Assembly (NCBI RefSeq): GCF_024170505.1
Contig: NZ_JALJYG010000011.1
Span: 1 to 64,000, forward strand
Source: Methanocalculus alkaliphilus
GTDB taxonomy: Archaea; Halobacteriota; Methanomicrobia; Methanomicrobiales; Methanocorpusculaceae
DNA: 64,000 nucleotides
Direction of reading: 5' to 3'
The notes under the pieces were generated by a model. The model ran no database searches and was not told the origin of the DNA. It worked only from the letters and a program-made list of their open reading frames with translations. The position numbers and the translations under genes were made by a program. Positions 1-64,000 of this stretch are shown piece by piece; the stretch's first letter is position 1, and the number at the start of each line of letters is the position of its first letter.

Positions 1-177
1 AACGGCAACAAGCGGACCCTCTGGGTGGATGTGAAGACGAACGAGAACGCACAGGTCCAGCGTGATATCGCCCTGAAGTTCAACAAGTTCTACACCGTCA
101 ACCAGAACAACTACGAGGTGGCCGCACACCACTATGTGCCAAACCCGTACGTTATTGAGATTGATGCAACGATCTGA
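1..177 (+). CDS. C-terminal end of an unidentified protein (cut by window edge)
   Basis: Frame 1 is open from the first base to TGA at 175-177 and gives 58 residues, ending VIEIDATI. The fragment mixes polar and aromatic residues (for example KFNKFYTV and HHYVPNPY) with no membrane segment or cysteine motif, so it looks like the tail of a soluble or secreted protein. The start lies outside the window. A small gene follows after 12 bases, which suggests one transcript. I do not recognise the family. Confidence 0.6.
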   Translation, partial: NGNKRTLWVDVKTNENAQVQRDIALKFNKFYTVNQNNYEVAAHHYVPNPYVIEIDATI

Positions 178-189
178 GGTGAGTGAAAA

Positions 190-375
190 ATGGTACTAAC
201 CGGCGATGATATGACAGATGCCTGGGATATCGTCTCAAAGATGGAGATGGAAGGGAATCTCTCTCCTCCATCGATTCAGGATCGGGTCTCAGCACCCCCT
301 GAGGGCCATACCGATCCCGTCAAAAGGATGATCTTGATGCAGGAGATCCTCGTTGAGATGGGTGTGACCGGATAA
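190..375 (+). CDS. Small acidic hypothetical protein (61 aa)
   Basis: ATG at 190 follows a GGTGAG-type ribosome site, 12 bases after the preceding stop, so it is probably co-transcribed with the upstream gene. The 61-residue product is acidic at its N-terminus, has no membrane segment or cysteine, and ends in an amphipathic stretch rich in Met, Ile and Val. The position and ribosome site favour a real gene. Function and family are not recognised. It is convergent with the chemoreceptor gene, whose stop lies 10 bases away. Confidence 0.5.
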   Translation: MVLTGDDMTDAWDIVSKMEMEGNLSPPSIQDRVSAPPEGHTDPVKRMILMQEILVEMGVTG

Positions 376-384
376 AAAAGAGTG

Positions 385-2298
385 TTATCCTGTTTTGAAC
401 TTCCGGTTCGCCTCAAGCGTCTCCTCGGCAAACCGGGAGACACGGGTGCACATCTGGTTGACCTCATCAACGCTCGCTGAGACCTCTTCGGTGGCAGCGG
501 CGGTATCTCCCGCCTCATGTCCGGTCTTCTCCATCAGGTCGGTCATCTCATGAATGCTCGCGGTGATCTCTTCTACCGTCGCCGCCTGCTCCTCTGCGGC
601 ACTGGCGACCTCCTCGATGTTTCGTGAGATGCTCTCGACTGAGCTGACGATATCATTGAAGGCGGCAATCGTCTGCTGCATCTGATCAGATCCGTCTTTG
701 ACGACGAGTGTGGCGTTCTTCATCGCCGATGTTGCCCGTTCTGCACCGGTTCTGAGGTTTCCGATCATCTCGTTGATATCCTCTGCGGAGTTCCGTGACT
801 CCTGGGCAAGCGCCTTGACCTCGGAGGCAACGACGGCAAAGCCCCGCCCCGCATCTCCGGCACGTGCCGCCTCGATTGCGGCGTTTAGGGCGAGAAGGTT
901 TGTCTGATGGGCAAGGTCCGAGATGACCCCGACGATCTTTCCGATCTGGGTCATCTGGGTATTGATGTCTTTTATGATCAGATCGATCTCGGCGGTGGCG
1001 GTATTGATCTCACTCATGCCCGCCTCGGCACGGGCGGCAATTTTTGCTCCGTCCTTGGATTTCTCATCGGCGTTTCGGGAGATGGAGGCAACCGACTCGG
1101 CACTTGAGGTCACCTCCTCGACGGCAGCAGAGAGATCCTCCATCGCCCGGAGGACCTGCTGTGCAGAATGGGTGGCTTTTTCGATGTTCCCGCTGACCCG
1201 CCCGGTGCTGGCTGCGATTTGCTGGGTTCCGTTTGCCACCTCATCGAGGCTTGCATCTGCCTCATTTGCCGCGCCGGCAAGCTCTTCCATCAGCCGTATT
1301 GACTGCTGAACCAGGGTGGAGACGTTTGCCGAGACTCTGTTTAACGACTCCTTGATGGCGACAAAGTCTCCCCTGACATTCAACTGCGGGTTCACGGTCA
1401 CCGAGAAGTCGCCGTCCGCAAATGCACCGGTGACCCGTGTCACCTCCTTCACCAGACCGTTGAAGGCACGTCCCATCCGGTCGAGTGAGGCCTTGAAGTC
1501 TGCCCAGTCTCCTTCTGCCCGGATAGATGTATCGAAGGTTGCGCTGAAGTCTGCTACCGCATATGACCCGCAGATCCGCATCGCCTCATTGACCCGGATG
1601 GTGACGGCATCAAGGATATCGTTCATCCCCTCGATGATCTCCCTGAACTCCCCAGTATGTCCGGATGGATCTGCCCGGGTGGAGAGCTTCCCCCCGATGA
1701 CCGCATCGATGATCATATCGGTATCTGTTTTGAGATATTTCAGTGATCTCTGAATTTCGATGAGGCCCCTGTCGATCTGGGAGAAGACCTCTGCTGCCTT
1801 ATCTGAATCCTGGTCACCCTTTGTCGGGGTAAGGTTGAAGTCTGTCCTTCCTTCGGCGATCTTTTTGAGATTCTCTGCGGTTCTGGTGAACTCAGCTCCA
1901 AGAAATGCTCCCTGCTTCTTCTCACGGCTGATATCGTCGGTGATATCACGGCTGCTCCCTCGTACACCCTGTGAGTGGCCGTGCTGATCTTTTACAATTG
2001 TACAAAAGAGCCCGATCCATCGTTCAGTCCCCTTTTTATGCCTGATACGGAAGGTGACATATTTTGCATCCCGGTCACGGACTGCAAGGGCCTTCTGCAC
2101 CTTCTCAAGATCCTTTGGGTGGATGATCCGTCTGAAGAGGCCGGCATCCCTCTGGAAGTCGGCAGGGGGATAGCCGGAAATTCGTTCAGAAGAGGGAGAG
2201 ACATAGGTAAATGTCCCATCTGATCCAAGTAGAAACTCCCAGTCCTGGGTGGCATCGAGGATCAGTTTATAGAGTGTCGTATCATCAGGTGGTGTCAT
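385..2298 (-). CDS. Soluble methyl-accepting chemotaxis protein with N-terminal PAS domain
   Basis: A 637-residue chemoreceptor without any membrane segment, so a cytoplasmic sensor. From the N-terminus: a PAS domain (about residues 10-125), a helical region with HAMP-like repeats (one unit contains [18 protein letters not shown]), then the signalling domain with the conserved hairpin tip around [18 protein letters not shown]. Such receptors control CheA-type kinases through CheW. The frame is open to an ATG at 2364, but the ATG at 2298 has GGAG eight bases upstream and starts directly at the PAS domain, so I chose it. There is no CheW or CheA next to it; a chemosensory cluster lies at 29-39 kb and it could feed into that. 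The PAS ligand is unknown. Confidence 0.9.
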
Positions 2299-2372
2299 GA
2301 AGTCTTCTCCGGTGGTGCCTCTCTTCCGGAGGTCCCATCGGTTATCAATAGATGAGAATTTCATCTCCAGTA

Positions 2373-2383
2373 AGATAAAACAT
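2373..2383 (-). promoter_or_regulatory. Putative TATA box for the chemoreceptor gene
   Basis: On the minus strand an AT-rich TGTTTTATC element lies about 75 bases before the ATG at 2298. That would give a leader of roughly 50 bases containing the GGAG site. The region just upstream, 2384-2503, is AT-rich and on the minus strand holds the T-run that follows the stop of the neighbouring kinase. Confidence 0.35.
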
Positions 2384-2503
2384 CCGATCAGGGGGGGTCT
2401 GATTTAAGGAGATATTCATTATTTTATCCCGTTTATGAGATTGTATGGTATAAAATGTATAAAAAAGGTTTCCATCCACTATTGGAGGACAGAGATGGAG
2501 ATA

Positions 2504-3976
2504 CTATGTATCCCCTCTCCACGCCTCTTTCGGTACCTGCATCTCAAACCGTGCCCCTTGCCCCTGGATTCCGGTCTCTTTGATGGTGATCCCGGTGATG
2601 GCAAGGATCTCCCGTGTGAGGAAGAGGCCAAATCCGGTGTTCTTCCCGACACCACGGCTGAATATCCGCTCCTTCTGATCATCAGGGATGCCGGGTCCGT
2701 CATCCTCCCAGATGATGATGAGATTGCCCTCGCGGATCTCACAATGGATCGTAACACCGGTTGCCCCCTCCGCATGGCGGCTGGTGTTATCCATCAGATT
2801 TGTAAAGACCTTCTCGATCATCGGGTCGGCGAGGATCTGGTATTCTCCACACCCACTCTGGATCGGGAGGTTTGTTGTCCCAATCTCCCTGATGAGATCG
2901 CTGATCTGAAGCCATTCCGGTCTCTTTACACCGAGCTCCTCATAGGTCCGGGTAAACTCAATCTGCCGATGGATGGCATCTGCCGATCTCTTCAGCCTCT
3001 CGAGGTAGCCTGCCTGAACCGGATCGACACTCATCTCGGAGGCAAATGACAGGAACCCCTGAAAGACCATGATCTCGTTAAGAATATCATGGCGGGTGAT
3101 GGATGAGAGTGTCTGGAGTTTCATATTTGCGGTCCGGAGGGCTTCTTCTGCCTGCTTCCGCTCGGTGATATCCTGGCCCTGTGCGATCGTCGCAATGACG
3201 GTCCTGCCATCATTACCGGTGATATTTGCCGAGTTCCAGAGGACAGCCCTGACATCGCTGTTCCGGGTCTGGATCGGGATCTCGATCACCTCCCATGTTC
3301 GTCCTGATGTTGCCTCATGGATCAGCTCCATCGCCCGGTCCCGTTCTTCCGGCGGGAAGAGGATGCTGAGATCTGCGGTGAGTGCCTCACTCATCGGGAT
3401 CCCGGAGAGGCGTTCAAATGCCCTGTTGAACCGTGTTATCGTATAGCCGGGATCCCAGACGACGATCGGGGCATTGGCATAGGAGATGAGTTTATCGAGG
3501 TAGTCGTTCTTCTCGATGATCTCCCCCTGCATCCGGTATATCTCCTCAAACTGTGCCCTCATCTCCGCTTCTGCCGCTTCCAGCTCATCATTGCGCTCGT
3601 TGAGGATACGGTTTGCGGCATCCAGTTCACGGTTCTTTGCCGCCAGCATCTCTTCAGAGCCCTTCCACTGTTCGGTGAGGAAGGTGATGACAAGGGCGAA
3701 GAAGACGAAGATGAGGACCCTGATCATCCCATGGCCGATCTCCCCGATGCCGGCATAGCTGATGAGAAGGATGAGATAGAGGGCTGCAAGGAGGAGAGAA
3801 AAAAGGAGTCCACGCCGGAGGTAAAAGATGCAGGCGAGGGTGATCGGGATATAATAGAGGTTCTGGAATATGATGTAGAACCCCGAGGAGAGTGAGAGTA
3901 TCGTTAAGGCAAGACAGATTGCTGTTGTGCTGATCAATGCGCCAAGAGCAAGCCTCTCACTGATGGGGATATTCAT
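2504..3976 (-). CDS. Membrane-bound PAS sensor histidine kinase
   Basis: A 490-residue kinase. The N-terminal 100 or so residues hold about four hydrophobic segments, followed by a coiled coil, a PAS domain (about 170-290), a dimerisation/phospho-acceptor helix with TRHDILNE, and an ATPase domain with N-box NLMDNTSRHAEG, G1 box EDDGPGIPD and G2 box NTGFGLFL. All catalytic motifs look intact. ATG at 3976 is preceded by AAAGGAG and lies 8 bases after the stop of the upstream giant kinase, so the two are probably translated from one mRNA. An in-frame ATG at 4018 lies inside the upstream gene and is less likely. No separate response regulator follows, so its target is unknown. Confidence 0.88.
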   Translation of the reverse strand: MNIPISERLALGALISTTAICLALTILSLSSGFYIIFQNLYYIPITLACIFYLRRGLLFSLLLAALYLILLISYAGIGEIGHGMIRVLIFVFFALVITFLTEQWKGSEEMLAAKNRELDAANRILNERNDELEAAEAEMRAQFEEIYRMQGEIIEKNDYLDKLISYANAPIVVWDPGYTITRFNRAFERLSGIPMSEALTADLSILFPPEERDRAMELIHEATSGRTWEVIEIPIQTRNSDVRAVLWNSANITGNDGRTVIATIAQGQDITERKQAEEALRTANMKLQTLSSITRHDILNEIMVFQGFLSFASEMSVDPVQAGYLERLKRSADAIHRQIEFTRTYEELGVKRPEWLQISDLIREIGTTNLPIQSGCGEYQILADPMIEKVFTNLMDNTSRHAEGATGVTIHCEIREGNLIIIWEDDGPGIPDDQKERIFSRGVGKNTGFGLFLTREILAITGITIKETGIQGQGARFEMQVPKEAWRGDT

Positions 3977-3984
3977 CTCCTTTA

Positions 3985-6900
3985 TTATTTGTCTCCTGTG
4001 GCTATTAATCCCCTCCATGCCCCTTCCGGCACCAAAATCTCAAACCGTGCCCCTTCTCCATACACCCCGGTCTCGGAGATGGCAATTCCGGTGATGGCGA
4101 GGATCTCGCGGGAGAGGAAGAGGCCAAACCCGGTGTTCTTCCCGAAACCCCGGCCAAATATCCGCTCCTTCTGATCATCGGGAACACCAGATCCGTCATC
4201 CTCCCAGATGATGATGAGATCCCCGTCCCGGACCTCGCACCGGATCTCCACAGCGGTCGCCCCCTCTGCATGGCGGATGGTGTTGTCCATCAGGTTTGTG
4301 AAGACCTTCTCGATCATCGGGTCGGCGAGGACCTCATACCCATTACACACATGATGTATCGGGAAGCGTGTATCGCTAATCCCCTCGATCATCGTGGAGA
4401 TGGCAGACCATGCCGGCTTCTTTACCCCCAGTTCCTCATAGTTTCGGGTAAACTCGATCTGCCGCTCGATTGCTTTTGCAGCCTTCTTCACCTCGCTGAG
4501 ATATCCTGCCTGCTCCGGGTCAGCACTCATCTCCTCTGCAAATACAAGGAATCCCTGAAGTGCCATGATCTGGTTGAGGATGTCATGCCGGGTGATACTT
4601 GAGAGAATCTGGAGCTTTTTATTGGCGATATGAATCGCATCTTCAGCAGTCTTGCGCCCTGTGATATCCATCCCAAACTCGATGAGTCCGGTGATCTCTC
4701 CCGTCTCGTCATAGACCGGACATCCCCGGAGGTGGAAGACCCTTCCATCCGGTATTGTGACCTCGCCCTCTTCGATCCTGTCGCTTTCCAGGGATCGGAC
4801 CAGGGGGCACCCCTCACAGGGCTCTGTCTTCCCATGCCAGATCTCAAAACAGTGGCGGCCGATGAGATCGTCAGGAAGGGATTCGATGGAATCTGCTGAT
4901 GCCTTGTTCGCGTACAATACCTTCATCTCCCTATCCAGATATGCAAGCATCACCGGCATTGAGTTGAGGATAGCCGTCTTTTCGGCCTCGGATTGCTTGA
5001 GAGCAGATTCTGTGGCTTTTCGATCGGTGATATCGCGTGATATTCCAAGGATCCCGACCGGCTCCCCCTTCTTATCCCGAAGAAGGCGTGCGACATTCTC
5101 AACCAGTATCGTTCTTCCGTCCCTGCAGTACTCTTCGGTCTCAAAGAATACGGTCCTCTCCGGATCCTCCGTCCCGGTGGCTTCACGTGCCATCTCCTCC
5201 TCAAATCGTTTCAGAAGCGACGCATATGATTCCGGGGTCATCATATCCTGAACCTGCTGTGCCAGCGACTCCTCTACCGTAACACCCTTCATCCTGAGGA
5301 CTGAGGGGCTGATGTACCGGAGTTTAAAGTCCATACCATAGATCCAGATATTATCTGCGGTATTCTCAGCGATCAGGCGGTACTTCTCCTCACTCTCTCT
5401 GAGGGCCTGCTCAGCGGCTATTCGTTCGGTGATGTCATGAAGCCGCTCGATGATCAGCTCAACCTCTCCATCATCATTGAGGATCGGACTGCTGGTGCAC
5501 TCGATGTATCTCCCCAGTTCCGGGCAGTACCTCTCTATCGTCTCACGCCGCTTTGACTGCACCGCAAGTGACGTTGCACAATCAGGGCAGGCTTCTCTTC
5601 TCCCGAGGATCTCATAGCATCTCCTGCCATCCGCATCCTCGGGCCGAAGACCGAGGATCTCATACCCTGCTTTATTGTACCTGATGATGGTATGATCAGG
5701 CCTCTGGATACCGACGATGTCGGGGATGCCGTCAAGCATCGCCTCAAGGTACTTCGTACTCTTTTCCGCCTCAAGCTCTGCTCTCATCTGTTCGGTGATG
5801 TCATTATAGACCGCGACCACTTCCCCGCTTCCGAGCCTGAAGACACGGTTCTCGTACCAGCTCTCGTACCTGTCATCGATATAGATCGCCTGGGGGAAGT
5901 ATTCGGGAACGCCGGTCTTCCATACCCGCTGAAAGACCGGGATCAAACCGTACTCATCGATGGTGGGGCGGAGATCCCTGAGGCTCTTTCCAACGACATC
6001 CTCCTTTTGCTTCCCCTCGATCTCAAGTGCCATCCTGTTGAAGTCCTTAATGATGTAATCATGGCCGGATGATCCCTCATTTCCGACCTCGTAGATGGCA
6101 ACCCCGCTGGCTATCGTATCAAAAAGGCCGGAGTAGAGCTCTTCACTCTTCCGAAGCGTCTCTTCAGCCCTCTTCTTTTCGGTCACATCGCGTGCGACGA
6201 TGAGGATTGCAGTCGGCTTCCCTTCGGTGTCCCGAAGAAACGTAAGGGTATTATTCACCCAGATAATGGATCCATCTTTATGGTACTCCTCAAGATCAAG
6301 GGATATGCTCTCAATAGGTTTCCCCGACCGCTCCTGCCCCATCGCATCCTCAAAGGTGGAGAGGGCGAACCGGAGTGACTCAGGTGTCAGTATCTGTTCA
6401 AGGGGCTGTGCCATTGCTTCTTCGACGGTGAAGCCGCGGAGTGTCACAATTGACGGACTGACATAGGTGAATTGAAATGAGAGATCTGTGATAGTGATCG
6501 TCTCGGTCATATTTTCGGTGATAACGCGGAGCTGCGTCTCACTCTCCAAAAGTGCCTCCTCTGCCTTCTTCCGGTCGGTGATATCATAGATTGAGGCGAC
6601 AGAATGCCCGCTCTCCGGAATCATCCCGACGGTGATGAGGCATGGGTGCATATTGCCATACCGATCAACAAATGTAAACTCATAACTTCGTGGAGGATCT
6701 CCGCTTCTTCCCCTCCTCTGGTGATGGTATTCCATCATCCGTTCTCGATCTGACTGGCTGACAAAAAGAGTCCAGCTCTTTCCTTTCACTGCATCTTTCG
6801 TGTGCCCCGAGACTCTTTCGAACGCATCGTTGGCAAGAGCAATCGTCGTATCAGGGTTGATAATGATGGTTGCTGCATGGGTATATTCGAAGATCGTCTG

Positions 6901-7824
6901 ATACCGTCTCTCTGTATCTGCAAGTTCCTTCTGTATCGACGTGATCTCATCGAGCTGCTGACGAAGCTCTTCCTCAGCTGCAGCGAGCCTCTCATATGAT
7001 ATGTGGAGTGCCGTATTCTTCTCCTCAAGCTCCGCCTCACGATCCTTCAGCTCGGTGATATCACGGCCGACAGACTGGTATTCCTGGCACTCTCCGTTCT
7101 CATCGAAGATTGCTGTTGTACTCCATCTCTGCCAGGTGATCCTGCCGTCCGGCATGATGATCCGCTCCTCGATGATACCGGATGGATGATCCGGGGTGAG
7201 GGATGCGTACAGAGCGGCAACCTCTTTATGATCATCCGGATGTATCACAGGTTTGAACCTGCTTCCGATGAGCTCATCAACCGTCATCCCGAAGGCACGG
7301 CTATATACTTCATTGACAAAGATGACCTCTCCATCAGGACGGAATCTGCAGATGAGCTCTGTCTGAGCCAGAACAACATTGCGGTACCGGAACTCGCTCT
7401 CCACAAGAGCCCTCTCAGCCCCTCTCCGACGGAATGCATACCTGATCTTGTTGATCAGTTCTGCAAACTGTGCCCTTGGATTCCCGCCTTTCTGAAGGTA
7501 GAAGTCGGCACCATTGTTCAGCGCCTCGATCACAACGTCTTCCCGCCCTCTGCCAGTGAAGATGATAAACGGTGTCATATCGCCTGCCGTTCGGAGATGC
7601 TTCAGAAAGGCGATCCCATCCATCCTCGGCATCTGGTAATCGGAGACGATTACATCGAAATGATGATTTTTCCGGAGGTCCATCGCCTCCTCTGCACTTT
7701 CTGCGGTTATAACGGTGATATCTCCTGTCCTCTCCAGAAACAGCTTTCCTATCTCAAGGAGAGCAGGTTCGTCATCGACATACAGGAGTGAGATTGCTGA
7801 TCGCTCATCACCGGGAGATATCAT
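3985..7824 (-). CDS. Receiver - seven PAS - histidine kinase hybrid (1279 aa)
   Basis: The protein starts with a receiver domain (about residues 10-125; acidic pair near D17/D18 and phospho-acceptor D62 in VSDYQMPRMDG). About seven PAS domains follow, with a coiled coil after the first. It ends with an H-box TRHDILNQ and an ATPase domain with NLMDNTIRHAEG, EDDGSGVPD and NTGFGLFL. There is no membrane segment, so it is cytosolic. Two PAS units carry cysteine clusters (CFEIWHGKTEPCEGCP and the REACPDC region) that could bind metal or respond to redox state. The receiver sits at the N-terminus, the reverse of a classic hybrid kinase, so it may accept phosphate from another kinase and modulate its own ATPase. 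The adjacent gene at 7907-11110 has the same layout and is a likely paralogue. Confidence 0.88.
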   Translation of the reverse strand: MISPGDERSAISLLYVDDEPALLEIGKLFLERTGDITVITAESAEEAMDLRKNHHFDVIVSDYQMPRMDGIAFLKHLRTAGDMTPFIIFTGRGREDVVIEALNNGADFYLQKGGNPRAQFAELINKIRYAFRRRGAERALVESEFRYRNVVLAQTELICRFRPDGEVIFVNEVYSRAFGMTVDELIGSRFKPVIHPDDHKEVAALYASLTPDHPSGIIEERIIMPDGRITWQRWSTTAIFDENGECQEYQSVGRDITELKDREAELEEKNTALHISYERLAAAEEELRQQLDEITSIQKELADTERRYQTIFEYTHAATIIINPDTTIALANDAFERVSGHTKDAVKGKSWTLFVSQSDRERMMEYHHQRRGRSGDPPRSYEFTFVDRYGNMHPCLITVGMIPESGHSVASIYDITDRKKAEEALLESETQLRVITENMTETITITDLSFQFTYVSPSIVTLRGFTVEEAMAQPLEQILTPESLRFALSTFEDAMGQERSGKPIESISLDLEEYHKDGSIIWVNNTLTFLRDTEGKPTAILIVARDVTEKKRAEETLRKSEELYSGLFDTIASGVAIYEVGNEGSSGHDYIIKDFNRMALEIEGKQKEDVVGKSLRDLRPTIDEYGLIPVFQRVWKTGVPEYFPQAIYIDDRYESWYENRVFRLGSGEVVAVYNDITEQMRAELEAEKSTKYLEAMLDGIPDIVGIQRPDHTIIRYNKAGYEILGLRPEDADGRRCYEILGRREACPDCATSLAVQSKRRETIERYCPELGRYIECTSSPILNDDGEVELIIERLHDITERIAAEQALRESEEKYRLIAENTADNIWIYGMDFKLRYISPSVLRMKGVTVEESLAQQVQDMMTPESYASLLKRFEEEMAREATGTEDPERTVFFETEEYCRDGRTILVENVARLLRDKKGEPVGILGISRDITDRKATESALKQSEAEKTAILNSMPVMLAYLDREMKVLYANKASADSIESLPDDLIGRHCFEIWHGKTEPCEGCPLVRSLESDRIEEGEVTIPDGRVFHLRGCPVYDETGEITGLIEFGMDITGRKTAEDAIHIANKKLQILSSITRHDILNQIMALQGFLVFAEEMSADPEQAGYLSEVKKAAKAIERQIEFTRNYEELGVKKPAWSAISTMIEGISDTRFPIHHVCNGYEVLADPMIEKVFTNLMDNTIRHAEGATAVEIRCEVRDGDLIIIWEDDGSGVPDDQKERIFGRGFGKNTGFGLFLSREILAITGIAISETGVYGEGARFEILVPEGAWRGLIATGDK

Positions 7825-7906
7825 TACTCTATCATCTACATCAGGAGTGATAATAGCTTCTGTACTCTGGGAAATCCTGAAGGCATGATGAAAAAATGTG
7901 TTTGGG

Positions 7907-10900
7907 TTAACGACACTTTATCATATACCAGGGGGTACTCTCTCCCGCCATCCACGCCCCTTCGGGTACGATCATCTCAAACCGTGCACCCTGCCCATCA
8001 ACCCCGGCTTCGTGGATGGTGATCCCGGTGATGGCGAGGATCTCACGGCAGAGAAAGAGCCCAAATCCTGTATTTGTTCCAAAACCGCGTTCGAATATCT
8101 GATTCTTTTGATCTGCCTGGATGCCCGCCCCGTTATCCTCCCAGATGATGGCAAGGTCCCCATTACGCTCTTCACAGGAGATTGTGACGCGGTTTGCTCC
8201 CTCTGCATGCCGGATGGTATTGTCCATCAGGTTGTAAAAGACCCTCTCAAGCATCGGGTCGCCAAGTATCAGATAATCTTTAGATTCATAATCAACGGAG
8301 ATCCGGCTCTTCTCAACTCCCCTGATGATATCTTTGATTGGACGCCAGATCGGCATCTCAATGCCGAGATCCTCATATTGTCGTGTGAACCCGATATATC
8401 GCTGGATAGCGTCCGAGGCAGTATCAATCTCATGGAGATAATCTGCCTGCTTTTCTGGATTGCTCCCCTCTCTCATGAGATCGAGGTATGCCTGGAGGAC
8501 CATGATCCTGTTCTGGATATCATGCCGGGTGATCCCTGAGAGGATCCGCAGCTTCCTCTGGGCGGTGAGGATCGCATCTTCTGCCCGCTTCCGGGTGGTG
8601 ATATCACGTGCTGCTGCGAAGAGGCCATGAATATTGCCATCCGGCCCCCGGTAGACACTTGCATTATAGAGGACATCTATTGTCCTGCCGGAGATATGGC
8701 GTATTGTGAGGGGATAGTCCTTCACCGAGCCGGAGCGGAATGCTTTTTTGTAGCCCTCCTCCGCCTGATTTGGGTCAGTAAAATACTCTGCAAAGACGGT
8801 CCCGATCAGCTCCTTCCGGGGGATACCGGTCGCCTCCTCGGTTGCCTTATTCACATCGGTGATGAGTCCGTTCGGGCTGATGGTGACAAGCGGATCGAGG
8901 CTTGTCTCGATGAGGGTTCGTGTGTAGAGTGATGCCGCCTTGAGGGCTTGCTCCGCCCGTTTCCGTCTGGTAATGTTGATACCAAACTCGATGCACCCGA
9001 TGAGATTTCCTTCCTCATCATAAATAGGCGATCCCCTGATATGATAGATTCTGCCATCAGGTACTCTCTTCTCCCCCTCCTCGACCTTCCCGGTCTTCAT
9101 CGATCTGATGACGGGACACCCCTCACAGGGATCAGATCGCTCATGCCAGATCTCATAACAGTGGCGGCCGATGAGCTTCGCCGGATCCTGGCCGACCGAC
9201 TCACCGGAGATGCGGTTAGCATACCGGATCCTCAGGTCGGTGTCATAGTATGCAAGCATCAGCGGCATTGAATCAAATATTGCCCGCTTCTCTGCTTCTG
9301 CCTGTTTAAGTGCCTTCTCCTGGGATTTCTGGCGGGTGATATCATAGACTGAAGCGACGGATTGTCCTGTTCCCGGGATCATTCCGATGGTTACGATAAC
9401 CGGGTGGGGAATGCCGGCGCGATCGATGAGATGGAAATCGTAACTTTTCGGAGTATCCCCTCCCCGGTCCCCACTCCTCCTCTTCTGGTGATAGCCCACT
9501 ATCTTTTCCAGTTCGGATTCGCAGACAAATTCTGTCCAGCTCTTCCCGATGACCTCATCCCTCTGCCACCCTGTGATATCTTCAAATGCACTGTTGGCAA
9601 GGGCTATTGTCGTATCCGGATTGATGATGATCGTCGCGGCCTGTGTACATTCAAAGATCGCCTTGTATTGCTTTCTTGATCGATCAAGTTCCTCCTGTGT
9701 GATGGTAATCTCATCGAGCTGTTGCTGAAGCTCCTCTTCTGCGGCGGCGAGCTCTTCGTTGGATGCATGGAGTTCGCTATTCCTCTCCATGAGAGCAAGC
9801 TCAAATCGTTTTCGCTCATCGATATCAACATGGACACCCAGCGCACGGGGTGCATCTTCCCCTGGCCCCTTTCTGTATATCTTTGCCCTGCCAGAGATCC
9901 ATTTCCAGCTCCCGTCTTTGCACCGTAACCGGAAGTCCTCTTCGTATGGCTGCATATCGCGGATATGCCGGGTAATTCGTGGAACCACCTCTTTCTGGTC
10001 TTCCGGATGCAGATGATCGAGCCATGACTGATACCCGGCCGGAAATTCATCAGGTTCATATCCGAGCATTCTGTAATAACCGGGGCTGAAATAGACCTCG
10101 TTCGTCTCGAGATTCCAGTCCCAGAATCCATGCTCCGCGGCATCCATCGCCAGTTCAAGCCGTTCATGCAGCTCCCTGATTGCCAGTTCGCTCCGCGTGA
10201 TCTCATCGAGCTGCTGCCGAAGCTCCTCATCTGCGGCGGCGAGCTGTTCGTATGAAGCCCGAAGTCTTTCATTTACTTCAATGCCTCGTATTTCTGCCTC
10301 TTTCTTCTCAGTAATGTCGATATGGGTTCCGATGGTCTTTCTTGCCAGATTTCCCCCTCCATCACGCAGTCGCCAGCCACGTGACCATATCCATATCCAG
10401 CGTCCATCGGGATGCCTCATTCTGAAATGGTTCTCATACATCCCGGGGTTTTGGCTCTCAAGGTACTCCTCAAATGCCCGTGCTGCGTGATCCCGGTCAT
10501 CAGGATGGATCAGATCGATCCAGACCTCCTGAAGATTTGGATTACCGGAGAGGTCGAAGTCATCTGCATTCCGCCCGATCATGGTGAAGTACTCGGGGCT
10601 GCACCAGAGGAAGCCGGAATCGAGATCATACTCCCAGGCCCCGGTATTTGAGACGGCGATGAGGGCTTTGTACCGATCCCCGGCCTGCAGAACCTCCTGC
10701 TCGGCATGTCTTCGCCGGACTGCATACCGTATCTTATTCATCAGATCGGCAAACTGTGCCTTGGGATCTCCGCCTTTCTGAATATAGAAGTCCGCACCCT
10801 CGTTCAGTGCCTGGATGACAACCTCCTCCCGCCCTTTCCCTGTGAAGATGATGAAGGGGGTTGTATCCCCTGCTGAACGCAGATGTTTGAGGAGTCCGAT

Positions 10901-11110
10901 CCCGGTCATTCCCGGCATCTGGTAGTCGGAGACGATCGCATCAAAATGATGGTGTTTCAGGTGCTTTATCGCCGTCTCTGCACCGGGGGCTGTGGTGACG
11001 GAGAAATCGCCGGTCCTCTCGAGGAAGAGTTTTCCTATCTCAAGGAGGGCAGGCTCGTCATCGACATACAGGAGTGCTAGAACTCCGGGCCTCCCTCCGA
11101 TGCATGTCAT
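7907..11110 (-). CDS. Receiver - five PAS - histidine kinase hybrid (1067 aa)
   Basis: Order: receiver domain (VSDYQMPGMTG, similar to that of the neighbour at 3985), then five PAS domains. The first two are of the PAS_3 type (AVSNTGAWEYDLDSG and AAEHGFWDWNLETNE), the fourth carries the cysteine cluster CYEIWHERSDPCEGCP. The end has H-box TRHDIQNR and an ATPase domain with NLMDNTIRHAEG, EDNGAGIQ and NTGFGLFL. No membrane segment is seen. A minus-strand TATA-like element about 25 bases before the ATG suggests a leaderless transcript. The strong similarity to the 1279-residue neighbour in receiver, third PAS and ATPase points to tandem duplication with PAS gain or loss. Signal and partner are unknown. 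Confidence 0.88.
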   Translation of the reverse strand: MTCIGGRPGVLALLYVDDEPALLEIGKLFLERTGDFSVTTAPGAETAIKHLKHHHFDAIVSDYQMPGMTGIGLLKHLRSAGDTTPFIIFTGKGREEVVIQALNEGADFYIQKGGDPKAQFADLMNKIRYAVRRRHAEQEVLQAGDRYKALIAVSNTGAWEYDLDSGFLWCSPEYFTMIGRNADDFDLSGNPNLQEVWIDLIHPDDRDHAARAFEEYLESQNPGMYENHFRMRHPDGRWIWIWSRGWRLRDGGGNLARKTIGTHIDITEKKEAEIRGIEVNERLRASYEQLAAADEELRQQLDEITRSELAIRELHERLELAMDAAEHGFWDWNLETNEVYFSPGYYRMLGYEPDEFPAGYQSWLDHLHPEDQKEVVPRITRHIRDMQPYEEDFRLRCKDGSWKWISGRAKIYRKGPGEDAPRALGVHVDIDERKRFELALMERNSELHASNEELAAAEEELQQQLDEITITQEELDRSRKQYKAIFECTQAATIIINPDTTIALANSAFEDITGWQRDEVIGKSWTEFVCESELEKIVGYHQKRRSGDRGGDTPKSYDFHLIDRAGIPHPVIVTIGMIPGTGQSVASVYDITRQKSQEKALKQAEAEKRAIFDSMPLMLAYYDTDLRIRYANRISGESVGQDPAKLIGRHCYEIWHERSDPCEGCPVIRSMKTGKVEEGEKRVPDGRIYHIRGSPIYDEEGNLIGCIEFGINITRRKRAEQALKAASLYTRTLIETSLDPLVTISPNGLITDVNKATEEATGIPRKELIGTVFAEYFTDPNQAEEGYKKAFRSGSVKDYPLTIRHISGRTIDVLYNASVYRGPDGNIHGLFAAARDITTRKRAEDAILTAQRKLRILSGITRHDIQNRIMVLQAYLDLMREGSNPEKQADYLHEIDTASDAIQRYIGFTRQYEDLGIEMPIWRPIKDIIRGVEKSRISVDYESKDYLILGDPMLERVFYNLMDNTIRHAEGANRVTISCEERNGDLAIIWEDNGAGIQADQKNQIFERGFGTNTGFGLFLCREILAITGITIHEAGVDGQGARFEMIVPEGAWMAGESTPWYMIKCR

Positions 11111-11399
11111 AATGATTTGATGATCATAGCTCCTTATAAAATCTTTGGAATGATAATTCCATCATTCCAGGGGTGCTCCGGGATTATCTGTTATGAAAGC
11201 CATATGTTGATGGGAATCATCCCTCCGGGATGGGCGGTTTGTTACGTACAGGGTTTGGCGACTGCCTCCAGACCGGCAGTATAGGTATAGCCAGTCTCTG
11301 TTTGATGAATGGATACAGGCTGGAGAAGGGATTGTGTACTTTCCAGATCAATACAATGTCACATTAGTATCATAAATCACTCCCGATGTGGAGAAAATA
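11111..11399. other. Intergenic region without a convincing gene
   Basis: Together with the leader that follows, this stretch leaves 344 bases between start codons. It contains the minus-strand promoter above, a 6-bp inverted repeat (ACTGCC at 11261-11266, GGCAGT at 11275-11280) and one frame that is open from 11211 to a TAA at 11373-11375 after an in-frame TGA at 11208. That frame has no good start codon and may be a gene relic or chance. I see no RNA gene. Confidence 0.4.
11132..11143 (-). promoter_or_regulatory. Putative TATA box for the 1067-residue hybrid kinase
   Basis: Minus-strand sequence GATTTTATAAGG lies roughly 25 bases before the ATG at 11110. With archaeal spacing, transcription would begin at or very near the start codon, giving a leaderless mRNA. 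Confidence 0.45.
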
Positions 11400-11450
11400 T
11401 TTATATAATAAGTAGTATAAATAGCTCTCTAACCAGAGAGAAGGAGGTGA
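11400..11450 (+). promoter_or_regulatory. TATA box, leader hairpin and strong ribosome site of small membrane protein gene
   Basis: TTTATATAAT at 11400-11409 is a strong archaeal TATA box; transcription should start near 11428. The leader then has a 6-bp stem (CTCTCT at 11425-11430, loop AACC, AGAGAG at 11435-11440) and directly after it the near-perfect Shine-Dalgarno GGAGGTGA at 11443-11450, four bases before ATG. The hairpin next to the ribosome site could affect translation or mRNA stability. Confidence 0.6.
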
Positions 11451-11454
11451 ACTC

Positions 11455-11661
11455 ATGACTGTTCGGATAAAGCCACGAAAACCGGTGATATCTCCAGATG
11501 TAACTCCAAATCGGAGTGTTCGGAGACTCATGATGAACCAGACCGATTTTCCTGTTCAATCAGGGTATATGATGCATCTCTTCGTCCTTGGTCTCCTCTC
11601 AACGACCGTTACCCTCACCGGAATCACAGCAGGGGTGGCACTCAGAATGGTTGGACTCTGA
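11455..11661 (+). CDS. Small single-span membrane protein (68 aa)
   Basis: ATG at 11455 has one of the best ribosome sites in the window plus a TATA box, so expression is well supported. The 68-residue product has a basic N-terminal half (RIKPRKP, NRSVRR) and one hydrophobic C-terminal segment (about residues 43-63, LFVLGLLSTTVTLTGITAGV). That fits a single-span membrane protein with the basic part on the cytoplasmic side. It has no cysteines or known motif. It is monocistronic: a T-rich stretch at 11681-11695 follows the stop. Function unknown. Confidence 0.65.
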   Translation: MTVRIKPRKPVISPDVTPNRSVRRLMMNQTDFPVQSGYMMHLFVLGLLSTTVTLTGITAGVALRMVGL

Positions 11662-11830
11662 GAGGGTCCCATCTGATCATTTCTCATTTTTTGGTATCGC
11701 AGTATAATAGCCGGATCCGTTTCCGGTTCACCCTTTCCCACGTGATCCGCCGATAGTGCTCCTGATATTCCGGATCAGCCGGATGGCAATCTGCATTTTT
11801 TATGAGAAGGGATCCATTCCATGACTCTCG

Positions 11831-12217
11831 TCATCGAATAACCGGATCACAGAAGTCCTCTTCGATGCTGCACTTGTCAATATATTGAAGGTTAAACTTG
11901 TAGAAGTTCGTATAACCGCAGTTTCTGCATCTGGAGGTGAAGTGGTTGCATCCGACATAGAGATCATGCACCCCCTCAACACCACAGTTCCGACAATGTG
12001 CTGTTGGTTCAAGCTGCCAGACATCATAACAGGATATCGGTGTATAGTCTCCCTTCTCACTAATTTCTGCCATCTTTGGAACGAAGATCCGGGTTGCGCC
12101 ACAGCTTGAGCAGACGACCTGAGCCTGTTGTGGGACGACCCTGATCATCTGGTCGGCATCCGCACGGCAGTGATAACAGTCAATTCGGTATTTGATAGAG
12201 TAGACACCGGGCTTCAT
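11831..12217 (-). CDS. Multi-zinc-ribbon protein of unknown function (128 aa)
   Basis: The 128-residue product is built around CxxC pairs: CYHC, CSSC, CRNC and a second CRNC, enough for two zinc ribbons; further cysteines (CSIEEDFC) lie at the C-terminus. It has no membrane segment. Such proteins usually bind nucleic acid or another protein, but I do not recognise this family. The frame is open back to a GTG at 12274, but that GTG lies inside the terminator hairpin of the thermosome gene, so the ATG at 12217 is the sensible start. No clear Shine-Dalgarno is seen, consistent with a leaderless transcript. Confidence 0.65.
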   Translation of the reverse strand: MKPGVYSIKYRIDCYHCRADADQMIRVVPQQAQVVCSSCGATRIFVPKMAEISEKGDYTPISCYDVWQLEPTAHCRNCGVEGVHDLYVGCNHFTSRCRNCGYTNFYKFNLQYIDKCSIEEDFCDPVIR

Positions 12218-12241
12218 ACGAGAGACTGGTGACCGGAAGAT

Positions 12242-12271
12242 AAAAAAGTACCCCTCCCGGAGAGGGAGGGC
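12242..12271 (-). terminator. Terminator hairpin downstream of the thermosome gene
   Basis: On the minus strand a GC-rich stem (CCCTCCC paired with GGGAGGG across a short loop) is followed by six Ts at 12247-12242. It starts about 30 bases after the thermosome stop codon and would separate that transcript from the zinc-ribbon gene downstream. Confidence 0.65.
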
Positions 12272-12301
12272 CACTATGAGAAAAAAGTGGTGTGGAGGTT
12301 C

Positions 12302-13960
12302 TTACATCATGCCTGGGGGCATGCCGCCCATGCCACCCATGCCGCCCATTGCGGCCATCTCTTCCTCGCTTGGCATACCGCCGCCCTTACCGGATGATGC
12401 GATAACATCATCGATCCGGAGGATCATGACAGCAACTTCAGCGGCTGAGGAGATTGCCTGTGTCTTGACACGGAGTGGTTCAACAACGCCTGAATCCTTC
12501 ATGTCAGCGGGCTTTGCATCGAAGACATTGAGACCGAAGGTCTTGTTGCCCTGCTCATGGGCTGCACGGAGGTCGACGAGCATGTCGATTGGGTCGAGAC
12601 CTGCGTTCTCTGCAAGGGTCCGTGGAATGATCTCAAGAGCGCTTGCAAATGCCTCGATGGCGAGCTGTGCACGGCCACCGACGCTGGAAGCGTACTCACG
12701 GAGCCTGAGGGAGAGCTCGATCTCCGGTGCACCGCCACCGGCGACGACCTTCTTGTCCTCGACGACGACACCGACGACACGGAGTGAGTCCTCGATTGCA
12801 CGCTCAAGCTCATCGACGACGTGGTCTGTGCCGCCTTTGATGATGATCGAGACCGCCTTTGGATTCTTGCACTCCTCAACGAAGATCATCTCTTCGCCTG
12901 AGACCTTCTTCTCCTCGATCTTTCCTGCGACTCCGAGCTCTTCCTCGGCGATTGCATCGATGGATGAGACGACGGATCCGCCGGTTGCACGGGCGAGCTT
13001 CTCGATGTCGGACTTTTTGACACGGCGTACTGCAAAGATACCTGCCTTTGCGAGGTAGTGCTGTGCGATGTCGTCGATACCCTTCTGACAGAAGACGACG
13101 TTTGCGCCGGATGCGATGACCTTGTTGACGATCGTCTTGATCATCTTCTCTTCTTCGTCAAGGAACATCTGGAGCTGGTCAGGGCTTGTGATGCTGATCT
13201 CGGCATCGACCTCGGTCTTCTTAAACTCGATTGCTGCGTTTAAGAGGAGGATCTTTGCATTGGTGACAACCTTGGGCATGCCTGGGTGGACACGCTCTTT
13301 GTCGATGATCATGCCTTCGATGATCTCAGAGTCGTCGATGGATCCGCCGACCTTCTTCTCGACCTTGACATTGTCGATGTCAACAGTGCCGTCTTCATCG
13401 GCAACCATTGTGATTGCTTTGACGATGAGGCCGCAGAGCTTCTCTTTTGCAGACTCTGCACCCTTTCCGGTCATTGCGGTCTCAGCGATCTTGGTGAGCA
13501 TCGCGATATCGTTTGGCTTTACATCAAAGGCGAGCTCTCTTAAGATCTCCTGAGCCTTCTCAGCGGCCTGGCGATAGCCCTGTGCGATGACGGTTGGGTG
13601 GACATCCTGCTCGAGGAGGTCTTCTGCCTTCTTGAGGAGTTCGCCACCGACGACGACGGCGGTCGTGGTTCCGTCGCCGACCTCATCGTCCTGGGTCTTT
13701 GCGATCTCGACCATCATCTTTGCGGCCGGGTGCTCGATATCCATCTCTTTGAGGATGGTTACGCCATCGTTTGTGATGACGACATCACCGATGGTGTCAA
13801 CGAGCATCTTGTCCATACCTTTTGGTCCAAGGGTTGTTCTGACTGCTGCTGCAACTGCCTTAGCTGCTGCGATGTTCATACTCTGGGCGTCGCGTCCACG
13901 TGTTCGGGAGCTGCCTTCCTTCAGAATAAGAATTTGTTGTCCTCCAAGTTGTGCTGACAT
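12302..13960 (-). CDS. thsA: Thermosome subunit (group II chaperonin)
   Basis: A 552-residue archaeal chaperonin subunit, the usual length. It folds proteins in a double-ring ATP-driven cage in the cytosol. The N-terminus has [15 protein letters not shown] and the ATP-binding [10 protein letters not shown], the apical domain lies in the middle, and the C-terminus ends in the typical Gly-Met repeats ([13 protein letters not shown]). The start is supported by GGTGAT before the ATG and a strong TATA box about 45 bases upstream. It is transcribed alone and ends at a hairpin terminator. Other thermosome paralogues, common in methanogens, are not in this window, so the subunit type cannot be assigned with certainty. 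Confidence 0.97.
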
Positions 13961-14001
13961 AATGTATCACCAGTGTTTGAAGATAAAGTTGCTTTGTGGT
14001 T

Positions 14002-14010
14002 CTATATAAA
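14002..14010 (-). promoter_or_regulatory. TATA box of the thermosome gene
   Basis: Minus-strand TTTATATAG lies about 45 bases before the ATG at 13960. Expected start near 13980 leaves a leader of about 20 bases carrying GGTGAT. The box lies just past the 3' end of the upstream HTH gene (stop at 14013), so the promoter is squeezed into the spacer. Confidence 0.7.
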
Positions 14011-14012
14011 CA

Positions 14013-14936
14013 TTATTCAGGCATCAGATCGAGGAGATCTGATCCCTCTTCAAGAGAATAGAGCCGCTCCTCACCGATAATGAGGGTCTTTCCTATCTTC
14101 TTCTCCTTATTATAGTCAGATAGGATGCAGAGGGAGCGGGCACGGGCAATCTGGGAGAGGTTTCCGACGAGAGCCGCGCGCTTGACCGTCTTCTGGGCAG
14201 GGCCAAAGCAGGCGAGGATCATCGTCTCATCATAGTGGGCGACCGCCTGGAAGGGGGCACGCCGGAATGAATGGAGCTCAAGCCCGATGGACTGGAGGTA
14301 CCCGGCAGGGGTACCCGCCCCGCTCTCTTCGATGGCAGTGACGGAGGGGAGATCATGGGGCCGGTCCATGAAGAGATCAATCGGCTGGACGATCGGCTCA
14401 TCGAAGAGCTCCTCGAGCTTCAGGGCCATCTCAAGCGTCGTCCCCATGCCGCTCTCGTACTTGCTGATCGTCCTTCTGGAGACGCCAAGAAGATGGGCGA
14501 GATCACCGAGTGAGAGGGTATGTGCCTCTCTCATCTGGTGGAGGCGGTGACCGTCGATATTGACATAGAGCCCTCCTGGCGAGGCATAGACGAGCGGGGG
14601 GATATCTTCAGCCAGATAATCATACAGTGTTGATGGTGAGACGGCGAAGAGGCCGTATCTGAGATATACTGCACTCCGCTCAAGCGGAACATCCCGTGCC
14701 CGCTCCCCGATGATGATCGGGACTGCCTTGAGATGGTGTGCCATCGCATCGAGATCGGTTGCAACCTCCTCGGATACAGAGTCGATCTGGGAGACGACCT
14801 TGATGATGACAAGTCGCCCTCGATCTGCTGCCAGGAGATCAAAGCTTCGCGGTCTCTGGGTGCATCGTTCGGAGACGTCAAACCCTGCGGTAATGAGGAT
14901 GGCCACCACCGTCTGGATAAGTCGTTCCTGTACCAT
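14013..14936 (-). CDS. Putative HTH-type transcriptional regulator (archaeal Xre-like family)
   Basis: A 307-residue protein of the conserved archaeal family of putative HTH regulators. The N-terminal about 125 residues resemble a nuclease-like fold without a clear active site. An Xre-type helix-turn-helix follows at about 131-165 (LSLGDLAHLLGVSRRTISKYESG), and then a C-terminal domain of about 130 residues. It lies head to head with tiaS and upstream of the thermosome gene on the same strand. A role near protein-folding stress is possible, but nothing in the sequence shows its target. Confidence 0.85.
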   Translation of the reverse strand: MVQERLIQTVVAILITAGFDVSERCTQRPRSFDLLAADRGRLVIIKVVSQIDSVSEEVATDLDAMAHHLKAVPIIIGERARDVPLERSAVYLRYGLFAVSPSTLYDYLAEDIPPLVYASPGGLYVNIDGHRLHQMREAHTLSLGDLAHLLGVSRRTISKYESGMGTTLEMALKLEELFDEPIVQPIDLFMDRPHDLPSVTAIEESGAGTPAGYLQSIGLELHSFRRAPFQAVAHYDETMILACFGPAQKTVKRAALVGNLSQIARARSLCILSDYNKEKKIGKTLIIGEERLYSLEEGSDLLDLMPE

Positions 14937-15019
14937 CGTCTCTCTATCCTACAAGGATAAGCGAGATGATAAATGATCTGACACTCCCCCTTATGGGTGG
15001 GGAGAGCAGATCTGTAGCT

Positions 15020-16300
15020 ATGTGGATTGGAATCGATGATACCGACTCCCCGGAAGGTATGTGCACCACCTATCTCGGAGCGGTCCTTGTCAGGAGGCTT
15101 GAGGCATCAGGAATCCCGGTCCACTCACTCCGGCTCATCAGGCTCAATCCGACGATCATCTGGAAGACCAGGGGGAATGCAGCCATTGCCATCGGGGCTG
15201 AGGGGGACCCGGATACCGCCTTCTCCATTGCAGGGTCGCTCATCGAAGAGCTTGCCGATCTTGCATGTGAGAGGACAAATCCAGGGCTTGTCGTCTGTGG
15301 GGATCGCCGTCCTCCTGCCGCCTTTGCAGAGGAGGCGATCACCGGATTCTGTACAATCGAGGGTGCCATCGATGCCTGTATCAAAGCAGGAGCGCGATAT
15401 CGTGGCTGGAAGAATGGCCGGGGTCTCATCGGTGCCGTTGCTGCCGTTGCAGCAGACCTGACGGAGAGCACCTCGGAGTATCTCGTCTACCGGGATGTCA
15501 GCCGAAGGGAGAGGGAACGGATCGTCGATGCAGAGACGCTGGCGAGAGCAGAGGAGATGACCTTCCCCCATACCTGGGATACGGTCGATGCCGCCAATAA
15601 TGTCGTTGTCTGCGTTCCACACACCCCGGATCCGGTCCTCTTCGGCATCCGGGGGGAGAGCCCTGTCTGGGTCTCCCTCGCCCGACACCTGATCGAGTCT
15701 GAAGAGCCCGCCATTGAGGCTCTCTTTGAGACGAACCAGGGGACGGATGCCCATCTGATCCGGGGATCGACAGGACGTCTTGAAGACGGACGATCGTATA
15801 TCATTGCGGGAACCGTCACCACCTCTCCGAAGACCGGGATCGGGGGGCATGTCTCAGTCCGGATCAGCGATGGAGAGAACCACCTCACCTGTATGGCCTA
15901 TGAGCCGGTGAAGGGCTTTCGGGAGATCATCCGGGCCCTTGCACCAGGTGACAGGATCGTTGCCTGCGGGAGCTACCGGAATACGACACTGAATCTTGAG
16001 AAGGTCTGTATTCTCGATGCCCCTCCTCTCCGGATTGCCGGGGCTCCCCTCTGTCCGTCATGTGCGAAGAGGATGACCTCGGCCGGGGCGAAGAAGGGGT
16101 ACAAATGCCGCCGGTGCGGAGAGAGGCTCCCGGATCCGGTTATTCGGTTCGAGGAGCGGCATCTGCTGCCCGGCTGGTACGAAGTTCCGCCCTCGGCCCG
16201 GAGACACCTTGCCCGCCCTCTCTGCCGGGGTTCTCTGGCTCTTCCCGATGATGTGGTGAATGTTATATCTGATCCCGTCGACTGGATATATTCAAAATGA
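15020..16300 (+). CDS. tiaS: tRNA(Ile2) 2-agmatinylcytidine synthetase TiaS
   Basis: TiaS attaches agmatine to C34 of tRNA-Ile2 using ATP so that the tRNA reads AUA as isoleucine. It is an essential archaeal enzyme. The protein begins with the hallmark IGIDDTDSPEGMCTTYLG, continues through a central OB-fold region, and ends with a zinc ribbon (CPSC at about 345 and CRRC at about 363). From the ATG at 15020 the length is 426 residues, as usual for the family. The frame is open to an ATG at 14966, but that would add 18 residues before the conserved motif. The stop overlaps the ATG of the next gene by four bases. Confidence 0.95.
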   Translation: MWIGIDDTDSPEGMCTTYLGAVLVRRLEASGIPVHSLRLIRLNPTIIWKTRGNAAIAIGAEGDPDTAFSIAGSLIEELADLACERTNPGLVVCGDRRPPAAFAEEAITGFCTIEGAIDACIKAGARYRGWKNGRGLIGAVAAVAADLTESTSEYLVYRDVSRRERERIVDAETLARAEEMTFPHTWDTVDAANNVVVCVPHTPDPVLFGIRGESPVWVSLARHLIESEEPAIEALFETNQGTDAHLIRGSTGRLEDGRSYIIAGTVTTSPKTGIGGHVSVRISDGENHLTCMAYEPVKGFREIIRALAPGDRIVACGSYRNTTLNLEKVCILDAPPLRIAGAPLCPSCAKRMTSAGAKKGYKCRRCGERLPDPVIRFEERHLLPGWYEVPPSARRHLARPLCRGSLALPDDVVNVISDPVDWIYSK

Positions 16301-16977
16301 TAGATATCTGGGAGTCAGCAGAGGAGTCGGCGGGGTATGCAGTGGCTGCGATCCGCGATCATCCAAAACGTATCCCTCTCCTGATGGGAATGATGGCACT
16401 CTTCCCCCTGATGATGGGCTATACCGCACGGATTTATCGTGGCGATCCGGCAATCCCTGATCTCTCCTCCCCGCGTGAGATCCTCTTTGACGGAATCAGG
16501 CTGACTCTTGTCCAGCTTATCTATTCAGCCCCCATCATCGGAGCGATCCTCTTCATTACATCCAGGCAGAGCCGGCTTTTGGATCTCATCACCCATGCGG
16601 ACCGCGGTCTTCTCTTCTCTCCTGTCGGTGCGGTCTTCTTCCTCCTCCTTGGCGTGGTGCTCCTGTATGGACTGGTCATCCTCATCTCGATGATTGGTAT
16701 TATCAGAACCGCCCGCTCAGGCCGTATCCGGGACGGGTTTGCACTGAGTGCGATCACTGGACATATCCGGGCAATTGGTCCTGCCACATATGTCTCCGCG
16801 GTCATCTTCTATACTGTTATCTCCCTCCTTCTGTCGCTCCCCGCCGGGTATCTGATCGAGCTTTCTCCCATCGGCCATATCCCTGCATTCTTCATCTATG
16901 TCGTCCTCACCATATTCGCCGCCCGGTACTTTACGCTCATCTACGAGTCCGGACTTCCCGGCAGATCTACATCCTGA
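16297..16977 (+). CDS. Multi-pass membrane protein, DUF4013-like
   Basis: A 226-residue hydrophobic protein with about five to six membrane segments (around residues 28-42, 65-90, 105-135, 155-180 and 190-215) separated by short charged loops. The overall pattern matches the archaeal DUF4013 group of unknown function. It starts with ATGA overlapping the tiaS stop, so translation is probably coupled to tiaS, although no functional link is obvious. No catalytic motif is seen. Confidence 0.65.
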   Translation: MIDIWESAEESAGYAVAAIRDHPKRIPLLMGMMALFPLMMGYTARIYRGDPAIPDLSSPREILFDGIRLTLVQLIYSAPIIGAILFITSRQSRLLDLITHADRGLLFSPVGAVFFLLLGVVLLYGLVILISMIGIIRTARSGRIRDGFALSAITGHIRAIGPATYVSAVIFYTVISLLLSLPAGYLIELSPIGHIPAFFIYVVLTIFAARYFTLIYESGLPGRSTS

Positions 16978-17015
16978 CACAAGGTTTCATCATCAGGCAA
17001 AGAGCATTCTTCTGC

Positions 17016-17900
17016 ATGGTACAGGGTCTTACAATACTCTTTGATGATCGCGACAACGCCCAGCGAATCATGCGTCTTCTGAAGAAATCAGGTGTTTCTG
17101 CAAAACTCTCCTCTGATCCGGTCCTCACCTCGGAAGAGGTTGTGGTAGGCACAATTGGTGCATTGAAGGGATATCTCCGCTCTCTTGCACCGGATGACCC
17201 GGTTGATCTTGAGGCTCTTTCACTTGCCCAGGGGCTCATCACATCCGATGAGGAGGCGTTTACGAGGATCATGGGAGCGATTGATGAGGATGGTGGCAGA
17301 ACCCTCCTCGGGGAGAGCAGTGAAGAGCCGATGGCTGAAGAGGAGATCCGGTCCCGGCTCCACGATGCCTTACGCCTCGTCCTCTATGAGAAGCAGGGGC
17401 TCATCACCGCAGAGGATGATGCCATCATCGTTACAAAACGGATTGAGCCGGACCTCCTTGAGATATCAATGCCTGCTGATCTCATCCTGTATCCCGAAAT
17501 TGAGGAGCTTGAGAAGGCCGGCCTGACCGCTGAGCGGATGGTCTCCTCTGAGATGCATTATTCGGTCCAGACCGGGACGGATATCATCTTCTGTGATGAT
17601 CCCGAGGAGCTGATCTCCCTTCTGGAGGAGTCTGATCCCGAGGAGGAGAGCCTTGTTGCATTCCTTGAGCAGTTCTTCCTCCTTCTGATGCTCGCAGATG
17701 AGACGGTGCGGCTCATCGGAGATGGAGCGGCCACCATCGGGGAGATCCACCGGCGGCTCCCGGATACCGCAATCACCGCAGATCAGGAGTCCTACCCGAT
17801 CCGGTTTTCCATCGATGAGGAGATGGTTACCCATATCGTTGATACACTCCGATCCAAGGGCAGGATCAGCGGCAAGGATGGAAGGCTCAAAGTCCGATAG
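17016..17900 (+). CDS. Conserved acidic hypothetical protein (294 aa)
   Basis: A 294-residue, strongly acidic soluble protein. The N-terminus (LTILFDDRDNAQRIMRLLKK) looks like a small alpha/beta domain. The middle is Glu/Asp-rich, and the C-terminal part (about 225-290) looks helical and could be a winged-helix-like module (a GEIHRRLPDTAITADQ stretch and a basic tail RSKGRISGKDGRLKVR). It lies on the same strand as tiaS and the membrane protein, 38 bases after the latter. I do not recognise the family. The consistent codon use and neighbours support a real gene. Confidence 0.6.
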   Translation: MVQGLTILFDDRDNAQRIMRLLKKSGVSAKLSSDPVLTSEEVVVGTIGALKGYLRSLAPDDPVDLEALSLAQGLITSDEEAFTRIMGAIDEDGGRTLLGESSEEPMAEEEIRSRLHDALRLVLYEKQGLITAEDDAIIVTKRIEPDLLEISMPADLILYPEIEELEKAGLTAERMVSSEMHYSVQTGTDIIFCDDPEELISLLEESDPEEESLVAFLEQFFLLLMLADETVRLIGDGAATIGEIHRRLPDTAITADQESYPIRFSIDEEMVTHIVDTLRSKGRISGKDGRLKVR

Positions 17901-17903
17901 ATG

Positions 17904-17916
17904 GTTTTATATAATT
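17904..17916 (+). promoter_or_regulatory. TATA box upstream of the 68-residue conserved protein
   Basis: GTTTTATATAATT directly follows the stop of the preceding gene. Transcription would start near 17937-17940, close to a GGTGA ribosome site and 10-13 bases before the ATG at 17950. Confidence 0.6.
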
Positions 17917-17949
17917 TCCATCCAATCTACCTTCTGGTGAACTGAGATT

Positions 17950-18156
17950 ATGGCATATAAGTGGAAGAGCAGGACCGAGGTTGACGAGGCGGTCGTTGTT
18001 GTGATGAACTCGATGGATAAGGGTCCGGATCTCTCACCCTGGCTCTTCAGGACGATCCAGGCGGCGATTGATGATTCAGATCCAGAGTTTGGGACCTATT
18101 TCCTTCAGGAGATCAAGACGCACGCACCCGAAGCGATGCGGTGGTTCCTCGAGTAG
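17950..18156 (+). CDS. Small conserved hypothetical protein (68 aa)
   Basis: A 68-residue soluble protein beginning MAYKWKSRTEVDEAVVVVMN, predicted all-helical, with no cysteines and no membrane segment. It has its own TATA box and a GGTGA ribosome site, so it is probably well expressed. The pattern suggests a small structural or adaptor protein. I know of no assigned function. A receiver-kinase gene begins 33 bases after its stop and may be read through. Confidence 0.6.
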   Translation: MAYKWKSRTEVDEAVVVVMNSMDKGPDLSPWLFRTIQAAIDDSDPEFGTYFLQEIKTHAPEAMRWFLE

Positions 18157-18188
18157 GGTAAATCCCCTCTCCAGATCCCCCCTTTTCA

Positions 18189-20876
18189 ATGACATCCGTT
18201 CTCCTCGTCGATGATGAACCCGCTCTTCTTGAGGTGACACGGCTCTTCCTTGAACGTGATGGATTTTCTGTAACAACAGCAGGCTCCGGGAGCGAAGCCT
18301 TGGGAAAACTGGCTCATGGCCCTTTTGATGCAATCGTCTCCGACTACGAGATGCCCCTCATGGATGGCCTTGCCCTCCTCTCACAGGTTCGATCGTTTGG
18401 GATGACGATCCCGTTTGTCATCTTCACCGGAAGGGGACGGGAGGAGGTGGCGATCCGGGCACTGAACGAAGGGGCAGATTTCTACATCCGGAAGGGCGGG
18501 GATCCGAAGTCCCAGTTTGCGGAACTTGGCAATGCCATCCGCCGTTCTGTTGCGTTCCGCCAGGCTGAACGGCGGTTTGAGACGCTCATCTCGTCATTGC
18601 CTGATCCCACCTTCTCAATCGATGACCAGGGATATGTGACAACCTGGAACCGGGCGATGGAGGAGATGACCGGAGTTCTGGCTGATGAGATGATCGGACG
18701 GGGAGACTTTGCGTATGCCGTTCCCATCTATGGGACTGTCCGGCCGATGCTGATCGATATCGCCGCAGGCCTGATTTTGGATACGGATGAGCGGCTCGGG
18801 TATAGTATTTTCCGGCGTGAGGGGCATGCCGTCTATGCCGAGTCCTCCCAGGCGAAGCCCAGAGGCAATCCGGTCTTCCTCTGGGGAAAGGCGACGCCGC
18901 TCTTTGATGATGCCGGAAGGCTGTCAGGCGCCATCGAGACGATCCGGGATATCAGCTACCGGGTCGCCCTGGAACAGGATCTCCAGAACCAGTACGAATC
19001 CCTCTCCGTCGTTGATGAAGAACTCAAAGCGCAGATGGAGGAGGTCATCGCACGGGATCATGAACGCGAGATCCTCCTTGCCGAGATCAAGGATCAGCAG
19101 ATCCTCCTTGATACCATCTTTGATATCACTCCGGTGAACTTCTATGTCTATGACCGGGAGTGCCGGTTCCGGTACGTCTGTAGAAAAGGAGCGTCCCAGA
19201 TCGGGATGACTCCGGAGGAGATGGTTGGCCACCACTGGCGTGAGCTTGGAATGCCCGTCGATCTCATGGAACCCCTTGAGGCGAGCCTCCGGGAGGTCTT
19301 TGCGACCGGGGAGGAGATGGAGGTTTACTCACCGTATCCGACACTCGCCGGGGAACGGTACTATCGGTGTATCATCACCCCGATGGGGGATGTCGGCCGT
19401 CCTGATCTCGTCCTTGTGACCATTCTTGATGTCACGGAGGCACGGATGGCAGAAGCATCACTCCAGGAGAAGGGGGATTACTGCCACCTTCTCTTTGAGT
19501 CGGCGGGTGATGCACTTCTCCTCTTCGATGGCCTGACCGTCCGGGACTGCAATCTCCGGGCGATGGAGTTCTTCGGATTCTCACGTGACGAGATGATCGG
19601 GCGGAAGGCTGGAACCCTCTCCCCCGAATTTCAGCCTTCCGGAGGGAGATCCCGCGATATCCTTCTCGATCTCCTTGGACGTGCAGAAGAAGGTGAACTT
19701 CAGTTCTTTGAATGGAAGGGGCTCAGATCCGACGGCACCCTCCTCGATCTCGAGGCGACGGTGAGTCCCCTGATGATGGAGGGGCGTCAGCATCTCCTCG
19801 GGGTGATTCGCGACATCTCAGAGCGAAAACGGCATGAGGATGAGATCAACCATCTCCTCTCTCATATTCCCGGTATGGTGTACCGCTGTGATATCGACCG
19901 CGACTGGACGATGCGGTTCATCTCAGAAGGATGCCGGTCTCTCACCGGGTATGCGCCTGATGAGTTCATCGGCAACCGGGTGCTCTCATGGAATGATATC
20001 ATCCTCCCGGATCATCGGGAACGGCTCTGGAATGCGTGGATGGAGATGATACGGACGAAGGGGATCTTTGAGGGAGAGTATCCGATCCGGCGCTCTGACG
20101 GCGATATCCGATGGGTCTGGGAACGGGGGACGGTTGTGTACGAAGAGGATGGCTCTCCCGGGTACAGCGAGGGGTTCATCACCGATATCACCGATCGACG
20201 GAAGATGGAGGACTCAATCCGCCATCTTAACACCAAACTGGCACTTCTCTCGTCGATGACCCGGCATGACCTGAGGAACCGTCTTGGCACGATCCTTGGA
20301 TACCTCGACCTGATGGAGGGCCCCGATCCTATTCTCCCGCAAAATGATGGTTTTTCAAAGATTAAAGATACAATTGGGCGAATCCTCGAGATGGTTGAAT
20401 TTTCCCATGATTACCAGGAGATAGGATCCCATGGCTTCTCCTGGCAGGACCTGCCGATGACGGTGGTCCGGGCAGTCGACTCTGTGGATAACGGCGGTGT
20501 TCTGATGGCGACTGATCTCCCCGGGGTTGAGATCCTGGCTGATCCGCTTTTTGAGAAGGTGATCGCCACCTGTATCGACAACGCCATCCGCCATGGGGAG
20601 AAGGTTACCCGTATCCGTGTTTCCGCCGAAATCACAGGTGGCGGGCTCTCCATCCTTTGTGAGGATGACGGTATCGGGATACCCCCGGAGGAGAAGAGCC
20701 GGATATTTGATCGGGGTGTTGGAAAGAATACCGGGCTTGGTCTCTTCCTTGCCTGTGAGATCCTTGCGATCAGCGGGATGAGCATCTCGGAGGAGGGTGT
20801 CTATGGTGAGGGTGCGAGGTTTGTGATCCAGGTGCCATCTCATCTCTACCGCTACTCCGGCGACAAACTTTCCTGA
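18189..20876 (+). CDS. Receiver - four PAS - histidine kinase hybrid (895 aa)
   Basis: The N-terminal receiver domain (VSDYEMPLMDG, FTGRGREE, IRKGG) is followed by four PAS domains starting near residues 125, 300, 425 and 555. There is a coiled coil after the first PAS. The protein ends with H-box TRHDLRNRLG and an ATPase domain with N-box CIDNAIRHGEK, EDDGIGIPPEE and NTGLGLFL. All kinase motifs look intact. It has no membrane segment. It shares the domain order of the two giant proteins at 3985 and 7907 but lies 7 kb away on the other strand. Ligands and partner are unknown; no output regulator follows. Confidence 0.88.
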   Translation: MTSVLLVDDEPALLEVTRLFLERDGFSVTTAGSGSEALGKLAHGPFDAIVSDYEMPLMDGLALLSQVRSFGMTIPFVIFTGRGREEVAIRALNEGADFYIRKGGDPKSQFAELGNAIRRSVAFRQAERRFETLISSLPDPTFSIDDQGYVTTWNRAMEEMTGVLADEMIGRGDFAYAVPIYGTVRPMLIDIAAGLILDTDERLGYSIFRREGHAVYAESSQAKPRGNPVFLWGKATPLFDDAGRLSGAIETIRDISYRVALEQDLQNQYESLSVVDEELKAQMEEVIARDHEREILLAEIKDQQILLDTIFDITPVNFYVYDRECRFRYVCRKGASQIGMTPEEMVGHHWRELGMPVDLMEPLEASLREVFATGEEMEVYSPYPTLAGERYYRCIITPMGDVGRPDLVLVTILDVTEARMAEASLQEKGDYCHLLFESAGDALLLFDGLTVRDCNLRAMEFFGFSRDEMIGRKAGTLSPEFQPSGGRSRDILLDLLGRAEEGELQFFEWKGLRSDGTLLDLEATVSPLMMEGRQHLLGVIRDISERKRHEDEINHLLSHIPGMVYRCDIDRDWTMRFISEGCRSLTGYAPDEFIGNRVLSWNDIILPDHRERLWNAWMEMIRTKGIFEGEYPIRRSDGDIRWVWERGTVVYEEDGSPGYSEGFITDITDRRKMEDSIRHLNTKLALLSSMTRHDLRNRLGTILGYLDLMEGPDPILPQNDGFSKIKDTIGRILEMVEFSHDYQEIGSHGFSWQDLPMTVVRAVDSVDNGGVLMATDLPGVEILADPLFEKVIATCIDNAIRHGEKVTRIRVSAEITGGGLSILCEDDGIGIPPEEKSRIFDRGVGKNTGLGLFLACEILAISGMSISEEGVYGEGARFVIQVPSHLYRYSGDKLS

Positions 20877-20908
20877 TAGCCCCCTTCGTCTCACTCTCTT
20901 CTGAGGTG

Positions 20909-20941
20909 TGGTACTTATGGTCTGCGAGTACCAACGGTACC
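20909..20941 (+). promoter_or_regulatory. GTAC-centred inverted repeats before deoxyhypusine synthase gene
   Basis: TGGTACT at 20909-20915 and AGTACCA at 20927-20933 form a perfect 7-bp inverted repeat with an 11-base gap. It is followed by the palindrome GGTACC at 20936-20941, and one more AGTACT half-site lies just before the ATG at 20956. This may be an operator or an mRNA leader structure; there is no direct evidence for either. Confidence 0.35.
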
Positions 20942-20955
20942 AGGGTTGAGTACTG

Positions 20956-21891
20956 ATGTCACAGAAGTGTTCTGACGCGGTCACACAGATCCACCTCCGG
21001 CCCGGGATGACGGTCGGGGAGCTTGTGGATGCGATGGGGGGGGCGGGCGCCTATAACGGGGGATCGCTTGCAGAGGCGGTCTCGATCACCGAGAGGATGT
21101 TTACCGATCCGGCAACGACCCGGTTCTTCGGCCTTGCAGGGGCGATGGTTCCAGCGGGTATGGGCGGTATCGTCTCAGATCTCCTGGATGCCGGGTATAT
21201 TGATATCCTCGTCTCAACGGGTGCGAACCTGACACATGACGTCATCGAGGCGATCGGCTGCCATCACTACCATGGGACCGAGATCTGTGATGATGTTGAT
21301 CTCCGGCATGATGAGATCAACCGTATCTATGATGTCTATCTCCCGACCGAGGCGTTTGAGGAGTTTGAGGAGTATATGCAGGGGGTGTACAGCGATCTTC
21401 CTGATGGTTCCGTCCTCTCGATCAGTGATCTCCTCCGGAGGATCGGGGGCTCCCTCGACTCCGGCATCCTCGCTACCGCGGCGAGGAAGGAGATCCCGGT
21501 CTACTGCCCGGCAGTCCAGGACTCGATGATCGGCCTTCAGTACTGGCTCTTCTCCCAGACGAACAAGGTGACCATCGATGCCTTTGCGGATATGAAACCC
21601 CTGATGAACCGCTGTTTTGCCGCAGAGAAGGCCGGGGCATTCATCGTCGGCGGTGGTGTTCCAAAGAACTTCATCCTCCAGAGTATGCTGATGACAGAGA
21701 ACGGCTTTACCTATGCGGTCCAGCTCACCGGGGATCGCCCCGATCTCGGCGGTTTGTCGGGGGCGACGCTTGACGAGGCACGGTCCTGGGGAAAGATCAC
21801 CGAGGAGGCCCGTGCCGTGACGGTCTATGGCGATGCGACGATCACCCTCCCGCTCCTTATTGCGGCAACACTTGAGAGGCTGGCGGCATGA
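20956..21891 (+). CDS. dys: Deoxyhypusine synthase
   Basis: This 311-residue enzyme moves the aminobutyl group of spermidine onto a lysine of translation factor aIF5A, the first step of hypusine formation, using NAD. The catalytic lysine region GGGVPKNFILQ is present near residue 235. The N-terminal substrate region (MTVGELVDAMGGAGAYNGG) and the NAD-binding STGANLTHD stretch also match the family. The length fits archaeal enzymes. The stop overlaps the start of pyrF (ATGA), so the two are translationally coupled. Confidence 0.95.
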   Translation: MSQKCSDAVTQIHLRPGMTVGELVDAMGGAGAYNGGSLAEAVSITERMFTDPATTRFFGLAGAMVPAGMGGIVSDLLDAGYIDILVSTGANLTHDVIEAIGCHHYHGTEICDDVDLRHDEINRIYDVYLPTEAFEEFEEYMQGVYSDLPDGSVLSISDLLRRIGGSLDSGILATAARKEIPVYCPAVQDSMIGLQYWLFSQTNKVTIDAFADMKPLMNRCFAAEKAGAFIVGGGVPKNFILQSMLMTENGFTYAVQLTGDRPDLGGLSGATLDEARSWGKITEEARAVTVYGDATITLPLLIAATLERLAA

Positions 21892-22523
21892 GCGCTCTTA
21901 TCCTCGCCCTCGATGCCACCTCACGGGAGGAGGCCCTCCGGATCGCATCACTGACGGCAGATCATCTCGATGCCATCAAGATCGGCTACCCGCTCGTCCT
22001 TGGAGCCGGGCTATCTGTTGCCGGCGAGATCGCTGCCCTCGGAGTCCCGGTGATCGCGGACTTCAAGGTGGCGGATATCCCAAATACGAACACCCTCATC
22101 TGTGATCAGGTCTTTGCTGCCGGATGCTCTGCCGTCATCTGCCATGCCTTTCCGGGAGGCGACTCGCTTGAAGCCTGTGTCGCCTCTGCCCATGCGCATG
22201 GCGGCGAATGTTTCGTCGTCTGTGAGATGAGCCATCCGGGTGGTGCGGAATGGTTCTCGGGCGGGGTGGCCGAGCGGTTCAGTGCTATGGCGGTCGATGC
22301 GGGTGCAGACGGGATCATCGCCCCGGCGACCCGGCCTGCCCGTGTGGCGGCACTCCGTGAGATCATCGGGGGAAAGAAGATCTATTCGCCGGGTGTCGGT
22401 GCACAGGGTGCCGCACCCGAGGATGTGAAGGCGCTCGTTGATGGGGTCATCGTCGGCCGTGCCATCTATGGAGCTGCGGATCCTGCTGCTGCGGCCAGAG
22501 AGTACCGGGATCGCTGCCGGTGA
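21888..22523 (+). CDS. pyrF: Orotidine 5'-phosphate decarboxylase
   Basis: This enzyme catalyses the last step of UMP synthesis, decarboxylation of OMP. The 211-residue protein has the short archaeal form. The active-site motif DFKVADIPNTN (DxKxxDxxxT) is intact, the phosphate-binding end is near VGRAIYGA, and LILALDATSREEALRIA marks the first strand. The start ATGA overlaps the deoxyhypusine synthase stop. The pairing with dys is a chromosomal coupling and does not show a shared pathway. Confidence 0.96.
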   Translation: MSALILALDATSREEALRIASLTADHLDAIKIGYPLVLGAGLSVAGEIAALGVPVIADFKVADIPNTNTLICDQVFAAGCSAVICHAFPGGDSLEACVASAHAHGGECFVVCEMSHPGGAEWFSGGVAERFSAMAVDAGADGIIAPATRPARVAALREIIGGKKIYSPGVGAQGAAPEDVKALVDGVIVGRAIYGAADPAAAAREYRDRCR

Positions 22524-22607
22524 ACCGCCGGGTGCCGATGAAGAGAATCTCGTCCTGACACCGGCTTCTCCGGTGGGTGATGAACCCTATGAGTCACTCT
22601 GAGGCAC

Positions 22608-22629
22608 ACCTTTCCCCTCTGGGGAAGGT
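22608..22629 (+). other. Stable hairpin in the spacer after pyrF
   Basis: ACCTT-T-CCCC, a three-base loop TCT, and GGGGAAGGT form a nine-pair stem with one bulged T. A second stem (CACCGG, loop CTTCT, CCGGTG) lies at 22559-22575. Neither is followed by a T-run on the plus strand, so they may be transcript-end structures of the dys-pyrF mRNA rather than classic terminators. Confidence 0.4.
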
Positions 22630-22658
22630 TGAAGCCTTCTCCCGTTCCAGTTTCGTGT

Positions 22659-22901
22659 ATGCTCCGATGCCCCTCATGCGGAAGTGAGGATCTCTTCCGG
22701 ACGATTGGCGGGTATGCAGGCTCCGAGTACCGGTGCAAGAAGTGCGGGTATCAGGGGACCTTCGTCGTCGAGAGTGACGAGCCGATGCCGGTCCCGGAGA
22801 GGCGCAATGACCAGCCAGAGACGAGGCTCGATATACCCCTCTGGATCCGGATTCTGGCGGTGATATTTCTCCTCGTGATTATCGCAATCTATCTTCTGTG
22901 A
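22659..22901 (+). CDS. Zinc-ribbon protein with C-terminal membrane anchor (80 aa)
   Basis: The product has an N-terminal zinc ribbon (CPSC at about 4-7 and CKKC at about 27-30), a short Pro/Glu-rich linker and one C-terminal hydrophobic segment (IRILAVIFLLVIIAIYLL). It is therefore probably tail-anchored, with the ribbon in the cytosol. ATG at 22659 starts right at the ribbon; an in-frame TTG at 22629 is a less likely start, and a GTG at 22656 is equally possible. No function can be given. Confidence 0.65.
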   Translation: MLRCPSCGSEDLFRTIGGYAGSEYRCKKCGYQGTFVVESDEPMPVPERRNDQPETRLDIPLWIRILAVIFLLVIIAIYLL

Positions 22902-22967
22902 TCCCCTCTTCCGGCGGGAGAGTACCCGAGGATCAGACTTTTATCCTCCATCCTCCAACTACTCCGC

Positions 22968-23330
22968 ATGCACTGGACAGAGGAACAGAAGAAGGCGATT
23001 GAGAAGTACAGCGCTCTTGACGATATCCCGGTCGAAGAGAGGCGGTACAAATGCCATACCTGCCACCATATTGTGGATGAGGAGCCGTGTCCTGCCTGCG
23101 GGGAGGCGATCCTCCAGCAGATGTGCCCGGTCGATCACTGCCACTGCCCCCATGATATCATCGAGTCGCTCGCCTACTGTCCGCTCTGCGGTGCCGCCAT
23201 CTGCCCGGACTGCGGATCCCATGATGTCTCCCAGATCTCGCGGATCACCGGCTATCTCTCGGATGTCGGGGGATGGAATGCGGCAAAGCAGCAGGAGCTC
23301 AAGGATCGCGCCCATTACGATATCGGATGA
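22968..23330 (+). CDS. Stand-alone NrdD C-terminal-like zinc protein (120 aa)
   Basis: The C-terminal third (CPDCGSHDVSQISRITGYLS followed by a WNAAKQQELKDR stretch) strongly resembles the C-terminal zinc-binding tail of anaerobic ribonucleoside-triphosphate reductase (NrdD). The large catalytic barrel is absent. Five CxxC pairs are present, so one or two extra zinc sites precede the NrdD-like part. A TTTTAT element near 22939 fits a leaderless transcript. The stop overlaps the ATG of cbiZ (ATGA). It may assist a separate NrdD as a zinc/glycyl-radical domain protein, or have a new role. Annotation as a full reductase would be wrong. Confidence 0.75.
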   Translation: MHWTEEQKKAIEKYSALDDIPVEERRYKCHTCHHIVDEEPCPACGEAILQQMCPVDHCHCPHDIIESLAYCPLCGAAICPDCGSHDVSQISRITGYLSDVGGWNAAKQQELKDRAHYDIG

Positions 23331-24202
23331 GATATTATCTCCGTGGTGAGACTCTCCTGATCAGGGGGGCGTTCCTTGCCGCAAGTTCGGGGGTGGGGGG
23401 CGGTCTTGCAGACGTGACGACGCTCCTCAACCATACTGTTCCTCATGGGTACTCGGCGGACGAGCCGGAGCGCACCCTCTCTCTCCTGCGTGCTTCCCAT
23501 GGCCTCTCCGACCGCTCCTTTGGCCTGATGACTGCGGTTCCGATGCGCCACCTCGTCGTCCTGAGATACGATTTCCTGACGTTCTTCATCACCGCCGGGG
23601 TGACCCATCCGACACCGGAGGGGCCTGGCACCATCAATGTCATCGTCACCAGCAGCGAAGGTTTCACCCCTGCCGCCCTCCTCGGTGCGTTTATCACCAT
23701 CACCGAGGCGAAGGTTCTGGCACTCCGGGATCTGGGCCGATCCTTCACCGGAACGACGACGGATGCGATCATCGTCGCTTCGGAGGGCGAGGCCGTTCAC
23801 AGCTATGCGGGTCCGGTCTCCCCTGCGGGTGAGCGGATCATGAGCGCTGTTCGAAAAGGGGTATCCGTCGCCCTCGACCGCCATGAGGGGAGGGTTCCTG
23901 CGGATGAACCGGCGTTCTTCATCTACAGCCGCTTCAACGGCGGGGCATGGGTCGAGTGGTCGAAGAAGAACTGCCCCTATTATCCCTGCCATTTTGAAGG
24001 CCAGCGGTGCGACTTCTGCTACTGCCCCCTGTACCCGTGCGGTGATGAGACCCTCGGCGACTGGGTGGAGAGCTCATCCGGGGGGAAGGTCTGGGCCTGC
24101 ACAAACTGTACGCTCAACCATGAGCCGGAGGTTGTGCGGCACCTGACGAAAAATCCTGAGGCATCCCTCAGCGAACTGAAGGCCCTCCGAAGGAAAAAAT
24201 AA
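23327..24202 (+). CDS. cbiZ: Adenosylcobinamide amidohydrolase CbiZ with C-terminal cysteine-rich domain
   Basis: CbiZ removes the aminopropanol side chain of adenosylcobinamide to give adenosylcobyric acid, the archaeal route for cobinamide salvage. The CbiZ domain covers about residues 1-200 (SSGVGGGLADVTTLLNHTVP; GVTHPTPEGPGTINVIV; LGRSFTGTTTDAI). A cysteine-rich module of about 80 residues follows (CPYYPCH, CDFCYCPLYPC, CTNC), probably a metal-binding domain. ATG at 23327 overlaps the preceding stop, and the frame extension to 23273 is a shadow of the upstream gene. The total of 291 residues is longer than a single-domain CbiZ because of the added module. Confidence 0.88.
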   Translation: MRYYLRGETLLIRGAFLAASSGVGGGLADVTTLLNHTVPHGYSADEPERTLSLLRASHGLSDRSFGLMTAVPMRHLVVLRYDFLTFFITAGVTHPTPEGPGTINVIVTSSEGFTPAALLGAFITITEAKVLALRDLGRSFTGTTTDAIIVASEGEAVHSYAGPVSPAGERIMSAVRKGVSVALDRHEGRVPADEPAFFIYSRFNGGAWVEWSKKNCPYYPCHFEGQRCDFCYCPLYPCGDETLGDWVESSSGGKVWACTNCTLNHEPEVVRHLTKNPEASLSELKALRRKK

Positions 24203-24204
24203 TT

Positions 24205-24399
24205 TTATTCGATTGCGATACCAAGGGCGTTGGCAAGCTCCTCGAGTGGAATGCCATGAACGACTGCTGCTTCGCGGATCGTCTCGCTGTGTGCGATGGC
24301 GCATCCGAGGCATCCCATACCAAAGTTCTGAAGTATTGCTGCTGATTCCGGCTTCGCCTGAATAAGCTCCATGATTGTTGAATCGACGGTGATCGACAT
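24205..24399 (-). CDS. DUF1858 domain protein (64 aa)
   Basis: A complete DUF1858 protein: SITVDSTIMELIQAKPES at the start and GMGCLGCAIAHSETI in the middle, with the conserved CxxC between helices. Members are small proteins of anaerobes, often next to or fused with hybrid-cluster or disulfide-redox proteins, and may carry a redox-active disulfide. Here it stands alone, convergent with cbiZ (two bases between stops) and divergent from the replication factor A gene. The exact function is unknown. Confidence 0.88.
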   Translation of the reverse strand: MSITVDSTIMELIQAKPESAAILQNFGMGCLGCAIAHSETIREAAVVHGIPLEELANALGIAIE

Positions 24400-24460
24400 A
24401 GAAGATCATGTTGATCTGACACCTATATCATGGTTCACTTTCACCCCCCGGTCTTGGGGG

Positions 24461-24467
24461 TTTATAT
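24461..24467 (+). promoter_or_regulatory. TATA box of the replication factor A operon
   Basis: TTTATAT follows a C-run/G-run stem (CCCCC then GGGGG at about 24444-24460). Transcription should start near 24488, just before GGAG and the ATG at 24501. Confidence 0.55.
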
Positions 24468-24500
24468 CCAAACCGTACCTATGGAATGTTGGAGATCATT

Positions 24501-26306
24501 ATGGAAACAGATGATATCATTGCAAGAATCTCCCAAAAACTGAAGGCACAGGGGATCGAACCCCGGCCGGAGAAGATCGCATCGAAGATCAACCGCCTCG
24601 TCACCGAGTTTGGCGTGCCGCCATCCGAAGCGGAACGGACAATTCTGCAGGACACATTTAAGGAGCATGGCATTGAGCAGCCAAAGCCGTCCGCACCCTC
24701 TTCGGATGCCGTCGGCATCGGAACACTCGTCCCCGGCGAATGGGTGACGGTGGAAGGAAAGGTCGTCTCGGTGACAGAACCCCCCTCACCGGCAGTCGCC
24801 CAGACCGGGGTGATCGCTGATGACACCGGTGCCGTCAGGTTCGTTATCTTTGCAAAGAATGCTCCGGCCCTCCTCAAAGTCGGGGAATGGTTCAGGCTTG
24901 AAAGCGCAGTCGTCGATGAGTTCCGGGGATTATCCAACCTGAAGATTCATGCGGGAACGACGGTCACTCCGATCAACGAAGATCGTCCTCTCACCCCGGA
25001 GATCACCAGGATTGCCGATCTCCGCCCCGGCATTGCTTCAGTCACCGCAAAGATTGTCCAGGACTGGGAGGTCCGCCATGACCGGATGCTCCAGACCGGA
25101 CTCCTCGGGGACGAGAGCGGGACGGTGAAGTTCGTCATCTGGAAGGGTGACAGCGACCGGAAGCTTGAGCCTGATACGGCCTATACCTTCGCCTACGTTC
25201 CTGTTGAGGAGTATAACGGCCGCCTCTCCCTCACCATCGATTCGGCATCCTGTACGCCTGTGGATTCAGAGATCGCTGTTTCTGCCGGACCTGCCGGATC
25301 TGAGGAGCCCATGTCCAGGTTTGAAGGGAAGATCATCTCTGTCCGCCATGTCGGCTCCGAGACTGTTCGGGAGAGCGGCATCATCGCAACCCCGGATGGT
25401 GCATATGCATTTACCATCTGGGGAGATGCCCAAATCCCGGCACTGGAGCAGGGGAACTGGTATGCCATCGAAGGTGCGACGAAGGGGATATTCCGGGGTG
25501 CTCCACGGATCTCCATCAATCAGGATGCGGTCGTCAGTCCGGTCGAGGATCGGTTCCTCCCCCCGCCTCCGGCAACCCCGGTTGCTGATCTCACCCCCGG
25601 TATAGCAACCGTCAGGGTGAAACGAGCACAGGAGTGGGAGAGCAGAAGCGACCGGATGCTCCAGACCGGCCTGGTCGGGGATGAGACCGGTGTGATAAAG
25701 TTCGTCATCTGGGATGGCGAGGGTGTTGAGCAGATCCAGGAGAATATCGTCTATACCTTCTTCTATGCCGCTGTTGAGGAGTATAACGGGAGGCTCTCTC
25801 TTGATCTGACCCATGCAACCCCCCTCCCGGACGAGGATGCTGATATCGAGGTCTCCCGTGGCGGCAAAACGATCCCGGGAGCTCTCGTCCATATCGCATC
25901 CGGCTCCGGCATCGTCAAACGCTGCCCGGTTGAAGGATGCAGCCGTGTCCTCTCGAGGCAGAACTTCTGCCCGGTTCATGAGTTCCAGCCCGGCTTCAGG
26001 TATGATCTCCGGATCCGGGGTACACTGGATGACGGCCATACCGCCCATAACCTCCTCATCCAGCGGGAAGCAGTAGAAGGGCTCTTCTCGATGACCCTTG
26101 CCGAGGCGCAGGATATCGCCGAGAACCAGCCGCTTGGTGCCGACGAGGTTGCCCGGCAGCTTGGTGAAAGAGCCCTCGGCAGGTACCTCACCGTCACCGG
26201 CCGTGAGTTTGAAGGGCTCTTCATTGCAAATGAAGCGAAATGGCTCTTCTTTGATCCGGCCAGGCATACTGCTCTTATCAACCGTGCCGGAGGTGACATG
26301 GAATGA
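24501..26306 (+). CDS. rpa: Replication factor A, large single-stranded DNA-binding protein
   Basis: The archaeal RPA coats single-stranded DNA in replication and repair. The 601-residue protein has a helical N-terminus (about 1-60), four OB folds in series and a C-terminal zinc finger (CPVEGCSRVL, then CPVH) followed by another OB-like part. OB folds two and four are near copies: both contain a DRMLQTGL-GDE motif and EEYNGRLSL at the same spacing. ATG at 24501 has GGAG eight bases upstream; the frame also opens at an upstream alternative start at 24486. The stop overlaps the ATG of the partner gene. Confidence 0.92.
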   Translation: METDDIIARISQKLKAQGIEPRPEKIASKINRLVTEFGVPPSEAERTILQDTFKEHGIEQPKPSAPSSDAVGIGTLVPGEWVTVEGKVVSVTEPPSPAVAQTGVIADDTGAVRFVIFAKNAPALLKVGEWFRLESAVVDEFRGLSNLKIHAGTTVTPINEDRPLTPEITRIADLRPGIASVTAKIVQDWEVRHDRMLQTGLLGDESGTVKFVIWKGDSDRKLEPDTAYTFAYVPVEEYNGRLSLTIDSASCTPVDSEIAVSAGPAGSEEPMSRFEGKIISVRHVGSETVRESGIIATPDGAYAFTIWGDAQIPALEQGNWYAIEGATKGIFRGAPRISINQDAVVSPVEDRFLPPPPATPVADLTPGIATVRVKRAQEWESRSDRMLQTGLVGDETGVIKFVIWDGEGVEQIQENIVYTFFYAAVEEYNGRLSLDLTHATPLPDEDADIEVSRGGKTIPGALVHIASGSGIVKRCPVEGCSRVLSRQNFCPVHEFQPGFRYDLRIRGTLDDGHTAHNLLIQREAVEGLFSMTLAEAQDIAENQPLGADEVARQLGERALGRYLTVTGREFEGLFIANEAKWLFFDPARHTALINRAGGDME

Positions 26307-26872
26307 CCGAGCGATTCCAGAATTATGTCCGCGAACCTGCAAAGCGGGTCTTTGCAGCAGAGATGCGTGATGCCCGCCACTCTTTCCGTGTCGGTGATGA
26401 CGAGAAGAGCCCGACCTATCTCCTCCTCCCCACCGGGGAACGGTGCAACCGGGTCTTCATCGTTGGTTCCCTCACCCAGAAGGAGCGTGTCGGAGAACAG
26501 CACAGTATGTACCGGGCACGGGTCGCCGATCCCTCCGGGACGTTCTTCATCACCGCCGGATCCTATCAGCCCGAGGCGATGCAGCAGGTCGCAAAGATCG
26601 AACCCCCCGCCTTTGTTGCGGTCGTTGGAAAACCAAACGCCTATGAGACCCCGGACGGGAAGGTCCTCATCTCGATACGGGCCGAGACGGTCACCCCGGT
26701 TGACCGGGATATCCGGGATATCTGGGTCCTTGATACTGCCCAGGCGACCCTTGACCGGATCGATGCATTTGGCGACAGCAAGGATGCGGAGACGGCACGG
26801 GCTGAGTACAACCCCAACCTTGCATCCTATAAAAAGATGGTCTATGATGCCCTGACGGCCATCAGACAATAA
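26303..26872 (+). CDS. RPA-associated OB-fold protein (COG3390 type)
   Basis: A 189-residue protein of the family found directly after rpa in euryarchaea. It binds RPA and acts as a small subunit of the complex. The OB-fold core runs from about residue 30 to 130 (NRVFIVGSLTQKERVG; YRARVADPSGTFFITAGSYQ), followed by a helical tail. ATGA overlap with rpa indicates coupled translation and supports the partnership. A T-run follows the stop. Confidence 0.9.
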   Translation: MTERFQNYVREPAKRVFAAEMRDARHSFRVGDDEKSPTYLLLPTGERCNRVFIVGSLTQKERVGEQHSMYRARVADPSGTFFITAGSYQPEAMQQVAKIEPPAFVAVVGKPNAYETPDGKVLISIRAETVTPVDRDIRDIWVLDTAQATLDRIDAFGDSKDAETARAEYNPNLASYKKMVYDALTAIRQ

Positions 26873-26874
26873 AT

Positions 26875-26882
26875 TCTTTTTT
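26875..26882 (+). terminator. T-rich terminator after the RPA operon
   Basis: TTCTTTTT just after the stop at 26872 is a typical archaeal T-run terminator. A small stem (ATCCCT at 26924-26929, AGGGAT at 26935-26940) further on lies between the convergent RPA and ribB genes and may serve the opposite strand. Confidence 0.5.
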
Positions 26883-26958
26883 GTGGAGAGATTCCCTCTC
26901 TGAACCAATAGTACGTCTGCTCTATCCCTGGTTAAGGGATGTATGGCGTATGGTAGCC

Positions 26959-27648
26959 CTACGGTGACTGCGAGTTCTTCCAGACCTGCCACGCCTCGAT
27001 GATCTCATCCCCGGTCACAAACGGGAACCCGTGCTCCTCTCCATAGGCCCGTGCCTTCTCCTTCTCAAGGGCGTTGCCGGTCTCATCATCAAGCATCTCA
27101 CAGACCGTGACCGCAGGGGTGACCCCTGCCATCAGGGCGAGGGCGATGGAGAGCTCGGTCTGCCCCTGCCGCTGATCCAGCAGGTCGTCAGCGGCACGGA
27201 GGAGGGCAGAGTGGCCGGGTGTCCGGAACTCCTTTCCAAACGGGGGGAGGCCGCCGCCGTTCATCGCCGCATGGACATGTTCAGCAACCTTGGAGATGGT
27301 GAGGGCACGGTCATGGTCGGTGATCCCGGTGTAGGTCTCCCTGTGGTTCACCCAGAGGGAGAAGGAGGAGTGGTTCTTCCGGTCATAGGGGATCTCCCCT
27401 TCCCTCTCCCCAAGCTCCCCGCAGCGGGAGAATACATCCGAGGCGAACGGGAGACCGAGTGCCTTTGCCGCATCCGGGTGGACTGCAGTACAGATCAGGC
27501 CGCCCCCGTCCTTTCGCATCCTGAGGATGTCGCTGTGCCGAATGGTATCGGATCGGATCACAAGATCGGTCTCACGCTCACGGTTGTCAAAGTCATAGAT
27601 AAGGACAAAACGTCCCTCTTTTAGTGCTGTTATTGCTTCATGCATCAT
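26959..27648 (-). CDS. ribB: 3,4-dihydroxy-2-butanone 4-phosphate synthase
   Basis: RibB makes the four-carbon precursor of riboflavin from ribulose 5-phosphate. The 229-residue protein has the metal/substrate loop around FDNRERETDLV, the central GLPPFGKEFRTPGHSALL stretch and GQTELSIALALMAGV, all as in archaeal RibB. The start is ATG at 27648 or 27645, with GGAGGT five bases before the first; longer frames lack a ribosome site. It overlaps the end of the riboflavin kinase gene by about 10 bases, so both flavin genes form one translational unit. Confidence 0.93.
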   Translation of the reverse strand: MMHEAITALKEGRFVLIYDFDNRERETDLVIRSDTIRHSDILRMRKDGGGLICTAVHPDAAKALGLPFASDVFSRCGELGEREGEIPYDRKNHSSFSLWVNHRETYTGITDHDRALTISKVAEHVHAAMNGGGLPPFGKEFRTPGHSALLRAADDLLDQRQGQTELSIALALMAGVTPAVTVCEMLDDETGNALEKEKARAYGEEHGFPFVTGDEIIEAWQVWKNSQSP

Positions 27649-28315
27649 ATCCGACCTCCACATCGATGGTATCGTTATCGTCAAGCCCGAGTTCGCCCCT
27701 GATGGAGACACCTGAGATCAGCTCAATGATATCCTCAGGATAATGTGTCCTGCCGGGAACGATGAGTGCACAGGGGATCCCCTCAATCCTGCATGGGAGG
27801 CAGCGAGCCTCACCAAATGTCCTGTGTTCATCTGAAAAACCCGGGATGGTTACCCATTCGAGCGACTCCAGCCTCTTGCGTATGGGAATGCTCTGCTGGT
27901 TCAGCCTGATGTTTAATGTCCCCGGGAAGGGCTCAAACCCGCAGTTCATCCTGAACTGCTCCCGGTAATGGGGCAGGGACATATAGTACCGCCCCTCACC
28001 GAGACCCGAGATGATCGTCCCCTGGAGGATGAAGTGTCCGCCGACGCGGGAGAAGATCCGGCAGTATTCGGCATGCTCCCTCCTGAGAACCTCCTCGCCC
28101 GCCTTCGCCACCGTCACCGACTGGCCCGAGGGATCGACCGTCCGGCTGATGAATCCAGCCGATTCAAGAGCTTTTAAACGGCGGGATATGGTCTGTGGGC
28201 TCGTCCCAAGGGTGGAGCCGAGGCTCTGCGTCGATATCCGGACCGGGCCGCGGCATCCTCCGAGGAGGGCGATCGCCTTTAAGACCGGGAGATCCCCCGC
28301 ATCAGGCACCTGCAT
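27638..28315 (-). CDS. ribK: CTP-dependent riboflavin kinase with N-terminal winged-helix domain
   Basis: The archaeal RibK phosphorylates riboflavin to FMN using CTP instead of ATP. Residues 1-90 form a winged helix (LGSTLGTSPQTISRRLKALE). The kinase domain follows at about 95-225, with GLGEGRYYMSLPHYREQF, PFPGTLNIRL and a C-terminal GRTHYPEDIIELISG. The added HTH domain suggests it also regulates transcription, perhaps of flavin genes, as annotated for other archaeal fusion forms. It lies directly upstream of ribB, which begins within its last codons. Confidence 0.93.
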   Translation of the reverse strand: MQVPDAGDLPVLKAIALLGGCRGPVRISTQSLGSTLGTSPQTISRRLKALESAGFISRTVDPSGQSVTVAKAGEEVLRREHAEYCRIFSRVGGHFILQGTIISGLGEGRYYMSLPHYREQFRMNCGFEPFPGTLNIRLNQQSIPIRKRLESLEWVTIPGFSDEHRTFGEARCLPCRIEGIPCALIVPGRTHYPEDIIELISGVSIRGELGLDDNDTIDVEVGYDA

Positions 28316-28334
28316 GATCTCCAGATTTGGGAGG

Positions 28335-29369
28335 CTACCTATTTATGGATATCGACTCCTGCAGAATAGCAGGCCTCTGCGGGCTTCGGCGCATCGGAGC
28401 CACCTCGGCACCCTCCATATTGCCTGCTGCCCAGAGGTACCGTTCGCGGACCGAAGCAGGAAGATCCCCTTCAGGGATCGGGACGAACCCAAACTCCCCA
28501 TAGAACTTCTTCAGATGGACAACCGCATACATCGTCAGCTCATCATTATAGCATGCCTCGATGAGGGCCGTCATCACCTGCCGGGAGAGCCCACGGCCAC
28601 GGTGGCTCTCCGGGGTGAAGACCGCATCCACCTCATACCCGTCCGGATGCCGCCTGCACCGGGCGAGGGAGACGATTGCATCCCCTTCAAATGCGGCAAA
28701 TATCCGGTCCACTGCGGGGTCACCGGTTGTTCCGTGATAGTCGATCCAGACGGTATCTGCAGCCGGGAATTCATCAGATCGGATCTCGCGGACCTCGGCA
28801 GCCCCTCCCCTGAGATAGGGGATGAAGACCGGAACCCCGGCTTTGAGGATCGCCGCCGGATCCGGGATCCGTTTCGGGATGACGATCAGCGTCGGATCAT
28901 ACGCGGCGGCGAGACGGAGGATATCGATGGTGAGATCCCCCGTCATCATTTCACTGGTGATGGATGCACGGGGTGCATGCAGCCGTATCTCCTGGTCACT
29001 CCCCCTCTCGGCAAGGAGGATGATCTCGGGGGGGTACTGCTGATCAAGGAATGTTGCGGCGGCATCTGCTGCCCCCCTCTCAGAGAAGACGCACAGGAGA
29101 GGCCGGTCGGTGATGAGCCGTTCCCCTTCCTTCAGATCTGATGGGATGATGAGGAGATCGACGGGGTCCCGGAGATGCTCCCCGCCCGGTTCCGTGATGA
29201 TAAGGGTCGCCTCTGCTGCCGCTTCGGGATCCAAAACCCGGATCCCCGGAAGATCAGCTGCGTCTTCCGCCTGCCATATCACCTCGCGGACACCCGGAAT
29301 CATCGCAATCCATCCGGCAATATCCTGTCTCTCCCCCTTGATGTCGATGAGAATACGTCGTGGATCCAT
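28335..29369 (-). CDS. GNAT-family N-acetyltransferase with unknown N-terminal domain
   Basis: A 344-residue protein. The C-terminal half (about 195-325) is a GNAT domain with VDAVFTPESHRGRGLSRQVM, the acetyl-CoA binding motif, and FYGEFGFVPIPE. The N-terminal half (about 1-190) has an alternating strand/helix pattern (ILIDIKGERQDIAGWIA; ADLPGIRVLDPEAA) and is not recognised. GGGGAGGAAGA precedes the ATG. It lies between ribK and the sensor kinase on the same strand and may be the last gene of the chemosensory operon or start its own. The substrate is unknown. Confidence 0.75.
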   Translation of the reverse strand: MDPRRILIDIKGERQDIAGWIAMIPGVREVIWQAEDAADLPGIRVLDPEAAAEATLIITEPGGEHLRDPVDLLIIPSDLKEGERLITDRPLLCVFSERGAADAAATFLDQQYPPEIILLAERGSDQEIRLHAPRASITSEMMTGDLTIDILRLAAAYDPTLIVIPKRIPDPAAILKAGVPVFIPYLRGGAAEVREIRSDEFPAADTVWIDYHGTTGDPAVDRIFAAFEGDAIVSLARCRRHPDGYEVDAVFTPESHRGRGLSRQVMTALIEACYNDELTMYAVVHLKKFYGEFGFVPIPEGDLPASVRERYLWAAGNMEGAEVAPMRRSPQRPAILQESISINR

Positions 29370-29381
29370 TCTTCCTCCCCG

Positions 29382-30770
29382 TTACATAATCCGGTATCCT
29401 TCCGGCGGGACCGTCAGGACGAACCGTGCCCCGCGGCCGCTCTCCCCTTCCTCATGAATGCCGATCCCGGTGATCCCAAGGATCTCACGGGCAAGGAAGA
29501 GACCGTGGCCTGATCGCTCGATATTCTCCGCAAAGAGCCTCTCCTTCTCATCATCGGCGATGCCGGTTCCGTTATCCTCAAGGATGATGGCGCATCCGTC
29601 CTCCCGGATCTGGTAGGTGACAAGGAGGGCGGTCGCCCCTGCCGCACGTGCATTCTCTATCAGGTGCGAGATGGCGGTCCGGAGATGCGGGTCTGAGAAG
29701 ATGGAGAGCCGTTCCGTCCAGGCATGGACTACCATTCCTTTGGTATCAAGCCGGGCAGCCGCCTCATGCACGGCTTCCTGGACCGGGATCCAGACAGGGG
29801 GAATGGCTCCGATCTCCCGGAAGTCCCGTGATATGGCGATCTGCCTCCGTATCCCGTCTGCCGACCCCTCGATCTTTCTGAGGACCGAGAGGGAGGCGGG
29901 ATCACTGATCTGCATGCTCCCGATGGTCAGATGACGGTACAGCTCCTCAAGCCGTTTTGAGAGGCCATGACGGATGATCCCGCTAATGGTCTTCAGCTGC
30001 CGGTTCGTGTTTCTCAGGGCGGATCGTGCCATCACCTCGCCGGTTATATCACGAATCGACTCGACCGCACCAGCGATCTCCCGGCCGGAGTCATAGAGCG
30101 GGGTTGCGACACATCTGAGATGGGCTCCCCGGCCGTCATGGAGCATGGGTGCGATCACCTCCGCCTCGAAGGCATCGCCGTTCCTTGATACCCCCTCATA
30201 TAATGCTTCTATAGCAGGATCTCTCCTGAGTGCATAATCGATGAGGATCGGCCGCTTCTCTCCATAGAATGGCACAGCATACGCAGATTCACCCTTTCCG
30301 ATGATCTTCATCTTCGGAACCCCGGTCAGCTTCTCGATGGCACGGTTCCATGCGATGACCCGCCCCTCCCGGTCGATGGCGAAGGTGGCGTCAGGAAGGA
30401 ACTCGATGAGGTCATGGAGCTGCTCCTCGGACTGGCGCAGCCTGATCGTCAGGAATGAGACGACGAGCCCGATGGCGATAAAGACCGCCGCCCGTGCAAG
30501 GATGGAGATGGTGGTGATGAGCTCCGGAGGGGTGAGGAGGAGGGCCGCACCTGCATAGAGGGCTGCAATGAGGAGAGCGATGGCGGTCCCATGCCTCGGA
30601 TACCAGTAGCCGGCAAGGAGGATCGGGAGATAGAGGAGATGGGGGAAGACATAGGTGATCCCCTGAAGGAGACCGATGATATTTGCGGCAAGCGTGATGG
30701 TGATGGCGGCAAGAATAATGATGATACGCCGCTGCTCGACCGGTTCGGTGAAGAATGGGTGGCTCCGCAT
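29382..30770 (-). CDS. Membrane PAS histidine kinase with altered H-box
   Basis: A 462-residue kinase: about four to five hydrophobic N-terminal segments (residues 15-110), a PAS domain (about 120-245), a dimerisation helix with IIRHGLSKRL, and an ATPase domain with N-box HLIENARAAG, EDNGTGIADDE and SGHGLFLAREIL. The phospho-acceptor histidine is kept, but the usual following Asp is Gly and the Asn three residues later is Lys. The membrane part resembles that of the kinase at 2504. It starts 12 bases after the receiver-kinase upstream, so it belongs to the chemosensory operon. Confidence 0.85.
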   Translation of the reverse strand: MRSHPFFTEPVEQRRIIIILAAITITLAANIIGLLQGITYVFPHLLYLPILLAGYWYPRHGTAIALLIAALYAGAALLLTPPELITTISILARAAVFIAIGLVVSFLTIRLRQSEEQLHDLIEFLPDATFAIDREGRVIAWNRAIEKLTGVPKMKIIGKGESAYAVPFYGEKRPILIDYALRRDPAIEALYEGVSRNGDAFEAEVIAPMLHDGRGAHLRCVATPLYDSGREIAGAVESIRDITGEVMARSALRNTNRQLKTISGIIRHGLSKRLEELYRHLTIGSMQISDPASLSVLRKIEGSADGIRRQIAISRDFREIGAIPPVWIPVQEAVHEAAARLDTKGMVVHAWTERLSIFSDPHLRTAISHLIENARAAGATALLVTYQIREDGCAIILEDNGTGIADDEKERLFAENIERSGHGLFLAREILGITGIGIHEEGESGRGARFVLTVPPEGYRIM

Positions 30771-30782
30771 GGCTCTCCTCTT

Positions 30783-32012
30783 CTATTTTGGTCTGTGCCG
30801 GATCGATCCTGCCGGGCAGCGGATCTCAAACCGCCCCCCCTGCCGGGGCTCCCCCGTCTCAGTAAGGTCAATTCCGGTGATTGCCAGCGCCTCCCGTGCC
30901 ATGAAGAGGGAGAAGGCCTTCCCGATCCCAAGTTCATAGGAGAAGAGGGCATCCTTTCCGGCGAGGGGAATACCGATGCCGTCATCCTCGATGGTGATCA
31001 CCCCTGTATCCCTCTCCCCGGAGTAGCTGATCGCCACTCTTTCTGCCTTCCTCCGGGCGGCATCGGTGATGATTGCCCAGACCGCCTTCTCAGCCACAGG
31101 ATCGAGATAGAGGTAGAGATCATCCGGAACCTTTGTATCAACCCCCACACCGCCGGTATCGTGGGGGAGAATCTCAGGAAAACGGATCCATTCGGGCTGG
31201 CTCTCCCCGATCTTCTGGTACTCCTGGGTGAACCGGGTCGTCTGGATTGCCCGGTCGATACCTCCCGTTGCTGTCCGGAGATGATCATGAGCCGCCCCTG
31301 GCTCGCGGTCAAGGACCCTCTCTGCATATTCAAGCGACTCCTGTATCGAGGAGAGCTGTGTCAGGAGTCCGTGGCGGGTGATGCTTGTGAGAAGGGTCAG
31401 TTTCCGGTGGGCTTCCGCAAGGGCCCCCTCGGCACGCTCACGCTGGGCGATCTCTGCCTTGAGGTCTTCGTTCTTCTCCTGAAGCTGTTCATTCAGTCCA
31501 TAGAGTTCGTCCCTCGCCTCTTCGAGATCCGCATTCTTCCGGACAGCAATCGCATAGGTCGAAAGGAGGATATCGAGGATCGTCTTCCTCCCGGCGGTGA
31601 TGGTGTAGGTTCGATCCGCGATTGTGATCGTGAGCTCGTCGCCCTCCTCCTCCTCGCCTTTCAGAAAGACATCTCTGACCCGTGCAAGGATGAACGCCGG
31701 ATCGAAGGGCTTGATGATGAAGTTGTCTGCACCGCATGCAACCCCCCGGATGACATCCTCGGGATCAAAGAGCTGGGTGACGAGGAATACCGGTATCGTA
31801 CTCATCTCTTTTATCCGGCGGCAGAGCTCATAGCCGTCCATTCCCGGCATCACGATATCGCTCAGCACCAGATCCGGGGGGTCGTCCGGTATCAGTCCGA
31901 GTGCCGTATCTCCATCGGCAGCGGTGGTGACGCGGTACCCGTCCCCCTCGATGATCCGTCTGAGATACTCTGTCTGGGTTGTACTGTCCTCGACGATGAG
32001 AATGTGCTTCAT
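30783..32012 (-). CDS. Receiver domain fused to a degenerate histidine-kinase module
   Basis: The 409-residue protein begins with a receiver domain (ILIVEDSTTQTEYLRRII; LSDIVMPGMDG; lysine in FIIKPFD). A long coiled coil and a kinase-like module with TRHGLLTQLSS follow. The ATPase part is eroded: the N-box reads IITDAARRK (Asn replaced by Asp) and the G2 box reads GKAFSLFM (glycines lost), while EDDGIGIP is kept. It may be a pseudokinase that binds without phosphorylating. ATG at 32012 has GGAGAGG upstream; a TTG one codon earlier is less likely. It lies 12 bases after the stop of the paralogue at 32025. Confidence 0.82.
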   Translation of the reverse strand: MKHILIVEDSTTQTEYLRRIIEGDGYRVTTAADGDTALGLIPDDPPDLVLSDIVMPGMDGYELCRRIKEMSTIPVFLVTQLFDPEDVIRGVACGADNFIIKPFDPAFILARVRDVFLKGEEEEGDELTITIADRTYTITAGRKTILDILLSTYAIAVRKNADLEEARDELYGLNEQLQEKNEDLKAEIAQRERAEGALAEAHRKLTLLTSITRHGLLTQLSSIQESLEYAERVLDREPGAAHDHLRTATGGIDRAIQTTRFTQEYQKIGESQPEWIRFPEILPHDTGGVGVDTKVPDDLYLYLDPVAEKAVWAIITDAARRKAERVAISYSGERDTGVITIEDDGIGIPLAGKDALFSYELGIGKAFSLFMAREALAITGIDLTETGEPRQGGRFEIRCPAGSIRHRPK

Positions 32013-32024
32013 CAACCTCTCCTC

Positions 32025-33302
32025 CTATCGAAACCGTTCCGTGGGAATCCTGATCTCAAAAGAGGCACCTTCCCCGTACGTTCCGGTCTCGGATATCCCA
32101 AACTCGCATGTCGCCAGTATCCTGGATGCGAGGAAGAGTCCAAGGCCGGTATTTTCTCCATACCCCTGCTCAAAGATCCGCTCTTTCTTACTTTGGGGTA
32201 TTCCGATCCCGTCATCGGTGATCCTGATACGGAGGTCTTCCCCGATATCAGCGGTGAGATGGATTCTTGTAATCTTCTTCCCATGGCGGATGGCATTTTC
32301 AATGATGGTTGCGATCACCGTCTCCATTAATGGATCTGCGAGGATCTCGATATCCGGAAGGCTGGAAGTGACAGATATGCCATTAAGATCGATGAGTGCC
32401 GTGGCATCCCCTGCCAGATCACGGAGATTCAGCCATTCCCGATCGCATGACCCGATCTCCTGATAGTTCCCGGTAAACTCGATGATCTTCCCAATCCGGT
32501 GGGCTGCCTCACGGATCCGAATGAAGGCCGCCTCGGGGGATACCGGCCGGTCATCAGAAGACGCGAGCTCGACAAACCCTTCGATGACGGTGAGATGGTT
32601 TCTGATATCATGCCGGGTGATGCTTGTGAGGAGATGGAGTTTCTCATGGGCATCGATGAGTGCATCCTCGATCCGCTGCCGCTCATCGATCTCATGCTGA
32701 AGGTCGTCGTTTGTCTGATGCAGCTCCTCAACAAACTCCTGGAGCTGTTCATTCATTCCGTAGAGTTCGTCCCGTGCCTCCTGCAGTTCGATATTCTTTC
32801 TGACGGCAGTCGCATAGGTTGAGATGAGCACCCGAAGGATCTGAGCCTTCTCAGCGGTGATGGTGTAGGTCTTCTTCCCAAAGATCGCATCCACCTCACC
32901 GTTTCTGGAGATGATATTCTGGAGCCTCCCGGCACCGAGGACATCGGCGACGGTATCGACGAGGTAGTCGGCATCGAAGGGCTTGATGATGAAGTTCACA
33001 GCACCGCATGCGAGGCCGCGGACGATATCCTCGGGATCGAAGAGCTGGGTGAGGAGGATGACCGGGATTCCCCAGCAGTCCCGTATCTCACGGCAGAGCG
33101 TATAGCCATCCATCCCCGGCATCACGATATCGCTGATGATGAGATCAGGCGGTTCTGCCTCGACACAGGTGAGTGCAGCCTTTCCGTCGATGGCAGTTGT
33201 GACACGGTACCCAGCCCGGAGAAGGATCTGCCGGATATATTCTGCCTGTGTCGGGCTGTCCTCGACGACGAGGAGCCGTGTATCTCCCGGATTATGCCTC
33301 AT
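32025..33302 (-). CDS. Receiver domain fused to an intact histidine-kinase module
   Basis: A 425-residue paralogue of the protein at 30783: receiver (LLVVEDSPTQAEYIRQIL; ISDIVMPGMDG; FIIKPFD), coiled coil, H-box TRHDIRNHL and an ATPase domain with IIENAIRHGKK, TDDGIGIPQSK and NTGLGLFLASRIL, all intact. The ATG overlaps the last codons of the CheA-like gene by 11 bases, so the receiver protein is coupled to its probable phosphodonor. It could act as a CheY-like relay that, once phosphorylated, controls its own kinase activity and passes the signal on. Confidence 0.86.
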   Translation of the reverse strand: MRHNPGDTRLLVVEDSPTQAEYIRQILLRAGYRVTTAIDGKAALTCVEAEPPDLIISDIVMPGMDGYTLCREIRDCWGIPVILLTQLFDPEDIVRGLACGAVNFIIKPFDADYLVDTVADVLGAGRLQNIISRNGEVDAIFGKKTYTITAEKAQILRVLISTYATAVRKNIELQEARDELYGMNEQLQEFVEELHQTNDDLQHEIDERQRIEDALIDAHEKLHLLTSITRHDIRNHLTVIEGFVELASSDDRPVSPEAAFIRIREAAHRIGKIIEFTGNYQEIGSCDREWLNLRDLAGDATALIDLNGISVTSSLPDIEILADPLMETVIATIIENAIRHGKKITRIHLTADIGEDLRIRITDDGIGIPQSKKERIFEQGYGENTGLGLFLASRILATCEFGISETGTYGEGASFEIRIPTERFR

Positions 33303-35493
33303 GCCTGCTCACGTCCCTGACCACCCTGAGAAATGCATCCTTTTCAAACATACTCTTGATAATGTAGGCATCTGCACCGAGATGTATCCCATATTCCTGA
33401 TCACCTGGCGAGTCGAGTGATGTCACAAGAACCACGGGCAGGGAGGACAGGTGTGAGCTGCTCCGGATCGCCTCGGTGAGAGCGAATCCATTGACCCGTG
33501 GCATATCAACATCGGATATCACAATATCGAACTCCTCCTGTTTAAGTCTTTGGAGTGCGTCTGCACCATCGTATGCGCACTCGACGAAATACCCGGCATC
33601 TTCAAGGATTGCCCGGAGAAACTCCCGTGAGGTGACGGAGTCCTCGACGACGAGAACCCGGCCGGTTGCAGGCTCCAGTCTCCCTCCCCGCCCCTCTCCA
33701 CGCGGGAGTGTCGAGATGATCAGATCGAGCGGGTCGATGACGAGTGCCACACTTCCGTCATCGAGGATCCCGGCACCGGCGATCCTCCGGACATGGCGGA
33801 GCTGGCTTCCCAGCGACCTGACGACGATCTCCTGGACCCTGATCACTTCATCGACATAGATACCAAGTTTTCCCGCTCCGGATGCAAGAAGGACGACCGG
33901 AACCGGGTGGTTTGGATCGATCTTCATGGGGGGGAGCTTCACGCCGAGGCCCCGTTCAAGGGCGATGAGCCTGATGAGATCATCACCGATCCGGACCTCC
34001 TCTGCTCCCGGTTTCATCCTGATGACCTGGCGGACCTGCTGCATCGGGATGACGTACTTCCTCCTCCCGGCAGAGACGACGACACCCCGGAAGTTTGAGA
34101 GCCGGACCGGGAGATACATCCGGACACAGGTGTTCTGCCCGGATATTGAGGTGATGGTGACATCTCCTCCAAGACGGGTTGCCGCATCCTCGACGATCGC
34201 AAGGCCAAGCCCCCGTCCCGAGAGCTCGGTCACATCGTGTGAGGTCGAGAGGCCTGAGCGGAAGACGAGGCGTATGCTCTCATCGTCAGAAAGATTGTGC
34301 GCCTCTTCTTCCGTCAGCAATCCCTTCTCTATTGCGGATCTCCTGATTGCACCGGGATCGATCCCCTTCCCGTCATCGGAGATGTCGATGCCGACCCTGC
34401 TGCCTGCAAGCGGGACGACCCGGATATGAATCCTTCCTTTCGGGCTTTTTCCTTTGGAAACCCTGGTTCCCGGATGCTCGATCCCGTGATCGATGGCGTT
34501 CCTGATGAGATGCGTCAGAGGATCCTTCAGCGCCTCAAGGAGACGGCGGTCGATCTCGATCTCCCCCCCGTCGACGGCAAAATCGACCTGTTTCCCCGAG
34601 GATCCGGCAACCTCCCTGATGAAGCCGGGGAAGGTGGCAAGGATGTGGGAGACCGGAAGGAGGACGGCATCATGAATGGTATCTGCTATCACCTGGGTGC
34701 TTGATTCAAGGATATGGAGATTACGGGCATTCTCCTGGATATGCGTGGTGAGATCATGCCTGAGCGAATCGATGAATTCCCGGTTCTTCTTCTGGAACTT
34801 CAGGATACGGTCAAGGGCGACCCAGTCCTCGTATATCATGTCCCTGTCGCTTCTGAGGAGCTCCTCGATCCTGCGGAGATCGGTGGCGACCTGGACATGG
34901 GTCCATTGCCAGAGCGAGAACCGGATCATCATCGCATCCAGCTCCCGCATCCTGTGGCCCATTGAGAGGCGGGTGGTGAGGAGTTCATCCGATCCGGTGA
35001 TGAGCCGGTCAAGGGTCTCGTTTGCGATCCGGACGGTTCCGGTCTCCCGCAGCCGTGGCGGCTCACTCCGGTTCGGAGTGGCAGCCTGTCTCTTCTCCGG
35101 AATGACTGGTTTCTCCCCTTTTATTGCCCGGAGTTCCCTGATGATGGCAACCGGCGACTCCTTCTCGCCGGCGAGGATCGATCGGATCAGGTGAACTGCA
35201 CGGTGGAAGAGGTCATATCCCGCGGCATCAGGGGTGAAACTCCCGTTCCGGACTGCCGAGAGTGCCGTCTCAAGATGCTGGCAGACTGACTCGATCTCCC
35301 GAAGCGATATGGCACGTGCGGCCCCCTTCAGGCTGTGTGTCCTCCGGTAGACCGACTCGGCGAGATCGGGGTCGATCCCCTCCCCCCTCTCAAGTGCGAT
35401 CAGCTCCTCGGTGATGGCGGAGAGATGCTCGTCAGCCTCGTCCCTGAAGGTGACAAGGAGCATCTCCCTGAGGTCATCGTCGGTTCCCGGCAT
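33292..35493 (-). CDS. CheA-type histidine kinase with C-terminal receiver domain
   Basis: The 733-residue hybrid has an HPt domain (phospho-histidine H53 in RTHSLKGAARA), a long helical region, an ATPase domain with HLIRNAIDHGIEHPG and SGRGLGLAIVED, a CheW-like domain (about 465-590) and a C-terminal receiver (LVVEDSVTSREF; ISDVDMPRVNG). I see no separate CheY-binding P2 domain. This layout is typical of alternative chemosensory systems that control something other than swimming. The stop of the transducer lies one base before its ATG, and the next receiver-kinase gene overlaps its end. Confidence 0.92.
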   Translation of the reverse strand: MPGTDDDLREMLLVTFRDEADEHLSAITEELIALERGEGIDPDLAESVYRRTHSLKGAARAISLREIESVCQHLETALSAVRNGSFTPDAAGYDLFHRAVHLIRSILAGEKESPVAIIRELRAIKGEKPVIPEKRQAATPNRSEPPRLRETGTVRIANETLDRLITGSDELLTTRLSMGHRMRELDAMMIRFSLWQWTHVQVATDLRRIEELLRSDRDMIYEDWVALDRILKFQKKNREFIDSLRHDLTTHIQENARNLHILESSTQVIADTIHDAVLLPVSHILATFPGFIREVAGSSGKQVDFAVDGGEIEIDRRLLEALKDPLTHLIRNAIDHGIEHPGTRVSKGKSPKGRIHIRVVPLAGSRVGIDISDDGKGIDPGAIRRSAIEKGLLTEEEAHNLSDDESIRLVFRSGLSTSHDVTELSGRGLGLAIVEDAATRLGGDVTITSISGQNTCVRMYLPVRLSNFRGVVVSAGRRKYVIPMQQVRQVIRMKPGAEEVRIGDDLIRLIALERGLGVKLPPMKIDPNHPVPVVLLASGAGKLGIYVDEVIRVQEIVVRSLGSQLRHVRRIAGAGILDDGSVALVIDPLDLIISTLPRGEGRGGRLEPATGRVLVVEDSVTSREFLRAILEDAGYFVECAYDGADALQRLKQEEFDIVISDVDMPRVNGFALTEAIRSSSHLSSLPVVLVTSLDSPGDQEYGIHLGADAYIIKSMFEKDAFLRVVRDVSRHEA

Positions 35494-35494
35494 A

Positions 35495-37876
35495 TCAGAC
35501 GTGGTACTGTTCGGTGATCTTCTTCAGCCGGATACCGAGTTCATGGAGATCTTCTGCGGTCTTCTCGGCTTTCTGGGTGTTCTCAAGGTTCTTCCGTGCA
35601 GCCTCCTGGATCTTCTCCATCGCATGGGAGATACGGTCCATACCGGTTGCCTGCTCGGAGATGGAGTCTGCAATCTCATATGCCTCGTTGGACGAGTCGG
35701 CGATGGCAGTTGCGAGAACCTCGATCGCCTGCCGTGCCTCTGCGGTGAGCCGGACGGTATCCTCAACCGAGGAGGATCCCCGGTCCACCGATACGACGGT
35801 GCCGGAGACGCCCCGCTGGATATCTGTCAGGATCGTCCTGATATGTGCGGTCGCCTGCTTTGACTGTTCAGCCAGATTATGGATCTCATGTGCGACGACG
35901 GCAAAACCCTTCCCGAAATCTCCTGCCTTCGCCGCCTCGATGGAGGCATTGACGGCGAGGAGGTTCGACTGTTCGGAGATGTCGGTGACGGTTGCGATGA
36001 TCTCCCCGATGGCGGTACTCTGTTCGGAGAGCTTGATGACGTTTGTCCCAACGACATCCATCTGTCGCCGGATCTGGTTCATGCCATCGAGGATCTCCTG
36101 GACCGACCGCTGTCCGTCCTTGCTCACAAAGCTCGCCTTCATCGCCTTTTCGGTGACAGCCCTCGTCTTCTGGTTGGCACGCTCGGTCTGGATACGCACC
36201 CCTTCGACCGAGTTTGAGGTCTCATCGACGATCCGGACGGTCTGTGAACTCTCCTGGGAGAGGTGGGAGGTGACGGCGGAGATCTCGCTTGATGCCGACG
36301 AGAGGACGGAGATTCCTTCGTATAGCTCCTCGGTGATCAGCTTCATCAGCCGGGAGAGCTCGATGCCGATGGTGTTGAGTGCATCCCGATATGCCACGAA
36401 TTCGCCTGCGACCGGGATATCCGGGTTGAATCTGGCGGTGAAATCTCCTGCGGCATAGTATCCGGCAAGCCGCATCGCCTCGTTCACCGGCTCGGTGATC
36501 CGCTCAAGGGTCTTGTTGAACCCGACGATGATCCTCCGGTAGCTCCCCCGGAAGGCCCTCTCATCGCCACGGACCTTGAGATCGCCGGCCCAGGCGGCAT
36601 CGGTCATCTTCAGGGTCTCTTTATGGAGGTGGTCAAGGGAGTCCATCATCATCTTAATGGCAGGCCTGATCTCGTCGCGTTCATCCTGGATGGCGAACTC
36701 CTCGACATACTCCCCGTTTGCGATCCGCTTGATATTGCCGACGATATTTGTCTGAAGGTCTTCTGCAAACTCATCCATCGTCTGTGCCATTATCCCGATC
36801 TCATCCCGCCTGCTGATACCAAGACGGACCGAGAGGTGTCCGTTTCTCAGTTCTTTGATCATCAGGACGACCTGCTGGAGGGGATCAGAGATCGATCGTC
36901 CAAAGAGGATCGCAACGACGGCACCGACGATGATCGAGGCGAGGATGACGGCGACGAGGGTATCCCTGATGGTATTGATCGGCCCGGTGAAGTCGGCGAG
37001 ATATGCCCTTGAGATGATATGCCAGTCGAGCGGTTCAAAGTAGGTATAGACATCGATGATCTCGTTTCCGTCGACGGTATGGTAGAGGATCCCCTCCTTC
37101 TGGGTGAGGATCGTCTGGACTATCGGCCGGTCGATCCAGTTCTCGCCTTCATAGGCCGGGTGGACGATGACATTTCCTGCCCCGTCGATGACCTTCATGT
37201 ACCCGTTCTCGCCGATGACGGTCTGCCTGATACTCTTCCTGACGACATCGAGGGTCTCCTCCTCTTTTGTCCCGACGAAGAGGATCCCGATCACCTCGCC
37301 ACGGCTGTTTTTGATCGGCTCATATGCGGTCACATACTGGATCCCGAAGAGATCACGGGAACCATAGAATGTCTCCCCCCCGATGACCGAATAATCGAAG
37401 ACATCCTGGGTGAGGCGGGTCCCGACGGCACGCTGACCATCTTCGCCGATGACGTTTGTTGCAATCCTGATGGCGTGATCATCATAGACCTGGAAGACCG
37501 TCGCTGCTCCACCGACGAGCTCCTGGACCTGATCGACGATCTCGAAGTTCTCGTTGACGATGTACCGCTGGCCTCCGGGACCGACCAGTGTCAGCTTTCC
37601 ATCGACGATCTCGGGGCTGCCGTGCTGGTAGAACTGCTGCCGCAGGACATTTAAGTCACTGTCAACCTTGTTTCGTGTGAGGGTGTAGACATCGTTCGTC
37701 CACCCTTTCATGTCATTGCCCTGCACCTGCAGCCGTGTCTCGATCTGCTGGGTGATGACGCCTGCCGAGCTTGTGTAGGAGACGACACCGACGAGCGAGG
37801 TCGGGATGATCGCAAGGAGGAGGCAGATGACGAGGATCTTTGTTCCAACCTTCATGTTTGAGAAGAACGTTACCAT
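35495..37876 (-). CDS. Membrane methyl-accepting transducer with Cache-type sensor
   Basis: A 793-residue chemoreceptor. Membrane segment 1 lies at about 12-33 ([20 protein letters not shown]). An extracytoplasmic Cache-like domain of about 270 residues follows, then membrane segment 2 (around [18 protein letters not shown]), a HAMP domain and further HAMP-like units ([18 protein letters not shown], much like the soluble receptor at 385). The signalling domain has its tip at [24 protein letters not shown] precedes the ATG by eight bases. It lies between the CheW and CheA genes with short spacers and is the natural input of that system. The ligand is unknown; Cache domains usually bind small organic molecules outside the cell. 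Confidence 0.92.
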
Positions 37877-37906
37877 GATATACCTCTCGGCGGTTTATAC
37901 TGTTTC

Positions 37907-38782
37907 TTAGATATCTCTTTCTGGATCACTGATTACCATCCCCGGATCGGTGAGAAGTGCCTTTCCATCGATGATCACCACATCCCCGGCTACTCCGATG
38001 AGATGCGTCCGCGGGATGGCGGTTCTCGTTGTCGCGTCCGGGAGGGGGCGTCTGAGCCGTGATGTCCCCCTGATCCGGTCAACGAGGAGGCCGAAGGTCA
38101 TCTTCCCGTCCGAGAGGATGATGACCCTGTTAAAGTCCGTCAGCCCGTACTCGGGGACACCAAAGAACTTCCGGAGATCGATGAATGAGATGATCTCTCC
38201 CCGGACTGCGGAGATGCCGGTGATGAAGGCCGGTACACCGGGCACCGGGGTGATCTCACCGGTCAGGATCACCTCACGGACATACTGCATCCCGACGGCA
38301 TACTCGACATACCCAAGCTGAAACCTCAGGATCTCAGGGTACGCGACGGCCTCATCCGTCACTTTCGTCTCTGCGAGACCCGGAGCCCTCCGCCTGAGGA
38401 GGGTTGCCGTCTCCTCATCATCCGGGGCCAGGGCTCCATATGCAAGCGGGATGAGGGAGAGATCATCGATGATGATGACACCATCCCCGGTGATCCGGGT
38501 TCCCGGAAGATTCCCCGGTGATGCCTCCTCCTCCGGCCGGATCCCCTCGATCCGGTCAGCGATGAGTGCTATCTCATCCTCCCTGAGGGTGGTGATGATA
38601 AGAGAATCGGTCGCCTTCACCTGCCGTGTCTCTTCGCCGATACCGGCGACCGGGATCTCCTCGCCATAGATGATGACGGTGTCGTTCTCCCGGACCGCAA
38701 CCATCCGTGTGGTCGTCCGTACACGGCCAAGAGGGAGGGCATATCCTGTCGTGCCGACACAGAAGTGAAGATACTCTGTCAT
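37907..38782 (-). CDS. Protein with two CheW domains
   Basis: A 291-residue adaptor made of a partial or divergent CheW domain (about 1-125) and a second, typical one (about 145-285, with RFQLGYVEYAVGMQYVREVI, GVPAFITGISAVRGEII and DLRKFFG). CheW domains link transducers to CheA. Tandem CheW proteins can cross-link two receptors or replace a missing CheA contact. This is the first gene of the chemosensory operon and has its own TATA box about 45 bases upstream. Confidence 0.87.
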   Translation of the reverse strand: MTEYLHFCVGTTGYALPLGRVRTTTRMVAVRENDTVIIYGEEIPVAGIGEETRQVKATDSLIITTLREDEIALIADRIEGIRPEEEASPGNLPGTRITGDGVIIIDDLSLIPLAYGALAPDDEETATLLRRRAPGLAETKVTDEAVAYPEILRFQLGYVEYAVGMQYVREVILTGEITPVPGVPAFITGISAVRGEIISFIDLRKFFGVPEYGLTDFNRVIILSDGKMTFGLLVDRIRGTSRLRRPLPDATTRTAIPRTHLIGVAGDVVIIDGKALLTDPGMVISDPERDI

Positions 38783-38825
38783 TGCAGATAGGAGAATATC
38801 GTAGACAGGATATGATAACTCTTGT

Positions 38826-38835
38826 GTATTTATAT
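38826..38835 (-). promoter_or_regulatory. TATA box of the chemosensory operon
   Basis: Minus-strand ATATAAATAC precedes the ATG at 38782 by about 45 bases. Short spacers or overlaps from 38782 down to 29382 (double CheW, transducer, CheA hybrid, two receiver-kinases, membrane kinase) suggest that it drives all six genes. Confidence 0.55.
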
Positions 38836-39021
38836 GCGGCAGGGGGATTCCCCGGTTTTTCCGGTCCGGATCTTTTCAGAGGGGAGTATGGCAATCGGCA
38901 TCACGGTGACTGTCCGTAGAAGAGAAAAGTCAGAGGGATAGGTGCAGAAAAGCCGCTTCGGGTGGCGATGCATACCGGGGAGGAATCATCTAATAATCAG
39001 ATATTCTGGCGGTGATCGATC

Positions 39022-39252
39022 TCAAATAAGCGGTACGGATGAATCACCAGGCAGATCGTCTATCGATGATATCTCTCTGAACCGTCCGGCAGCTATGTCA
39101 TCTTCACTTTTCTGTATCTTCGCCATCGTTTCCGGGTTGCTCAGAATCTCAATCGTATCGAGAAGGATATCCAGGTCTTCCCGACGAACCATAGTATCCT
39201 GAATCTTCTTTATTTCAGAATATACTTCATCAATGGTGACGGAGGGGGTCAT
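39022..39252 (-). CDS. Small antitoxin-like hypothetical protein (76 aa)
   Basis: A 76-residue acidic helical protein (VTIDEVYSEIKKIQDTMVRR at the start and DIAAGRFREISSIDDL near the end). The length, acidity and the helix-forming N-terminus followed by an IDDL tail recall small archaeal antitoxin-like proteins. I see no toxin gene within the next 240 bases, so it would be an orphan. No Shine-Dalgarno is present; an AT-rich promoter and a perfect inverted repeat lie upstream. The function remains open. Confidence 0.5.
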   Translation of the reverse strand: MTPSVTIDEVYSEIKKIQDTMVRREDLDILLDTIEILSNPETMAKIQKSEDDIAAGRFREISSIDDLPGDSSVPLI

Positions 39253-39293
39253 GAATAGTAATTATCGTCGCATATCATAATTATTGTTGAATG

Positions 39294-39328
39294 TGGACAA
39301 ATTGTAAATACGAATTACAATTTGTCCA
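39294..39328. repeat. Perfect 14-bp inverted repeat
   Basis: TGGACAAATTGTAA at 39294-39307 and TTACAATTTGTCCA at 39315-39328 are exact reverse complements separated by seven bases. The repeat lies 42 bases upstream of the small gene starting at 39252 on the minus strand, just beyond its AT-rich promoter region. There is no adjacent T-run. It fits an operator for a dimeric regulator or a cruciform/RNA hairpin. Confidence 0.8.
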
Positions 39329-39482
39329 GCCAGTGGATGATCCCCTTGATCATACCGGATGTAGTGCACAAATCTAATAGGAATAACCGGGGATTCCAGG
39401 GTAATGAAACAACCTCTCTGACTCATCTCTGAAGATAATCTGTCGTTTATGGAGGGGGCATGGGACTTCGTGAAATGTCGAA

Positions 39483-39512
39483 CCCTCTTTCGTTAGATAT
39501 ATGTAGAAAGGG
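39483..39512 (+). promoter_or_regulatory. TATA box flanked by imperfect inverted repeat (mevalonate regulator promoter)
   Basis: TAGATATATG at about 39494-39503 is a good TATA box, 25-30 bases before the GTG at 39528. It is flanked by CCCTCTTTC (39483-39491) and GAAAGGG (39506-39512), an imperfect inverted repeat. A regulator bound there would cover the TATA box, so the downstream HTH gene may repress itself and the HMG-CoA synthase operon. Confidence 0.45.
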
Positions 39513-39527
39513 TGCGAAGAGGTACAG

Positions 39528-40238
39528 GTGAAACCCGGACAGCGTCAGCAGCTTGCCGAAAAGATAGCAGGAGAGATTACCCTCTCTGATGTCCCCGGCA
39601 AAGCCCTGAAGAAGTGGCGGACGAGTTTTTCGATATCCCCTGGTGTTCTTGCCGATCATCTTGGGGTATCTCCGTCGGTTATCAGCGACTACGAGAGCGG
39701 GAGGCGGAAGAGTCCGGGGACGGCCGTCGTCGGAAAGATCATCGACAGCCTCTTTGCAATCGATGAGGAGAAGGGCGGGGTCTATGCGAAGAAGTACTCG
39801 ACCATGCTCTTCTCGGACCTCGATGACGAGGTCATCTATGATATCCACGACTTCTCGGATGCTGTCCCGGTCAATGACTTTGCTGATGCGATCAACTGCT
39901 CGCTCATCTGTGGCGGCTCGGATCACCGGATCGTTGGATACACGATTGTAAACAGCTTAAACGCGATCCTCACTCTCTCTCCAAACGAGTTCAACCGCAT
40001 TTATGGATGGAGTACGGAGCGGGCACTGATCTTTACCGAGGTGTCAAGCGGGAAATCACCGATGGTCGCGATCCGGGTGACCCCGTTTAAGCCACCCTGT
40101 GTCATCCTTCAGGGGATACACCCGGATCTGGTGCATCCACTGGTATCAAAGCTTGCAGAGCGGGATCGCATCACGGTCTATTCAACAGAAGAGTCGATTG
40201 AAGACATCATTACTATTCTAAGGAGACAGGCATGGTAG
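39528..40238 (+). CDS. HTH transcriptional regulator upstream of HMG-CoA synthase
   Basis: A 236-residue regulator with an Xre-type helix-turn-helix at about 35-62 ([22 protein letters not shown]) and a larger C-terminal domain (about 100-235) that could sense a metabolite. It begins with GTG after GAGG and ends seven bases inside the HMG-CoA synthase gene, so it is co-translated with the pathway. Regulators of this type precede the mevalonate genes in other euryarchaea. Feedback control of isoprenoid synthesis is therefore a fair inference, but the ligand is not known. Confidence 0.82.
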
Positions 40239-41281
40239 GCATCATCACCTATGGGGCATATATCCCGCGGTTCCGGGTCAGGGTCGAGGAGATCGCACGG
40301 GTCTGGGGTGCAAACCCGGCCGAGATCACCGGCGGCCTCGGCGTCTTTGAGAAGTCGGTCCCCGACCTTGACGAGAATACCGCGACGATTGCAGTAGAGG
40401 CGGCACGTTCCGCCCTGGCACGAAGGAAGATCAATCCCGTTGATATCGGGGCGGTCTATGTCGGCTCCGAATCCCATCCCTATGCGGTCAAGCCGACGGC
40501 GGTCACCGTCGGTGAGGCGATCGGGGCGACACCGGTGATGACGGCGGCAGACTATGAGTTCGCCTGCAAGGCAGGGACCGCCGCCATCCAGACCTGCATG
40601 GGCCTCGTCGGGTCAGGCATGATCCGGTATGGCCTGGCCGTCGGTGCGGATATCGCACAGGGTGCTCCCGGGGATGCACTTGAATATACGGCAGCAGCCG
40701 GCGGGGCGGCGTTTCTCATCGGATCGGAAAACCCCATCGCCGAGATCACCCAGACGGTCTCCTATACAAGCGATACCCCTGACTTCTGGCGGCGGGAAGG
40801 CCAGCCCTATCCCCGCCATGGAGGACGGTTCTCCGGCGACCCCGGGTACTTCAAGCATGTCCTCGGGGCAAGCAGGCTCCTCTTTGAGCGGCAGGGGACC
40901 GAGGCGGCCGATTATGACTATGCCGTCTTCCATCAGCCCAACGCCAAGTTCCCGACGAGAGCCGCAAAGATGCTCGGCTTTTCGGATGAGAAGACAAAAC
41001 CGGGGCTGGTCGTCCCGAAGATCGGAAACACCTACTCGGGTGCTTCCCCGGTTGGCCTTGCCGCAACCCTCGATATCGCAGAGCCGGGAGATCGGATCTT
41101 CGTCTGCAGCTATGGCTCCGGGTCCGGATCCGATGCCTTCGATATCAGGGTGACGGATGCGATAACAACGGAGATCAACCGGTCAAAGGCGCCAGCTGTA
41201 GCGGATCTCATCAGTGAGCCCCGGTACCTTGACTATGCACTGTATGCAAGACACAAAGGAAAGATCGTGATGCAGGAATGA
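40232..41281 (+). CDS. Hydroxymethylglutaryl-CoA synthase
   Basis: The enzyme condenses acetyl-CoA and acetoacetyl-CoA to HMG-CoA for archaeal lipid isoprenoids. The 349-residue length is typical of archaeal HMGCS. The catalytic cysteine lies in [13 protein letters not shown] (near residue 111), with further family motifs [14 protein letters not shown] and [19 protein letters not shown] overlaps the regulator stop by seven bases, and its own stop overlaps the thiolase start (ATGA). Confidence 0.95.
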
Positions 41282-42441
41282 GAGAAGTAGCAGTTATCGG
41301 GGTCGGATGCACGCAGTTTGGCGAACGCTGGGATACCTCGTTCCGGGAGCTCTTCGTCGAGGCGGGCACCCTCGCCATCGAGGATGCGGGCGTTGGCGGC
41401 GAGTCGATTGACGCATTGTATGTCGGCAATATGAGTGCAGGGAGGTTTGTTGAACAGGAGCATATCGGGGCACTCATCGCAGATTATGCAGGCCTCACCC
41501 ATGCAGGCCATGTCCCTGCAACACGGGTCGAGGCGGCCTGCGCATCCGGTGGTCTGGCATTCCGGCAGGCTGTTCTTGCGGTTGCAAGCGGGATGGAGGA
41601 TATCGTCGTTGCGGCGGGTGTTGAGAAGATGACCGATGCCGGGGACTCGACCGATGTCCTCTCAGCAGCAGCAGACCGTGAGTGGGAAGGGTTTGCAGGG
41701 GCGACCTTCCCCGGCCTCTATGCGATGATCGCAACCGATTATATGCACCGCTATCCGCTCACCCGTGATCAGCTCGCAAGTGTGGCGGTGAAGAACCATT
41801 ACCACGGGTCGATGAACCCGATTGCACAGTTCCAAAACGAGATCACCATCGATACGGTTCTTCGTTCGACCCTTGTCGCCGATCCCCTCCGGCTCTTCGA
41901 CTGCTCCCCGGTATCTGACGGGAGTGCGGCAGTCGTCGTCGCCCCGCTCGACCGGGCCAGGGAGTTCACCGATGCACCGGTGGCGGTGATCGGCTCAGCT
42001 CAGGCGAGCGACACGATTGCACTCCATGATCGCCGGGATATCTCGACCCTCGATGCATCGGTGGCAGCCGGTAACCGGGCATTTGCACAGGCAGGCGTGA
42101 CGCGGAAGGATATCGATCTCATCGAGGTCCATGACTGTTTCACCATTGCGGAGATCTGTGCCATCGAGGATCTCGGGTTTGTGACGAAGGGCGAGGCCGG
42201 CACCTTCTATGAGGAAGGTCAGGCGTATATCGGCGGCGATCTCCCGGTGAACACCTCCGGTGGTCTGAAGGCCTGTGGACATCCGGTCGGTGCGACCGGG
42301 ATCAAGCAGGTCTGGGAGATCGTCACCCAGCTCCGTGGCGAGGCGGGACGGCGGCAGGTGGATGGTGCCGAGATCGGGATGACCCAGAATGTCGGCGGAT
42401 CCGGTGCGACGGTCGCCTGTCATATCTTCAGGAGGGCCTGA
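41278..42441 (+). CDS. Acetyl-CoA acetyltransferase (thiolase of the HMGCS complex)
   Basis: A 387-residue thiolase that makes acetoacetyl-CoA. The nucleophilic cysteine is in [16 protein letters not shown], and the C-terminal histidine motif [14 protein letters not shown] is present. In archaea this thiolase, HMG-CoA synthase and a DUF35 protein form one complex that channels acetoacetyl-CoA between active sites. The overlapping gene order here fits that. Some databases call it a generic thiolase-domain or nonspecific lipid-transfer-like protein. Confidence 0.93.
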
Positions 42442-42443
42442 CT

Positions 42444-42833
42444 ATGACGGTAGCGCGATTCTGGAGGAAGATTCCCCAGCGGTACAATCTCATCGGTACA
42501 AAATGCGAAAACTGCAACACGATCTACTTCCCGCCCAGATCCCTCTGCCCGGACTGCCGGCGGGACGGGACGATCGTTGATCATACCTGCTGTGGGAAGG
42601 GGACCGTCGTCACCTTCTCGGTGATCCGGACTGCAAGCGATCAGTTCTCGAATATGACGCCGTATGTCCTTGCGATCATCGAGCTTGAGGAGGGGTGCCG
42701 CCTCACCTCACAGGTGATCTGTGATCCGACCGAGGTGAGCATCGGGATGAAGGTCAAATCGGTCTTCCGGGTGATCGCCGAGGACGGGCCGTCCGGGATC
42801 ATCCATTACGGGACGAAGTTCGTCCCGGTTTAA
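42444..42833 (+). CDS. DUF35 zinc-ribbon/OB-fold scaffold protein of the thiolase-HMGCS complex
   Basis: A 129-residue protein with a rubredoxin-like zinc ribbon (CENC at about 26-29 and CPDC at about 39-42) and an OB fold (VTFSVIRTASDQFSNMTPYV). In the archaeal complex it bridges thiolase and HMG-CoA synthase and shapes the shared CoA-binding pocket. GGAGGG precedes the ATG, two bases after the thiolase stop. Its TAA overlaps by four bases the stop region of the convergent trm5 gene. Confidence 0.93.
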   Translation: MTVARFWRKIPQRYNLIGTKCENCNTIYFPPRSLCPDCRRDGTIVDHTCCGKGTVVTFSVIRTASDQFSNMTPYVLAIIELEEGCRLTSQVICDPTEVSIGMKVKSVFRVIAEDGPSGIIHYGTKFVPV

Positions 42834-43747
42834 TCTTTCTTTTTTCTGATATCATAGACTGCATGCCACTTCCCGGCAGAGTAGGACCGGAGGAACCGTT
42901 CGTTGATGGTACTCTCCGGGATGATGGATTGGATCAGATCTCGATACTCTCCTTCCCTCTCCTGGAGTGCATAGAGATGGATCGTCCCGCCCGGCCGGGT
43001 GAGGACCGTTGCGGTTTGTAAAAACTGGTGGGCGATAAGAGGGAGATTCATCAGGACCCGGTCGAACCGTTCCCCGAAGATATCTCCGAGCCGTGCGGCA
43101 TCACCGAGCATCGGGAGGACGTTTCGGGTTCGGTTTCTTGTAAGGTTTTCGATGAGGAGATGGATCGCCCCGGGATTTTTGTCACAGGCGAGGATCCATC
43201 CTGCTCTATCGGCAAGTATGATTGGGAAGGGGCCGACCCCGCAGAACATATCGCAGACCGCCTCGCCGTCGTTCATCATAGATCGGATCCGCTGCCGCTC
43301 CGTGGCGAGGCGGGAGGAGAAGTAGGCTGAACTGAGATCGATGGTGAACCGGTGCCCATACTCGGGATAGGTGGTCCGGGTCGTGGGGATGCCTGCAAGG
43401 ACCGAGAAGGTCTTTGTCCGGAACTCCCCTTCGACAGCACCTTCGGCATGGAGGACGGTATGGGTTGAGGGGCGGGCGGCGAGGATCCGCTCTGCTCCAC
43501 GGGGATCGTTCTCCTGGATGATCGCGATCCCGCCGACCTGTTCATGGCGTGGGAGCGGGGGTGCTGTCTGCATCTCCCTGAAGAGGGCTCGCTCGGTGCC
43601 GGGCGGGGATTCGGTCACCGGGATGAGGAGGTCGTCTCCGTCTGCCTCTGGCCGGAGGTGTCCGGCTATGACGCCGTCCTGGATCAGCTCCCGCCGTCTC
43701 TCCTCCCCCTGCCGCTTTGGTATCCGGACCGCCCATGCCTCGATCAT
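42830..43747 (-). CDS. tRNA (guanine37-N1)-methyltransferase, Trm5 type
   Basis: The protein methylates G37 next to the anticodon with S-adenosylmethionine, which prevents frameshifts. The 305-residue protein has the SAM-binding CDMFCGVGPFPI and ACDKNPGAIH motifs and the catalytic-type MNLPL motif. Upstream, FTIDLSSAYFSSRLATER is typical of Trm5. It is slightly shorter than many archaeal Trm5 proteins, so the N-terminal D1 domain may be reduced. A Taw2/Trm5 relative is possible. No Shine-Dalgarno is seen. Confidence 0.88.
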   Translation of the reverse strand: MIEAWAVRIPKRQGEERRRELIQDGVIAGHLRPEADGDDLLIPVTESPPGTERALFREMQTAPPLPRHEQVGGIAIIQENDPRGAERILAARPSTHTVLHAEGAVEGEFRTKTFSVLAGIPTTRTTYPEYGHRFTIDLSSAYFSSRLATERQRIRSMMNDGEAVCDMFCGVGPFPIILADRAGWILACDKNPGAIHLLIENLTRNRTRNVLPMLGDAARLGDIFGERFDRVLMNLPLIAHQFLQTATVLTRPGGTIHLYALQEREGEYRDLIQSIIPESTINERFLRSYSAGKWHAVYDIRKKKD

Positions 43748-43802
43748 TCGCTAAAGGGTGGTGCCGGATACTTCTTATTCATGTCTGGTCTAATGCATCT
43801 GT

Positions 43803-44894
43803 ATGGGGAAACGGATAGGGGCTATCCTCAGGGGTGTGGCGGCCGGTGAGAGGATAACAGAACAGGATGCCGTCACGCTTCTTGGGGCAAAGGGGCGTGA
43901 TGTTCTCAGGGTTGCAGAAGCGGCAGATGAGGTCCGGCAGATGACGGTCGGGGATCAGGTGACGTTTGTCCGGAACCAGAATATCAATGTGACAAATATC
44001 TGTGTGAATGCCTGTGGCTTCTGCGGCTTCTCGCGGCGGCCCGGCCATCCGGAGACGTTTGCATATTCTCTGGATATCATCGAGGAGAAGGCACGGGAGG
44101 CGAAGGATCTCCATCATATCACCGAGATCTGCTCGGTCTCCGGCCTCCATCCTGACTATGATGCCGGGATGTACACCGGGATCATCAAGGCGATCAGGCG
44201 GGGTGCGCCCGGTGTGCATATCCATGCCGGCAATCCGATGGAGGTGGCGTATGCGGCACGGCAGAGCGGGATATCAACTGCCGAGGTTCTCCTTCAGCTT
44301 AAGAGTGCCGGGCTTGCATCCCTCTGCGGCACCGGTGCTGAGATCCTCGTCGACTCTGTCAGGGCTGCGATCTGTCCGGGGAAGATCCCGACCGATGAGT
44401 GGGTCCGGATCATCAGGGAGTGTCATGGGATGGGTATTCCGACGACCGCGACGATCATGTACGGCCATATCGAGTCCGATGCCGACCGTGCCCGCCATCT
44501 CGCGATCATCAGGGAGATTCAGGATGCGACGAATGGATTTACCGAGTTTGTCCCCCTCTCCTTCATCCATCAGCAGACTCCCATCTATCGGCAGGGGAAG
44601 GCACGGGGAGGTGCGACAGGGAGGGAGGATATCCTGATGCATGCGGTATCGAGGCTGTTCCTTGATAACCTCCGGCATATTCAGGTCTCCTGGGTGAAAC
44701 TTGGCCAGAAGATGGCCCAGCTCCTCCTCCTCTCCGGTGCTGATGATCTCGGGGGGACCGTCTATGAAGAGTCGATCTCAAAGAGTGCGGGTGCACCAGC
44801 GACCGACTTCCTTGATCCTCAGGTGATGCGGCGGATGGCAGAGGATCTCGGCCGGACTCTTCGGGAGCGGAACACCCTCTACCAGATGATCTAA
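43803..44894 (+). CDS. cofH: FO synthase subunit 2 (CofH)
   Basis: A radical SAM enzyme that, with CofG, builds the deazaflavin chromophore FO of coenzyme F420 from tyrosine and a flavin precursor. The iron-sulfur motif is CVNACGFC (CX3CX2C) at about residues 67-74, followed by the CofH-type SGLHPDYDAGMY and VPLSFIHQQTPIY. The 363-residue length is as expected. cofG is not in the window. It stands alone, 55 bases from the divergent trm5 start. Confidence 0.95.
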   Translation: MGKRIGAILRGVAAGERITEQDAVTLLGAKGRDVLRVAEAADEVRQMTVGDQVTFVRNQNINVTNICVNACGFCGFSRRPGHPETFAYSLDIIEEKAREAKDLHHITEICSVSGLHPDYDAGMYTGIIKAIRRGAPGVHIHAGNPMEVAYAARQSGISTAEVLLQLKSAGLASLCGTGAEILVDSVRAAICPGKIPTDEWVRIIRECHGMGIPTTATIMYGHIESDADRARHLAIIREIQDATNGFTEFVPLSFIHQQTPIYRQGKARGGATGREDILMHAVSRLFLDNLRHIQVSWVKLGQKMAQLLLLSGADDLGGTVYEESISKSAGAPATDFLDPQVMRRMAEDLGRTLRERNTLYQMI

Positions 44895-44925
44895 ATAGAA
44901 TGACCGCGAAATCTGATCGATTCAT

Positions 44926-45195
44926 ATGGCGTATAATGACTGTTCATATTGTGGGAGGACGATCCAGGGTGCCGGATCGGTGCGGGGGAGCGGAGCTGCC
45001 AATGCCAGCTCGTCACGCGAGGGGCCGGCCTGCGTTGAGTGTAAGCGAAGTAAAGGGAACCGGTCCCTTGTCCAGTGGCTCCGGTGGGTGAAGAAGAATG
45101 ATCGAAACCGGTGGGAGCGGATTACAAAGTTCCATGGGCGGAAAGCCGGGGGGATGATCACCCTGACGGTGAAACGGATCGCAGAGGAGCGGTGA
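44926..45195 (+). CDS. Small HNH-like zinc-finger protein (89 aa)
   Basis: CSYC near the N-terminus and CVECKRSKGNRSL in the middle give the two CxxC pairs, with the SKG stretch typical of HNH-type treble-clef domains. A WLRWVKKN-RNRWERI segment follows. The catalytic histidine pair of a true HNH nuclease is not obvious, so it may be a zinc-binding relative without nuclease activity. It starts 31 bases after cofH and may be co-transcribed. The role is unknown. Confidence 0.6.
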   Translation: MAYNDCSYCGRTIQGAGSVRGSGAANASSSREGPACVECKRSKGNRSLVQWLRWVKKNDRNRWERITKFHGRKAGGMITLTVKRIAEER

Positions 45196-45236
45196 TCTCC
45201 TCCAAAGGTACATTGCCGAAGAGGGAGATAGTCCTG

Positions 45237-46448
45237 ATGATGGATGATCATCGTGCGGATCTCAGATCCGGGAAACTGAAACTCTACGCACTTGAGAAGG
45301 TTCTCCCCCCGGATGAGGCGGTCGGCCTCAGGCGGGAGTTCATTGCCGAAGAGACGGATACCGATCTTTCTGCCCTTGGTGAGTACACGATCCCGATTGA
45401 CCGGGTGGTTGCCCGGAACTGCGAGAATATGATCGGCTGTGTCCAGATCCCGGTCGGTGTTGCAGGCCCGGTCACCGTCTGCGGAGAGTATGCGGAGGGT
45501 TCGTTCTGGCTTCCGCTTGCGACGACGGAAGGCGCCCTTGTCGCATCGGTGAACCGTGGCTGCTCTGCGATCTCAAAGGCCGGGGGTGCGGAGGTCCGGA
45601 TCCTCCGTGACGGGATGACCCGTGCACCGGTCTTTGCAGCCGATTCTGTTGCCCATGCCCATGAGGTGGTCGCATTTGCCGAGGATCATCTGATGGAGAT
45701 TGCGGAGATCGCCCAATCGACGACATCGCATGGCGAGTTCCTTGGCATGGTCCCCTATATTGTCGGGACGAGCGTCTTCCTCCGGTTCGAGTTCGATACA
45801 AAAGACGCCATGGGGATGAATATGGTGACGATCGCCTCCCAGAAGGTGGCAGATTACATTGCAGAGGAGACGGGTGCCCGGCTCGTCGCCCTCTCCGGGA
45901 ATATGTGTACCGATAAGAAGCCTGCCGCCATCAATCTTGTGGAGGGGAGGGGGAAGAGCGTCACCGCCGGGATCTTCCTCCCTGACGATCTCATCAGGGA
46001 TGTCTTCAAGTGCGATGCGGCCTCGCTTCTGGATGTCAATACCCGGAAGAACCTGGTCGGGTCCGCCCGTGCCGGTGCCCTCGGCTTCAATGCCCATGCC
46101 GCAAACATCATCGCGGCTCTCTATATCGCCTGCGGCCAGGATCCCGCCCATGTGGTGGAGGGGTCGTCCTGCATCACGACCGCCGATCCGATGGATGGCG
46201 GGGTGTATGTGGCGGTGACGCTCCCGGCAATACAGGTTGGAACCGTTGGCGGGGGGACCGGGATCGCGACCCAGGCCGCCTGCCTCTCCCTCCTTGGTGT
46301 TGCAGGCGGCGGGGATCCGCCGGGTGCCAATGCAAAGGCGTTTGCCGAGATCGTGGCGGCCGGTGTGCTTGCCGGGGAGCTGTCGCTCCTTGGGGCACTG
46401 GCGGCCCAGCATCTCGCAAAGGCACATAAGGAGCTTGGGAGAGGGTAA
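45237..46448 (+). CDS. hmgA: 3-hydroxy-3-methylglutaryl-CoA reductase
   Basis: The enzyme reduces HMG-CoA to mevalonate with NADPH, the committed step of archaeal lipid synthesis. It is the class I soluble form of 403 residues from the ATG at 45237. Motifs are ENMIGCVQIPVGVAGPVTV, the catalytic Glu region TTEGALVASVNRG, the nucleotide-binding DAMGMNMV and the C-terminal His region around AAQHLAKAH. GGGAG precedes the start. The frame is open further to 45111, but that part overlaps the zinc-finger gene in another frame. It lies 2.4 kb from the HMG-CoA synthase operon. Confidence 0.95.
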   Translation: MMDDHRADLRSGKLKLYALEKVLPPDEAVGLRREFIAEETDTDLSALGEYTIPIDRVVARNCENMIGCVQIPVGVAGPVTVCGEYAEGSFWLPLATTEGALVASVNRGCSAISKAGGAEVRILRDGMTRAPVFAADSVAHAHEVVAFAEDHLMEIAEIAQSTTSHGEFLGMVPYIVGTSVFLRFEFDTKDAMGMNMVTIASQKVADYIAEETGARLVALSGNMCTDKKPAAINLVEGRGKSVTAGIFLPDDLIRDVFKCDAASLLDVNTRKNLVGSARAGALGFNAHAANIIAALYIACGQDPAHVVEGSSCITTADPMDGGVYVAVTLPAIQVGTVGGGTGIATQAACLSLLGVAGGGDPPGANAKAFAEIVAAGVLAGELSLLGALAAQHLAKAHKELGRG

Positions 46449-46450
46449 TC

Positions 46451-47023
46451 TCAGTCGGAGAGGATTGTTTCAAGGGCTGAAAGCCATGGAGCGTCTTCTC
46501 TTCGGCACTGGTCGATGAATGAGGTGAGGGTGGACCTCCCCTCATCTCCTTTGAGATCTGGATTTTTTCCAGTGATCTGCCTCAGCTGCCTCTCAAGAGA
46601 GCCTGGTATGAAGAAGACAAGATGCTTCATCTCATCCTTGGTCTGATATAAGAATTCGGATTGCTGAAGGAGAATATCTTTTCGGAATCTCTCATTGGTC
46701 GCTCTTTTCAGTCTTTCCCGTGTCTTCTGATCATCATCAAGGCAGAGCAACAGCCTGTATTTTGGATTCATATCTTCATAGAGCGTAACGAAGTTATCTA
46801 TGCAGTTCTTCCACCCATCTTCGTCTTTGATGAGAAACTTTGTATTTCCTCCTTTTCTGCTGATGAATCTCCTGATAGTATTTGTCTCAGGGGTCCTTTC
46901 CCGGGTTTCGGTGAGCTCCCGATTATATACCGATCGATAGGAGATCCCCTTCTGATCAAGGAGGATCGAGAAGAAGATCAGGTCGTGCACTCCTTCACAG
47001 AGGATCACCGTCTTTTTTGGCAT
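46451..47023 (-). CDS. TOPRIM-domain protein, partner of OLD-like ATPase
   Basis: A 190-residue TOPRIM-like protein: catalytic-type Glu10 in VILCEGVHD and the acidic triad D96-D97-D98 in LLLCLDDDQK, with a positively charged helix after it. TOPRIM folds cut or ligate DNA or RNA with metal ions. The gene lies two bases after the stop of an ABC-type ATPase; such pairs form split OLD-family nucleases and several anti-phage systems. The small size is closer to DUF3226/DUF4435-type partners than to a fused OLD protein. It is convergent with hmgA (stops two bases apart). Confidence 0.75.
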   Translation of the reverse strand: MPKKTVILCEGVHDLIFFSILLDQKGISYRSVYNRELTETRERTPETNTIRRFISRKGGNTKFLIKDEDGWKNCIDNFVTLYEDMNPKYRLLLCLDDDQKTRERLKRATNERFRKDILLQQSEFLYQTKDEMKHLVFFIPGSLERQLRQITGKNPDLKGDEGRSTLTSFIDQCRREDAPWLSALETILSD

Positions 47024-47025
47024 AT

Positions 47026-48225
47026 TCAGATGCCCCGGAGGTCAAGTTTCAGATCTTCGATGACTCTTCTCCCCTCATCGACGGTGTAATCGAACTTCTC
47101 GATTGTCACACCGTCACTTGCCATCTTTGAGATGAGAAGGAGTTCTTTCTCAGCTTCATCCTCAGGGTACTCCAGTGCAATCTGGATGAGGTCGTAACTG
47201 TGGGTCGTCATGAAGACCTGGACGTTGAGTTCTGGTGCATAGGTAAAGAGGGTCTCTATCAGGATGGTGAGATATTCGGGGTGGAGATGATTCTCCGGCT
47301 CTTCGATGAGGAGAATACCATCTGTTGCTCTGCGGAGATGGTACAGGATGGAGAGAAGGGTGATGAATCCGTCGCCATGAGCTGATATCGGGACGGTCTC
47401 GATCCTGTCACCTCTTCTGTACAGGACATTATCCTGCGTCAGCCTCAAAAGGTCTCTGACGAGATTATGTTCTTTGATGAACTGTTCAAGGAGATGAATC
47501 TCTTCATCCGCCATCTTTTTTATGGAGAGTTTCTCTCTATGGGAGATTTTTATGATGGGTTGTTCTATTTCGCTGGAAGATTCTTTGAATGGCTGATAGT
47601 GACCGAAGCGGTTTGATAAAGATGTCGTCAACATCCGATATGCAGAAACAGGACGAATCCGGCGCCTCTTTGTAGTGATGCCGGGATCGTCTGACTGGTG
47701 ATGTTGTGGCTGTCTCTCTTCTGCATCCTCGATGATCTCCCTGAGTTGTTCAGTTATGATCTGTCTCTCTGACAAATTGTATGGTATAACCGTATAGGCG
47801 GACCCTGATCTGATAATGATGAACTCATGGGAGTCAAGGATGATCTTCAGGTATGCCTCCTGAAACTCATCATCGTAATATTCGAGATCTTCGAGAAGCA
47901 TGGAGAGAAGATACTCCCTGATCTCAGTGTATGAGTCAGGCTGTGCCTTCCTATAGATGTCAAGGGATCGATATATGGTGATCTCGTTTCTGTCAGAGAG
48001 TATTCTGGCTGTTGGTTCACCGTCTTTTATGAAGTTCGGAGTCTTTCCCTCCTCAAATGATCTCCTCTCTGCCCCATCTCCTCCTTCGCTTATATATATG
48101 GCATCCAGAAGGGCAGACTTTCCGGTATTATTCTTGCCGCAGATGATATTCAGCTGATGCGGCGTGTAATCAAGGCTTCCTATAGCCCTGAAATTCTCGA
48201 TATGGAGTTTGGTGATTCTGCCCAT
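47026..48225 (-). CDS. OLD-like/SMC-type AAA ATPase
   Basis: A 399-residue ATPase: Walker A GKNNTGKS at 30-37 after the typical KLHIENFRAIGSLDY start, Walker B LLIEEPENHLHPE near residue 300, and the switch histidine in TTHSYDLIQ. There is no C-terminal TOPRIM; that activity is in the next gene. Family relatives include RecF-like ATPases, class 2 OLD proteins and the ATPase of PARIS-like defence systems. A minus-strand TATA box 25-30 bases upstream suggests a leaderless mRNA. Codon use is less GC-biased than in the neighbouring hmgA, which hints at transfer. Confidence 0.82.
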   Translation of the reverse strand: MGRITKLHIENFRAIGSLDYTPHQLNIICGKNNTGKSALLDAIYISEGGDGAERRSFEEGKTPNFIKDGEPTARILSDRNEITIYRSLDIYRKAQPDSYTEIREYLLSMLLEDLEYYDDEFQEAYLKIILDSHEFIIIRSGSAYTVIPYNLSERQIITEQLREIIEDAEERQPQHHQSDDPGITTKRRRIRPVSAYRMLTTSLSNRFGHYQPFKESSSEIEQPIIKISHREKLSIKKMADEEIHLLEQFIKEHNLVRDLLRLTQDNVLYRRGDRIETVPISAHGDGFITLLSILYHLRRATDGILLIEEPENHLHPEYLTILIETLFTYAPELNVQVFMTTHSYDLIQIALEYPEDEAEKELLLISKMASDGVTIEKFDYTVDEGRRVIEDLKLDLRGI

Positions 48226-48249
48226 ACAGTCATTGTTCTATCGTGTAGC

Positions 48250-48260
48250 TATAAAATATA
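48250..48260 (-). promoter_or_regulatory. TATA box of the ATPase/TOPRIM operon
   Basis: Minus-strand TATATTTTATAG-like element about 25-30 bases before the ATG at 48225. With this spacing transcription starts within a few bases of the start codon. Confidence 0.5.
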
Positions 48261-48379
48261 TGGCAGTCTCTTCTGATAGGTGTGGGTTTCACGGGCCCGC
48301 ACCATCCCGGAAAAAGTGAAGGAGAGCATATATTACTGGTTTTAATGTTTGTCATTACATACTCTGTATCTATCACTAT

Positions 48380-48404
48380 CTATCAATTCATCATAAATTG
48401 ATAG
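48380..48404. repeat. 9-bp inverted repeat in the divergent promoter region
   Basis: CTATCAATT at 48380-48388 and AATTGATAG at 48396-48404 are exact complements with a seven-base spacer. Two further CTATC motifs lie just before it and one after. The element lies between the divergent ATPase and DUF4064-like genes and could be an operator for either. Confidence 0.6.
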
Positions 48405-48440
48405 AAACGAATTGAGGCTCTATCAAGAGCGGAGGAAGCG

Positions 48441-48902
48441 ATGCCTCGTTATAATTACGTGAGGAAGACGGTCTTTTCAGGGGACTTTCAGCGGCTCTCT
48501 CTTCATACGCGGTGGCAGAGGACAGATACTGCTATCTCCTCTCCCCTCCGTATTATTGCTATGGCAAAACCCTATGCCCCGTCGTTCTGGCTTGGACTGA
48601 TCGGGGGTTTCCTTGGTATCGGGGCTGCATTTCACCATCTCATCAGCTTCTTTTATCAGATGGGGATGGGAGCCGCCGGCGAACTCTCCGGAGCGGGTTT
48701 TTCTGATGTGGTTTTCTCCGGTCTTATTGCCTTTGTCTTCTCGATGGGGGGTATCATCGGGGGGAGTACACAGGATAACTTCATCGGTGGCTGGGTGATG
48801 ATCATCTCCGGCTTTGTTATTTTCATCTCGATATTCGGATATGCCGGTCCTGCCTTCCTCTGCCTTGTCATCGGGGGTCTCCTGAAGGTTATCAGGAAAT
48901 GA
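48441..48902 (+). CDS. Small membrane protein, DUF4064-like
   Basis: A 153-residue product with about three hydrophobic segments in its last 110 residues (LGLIGGFLGIGAAFHHLISF; SGLIAFVFSMGGIIGGS; IISGFVIFISIFGYAG). The glycine-rich pattern matches DUF4064-type membrane proteins of unknown function. GGAGG lies five bases before the ATG at 48441. An in-frame ATG at 48561 would start directly before the first membrane segment but has no ribosome site, so the basic 40-residue N-terminal extension may be real. Confidence 0.55.
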   Translation: MPRYNYVRKTVFSGDFQRLSLHTRWQRTDTAISSPLRIIAMAKPYAPSFWLGLIGGFLGIGAAFHHLISFFYQMGMGAAGELSGAGFSDVVFSGLIAFVFSMGGIIGGSTQDNFIGGWVMIISGFVIFISIFGYAGPAFLCLVIGGLLKVIRK

Positions 48903-49002
48903 TCGGGGGAGGGGGGTGCCTCCGTATGTCTCAGTTACCCTTTCTATCTATGGCCGGGATATCTCCAATAACAGCGTATGAGCCTGACGCTCCCCTCCCC
49001 AT

Positions 49003-49015
49003 AACTATATCATAA
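49003..49015 (+). promoter_or_regulatory. TATA box of the corrinoid protein - kinase operon
   Basis: AACTATATCATAA is centred about 28 bases before the ATG at 49037, so the operon mRNA probably begins at or next to the start codon. Confidence 0.55.
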
Positions 49016-49036
49016 ACAAGCCGCAATAAAAAAATC

Positions 49037-49678
49037 ATGAAGAGTGGGAATGCTGCATCTCCAGCAGATGCCCTTGAAGTGGCCCTTCTTTCATCAGATC
49101 GTGTCGGTGCCCGGAAGATCCTCAGGGACTCCTGCAGCACGGATGAGCCATATCAGTGCATCACCGATCTCATCGAGCCCGCACTCAGATCGATAGGGGT
49201 AAAGTGGGCTGATGGGGAAGCCTCTCTCTCCCAGGTGTATGTCAGCGGGAGGATATGCGAAGAATTTATCCGCTCGCTCCCGGTTCCATCATCCGGGATC
49301 CGGCCTGATCAGCCGGTGATTGGTATTGCAGTCCTTGAGGACTACCATACCCTCGGAAAAGAGACGGTCATGACCGCCCTTCATGCTTCAGGGTACCAGG
49401 TGACCGATTATGGTGCCGGTCTTTTGGTTTCTGATCTTGTGGAAAAGATCAGAGATGATGGAATTGAGGTTATCTTCATTTCGGCACTGATGCTTCGGGC
49501 AGCCCTGAAAGTACGGGAGCTCACTACTTCCCTGAAAGAGGCGGGCCTCTCTGTCAGGGTGATCGTCGGGGGAGCCCCCTTTCTTTTTGATGAGCATCTC
49601 TGGCAGGAGGTTGATGCAGATGCCTTTGCTCATGATGCAGGAGAGGCCGTTTCACTGGTCGGGGGTGGCCTGCCGTGA
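49037..49678 (+). CDS. Corrinoid-binding protein (MtaC/MtbC type)
   Basis: The 213-residue protein has a helical cap domain (about 10-85) and a cobalamin-binding Rossmann domain. The cobalt-coordinating motif DxHxxG is intact as D102-Y-H104-T-L-G107, and the later SAL and GGAPF motifs that hold the corrin tail are also present. Such proteins normally carry a methyl group between two methyltransferases. Here the next genes are a UroD-like protein without the usual zinc cysteines and a histidine kinase. No substrate-specific methyltransferase lies nearby, so a sensory role is likelier than catabolism. Its stop overlaps the next start (GTGA). Confidence 0.9.
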   Translation: MKSGNAASPADALEVALLSSDRVGARKILRDSCSTDEPYQCITDLIEPALRSIGVKWADGEASLSQVYVSGRICEEFIRSLPVPSSGIRPDQPVIGIAVLEDYHTLGKETVMTALHASGYQVTDYGAGLLVSDLVEKIRDDGIEVIFISALMLRAALKVRELTTSLKEAGLSVRVIVGGAPFLFDEHLWQEVDADAFAHDAGEAVSLVGGGLP

Positions 49679-50706
49679 GTGATGGTGAGATGACCTCTCT
49701 TGAACGAACAGAGACTGCCCTCTCTCTTACTGAACCGGATCGTCTCCCACTCTTCCTCAATCTCACCATGCATGGAGCACGGGAGACCGGGCTTTCCATC
49801 CGGGAGTACTTTAGCGATCCCGCACATGTCGTTCTGGGGCAGGAAAGGCTGCGGGAGCGATACGGAGGGGACAGCATGACCGGATTCTGCTATGGTGCCG
49901 CAGAGGGGGAGGCATTTGGTGGGGAGACCATCTTCTTTGATGATGGTCCTCCAAACGCGGGAGCCCCGCCGGTGCGGGATATCGAATCTCTTGAGGTTCC
50001 CGATCCTACCATGTCTCCGGCACTTCTCCGGATGCTGACAGCGACCCGGATCCTGGCTGATCGATATGGCGACACCGTCCCGATTGCCGGAGTAGCCATC
50101 TCACCGTTCTCTCTTCCTGTGATGCAGCTTGGGTTCGGACGATATCTCGATCTCCTTCTTGCAGAAGATCCACTCTTCTGGCGCCTGATGGAGGTGAACC
50201 GGGAGTTTTGTATCACATGGGCCTCGCTCCAGATTGAGGCGGGTGCGACTGCGATAGTCTACTTCGATCCGGTCTCTTCACCGACGATCATCCCTCCGGA
50301 CCTTGCCCGAAAGACCGGTCTTGCGATTGCAAAAGAGGTTATCCGGGAGATACCAGGTCCTGTTGCGTACCATCTGGCCTCCGGACGGGCCCTTCCTATT
50401 GCCAGGGAACTGATAGAATCCGGAGCGGTCGCCGTTGGTGTCTCTGCACTTGAGAGTCTTGCTGACCTGAAAGAAGCCTTCAAAGGGGAGATTGCCATCA
50501 TCGGCAATCTGGATGGGGTTTCAATGCGGAACTGGTCTTTGGAGACCGCCACGCGGAAGGTGAGGGAAGCGATCGATATGGGGGCCCCGGGTGGCGGCTT
50601 TATCCTCTCTGATAACCATGGCGAGATTCCCTGGCAGGTTCAGGACCCGGTCATCAGGGCAATCGCAGATGCAGCACACCTGTATGGGAGATATCCGGCG
50701 CCATGA
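49675..50706 (+). CDS. Uroporphyrinogen-decarboxylase-like methyltransferase homologue lacking zinc cysteines
   Basis: A 343-residue TIM-barrel protein of the UroD/MtaA/MtbA group, which moves methyl groups between corrinoid proteins and coenzyme M. It starts with GTG overlapping the corrinoid gene. In CoM methyltransferases zinc is held by His-x-Cys and a C-terminal Cys. Here the first site reads AYHLASG (H233, Ala235) and the second reads LSDNHGEIPWQV (no Cys, His at 315). So thiol activation by the usual zinc site is doubtful. It may bind the corrinoid protein or another ligand in a regulatory way, or use a different metal set. The ATGA overlap with the kinase gene ties it to signalling. 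Confidence 0.85.
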   Translation: MSDGEMTSLERTETALSLTEPDRLPLFLNLTMHGARETGLSIREYFSDPAHVVLGQERLRERYGGDSMTGFCYGAAEGEAFGGETIFFDDGPPNAGAPPVRDIESLEVPDPTMSPALLRMLTATRILADRYGDTVPIAGVAISPFSLPVMQLGFGRYLDLLLAEDPLFWRLMEVNREFCITWASLQIEAGATAIVYFDPVSSPTIIPPDLARKTGLAIAKEVIREIPGPVAYHLASGRALPIARELIESGAVAVGVSALESLADLKEAFKGEIAIIGNLDGVSMRNWSLETATRKVREAIDMGAPGGGFILSDNHGEIPWQVQDPVIRAIADAAHLYGRYPAP

Positions 50707-52346
50707 GCCAGCAGGATTCGGGAGCCGGCATCCTCGTCTGCATAAATCTCAGGGATGAGGTCATAGCTGCTCTCAGGGGGACCGACTATGAGCGTCTTCC
50801 TCTCATCACCTTTCCGTCTCATACCTCTCTGAGTCCTGCGGACTGGAAGGGTGAGTATCTGAGATCGCTTCGTGAAGCGGGGGTCTCACCCCTGATTTTT
50901 GTGAGCTGTGGCTGCTCCCATCCAATACCTGCAGATCGGGACGTGGCGCATCTCAGATCCCCTGAGGTCTTTCTCACTGATGCAGAGTTTGGGCGTCTCT
51001 CTGGATCCGGTGTCTATATGGTCACCTCAGGGTTTCTGACGGATCTCTCCCCCGGAATGATCCACCTGAAGGATGCCGGGATCAGCCGGCTTGTTCATCT
51101 CCGTACACGATATGATCCTGATGCCGACGCCGGCGCAGAGATGATAGCTGCGGAGATTGGTGCAGATCTTGAGACATATCCGGTTGATCTCTCCATCTTC
51201 TCGCTCAGGCTCAGGATGGAACTCCTCTCTGCTGATCTCAGGGCCGAGAGGGAGAATAACGTTATAGGATGCCAGAATCTCGAATCAAAGGTTGCAGATT
51301 ACACGATGGCCTTCGATCTCCTCAGTGATATTGTAAATGCAACGACAATGGATGAGATATCTCTCAGGATAGAGAACCTCCTTCTTATCCTCTTCTCCCC
51401 ATCTGTAACTGAATATCGATATACTCCGTTTCCAGATGGCACTGATGGAATTATTCTTCCGATCAGGCATGGGAACGATATTTTGGCATGGTTTCGGATG
51501 GATGAATTTTCCACACCCGAGTACATAGAGCGATACCGAAACACTGTCGAATTTCTCCTTCCCGTCTTTGGTCTTGCAATGATGAATGCACGGATCTATC
51601 AGCAGCTCCATGCTGCAAATGAAGAGAAAGACGGGGTGATACTCCGGCTCAGGGAGATGCAGGAGGCACTTGCCCTCGCAAACAAAAAAATCAACCTCCT
51701 CACCGCAATCACCCGGCATGATATCCTCAATGACGTGACGGTGGTGGTTGCGCATCTTGATCTTGCAGGTGATCTCCCGCTCTCCGATGAGGTGAAGGCA
51801 ACTTTTCAGAAGCTGGATGAACAGATGGTCTCAATCCAGAGGAAACTTGAGTTTACCAAAGATTACCAGGATATGGGTCTTCAGGCCCCTGCATGGCATA
51901 TGATCCGATCCCTTGTCGCCTCCGTTTCAGCCCCGATTCTGAAGACGGGCAGCCTCTCTCTGCTTAATGATCTCCCGGATGTTGGGATCTTCACCGATCC
52001 GATGCTTCCAAAGATCATTCATAACCTGACACAGAATGCTCTCTTTCACGCCAGGGGTGCGACATATCTGCGATGGTCTGCATATGAGGCAGGAGCAGAT
52101 CTAATCATCTCCATCGAGGATGATGGTCCGGGTGTTCCCGACAATAGGAAAAAATCCATCTTCAAACCGTCGTTTGGGAGGAGCCATGGATTTGGGCTCT
52201 ATCTCGTCCAGGAGATACTTGCAATCACCGGTATAACGATCAAAGAGGATGGCCGGTATGGTGAGGGGGCACGGTTTCTCATCTGCGTTCCGGAAGGGCG
52301 CTGGCGGAGATCGCTGCCGGGTACGGAAGAAACGGATCGGATCTGA
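50703..52346 (+). CDS. Histidine kinase with DUF1638-like N-terminal domain, coupled to corrinoid genes
   Basis: The 547-residue soluble protein has an N-terminal alpha/beta domain (about 8-165) with CGC at 69-71. It faintly resembles DUF1638 proteins that accompany corrinoid methyltransferases. A GAF-like region follows (about 195-300), then a coiled coil, the H-box ITRHDILND with H339, and an ATPase domain (NLTQNALFHARG; EDDGPGVPDN; GRSHGFGLYLVQ) that looks intact. ATGA overlap with the UroD-like gene makes the three genes one translational unit. It is therefore a candidate sensor kinase reporting on a corrinoid or methyl-transfer state. The phosphate acceptor is not nearby. Confidence 0.85.
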   Translation: MSQQDSGAGILVCINLRDEVIAALRGTDYERLPLITFPSHTSLSPADWKGEYLRSLREAGVSPLIFVSCGCSHPIPADRDVAHLRSPEVFLTDAEFGRLSGSGVYMVTSGFLTDLSPGMIHLKDAGISRLVHLRTRYDPDADAGAEMIAAEIGADLETYPVDLSIFSLRLRMELLSADLRAERENNVIGCQNLESKVADYTMAFDLLSDIVNATTMDEISLRIENLLLILFSPSVTEYRYTPFPDGTDGIILPIRHGNDILAWFRMDEFSTPEYIERYRNTVEFLLPVFGLAMMNARIYQQLHAANEEKDGVILRLREMQEALALANKKINLLTAITRHDILNDVTVVVAHLDLAGDLPLSDEVKATFQKLDEQMVSIQRKLEFTKDYQDMGLQAPAWHMIRSLVASVSAPILKTGSLSLLNDLPDVGIFTDPMLPKIIHNLTQNALFHARGATYLRWSAYEAGADLIISIEDDGPGVPDNRKKSIFKPSFGRSHGFGLYLVQEILAITGITIKEDGRYGEGARFLICVPEGRWRRSLPGTEETDRI

Positions 52347-52523
52347 TAGCGTTTTCTCTTCCTTCTGCCAAAGATCGGTGCAGTCTCCTATCCTGCCTTA
52401 CAGAGCAGGGCCTGCTGACTCCGGGAAGAATGATACCTTGCCGGGAATCGGGTTCAGGAATGCTTTGATCTCCTCTGGCGGATCTCATTAAATAATTTAT
52501 TCTAATTTAAATATTATATTTTG

Positions 52524-52535
52524 CTTATATAATTA
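52524..52535 (+). promoter_or_regulatory. TATA box of the lipoprotein gene
   Basis: CTTATATAATTA lies in a very AT-rich spacer (52490-52575) about 45 bases before the ATG at 52576. The AT content stands out from the GC-rich genes around it. Confidence 0.55.
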
Positions 52536-52575
52536 AACGCAGTTATTAAATATCATTGTGATTTCATACTAATTT

Positions 52576-52935
52576 ATGGGACGCACAATTCATGGACTCA
52601 TTCTGATCCTTCTTGTCCTTGCAGCCGTTTCAGTTGCCGGTTGTACAGATAGAGAGGAGGTCATTGTCGATCGGACGTATATCATCCCTGACAACAAGGA
52701 GGAAACTATCGATCTCACAAGTGGAACGTACAGAATTTCGATCGCCTCGGATGAGGAACTGGTCATCTCCTTCAACACGATGCCTGAACTGAACCAGAAC
52801 AGGCAGAAGACCTTTGACCGGGTTGTCACTTTTACCGAAGACACGACCATCACGATCAAAAACTGGGCATTACTTGGCCTGTTTGGATCTGATGCCAATG
52901 TTCAGGTGATGATTGTAAAGAACCCGGCCAACTGA
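52576..52935 (+). CDS. Predicted small lipoprotein (119 aa)
   Basis: An N-terminal hydrophobic segment (LILILLVLAAVSVAGC) ends in a lipobox-like AVSVAGC, so the protein is probably exported and lipid-anchored at Cys22. The remaining 97 residues look like a small beta-rich domain (DRTYIIPDNKEETIDLTSG; RISIASDEELVISFNTM). No enzyme motif is seen. An AT-rich stretch with a T-run follows, so it may be transcribed separately from the zinc-ribbon operon that begins about 100 bases later. Neighbourhood suggests an envelope role. Confidence 0.7.
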   Translation: MGRTIHGLILILLVLAAVSVAGCTDREEVIVDRTYIIPDNKEETIDLTSGTYRISIASDEELVISFNTMPELNQNRQKTFDRVVTFTEDTTITIKNWALLGLFGSDANVQVMIVKNPAN

Positions 52936-53044
52936 ATTACCCAAAAACCTATTTTTATAATTATTTTTTAATAATATCGTATATCATTTTATCGATTATT
53001 CAAGCAAAATGATAATTAGTAGGAGGCGTATATTCCCAATTGAG

Positions 53045-53830
53045 ATGTCATCATTCTCATGCCCAAAATGTGGTGCCCCGGTAAGTGCAGAGACCGGAAT
53101 CCATTTTATAAACTGTAAATATTGTGGAACAACCGCGTTTGTTGACAGAAGCGGAGTCATGTTCTATTATGTCCTTCCTTTTTTCGTTGATGAGGAGAAG
53201 GCCAAAGGCATATTCCGCAGATGGACCGCAAACCCAAAAGCCAACAAAGAACTTGAGTCGAAGGCAAAGATAACTGAAATCAAAAAAGAGTACTTCCCGG
53301 TGTACCAGTTTCGTCGGGATGTGGATGGAAGAGAAAAGATCTATGTAAAACCTGCAAAGGGGACGGTGCTCCCTGGAATGAGTCAGTTGATCATTCCTGC
53401 CGGGGATATCAAGATCTATGATGAGAAATTTAATCCCGGCGATGCTGTTGCCCTTGATGTGGATTTTGGGATGGACGCGTATCTTCCTGAACTTGAGGGT
53501 GAAGGGAAAGAGCAGGCTCTTGTATACTTCCCAATCTATGAATTCAACTATGAATTCGAGGGTATGACGTATAAAGCGGTCATTGACGGCTCCTCAGGAA
53601 AGATCTATACTGATAATTTCCCGACACGCTCATCTGTGCCGTATGGACTTGTTGCAATGGCTAGCTTTGGTATCGCCTTCTTTGGTGGTCTCCTCGGGAG
53701 CCTTGTTTCATGGATCTTTTACATTCTCGTCGTTGCCGGCTGTCTGGTCGGGTATCACTTCGCCCGGCAGGTTACGCAGGTGCCAAAAGAGCAACCTGCA
53801 AAAGCTGTGAAGGGGGTGAAAAATGGCTGA
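53045..53830 (+). CDS. Zinc-ribbon membrane protein 1 of SPFH operon
   Basis: The 261-residue protein has an N-terminal zinc ribbon (CPKC at about 6-9, CKYC at about 25-28), a large soluble part (about 35-200) with YFPVYQFRRDVDG and YFPIYEFNYEFEG, and two C-terminal membrane segments (about 203-245). It resembles zinc-ribbon proteins of bacterial ydj-type operons. The start is uncertain. The frame is open to an ATG at 53009 and a GGAGG lies at 53022-53026, but the ATG at 53045 begins right at the ribbon. Its stop overlaps the next gene by eight bases. It is probably an anchored adaptor of a membrane complex. Confidence 0.72.
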   Translation: MSSFSCPKCGAPVSAETGIHFINCKYCGTTAFVDRSGVMFYYVLPFFVDEEKAKGIFRRWTANPKANKELESKAKITEIKKEYFPVYQFRRDVDGREKIYVKPAKGTVLPGMSQLIIPAGDIKIYDEKFNPGDAVALDVDFGMDAYLPELEGEGKEQALVYFPIYEFNYEFEGMTYKAVIDGSSGKIYTDNFPTRSSVPYGLVAMASFGIAFFGGLLGSLVSWIFYILVVAGCLVGYHFARQVTQVPKEQPAKAVKGVKNG

Positions 53831-54848
53831 TAAGATCGTTTTTGGCATGAACTGCCCATCCTGTGGTGGAAGGGTTGAAGTTCAGGAAGGAGATCAGCTG
53901 GTTTTATGCAAATTTTGCAACAGCGTGCATGCCTTAAAGACGAAGGAGGGGATCTCAAAACTGATGTACAGGATGGCCATCGACAGGGACAAGGCGGTGG
54001 CCGCCGTGACCGCCTGGTTTAAAAAAGGATTCAAGGCGCGCGATCTCCCTCAGAAAGGTGTTATCTCTGAAGTATCCTCGATCTATCTCCCCTACTGGCG
54101 AATGATCGGGCGAGGCAAAGGGATAGTCTGTGGATATACGGAGGAGCAGGACAAGGATGGGAATACCAGTACGAGCTACTACAACAATGTTGTGGATAAT
54201 GACTACCTCTACTCCCGTATCGCCTGCGATGCCGGGGATATCGGTGTAACCTCCATCAAAAATGTCAAGGGGGAGATCCTTCCATTCCAGGACGAAGATG
54301 AGATTCCGATTTTTGAGGCGACTGAATCAAAGAGTGATGCCAGGGATGCCGGTGAAAAGAGGATCTTTGATCAGGCGCATGCTGATGGCCGCCGGGGAAT
54401 GCAGAAGGTCACGTTCTCGAAACTCTTTGTGGATACAAAGGGTTTTGAACTGGTATTCTACCCGTTCCAGGTGGTCCGGTATGACTACATGGAGAAGGGA
54501 TATTTTGCCGTCGTTGATGGCGTCACTGGGGACGTCCTCTCAGGCCGTGCTCCGGGGGATGCGTTTTATCAGAGCATCTCGATCGGTGTCGGCGGGGCGG
54601 TAGCCGGTGGGTTGACAGGAGGGGGTATCGGATACTCCATCATCACGGAGAGCGGACTGTTTGTTGCGACGACGATCATTGGCCTATCCGTCCTCTGGTA
54701 TGCATATAACACCTTCAGATACCGATCTGAGGTGATTGTTGGTGACCTGCCGAAACCGAGCTTCAACCCGATGAGCATGTTTAAGAAGACGGCTGATGTC
54801 CCCGTTTTTGAACCGCAGGGGAGCGTAGAGATCGTTGCGAGGTCATAA
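53823..54848 (+). CDS. Zinc-ribbon membrane protein 2 of SPFH operon
   Basis: A 341-residue protein with the same plan as its upstream neighbour: zinc ribbon (CPSC at about 11-14, CKFC at about 29-32), a long soluble domain with SSIYLPYWRM and a later FYPFQVVRYDY, and C-terminal membrane segments (about 245-300, a glycine-rich GGAVAGGLTGGGIGYSI followed by a second hydrophobic span). The YxPxW/Y motif after the ribbon recurs in the flanking genes, which points to paralogues. ATG overlaps the previous stop by eight bases. The function is unknown. Confidence 0.72.
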   Translation: MADKIVFGMNCPSCGGRVEVQEGDQLVLCKFCNSVHALKTKEGISKLMYRMAIDRDKAVAAVTAWFKKGFKARDLPQKGVISEVSSIYLPYWRMIGRGKGIVCGYTEEQDKDGNTSTSYYNNVVDNDYLYSRIACDAGDIGVTSIKNVKGEILPFQDEDEIPIFEATESKSDARDAGEKRIFDQAHADGRRGMQKVTFSKLFVDTKGFELVFYPFQVVRYDYMEKGYFAVVDGVTGDVLSGRAPGDAFYQSISIGVGGAVAGGLTGGGIGYSIITESGLFVATTIIGLSVLWYAYNTFRYRSEVIVGDLPKPSFNPMSMFKKTADVPVFEPQGSVEIVARS

Positions 54849-54850
54849 GT

Positions 54851-55438
54851 ATGGTATTTTTAAGGCCACTTCAATGCACAAACTGCGGGAATCCGATCAC
54901 TGCCAAGGCACGTGATCGGATCCTTATCTGTAGCAAATGCCAGAATATCATGGAGTTTCTGGAGGGAGATGTAAAAAAGGTCGACAGCACCATCGCGAAG
55001 TTCAAAAAGAACGCAAACTACGAACGGCTGTATATGCCGTTCTGGGTTATCAACACCGATATCAAGGTGAATAAGGAGAAGATTCTCGGTGGGAAGGTGA
55101 TGCGTTTTCTGAAGCAGGAGAAGAAGATGGCCGGGAATCAGAATCTCTATGTCTGTGCGGCAGATATCTCTGCTGATACCGTCAAAGAGTGGAATGTCGA
55201 ATATACCCTTCGGCCTCCTGCTATTGAGGCAGATACCGATTTCCATGGTGTGCCCAGGATTCCGGCCTGGATGGAGAACCCTGATGCCAGAAAGCATGCC
55301 GAGTTCATGTTTTTACGGCATGAGACCGAGATTTCAGGCACATTACAGGAGATCGACTATGAATTTACCATCAATTCGCATAAACTTGTGTACATGCCAT
55401 TCTATAAGAATGGGAATAAATATATTCCAGCGATTTAG
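54851..55438 (+). CDS. Zinc-ribbon protein 3 of SPFH operon (soluble)
   Basis: A 195-residue relative of the two proteins before it: zinc ribbon at the start (CTNC at about 9-12, CSKC at about 28-31), then a soluble domain with RLYMPFWVINTDIKVN and a closing HKLVYMPFYKNG. No membrane segment is seen, so it would join the membrane through partners. It begins two bases after the previous stop. It could be the cytosolic part of a complex with the two anchored paralogues. Confidence 0.7.
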   Translation: MVFLRPLQCTNCGNPITAKARDRILICSKCQNIMEFLEGDVKKVDSTIAKFKKNANYERLYMPFWVINTDIKVNKEKILGGKVMRFLKQEKKMAGNQNLYVCAADISADTVKEWNVEYTLRPPAIEADTDFHGVPRIPAWMENPDARKHAEFMFLRHETEISGTLQEIDYEFTINSHKLVYMPFYKNGNKYIPAI

Positions 55439-55450
55439 GAGTTTATTACT

Positions 55451-55786
55451 ATGAGAGCAGATGACAAGAGATTCCAGATGGGGTGGACAGCACTCGCCCT
55501 GATGGTTGGTGTGGCAATCCTCGTTGGCTGGATATCCAGCTGGGACATGAACATAACCGTATCGGTCTTCTTTATCGGTCTTGGACTGATCCTCGGAGGG
55601 CTTGGATTTGGTGTTGGCCCAAAGAATAACTATCTGATGATCTTCGCAGGTGTTCTTGGACTGGTTGGTGTGATCGCAATACTGCTCCGTCCCCCTGGCC
55701 CGGCATTTCCGGTAGCTCCGTTTCTTGGCGGTATAATCGTTGCCGCGGCACTTGCGTATATGGTGTATACCTATACTCAGAAATAA
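55451..55786 (+). CDS. Four-span membrane protein of SPFH operon (111 aa)
   Basis: A small hydrophobic protein with about four membrane segments (near residues 12-30, 33-55, 58-78 and 82-105) and short loops. A basic RADDKRF start puts the N-terminus in the cytosol. It has no cysteines or catalytic motif. It lies 12 bases after zinc-ribbon protein 3 and 31 bases before the helical protein, so it belongs to the same operon. A role as membrane core of the complex is inferred only from position. Confidence 0.65.
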   Translation: MRADDKRFQMGWTALALMVGVAILVGWISSWDMNITVSVFFIGLGLILGGLGFGVGPKNNYLMIFAGVLGLVGVIAILLRPPGPAFPVAPFLGGIIVAAALAYMVYTYTQK

Positions 55787-55817
55787 TACCACTTTTGTGG
55801 AATGGAGGAGCAAAATA

Positions 55818-56354
55818 ATGGCCGATTTACGAGAGAGGGTTGCAGAAGACCGGGGTCTTCTGAAGAATATTCAGCTTGCTATCCCGGGATTCCGTGGGTA
55901 CCGGAAGAGAGAAGATCTCCGGATTGCAGACAGTGTTCTGAGAATTCAGCTTGCTGATTCGATCAAGTCAGAAGTCATGATTCCTCTTGATGGTGCGAAG
56001 GAAGCAGTTGCAAAGGCCCTGAATCTTGATGTAATGGGCGATATCTCTGACCTCGCTTCGAAGGTGAATGTGCTGGAGAAGAAGATCCGTCATGCTGATC
56101 AGGGGTATTCAGGGATCTCACCAAATTATCGTATCAATGAAGATCAGCTTGAAACACTCTATGATTATGATCTCAGCATGATCGAACTGATCAATGGTCT
56201 TGCTGCAGAAGCGGAGAGTATTCTTATGGATGCAGAGATGGGTGAGTTCCAATCGATGAAAGCCTCCTGCCATCAGGCAAAAAAGAATGTGATTGAATTT
56301 TTAAAGATCTTCAAAGACCGGCATACGACAATGGCTGATCTGGGGGCAGTCTGA
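55818..56354 (+). CDS. Helical protein of SPFH operon (178 aa)
   Basis: A 178-residue soluble, mostly helical protein beginning MADLRERVAEDRGLLKNIQL with the conserved-looking IPGFRGYRKREDLRIADSVL. Long helices follow (VNVLEKKIRHADQGYSG; MIELINGLAAEAESILMD). GGAGGAGC precedes the ATG by about seven bases. The coiled-coil character recalls PspA-like partners seen beside SPFH proteins, but there is no clear PspA signature. Its stop overlaps the start of the SPFH gene. Confidence 0.7.
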   Translation: MADLRERVAEDRGLLKNIQLAIPGFRGYRKREDLRIADSVLRIQLADSIKSEVMIPLDGAKEAVAKALNLDVMGDISDLASKVNVLEKKIRHADQGYSGISPNYRINEDQLETLYDYDLSMIELINGLAAEAESILMDAEMGEFQSMKASCHQAKKNVIEFLKIFKDRHTTMADLGAV

Positions 56355-57562
56355 TGGGGCTTTTTGGTAGAAGGAAAGAATATCATGGCGGAGATGATAT
56401 CGACGGTGCTGATTCGAGGAAGGGTTTCTACTGGATAGAGAACCAGAAAGGCGAGAACGTGATGTGGCGCCTTCCACGAAACATCCGGTGGAATGACAAC
56501 GTCATGGTCAGGGAAGATGAGTATGGTATTTTCTTCCGTGATGGAAAAGCCATGCAGGTCTTTGACCGGCCTGACCGGTATGCGATGACGACACAGAATA
56601 TCGCAGGCCTTCAGGCACTTGGAAAAGCTGTTGTCGGTATGACTCAGATCGGAGAGTTTTACTGGGTTCAGAAGCGTGATTTCCGCTCGAACTTCGGTAC
56701 CTCCGAACCACTGAGTTTCCGTGATACCGATTTTGGTGTCGTCCGTATCCGTGTCTTTGGCCAGTATGCCTATCGGGTCGTTGATCCGATGCTCTTCATC
56801 ACCCAGTTTGTCGGAACGAAAGGACTGACGAAGTCTGAGGAGATCATCGACTGGCTCAAAGACCAGATAGTGATGATTCTCAACGCCACCCTCGGTGAGC
56901 TGAAACTGAAGCAGAATATGGGTGTCCTTGACATGCCTGCATATCTGCAGCAGATCGAACAGATCTGTCTCACAAAACTCACCGGTGAGACCGAGCAGTA
57001 CGGGCTGAAGATCACGAAGTTCGCCGGTTTGAATATCAACCTGCCTGAGGAAGTACAGCAGGCGGTCGATAAGCGTGGTGCCATGTCAGCTCTTGGCGTC
57101 AATTATATGCAGTACCAGTCCGGGCGAGCAATCGAGGATATCGGTCGTGGTGCAGCTCAGGGCGGTGCCGGTGAGGGAGCAGGGTTTGCAACACTTGGTG
57201 CCGGTATGGGTGCCGGTATGGGAATGGGTCATGTTATGGGCCAGTCAATGGCAGGTGGCATGGGCGCTCCATCCCAGTTTGGAGGTCCGGTTCAGCCGGA
57301 GCAGCAACCCGGTGCCCCGGCTCAGAAGTGCATCAAATGTGATCAGCCTGTTGTGCAGGGTGCAAAATTCTGCCCCCACTGCGGTGCGTCCCAGGCACCT
57401 CCGACGGTGAAATGTGGGAAATGTGACTTTGATGTTCCACAGGGTGCGAAGTTCTGTCCAAATTGTGGAAACCCAATGGGGGCGAAGGCCTGCGGAAAAT
57501 GCGGTGCTGAGCTTGCACCGGGTGCCAGATTCTGTGCAGGCTGTGGTGAGTCTGTCGAATAA
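56354..57562 (+). CDS. SPFH/band-7 protein with three C-terminal zinc ribbons (YdjI-like)
   Basis: The 402-residue protein has an SPFH-type domain (about 30-250, with NVMWRLPRNIRWNDNVMV at its start and FGVVRIRVFGQYAYRV later), a Gly/Met-rich linker (about 272-305; GAGMGAGMGMGHVMG) and three zinc ribbons with paired CxxC motifs ending in FCPHCG, FCPNCG and FCAGCG. The layout matches the bacterial YdjI/virion-core-like family, which works with PspA-type proteins on membranes under stress. It is the last gene of the operon and is followed by a T-run. A membrane-scaffold role is inferred from the family. Confidence 0.83.
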   Translation: MGLFGRRKEYHGGDDIDGADSRKGFYWIENQKGENVMWRLPRNIRWNDNVMVREDEYGIFFRDGKAMQVFDRPDRYAMTTQNIAGLQALGKAVVGMTQIGEFYWVQKRDFRSNFGTSEPLSFRDTDFGVVRIRVFGQYAYRVVDPMLFITQFVGTKGLTKSEEIIDWLKDQIVMILNATLGELKLKQNMGVLDMPAYLQQIEQICLTKLTGETEQYGLKITKFAGLNINLPEEVQQAVDKRGAMSALGVNYMQYQSGRAIEDIGRGAAQGGAGEGAGFATLGAGMGAGMGMGHVMGQSMAGGMGAPSQFGGPVQPEQQPGAPAQKCIKCDQPVVQGAKFCPHCGASQAPPTVKCGKCDFDVPQGAKFCPNCGNPMGAKACGKCGAELAPGARFCAGCGESVE

Positions 57563-57573
57563 CCGAAAGACCC

Positions 57574-57600
57574 TCTTTTTTTAAAAGAAAAATTTTGGAT
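57574..57600. terminator. Bidirectional T-rich terminator region
   Basis: A run of seven Ts at 57576-57582 follows the SPFH gene. A-rich sequence up to 57596 gives T-runs on the minus strand for the DUF883 pair that ends at 57610. It lies between the two convergent operons. Confidence 0.55.
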
Positions 57601-57609
57601 TATTCCCCT

Positions 57610-57882
57610 TCATGCCGCCTGCTTTCGCCTGAAGAGGAGGACGAAGAGGTATGGCATGATGAGGCGTGTCATGTATGAGGTGATGAGCGGGGTTGCACGG
57701 GCAAACGTCCATGAGAAGAGCCCCCCTCCCTTCTGACTGCTTCGGGTCCGCCTCCCCCCGCCAAAGAGGAGCCCTGCTACTGCTCCGATACCAAATGCAA
57801 TGGCGATGGCGGCAATCGGATGTTTCCGGATACAACTCCTGCTCTTCTTTTGGATCTCCTTCTTCCCGATCTGTTTGTTCAT
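57610..57882 (-). CDS. Small membrane protein next to DUF883 protein (90 aa)
   Basis: A basic N-terminus (KKEIQKKSRSCIRKHP) leads into a glycine-rich membrane segment (IAAIAIAFGIGAVAGLLFGGG), typical of the C-terminal anchor of DUF883/ElaB-like proteins. A second hydrophobic stretch follows near the C-terminus. GGAGG lies six bases before the ATG at 57882; the ATG at 57888 has the site directly adjacent. It follows the DUF883 gene by 16 bases. It may be a partner at the membrane, perhaps in stress or lipid organisation. Confidence 0.6.
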   Translation of the reverse strand: MNKQIGKKEIQKKSRSCIRKHPIAAIAIAFGIGAVAGLLFGGGRRTRSSQKGGGLFSWTFARATPLITSYMTRLIMPYLFVLLFRRKQAA

Positions 57883-57898
57883 CCTCATCCTCCCTCTC

Positions 57899-58288
57899 TC
57901 AGTCGCGGAGCCGTGCTGCGATCATTCCGAAGAGGAGGCCTGCACCGGCGGCGATGGCAACTGCAGGGATCGGGTTCTCTGTTACGAAGCTCTCAACCGA
58001 ACGGACCTTCTTCTCGATATCGCCATGCTCTGCTTCGACATAGGAGCGAAGTTTCTCCTCTGCATCATGGAGCTTTTTTCTGATATCCTCGCCCGCCTCC
58101 TCGGCAACCTCCTCTGCTGCTTTGATCTTCTTTGGGACAACCTCCTGCAGCTTTCCCTCGGCATCATGGACGATATCCCAGATCTCCTCGCCGCTCATCG
58201 CCTCCTCCGACTCCCTCAGCTTCCTTGCCGCTTCTTCGAGTGCATCTGCCGTCTTCTTCTTCATGTCGCTTATCACGTCATCTGTCAT
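57899..58288 (-). CDS. DUF883-like (ElaB/YqjD type) coiled-coil membrane protein
   Basis: The 129-residue protein is one long amphipathic helix region rich in Ala, Glu and Lys (about 1-95) followed by a C-terminal membrane anchor (NPIPAVAIAAGAGLLFGMIAARLRD). This is the plan of the ElaB/YqjD/DUF883 family, which in bacteria ties ribosomes or stress factors to the membrane; for archaea the role is unknown. ATG at 58288 is preceded by AGGAGAAGGTG; a TTG at 58312 is less likely. A strong TATA box lies about 80 bases upstream. Confidence 0.75.
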   Translation of the reverse strand: MTDDVISDMKKKTADALEEAARKLRESEEAMSGEEIWDIVHDAEGKLQEVVPKKIKAAEEVAEEAGEDIRKKLHDAEEKLRSYVEAEHGDIEKKVRSVESFVTENPIPAVAIAAGAGLLFGMIAARLRD

Positions 58289-58365
58289 TGGGAACACCTT
58301 CTCTCCTGGCAATGATTCCGCCTCTGGAATGGTTGGACAGAGGCAATCCTTCCTATATTGCCAAT

Positions 58366-58379
58366 ACTATATATAAATG
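58366..58379 (-). promoter_or_regulatory. TATA box of the DUF883 operon
   Basis: Minus-strand CATTTATATATAGT is a very good archaeal TATA box. Expected start near 58347 gives a leader of about 58 bases. Confidence 0.65.
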
Positions 58380-58440
58380 TCTGAAAAAGCAGACCGGGGA
58401 TACATGGCTGGCACAGGAGGTGATTCCTCCTCTTGATAGC

Positions 58441-59238
58441 TCATTCCCGCCCAAATTGGGTGATGTGCCGGAGGATCGCGTCCATGACCTCGGGATTCTT
58501 TGGAAGGGTGGTATGGCAGTACCTCCATGGTCGCTCTGTGAGCCGGATCGGATCTGATGGCACAACTTCATACCCTGCACCTGCGATGACGGAGTCCGTA
58601 TGCGGGATCACCCCGTCGCCAGACCAGGTCGTCTTCCACTCCCCGTCTTCCCCATAGACCGGGGTCCTGCCTCCGAAGACCGGGAAGAATGCAGCTGATC
58701 TGGTGAGGTTCTCCCCAAGGATGAAATGGTAGCTGATATCATCCCGAAGGCCGGCTCTTTTGAGCGTCCTCATCGTCGGGCTCTTCGGCCGGACCTCCTG
58801 GACGAGTGCGTCATCATCGGGGATGTAGCCTTTCGGAACAAAGACGCCTGTAAGCCTGTTGATCATCTCTTCGCCGTGAACGGCATCGCAGAAGAGTTCG
58901 GCCATTGATGATCCGTTGTTTGGCGGCCCGATTCCGATCAGCTGGCGTACCCCTTCTTCCTTTCCACCGCCATCGATGACCTCAAGGAGGTACCGGGTGA
59001 TATGCGTTCCCATCGAATGGGTGATGATATCGATATCGCCGGTATAGCCGGATTCCTTTCGTTTTCCGGCGATATATCTCTGAAGATCAGTGGCGACGGT
59101 TTCGGGATGGTCGTCGGTATAGGCAAATGCCCATGCCGGGATTCCATGGTTGGTGAGCCGGGTGATGAGATCTCTCCAGATGCCGGGATGGCTCTTCCAG
59201 CCATGCACAAGAGCGACCGGGTGATATTGATGGTTCAT
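58441..59238 (-). CDS. Lipase-like alpha/beta hydrolase
   Basis: A 265-residue hydrolase with the oxyanion motif VALVHGWKSHPGIWRD near the start and the nucleophile elbow THSMGTH (Ser at about 95, in place of GxSxG). The DD-D region and a late His (IPHTDSV) complete a likely triad. IGIGPPNNGSS is typical of lipase/PGAP1-like proteins. No signal peptide is seen, so it acts inside the cell or on membrane lipids from within. It starts six bases after the ferredoxin-type membrane protein and is probably co-transcribed with it. The substrate is unknown. Confidence 0.82.
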   Translation of the reverse strand: MNHQYHPVALVHGWKSHPGIWRDLITRLTNHGIPAWAFAYTDDHPETVATDLQRYIAGKRKESGYTGDIDIITHSMGTHITRYLLEVIDGGGKEEGVRQLIGIGPPNNGSSMAELFCDAVHGEEMINRLTGVFVPKGYIPDDDALVQEVRPKSPTMRTLKRAGLRDDISYHFILGENLTRSAAFFPVFGGRTPVYGEDGEWKTTWSGDGVIPHTDSVIAGAGYEVVPSDPIRLTERPWRYCHTTLPKNPEVMDAILRHITQFGRE

Positions 59239-59244
59239 TGTATC

Positions 59245-60030
59245 TCAACGCTTCTTTCGCTGGTACCCCAGTGCCCCTTCCTGCGGGCAGACGTCAATGC
59301 AGCGGCGGCAGAGGTAGCATTCATCTTTGCGGTCCCCCTCTTTTGCCACATCTGTCGGGCAGGCCCTCTCACACTTTCCGCATCGGATACATGCATCGGT
59401 CCTCCGGATTGTATAGATCGCCGGAGTTGCTGCGACCTGGAAGATTGCTCCCACCGGGCAGATACTTCTGCAGAACGGCCGATAGATGCCTATTGAGAGG
59501 AGGAGGATCAGCAGGAAGACGAGCGATCCGACCGTCGGGCTGAGCCGGAAGAAGTCCGAGAAGCCAAAGTAATCGAGGAGTTCGATACCCGCCAGGAATG
59601 CGGCTGCTATCATGGCGATGAGGAACGCAACACGGATGCCACTGAGGAGGCCTTTCCGGGAGATGACGGCCTTCTTCGTCCTGATCATGTAGGAGACCTC
59701 CTGAACGGCTCCGATTGGACAGAGGTATCCGCAGAACTGCCTGCCGAAGAGGAGCGAAAGGATGCTGAGTATGCCAAGGCCGACTATGCCCGAGAAGAGG
59801 ATGGTCCCGATCCGTTTCCCTTCGGCGAGATGTTCAAAGAGGCCCTGGAACTGGTGGGGTATCATCGGCGAGAAGGTGGCAAAGCCGAGGAGTATGGTGA
59901 TCAGAAGGAGGCTGTACCGAATCCTCATTGAGAAACGGCCGGTTATCCAGAGGATCGCAGAGATGATTGTGAGGGAGATCGCATAGACGATCCCGATGAG
60001 AAGGAGGGGATTGAAGTTGGCACCAAACAT
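59245..60030 (-). CDS. NapH-like membrane protein with polyferredoxin tail
   Basis: The 261-residue protein has about five to six membrane segments and two conserved CxxxCP loops (FCGYLCPIGA and FCRSICPVGA) as in the NapH/4Fe-4S membrane family. The C-terminus carries two ferredoxin clusters (CIRCGKCERACP and CYLCRRCIDVCP). It probably passes electrons across or along the membrane. No partner oxidoreductase is adjacent; the following gene is a hydrolase. The donor and acceptor are unknown. Confidence 0.85.
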   Translation of the reverse strand: MFGANFNPLLLIGIVYAISLTIISAILWITGRFSMRIRYSLLLITILLGFATFSPMIPHQFQGLFEHLAEGKRIGTILFSGIVGLGILSILSLLFGRQFCGYLCPIGAVQEVSYMIRTKKAVISRKGLLSGIRVAFLIAMIAAAFLAGIELLDYFGFSDFFRLSPTVGSLVFLLILLLSIGIYRPFCRSICPVGAIFQVAATPAIYTIRRTDACIRCGKCERACPTDVAKEGDRKDECYLCRRCIDVCPQEGALGYQRKKR

Positions 60031-60105
60031 TGATCTCTTTTTTGCCGGTTGAACGAAGAATCTTCTGGATCAGAGGAGGATGATTGTCGATTTATTCATG
60101 ATGGG

Positions 60106-60133
60106 TTGTATATACAATAATGTTTATATATTA
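60106..60133. promoter_or_regulatory. Palindrome and TATA box between divergent genes
   Basis: TTGTATATACAA at 60106-60117 is a perfect 12-bp palindrome. Right after it TTTATATATTA at 60123-60133 is a strong TATA box about 25 bases before the ATG at 60153, so that short gene is probably leaderless. The palindrome could be an operator or the reverse-strand TATA element. Confidence 0.55.
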
Positions 60134-60152
60134 ACATTACCAAGTGCCCATC

Positions 60153-60278
60153 ATGAAGCGACTGATCATTCTCATCATTGCAGGCGTCTTCATTCTTCTG
60201 GCAGCCGCTCTTGTGGCGGGAGTCCTGATCCTGAAATCCGTGATGCAGCATGGTTTCCAGGATGAGGAGGAAGACTGA
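60153..60278 (+). CDS. Very short single-span membrane peptide (41 aa)
   Basis: ATG at 60153 to TGA at 60276-60278 encodes 41 residues: two basic residues, then a 26-residue hydrophobic helix (LIILIIAGVFILLAAALVAG), and a strongly acidic tail FQDEEED. The composition is that of a real membrane peptide, and a strong TATA box lies at the correct distance for a leaderless mRNA. It may be a small regulatory membrane protein. No family is recognised. Confidence 0.55.
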   Translation: MKRLIILIIAGVFILLAAALVAGVLILKSVMQHGFQDEEED

Positions 60279-60372
60279 AGCGTCTGTATGAGGCAGGGAG
60301 CAGACCCGATTGCATCTTTGGTAGCTGTGCCCCGGAACAATTGTCATATTTTGATCGGGCTTTCAAGATCCC

Positions 60373-61119
60373 CTACCGCTTGCCGGGCCGGTGGGGAACC
60401 ATCCCGCTCTCCCGGCAGTCGGCTGTTCCGTCCACGAAGGTTCCGTTGTAATAGATCTTCACCGGGACCGGCTCTCCCCTCCTGAAGGCGGCGATCTGCT
60501 GGTCGAGGATCTTTGGGACATGCCGGAGGTTCTCTTTTTGGAAGTGTGCCATGAGGGACTCGAGGAAGGCGATCTCCTGTGCAAGATATGCCTCCTCGTA
60601 CGCCTTCACCGCTGCGGCTATCTCCTCTGCTTCAGCCCTTCCGATCTCGTCATGGTACTCACCATGCTGGTTGAGGCCCGCGATCTGCCGCCAGTCGATG
60701 GTGCCGTCATCGCCGGTCTCACGGTGGAGCATGTACGGATAGAGCCTGCAGATCCCCATCCTCTCTGTATAGATGGTGCAGCGGCGGTTCTGATCAAGGA
60801 AGTGGCAGCTGCCGTCCTCCTTGATCCTGATGGTGTATCCGGAGGTATAGAGGACGCCGGTATTGTCGCAGAACTCGAAGTACGGCGCCGGGATGAGTGC
60901 CTCGGGTGCAATGCTCCGCACCCGCTCCGTGTCTTCGTCCAGCATGAGGACATGGCCGTTGAACTCGCGGGTGCAGCAGCGGCCGCAGAAGGTGCAGGAG
61001 AAGCCGACATCCTGGATGATGGTGGCGAGATCAGCTTCGGGATAGGCGAGGAGGGCTTCCCGCTCAGTATTGAGGTGGTCGATCATCCGGGTGAGGCGGG
61101 GGGTGGCGGGCATCTGCAT
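60373..61119 (-). CDS. YkgJ-family cysteine-cluster protein
   Basis: A 248-residue soluble protein with the CTFCGRCCTREF motif near residue 37 and a second cluster (CHFLDQNRRCTIYTERMGIC). This is the signature of the YkgJ family, thought to bind zinc or an iron-sulfur cluster. The C-terminal half is helical and rich in Glu and Ala. It stands alone, with ATG at 61119 (or 61113). Methanogens hold many paralogues and none has a firm function. Confidence 0.82.
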   Translation of the reverse strand: MQMPATPRLTRMIDHLNTEREALLAYPEADLATIIQDVGFSCTFCGRCCTREFNGHVLMLDEDTERVRSIAPEALIPAPYFEFCDNTGVLYTSGYTIRIKEDGSCHFLDQNRRCTIYTERMGICRLYPYMLHRETGDDGTIDWRQIAGLNQHGEYHDEIGRAEAEEIAAAVKAYEEAYLAQEIAFLESLMAHFQKENLRHVPKILDQQIAAFRRGEPVPVKIYYNGTFVDGTADCRESGMVPHRPGKR

Positions 61120-61273
61120 AGATGTTGCGTGTATGGGGAGAAAGGGGTTCTGGTGATGGATCCTTTATGACCGGGTATGTATGATTCTGGGTGGCGATCA
61201 TCGTTGAAGGGTATTTGTCGAAGGTCGTTATCGAAAGGATATTCGCCTGATTTATGAAAGAGGTACATAGATA

Positions 61274-61282
61274 TTTTTATTA
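61274..61282 (+). promoter_or_regulatory. TATA box of the radical SAM gene
   Basis: TTTTTATTA lies in an AT-rich stretch (61268-61303), about 28 bases before the GTG at 61307. This spacing suggests a leaderless transcript beginning a few bases before a GTG start. Confidence 0.45.
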
Positions 61283-61306
61283 CTATTTGAAAATAAAAAT
61301 TATCAT

Positions 61307-62956
61307 GTGTCTGATTTGGTTATTGTATTTGTTTCTTTATTTCGGTATCGAAATTTTACTATCCGATTGTTGCATCCTCTTGTGAAGGAGATCCCTGGGG
61401 TTGTTCCTTACTCAGTATTTGTAAAGGACGTCTCGATTAACCGGTTCGAGTATCCCACAGAGGACGAAGAACGGCTTTTTCTTGATCTCATCGACAAATT
61501 ACAGCCTGATATCGTCTCTTTTACGGTTCTGTCACCGTTTGCGGATGTTGCACGGAGATTAAGCCGGCTGGTCAAGGAGAAGCATCCTGATATGGTCATT
61601 ATCTGGGGGGGCATCCATCCAACCCTCTATCCCGAGGACTGTATTTCTGATGTGGATATTCTCTGCATCGGTGAGGGGGAGGGGGCACTCACCGATCTCC
61701 TCACGGCTCTGCGGGATGGCCTGCCCTATAATCAGATTGCGAACCTCTGGGTCCGGGAGGGTGAGCAGATCTACAAAAACCCTCTTCGGCCTCTGATTGA
61801 GGATCTGGACTCGCTCCCGTTCCCCTTATATGGGGATGACTCCTTCTTCTTTATCGATACGAATTGTATAACGCAGGTTGATACGGTCTTTTCTGAACAT
61901 GAACATCTGGTGCAGGCATCACGGGGCTGTCCCTGGAAATGCGAATATTGTGTGAACAGCCTTCTGCGCAATATCTTTACGGATCTGGGACCATATGTCC
62001 GGCGAAGATCGGTCGATAGCGTCATCGCAGAGCTGTCGGAGTATCTGGGGCGATCAAAGGGTATGACCCTATCGATATTTTTTATTGATGAGGTATTTGC
62101 TATAGAAAAAAAATGGATCGATGAGTTCACTACGAAATATCAGAACTTGACAGAGATCCCTTTTTCGGCGTACTACCATCCAAAACAGCTTAACCTTCAG
62201 ATAATCGACCGGCTGGTCGGAGCCGGGCTTGCGGAGGTGGATGTGGGTATTCAGTCCGGGTCGGATACTGTCAGAAACACGATCTATGGCCGGCCGGGGA
62301 CATCCGCGGAGATCATAAACCTTGCCAAAGAAGTCACCAGACGGAATGTGAAAGTCCGGTACGATCTCATCATGAACAGTCCGTATGATAACGAGGACGA
62401 GTTACGGGATACCATTCATCTTCTGCTTCAGCTGCCAAAACCCCTCAGCTTTAATCTCTACTCGTTGCAGTATTTCCCGAACTATCCCTTGACCACCCGT
62501 GCAGTACATGATGGATATCTCAGACCGGAGGATGCGACCAGGGACGCATTACTCAAACAGATCCAGCATGATTTCCTCAATGAGAAGGCATTCATCTACA
62601 CCCCCCACCTCCTCCCGTTCAACCGGGTCCAGATGCTGAAGAATACTGTCTGGCTTGTCGTCTGGAACCATGTCAGTGATCGGATCGTCAGGCAGGCGGT
62701 CCTCTCCGATAGTCCCGGCTCAGGTCTCCTGCTCCAGTATCTGCATCTCAAATCCGTCCTCTTCGGGAGGTTTGATGGTGTCGGGGTCCATCCGCTCATC
62801 AGAGATGCTTTTCATGTGCTTGGATATATGCGGAGAGCTGAATTTATGACATTATTCTCCAAGATGAACCAGCATCTTCATCATAAGGATATGTTCCCGG
62901 ATGAGCGTTCCGCAGTTCCGGTCCCGGTGGATGAGATTGAAGTGAAGAAGAATTGA
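61307..62956 (+). CDS. B12-binding-domain radical SAM protein
   Basis: The 549-residue protein has an N-terminal cobalamin-binding-like domain (about 5-150, with IVSFTVLSPFADVARRL and IWGGIHPTLYPED but without a DxHxxG motif, as usual in this class). The radical SAM core follows, with CPWKCEYC near residue 210 as CX3CX2C. The C-terminal part of about 180 residues is of unknown fold. Such enzymes methylate or rearrange unactivated carbons in lipids, cofactors or natural products. It stands alone, starts with GTG, and has an AT-rich upstream region unlike its neighbours. The substrate cannot be inferred. Confidence 0.85.
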   Translation: MSDLVIVFVSLFRYRNFTIRLLHPLVKEIPGVVPYSVFVKDVSINRFEYPTEDEERLFLDLIDKLQPDIVSFTVLSPFADVARRLSRLVKEKHPDMVIIWGGIHPTLYPEDCISDVDILCIGEGEGALTDLLTALRDGLPYNQIANLWVREGEQIYKNPLRPLIEDLDSLPFPLYGDDSFFFIDTNCITQVDTVFSEHEHLVQASRGCPWKCEYCVNSLLRNIFTDLGPYVRRRSVDSVIAELSEYLGRSKGMTLSIFFIDEVFAIEKKWIDEFTTKYQNLTEIPFSAYYHPKQLNLQIIDRLVGAGLAEVDVGIQSGSDTVRNTIYGRPGTSAEIINLAKEVTRRNVKVRYDLIMNSPYDNEDELRDTIHLLLQLPKPLSFNLYSLQYFPNYPLTTRAVHDGYLRPEDATRDALLKQIQHDFLNEKAFIYTPHLLPFNRVQMLKNTVWLVVWNHVSDRIVRQAVLSDSPGSGLLLQYLHLKSVLFGRFDGVGVHPLIRDAFHVLGYMRRAEFMTLFSKMNQHLHHKDMFPDERSAVPVPVDEIEVKKN

Positions 62957-63089
62957 TGGGGGTTGGGATCCCTTTCCGTCAGCATTATCATCTACCGGGA
63001 CTGTGTATCTCTTACGTGACCGTGATGGGGACCGTTCTGGTGCAGATAGAGATCTGCCTCAAGGCAGACCCGGACGGAGGAGATACTGT

Positions 63090-63707
63090 ATGCGGGGTCT
63101 GTTGACGGGTTCAGCCAGGGGGTCATCGGGGCGTCTATCGATTCATCGAGATGAGGAGGGGGTGGCCCCGATCATTGGTGTTCTTCTGCTGGTTGCACTG
63201 ACGATCCTGCTCTCGGCGATCCTTCTCTCCTCGCTCCAGCCGGTCCTCCCGGAGAAGCCCCCCTTCACCGCTGCCGTTGAGGGGCGGTTGACGATTGGCC
63301 ATGAGATCGGGATGGGAACGACCTCACAGTTTGTCGAGCTTTACCATCGTGCCGGTGATCCGGTGCCGGTCCGTGATATGGAGCTGGTCGTGATGGTCCA
63401 CAGGGGTGGGAATATGCTCCGGTATGAGCGGATCTCCGGTTTCCCTGTGACCCGTTTTGGTCTGGCGACCACTGAAGGCGATGATCTGACTGATAAGAGT
63501 GCTCTTGGAGAGGCCAGGCTGGGAGCACTCCACCCGAACCGGGACGGCATCTGGGGTGCCGGTGATACCATCGGGTTTCGGATCAAAACTGGCGGTGGCG
63601 GGATCACCCTCCTCCCCGGAGATACGGTGCAGGTCCGGATAGTGCATATCCCGTCACAGCTGATCATCGTTGATCAGTCGATGCGGGTGTTTCCAAAGCA
63701 GGGGTGA
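63090..63707 (+). CDS. Archaeal type IV pilin-like protein
   Basis: The 205-residue protein has a basic leader, then EEGVAPIIGVLLLVALTILL, the class III signal sequence and hydrophobic helix of euryarchaeal pilins (Pilin_N, formerly DUF1628). A prepilin peptidase would cut just before the hydrophobic helix. The exported part is beta-rich. GGAGGAG lies five bases before the ATG at 63090. A stem (TCTGCC, loop TCAA, GGCAGA at 63053-63068) lies in the leader. It could be an adhesion pilus subunit or a minor pilin. No pilus assembly genes are in the window. Confidence 0.85.
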   Translation: MRGLLTGSARGSSGRLSIHRDEEGVAPIIGVLLLVALTILLSAILLSSLQPVLPEKPPFTAAVEGRLTIGHEIGMGTTSQFVELYHRAGDPVPVRDMELVVMVHRGGNMLRYERISGFPVTRFGLATTEGDDLTDKSALGEARLGALHPNRDGIWGAGDTIGFRIKTGGGGITLLPGDTVQVRIVHIPSQLIIVDQSMRVFPKQG

Positions 63708-63721
63708 GGAGGCCCCTCATC

Positions 63722-63961
63722 GGCTTCCGGGAATGTGGCGTTCTCTGGTTGCCGGGTCGTTTCACTTTTTGATAAATATTGTCATATCCTGGCTCAATCT
63801 GGATTTCGGGGGATTTTGTTGTTGCAGGGGTGAAGATAGCTTGTCCTTGGCTTCCGGGAATGTGGCGTTCTTTGGTTGCCGGGTGGTTTCACTTTTTGAT
63901 AAATATTGTCATATCCTGGCTCAATCTGGATTTCGGGGGATTTTGTTGTTGCAGGGGTGAA
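63722..63961. repeat. Tandem direct repeat, two 113-bp copies at 127-bp period
   Basis: Bases 63722-63834 recur at 63849-63961 with two mismatches and no gap, separated by 14 unrelated bases. The period of 127 is not a multiple of three, and no frame continues through both copies in phase, so it is not a coding repeat. It directly follows the pilin gene and ends 39 bases before the window edge. Copies may continue no further, since the final bases do not match. Confidence 0.85.
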
Positions 63962-64000
63962 AATTCCTCGAATGTGGATTCACCTCCTTCTTCGACCGCT

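What the first reader, a model, noticed from the sequence alone, without database searches (positions are those of the whole stretch)
49037..52346. Corrinoid protein, UroD-like protein and histidine kinase form one overlapping operon: candidate corrinoid-based sensory system
Three genes overlap as GTGA and ATGA with a TATA box just upstream. The first has an intact cobalamin motif (D102-Y-H104-T-L-G107), the second is a UroD/MtaA-type barrel, and the third is a complete histidine kinase. No substrate methyltransferase lies nearby. In methanogens the first two families normally carry methyl groups to coenzyme M; here they are fused by gene order to a kinase. Inference: methyl or redox state of the corrinoid is read out as kinase activity.
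Basis: partly seen in the sequence, partly recalled or inferred. Interest (0 to 1): 0.85.

Follow-up and report, generated by a model that had tools for sequence, protein, structure and literature searches.

The report
Vitamin-B12 protein operon with sensor kinase
Methane-making archaea share a three-gene unit in which a vitamin-B12-carrying protein and a relative of a methyl-transfer enzyme, whose usual zinc site is lost, are made together with a histidine kinase whose input domain is related to a protein family (DUF1638) linked to B12 proteins; this suggests a B12-based sensor, which no paper found here describes.

Summary
Window 49037-52346 holds three overlapping genes: a corrinoid (B12) protein, a UroD/MtaA-like barrel and a histidine kinase; host Methanocalculus. 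The order is not private to this genome: I found the unit in 29 of 232 Methanomicrobiales species genomes (26-27 complete, the rest cut by contig ends or damaged) and complete in 19 of 186 genomes of the Methanosarcinales-side order searched. (1) The kinase input domain is a divergent DUF1638 domain (profile-profile probability 96%, E 3.5e-9; one orthologue exceeds Pfam's cut-off). DUF1638 proteins are genetically tied to corrinoid proteins and sit in an mtaC-mtaB-ramA operon in another methanogen. (2) In all 48 triad UroD proteins compared, both zinc-ligand Cys of MtaA are replaced (Ala235, His315), so methyl transfer to coenzyme M by the known mechanism is unlikely. (3) The corrinoid-binding motif and kinase catalytic residues are invariant. 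This genome shows no RamA, MtaB or MttB. Best reading: a corrinoid-based sensory kinase system in which the kinase reads the state of the corrinoid protein through its DUF1638-like domain. The signal (methyl group, redox state, gas, B12 supply) and all protein contacts are inferred, not shown.

The parts
49005..49013 (+). TATA-like promoter element (CTATATCAT)
   Evidence: sequence; element at the same distance in aligned upstream regions of congeners; not experimentally shown
49037..49678 (+). corrinoid protein, B12-binding_2 helical cap plus B12-binding Rossmann domain; DxHxxG 102-107, W57, GGAP 178-181
   Evidence: Pfam; invariant motifs across triads
49675..50706 (+). UroD/MtaA-like barrel without the His-Cys-Cys zinc site (H233, A235, H315)
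   Evidence: Pfam; NCBIfam MtaA-type models far below cut-off; 48 triad versus canonical sequences
50703..52346 (+). histidine kinase: DUF1638-like domain (~1-190), GAF-like region (~198-305, by pattern only), H-box H339, HATPase_c 437-531
50703..51272 (+). DUF1638-like input domain of the kinase (residues ~1-190)
   Evidence: 13 of 22 orthologues hit PF07796; hhalign 96.1%, E 3.5e-9; L145 orthologue 32.6 bits over the 27-bit cut-off

Best explanation
A corrinoid-based sensory kinase system. The corrinoid protein binds a B12-type cofactor through His104. The UroD-like barrel, stripped of the MtaA zinc site, no longer makes methyl-CoM; it binds a small ligand, or captures a methyl group, and sets the state of the cofactor. 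The DUF1638-like domain of the kinase docks on the corrinoid protein, as stand-alone DUF1638 proteins may do during corrinoid activation, and the state (methylated, Co(I), Co(II) or empty) controls phosphorylation of H339, with output through an unlinked response regulator. Shown: conserved operon, intact corrinoid and kinase motifs, lost zinc ligands, DUF1638 homology. Inferred: cofactor binding, docking, identity of the signal, output.
For: Order conserved in 29 Methanomicrobiales genomes and complete in 19 genomes of the other order. DxHxxG invariant in every triad corrinoid protein covered. Kinase H339, D340, N343, N441, N445, D473, G475, G477, G496, G498 in 45/45. DUF1638 homology of the input domain. 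DUF1638 function: methionine-synthase/corrinoid reactivation phenotype in Phaeobacter (PMC5764234), raised with RamA during methyl catabolism in Ruegeria (PMC12478193), and a mtaC-mtaB-RamA-DUF1638 gene row in a methanogen (L186). Zinc ligand Cys lost in 48/48 UroDs. No RamA, MtaB or MttB found in this genome. Pairwise distances of the three proteins correlate at 0.84-0.92, which mixes shared descent with co-evolution.
Against: No biochemical data. The window kinase itself does not reach PF07796; homology rests on orthologues and profiles, and the N-terminal cysteines are not kept in all triads. Two genomes carry a related kinase without the other two genes nearby (G110, G111), so partners may be dispensable. 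No response regulator is conserved beside the unit. The structure model failed (pLDDT 31), so no complex could be examined. Absence of Pfam families does not exclude unknown methyltransferases.
Confidence: 0.6

Rival explanations
1. A small metabolic methyltransferase pair (demethylating an unknown O- or other methyl donor, or salvage) with a co-transcribed kinase that merely regulates it or other genes; the corrinoid is catalytic, not the signal.
For: UroD fold and corrinoid protein are the classical pair; UroD-superfamily O-methyltransferases can have one or both Cys ligands replaced (PMC10418091); H233 is kept in 37 of 48.
Against: No second methyltransferase and no activase beside the unit; RamA not found in the genome; input domain of the kinase belongs to a corrinoid-linked family; no conserved metabolic neighbour.
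Confidence: 0.22
2. A sensor of cobamide supply or of redox potential/gas (O2, CO, NO) at the cobalt, with no methyl chemistry.
For: Corrinoid pocket intact, zinc site lost, and MtaB/MttB not found in this genome.
Against: Does not explain why a UroD-like barrel is kept invariantly with it.
Confidence: 0.12
3. A B12-dependent light receptor of the CarH type.
For: GxxW cap motif (W57) kept in all triads covered, where the methyl-carrying corrinoid proteins aligned have F or Y.
Against: Published signature GxxW, EH, GxxH, GxxxP (PMC11796333): EH, GxxH and GxxxP are absent from the window protein.
Confidence: 0.03
4. Chance or purely local gene neighbourhood.
For: None after comparison.
Against: Conserved overlap order in more than 40 genomes.
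Confidence: 0.01

Closest known systems
MtaA/MtbA soluble coenzyme M methyltransferases with MtaC/MtbC corrinoid proteins
   Same: Same folds for the first two genes; corrinoid motif kept.
   Different: Triad UroD has Ala/His in place of both Cys ligands; scores far below family cut-offs; no MtaB and no RamA found in this genome.
Stand-alone DUF1638 proteins (Phaeobacter PGA1_c13340; PMC5764234)
   Same: Homologous to the kinase input domain; linked to corrinoid proteins.
   Different: Here fused to a GAF-like region and a histidine kinase and strongly diverged.
MsmS and RdmS of Methanosarcina acetivorans (PMC6944256)
   Same: Methanogen sensor kinases linked to methyltransferase genes.
   Different: They use heme or thiol sensing in proteins with several PAS/GAF domains and lack the phosphorylatable His; this kinase has an intact H-box and a DUF1638-like domain.
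CarH / photocobilin B12 photoreceptors (PMC11796333)
   Same: Corrinoid-binding domain used for sensing.
   Different: Light signature largely absent; sensor and output on separate proteins, plus a UroD partner.
Type 1 mlp gene clusters (PMC10418091)
   Same: MtaA-like proteins with a corrinoid protein outside classical methylotrophy.
   Different: They encode several Mlps with almost invariably His-Cys-Cys sites and an activase; no histidine kinase is mentioned.

Membership tests
MtaA/MtbA CoM methyltransferase | UroD fold | tested here: met
   PF01208 147.2 bits
MtaA/MtbA CoM methyltransferase | family score over curated cut-off | tested here: not met
   TIGR01463 84.9 vs 235.4; NF040654 72.3 vs 400
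MtaA/MtbA CoM methyltransferase | His-Cys-Cys zinc ligands | tested here: not met
   Ala235 and His315 in 48/48 triads; Cys at the first position in 27 of 28 aligned comparison sequences, the 28th being itself a triad protein
MtaA/MtbA CoM methyltransferase | activase RamA and MtaB in the genome | tested here: not met
Corrinoid protein (MtbC/MtaC superfamily) | cap and Rossmann domains with DxHxxG | tested here: met
Corrinoid protein (MtbC/MtaC superfamily) | membership of a named methyl-carrier subfamily | tested here: not met
   TIGR02370 74.4 vs 215.3 bits
Corrinoid protein (MtbC/MtaC superfamily) | binds a cobamide | not testable with these tools
   needs purified protein
Histidine kinase | H-, N-, G-box residues | tested here: met
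   45/45; HATPase_c 50 bits
Histidine kinase | HisKA domain over Pfam cut-off | tested here: inconclusive
   13.8 vs 26.9 bits
DUF1638 (PF07796) | homology to the family | tested here: met
   hhalign 96.1%, E 3.5e-9; L145 orthologue 32.6 vs 27 bits
DUF1638 (PF07796) | window protein itself over cut-off | tested here: not met
   no hit
CarH-type photoreceptor | signature GxxW, EH, GxxH, GxxxP | tested here: not met
   only GxxW present
MsmS/RdmS kinases | lack of the phosphorylatable His | tested here: not met
   H339 present in the window and invariant
Type 1 mlp gene cluster | several Mlps plus activase | tested here: not met

The most novel reading that the evidence does not exclude
A three-protein signalling class in which a degenerate methyltransferase and a corrinoid protein serve only as a receptor whose cobalt or methyl state is passed to a histidine kinase through a domain taken from the corrinoid-activation machinery.
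Probability: 0.45. Interest if true: 0.85.

Novelty: new variant of a known kind. Interest (0 to 1): 0.7.

Why it matters
Few signals of archaeal histidine kinases are known, and how methanogens sense methyl compounds, redox state or B12 is open. This gives a conserved, small, testable unit with a predicted sensor domain, ties DUF1638 to signalling, and offers a case of an enzyme pair that appears to have been turned into a receptor.

Tried and rejected
AlphaFold of the kinase with a two-row alignment failed (pLDDT 31) because only sequences from this window or from the search for related loci may be submitted; no fold search was run. CarH light sensing was checked and rejected on signature residues. 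A conserved response regulator or metabolic neighbour was sought and not found. Thiol sensing through the N-terminal Cys of the DUF1638-like domain was considered; the Cys are not kept in the Methanosarcinaceae kinases. Literature searches for this unit found no description; the library holds open-licence papers only.

Full report
OBSERVATION. Pfam finds B12-binding_2 and B12-binding in the first, URO-D in the second, and HATPase_c with a weak HisKA in the third. The GTG start of the second gene agrees with the N-termini of its orthologues. A TATA-like element (49005-49013) lies about 26 bases before the first ATG, and congeners show a CTTTATC-type element at that place. The host is a Methanocalculus; the closest named genome is M. 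chunghsingensis, whose kinase is 87% identical.

CONSERVATION. Searching 232 genomes of the order with the kinase input region and the UroD protein gave 29 genomes with a close UroD relative (48% identity or more, two of them cut copies). In almost all the corrinoid gene lies directly upstream and the kinase directly downstream, usually with a 4-base overlap. Exceptions are contig ends (G015, G205) and a damaged copy (G061); for L093 the script missed the adjacent kinase because its longest frame starts early. A search for DUF1638 led to the same unit in Methanosarcinaceae, and a profile search of 186 genomes of that order found matches in 23 genomes, 19 with all three genes adjacent. A wider phylum sample of 394 genomes listed no match outside these groups at E 1e-15. 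The distances of the three proteins correlate at 0.84-0.92; this shows joint inheritance and is not by itself evidence of contact. The names Methanosarcinaceae and Methanosarcinales are my reading of unnamed handles from their gene content and from the M. acetivorans control.

THE KINASE. The catalytic residues H339, D340, N343, N441, N445, D473, G475, G477, G496 and G498 are invariant in 45 triad kinases. Residues about 1-190 have no Pfam hit in the window protein, but 13 of 22 orthologues hit DUF1638 (best 7.8e-7), a Methanosarcinaceae orthologue exceeds the curated cut-off (32.6 vs 27 bits), my profile of the region finds stand-alone DUF1638 proteins, and a profile-profile comparison gives 96.1% probability, E 3.5e-9. 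Residues about 198-305 look like a GAF domain by pattern only (inference). Some orthologues add PAS domains between input and kinase.

WHAT DUF1638 DOES. In Phaeobacter inhibens a DUF1638 gene beside the B12-binding part of a split methionine synthase has a phenotype rescued by methionine and co-occurs with a RamA-like activase; its authors had no specific proposal for its role (PMC5764234). In Ruegeria it rises with RamA during growth on methylated compounds and is cited as predicted to help recharge cobalamin (PMC12478193). Here I found the gene row corrinoid protein - MtaB - RACo/RamA - DUF1638 in another Methanomicrobiales genome (L186). Most other archaeal DUF1638 genes examined do not sit beside a corrinoid gene; several lie by hydantoinase-like ASKHA genes. 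The link to corrinoid activation is therefore good but indirect.

THE UroD PROTEIN. It scores far below MtaA-type cut-offs. Aligned with MtaA/MtbA-type proteins from five Methanosarcinaceae genomes, the HxC motif reads x-x-A in all 48 triad proteins (the His is kept in 37) and the third ligand Cys is an invariant His315 in an HGEIP motif (one row of the comparison set, L218, is itself a triad protein and carries the triad residues). In this superfamily zinc held by His-Cys-Cys activates thiols, while O-methyltransferases may replace Cys (PMC10418091). So CoM methylation by the known mechanism is unlikely; other chemistry or plain ligand binding is open.

THE CORRINOID PROTEIN. DxHxxG, SxLM and GGAP(F/Y) are kept in all triads covered, with GxxW in the cap. 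The light-receptor signature is not met. RamA, MtaB and MttB families were not found in this 99.9%-complete genome, and this is its only strong UroD protein.

MECHANISM AND VERDICT. The simplest reading that uses every conserved feature is a receptor: barrel and corrinoid protein set a cofactor state, and the DUF1638-like domain passes it to the kinase. The main rival is a methyltransferase pair with a co-transcribed regulator. Two genomes with a related kinase standing alone (G110, G111) show that the kinase can exist without its neighbours. In Methanosarcina acetivorans most kinases are orphans (PMC11784639), so the missing response regulator is not unusual. No paper found in nine searches of the open library describes the unit. 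The conserved unit, the input-domain homology and the lost zinc ligands are results; contacts, cofactor, signal and output are inference.

Noticed in passing
L194:8303-10115 (own genome C11:67302-69114, 3.3-5.1 kb beyond the window end): A second B12-binding protein (217 aa) with GxxW, EH and GxxxP elements of the B12 photoreceptor signature (GxxH reads DxxH), followed 70 bases on by a histidine kinase (HisKA and HATPase_c): a candidate light- or B12-sensing pair on the same contig.
   Followed up: partly
L106:8959-10606 (G196): A different corrinoid/UroD pair whose UroD keeps a Cys near the third zinc-ligand position, with a large GAF/PAS kinase 1.6 kb downstream.
   Followed up: no
L165, L166 (G493, G305) and L163 (G285): Triads that seem to be decaying: UroD in two pieces with no corrinoid gene seen in the stretch held, or a kinase split in two frames.
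   Followed up: no
L107, L108 (G110, G111): A related DUF1638-like kinase standing alone without corrinoid or UroD genes nearby.
   Followed up: partly
window 46451-48225, - strand: AAA_15-type ATPase gene with a short partner gene directly downstream; the pair is kept near the triad in several congeners.
   Followed up: no
window 53009-55786, + strand: Row of tightly packed genes, some with a CxxC zinc-ribbon-like start and hydrophobic C-termini; no Pfam family over cut-off in those tested.
   Followed up: no
L171, L181, L184: Archaeal DUF1638 genes beside hydantoinase-A-like ASKHA genes, a possible second activase type.
   Followed up: partly
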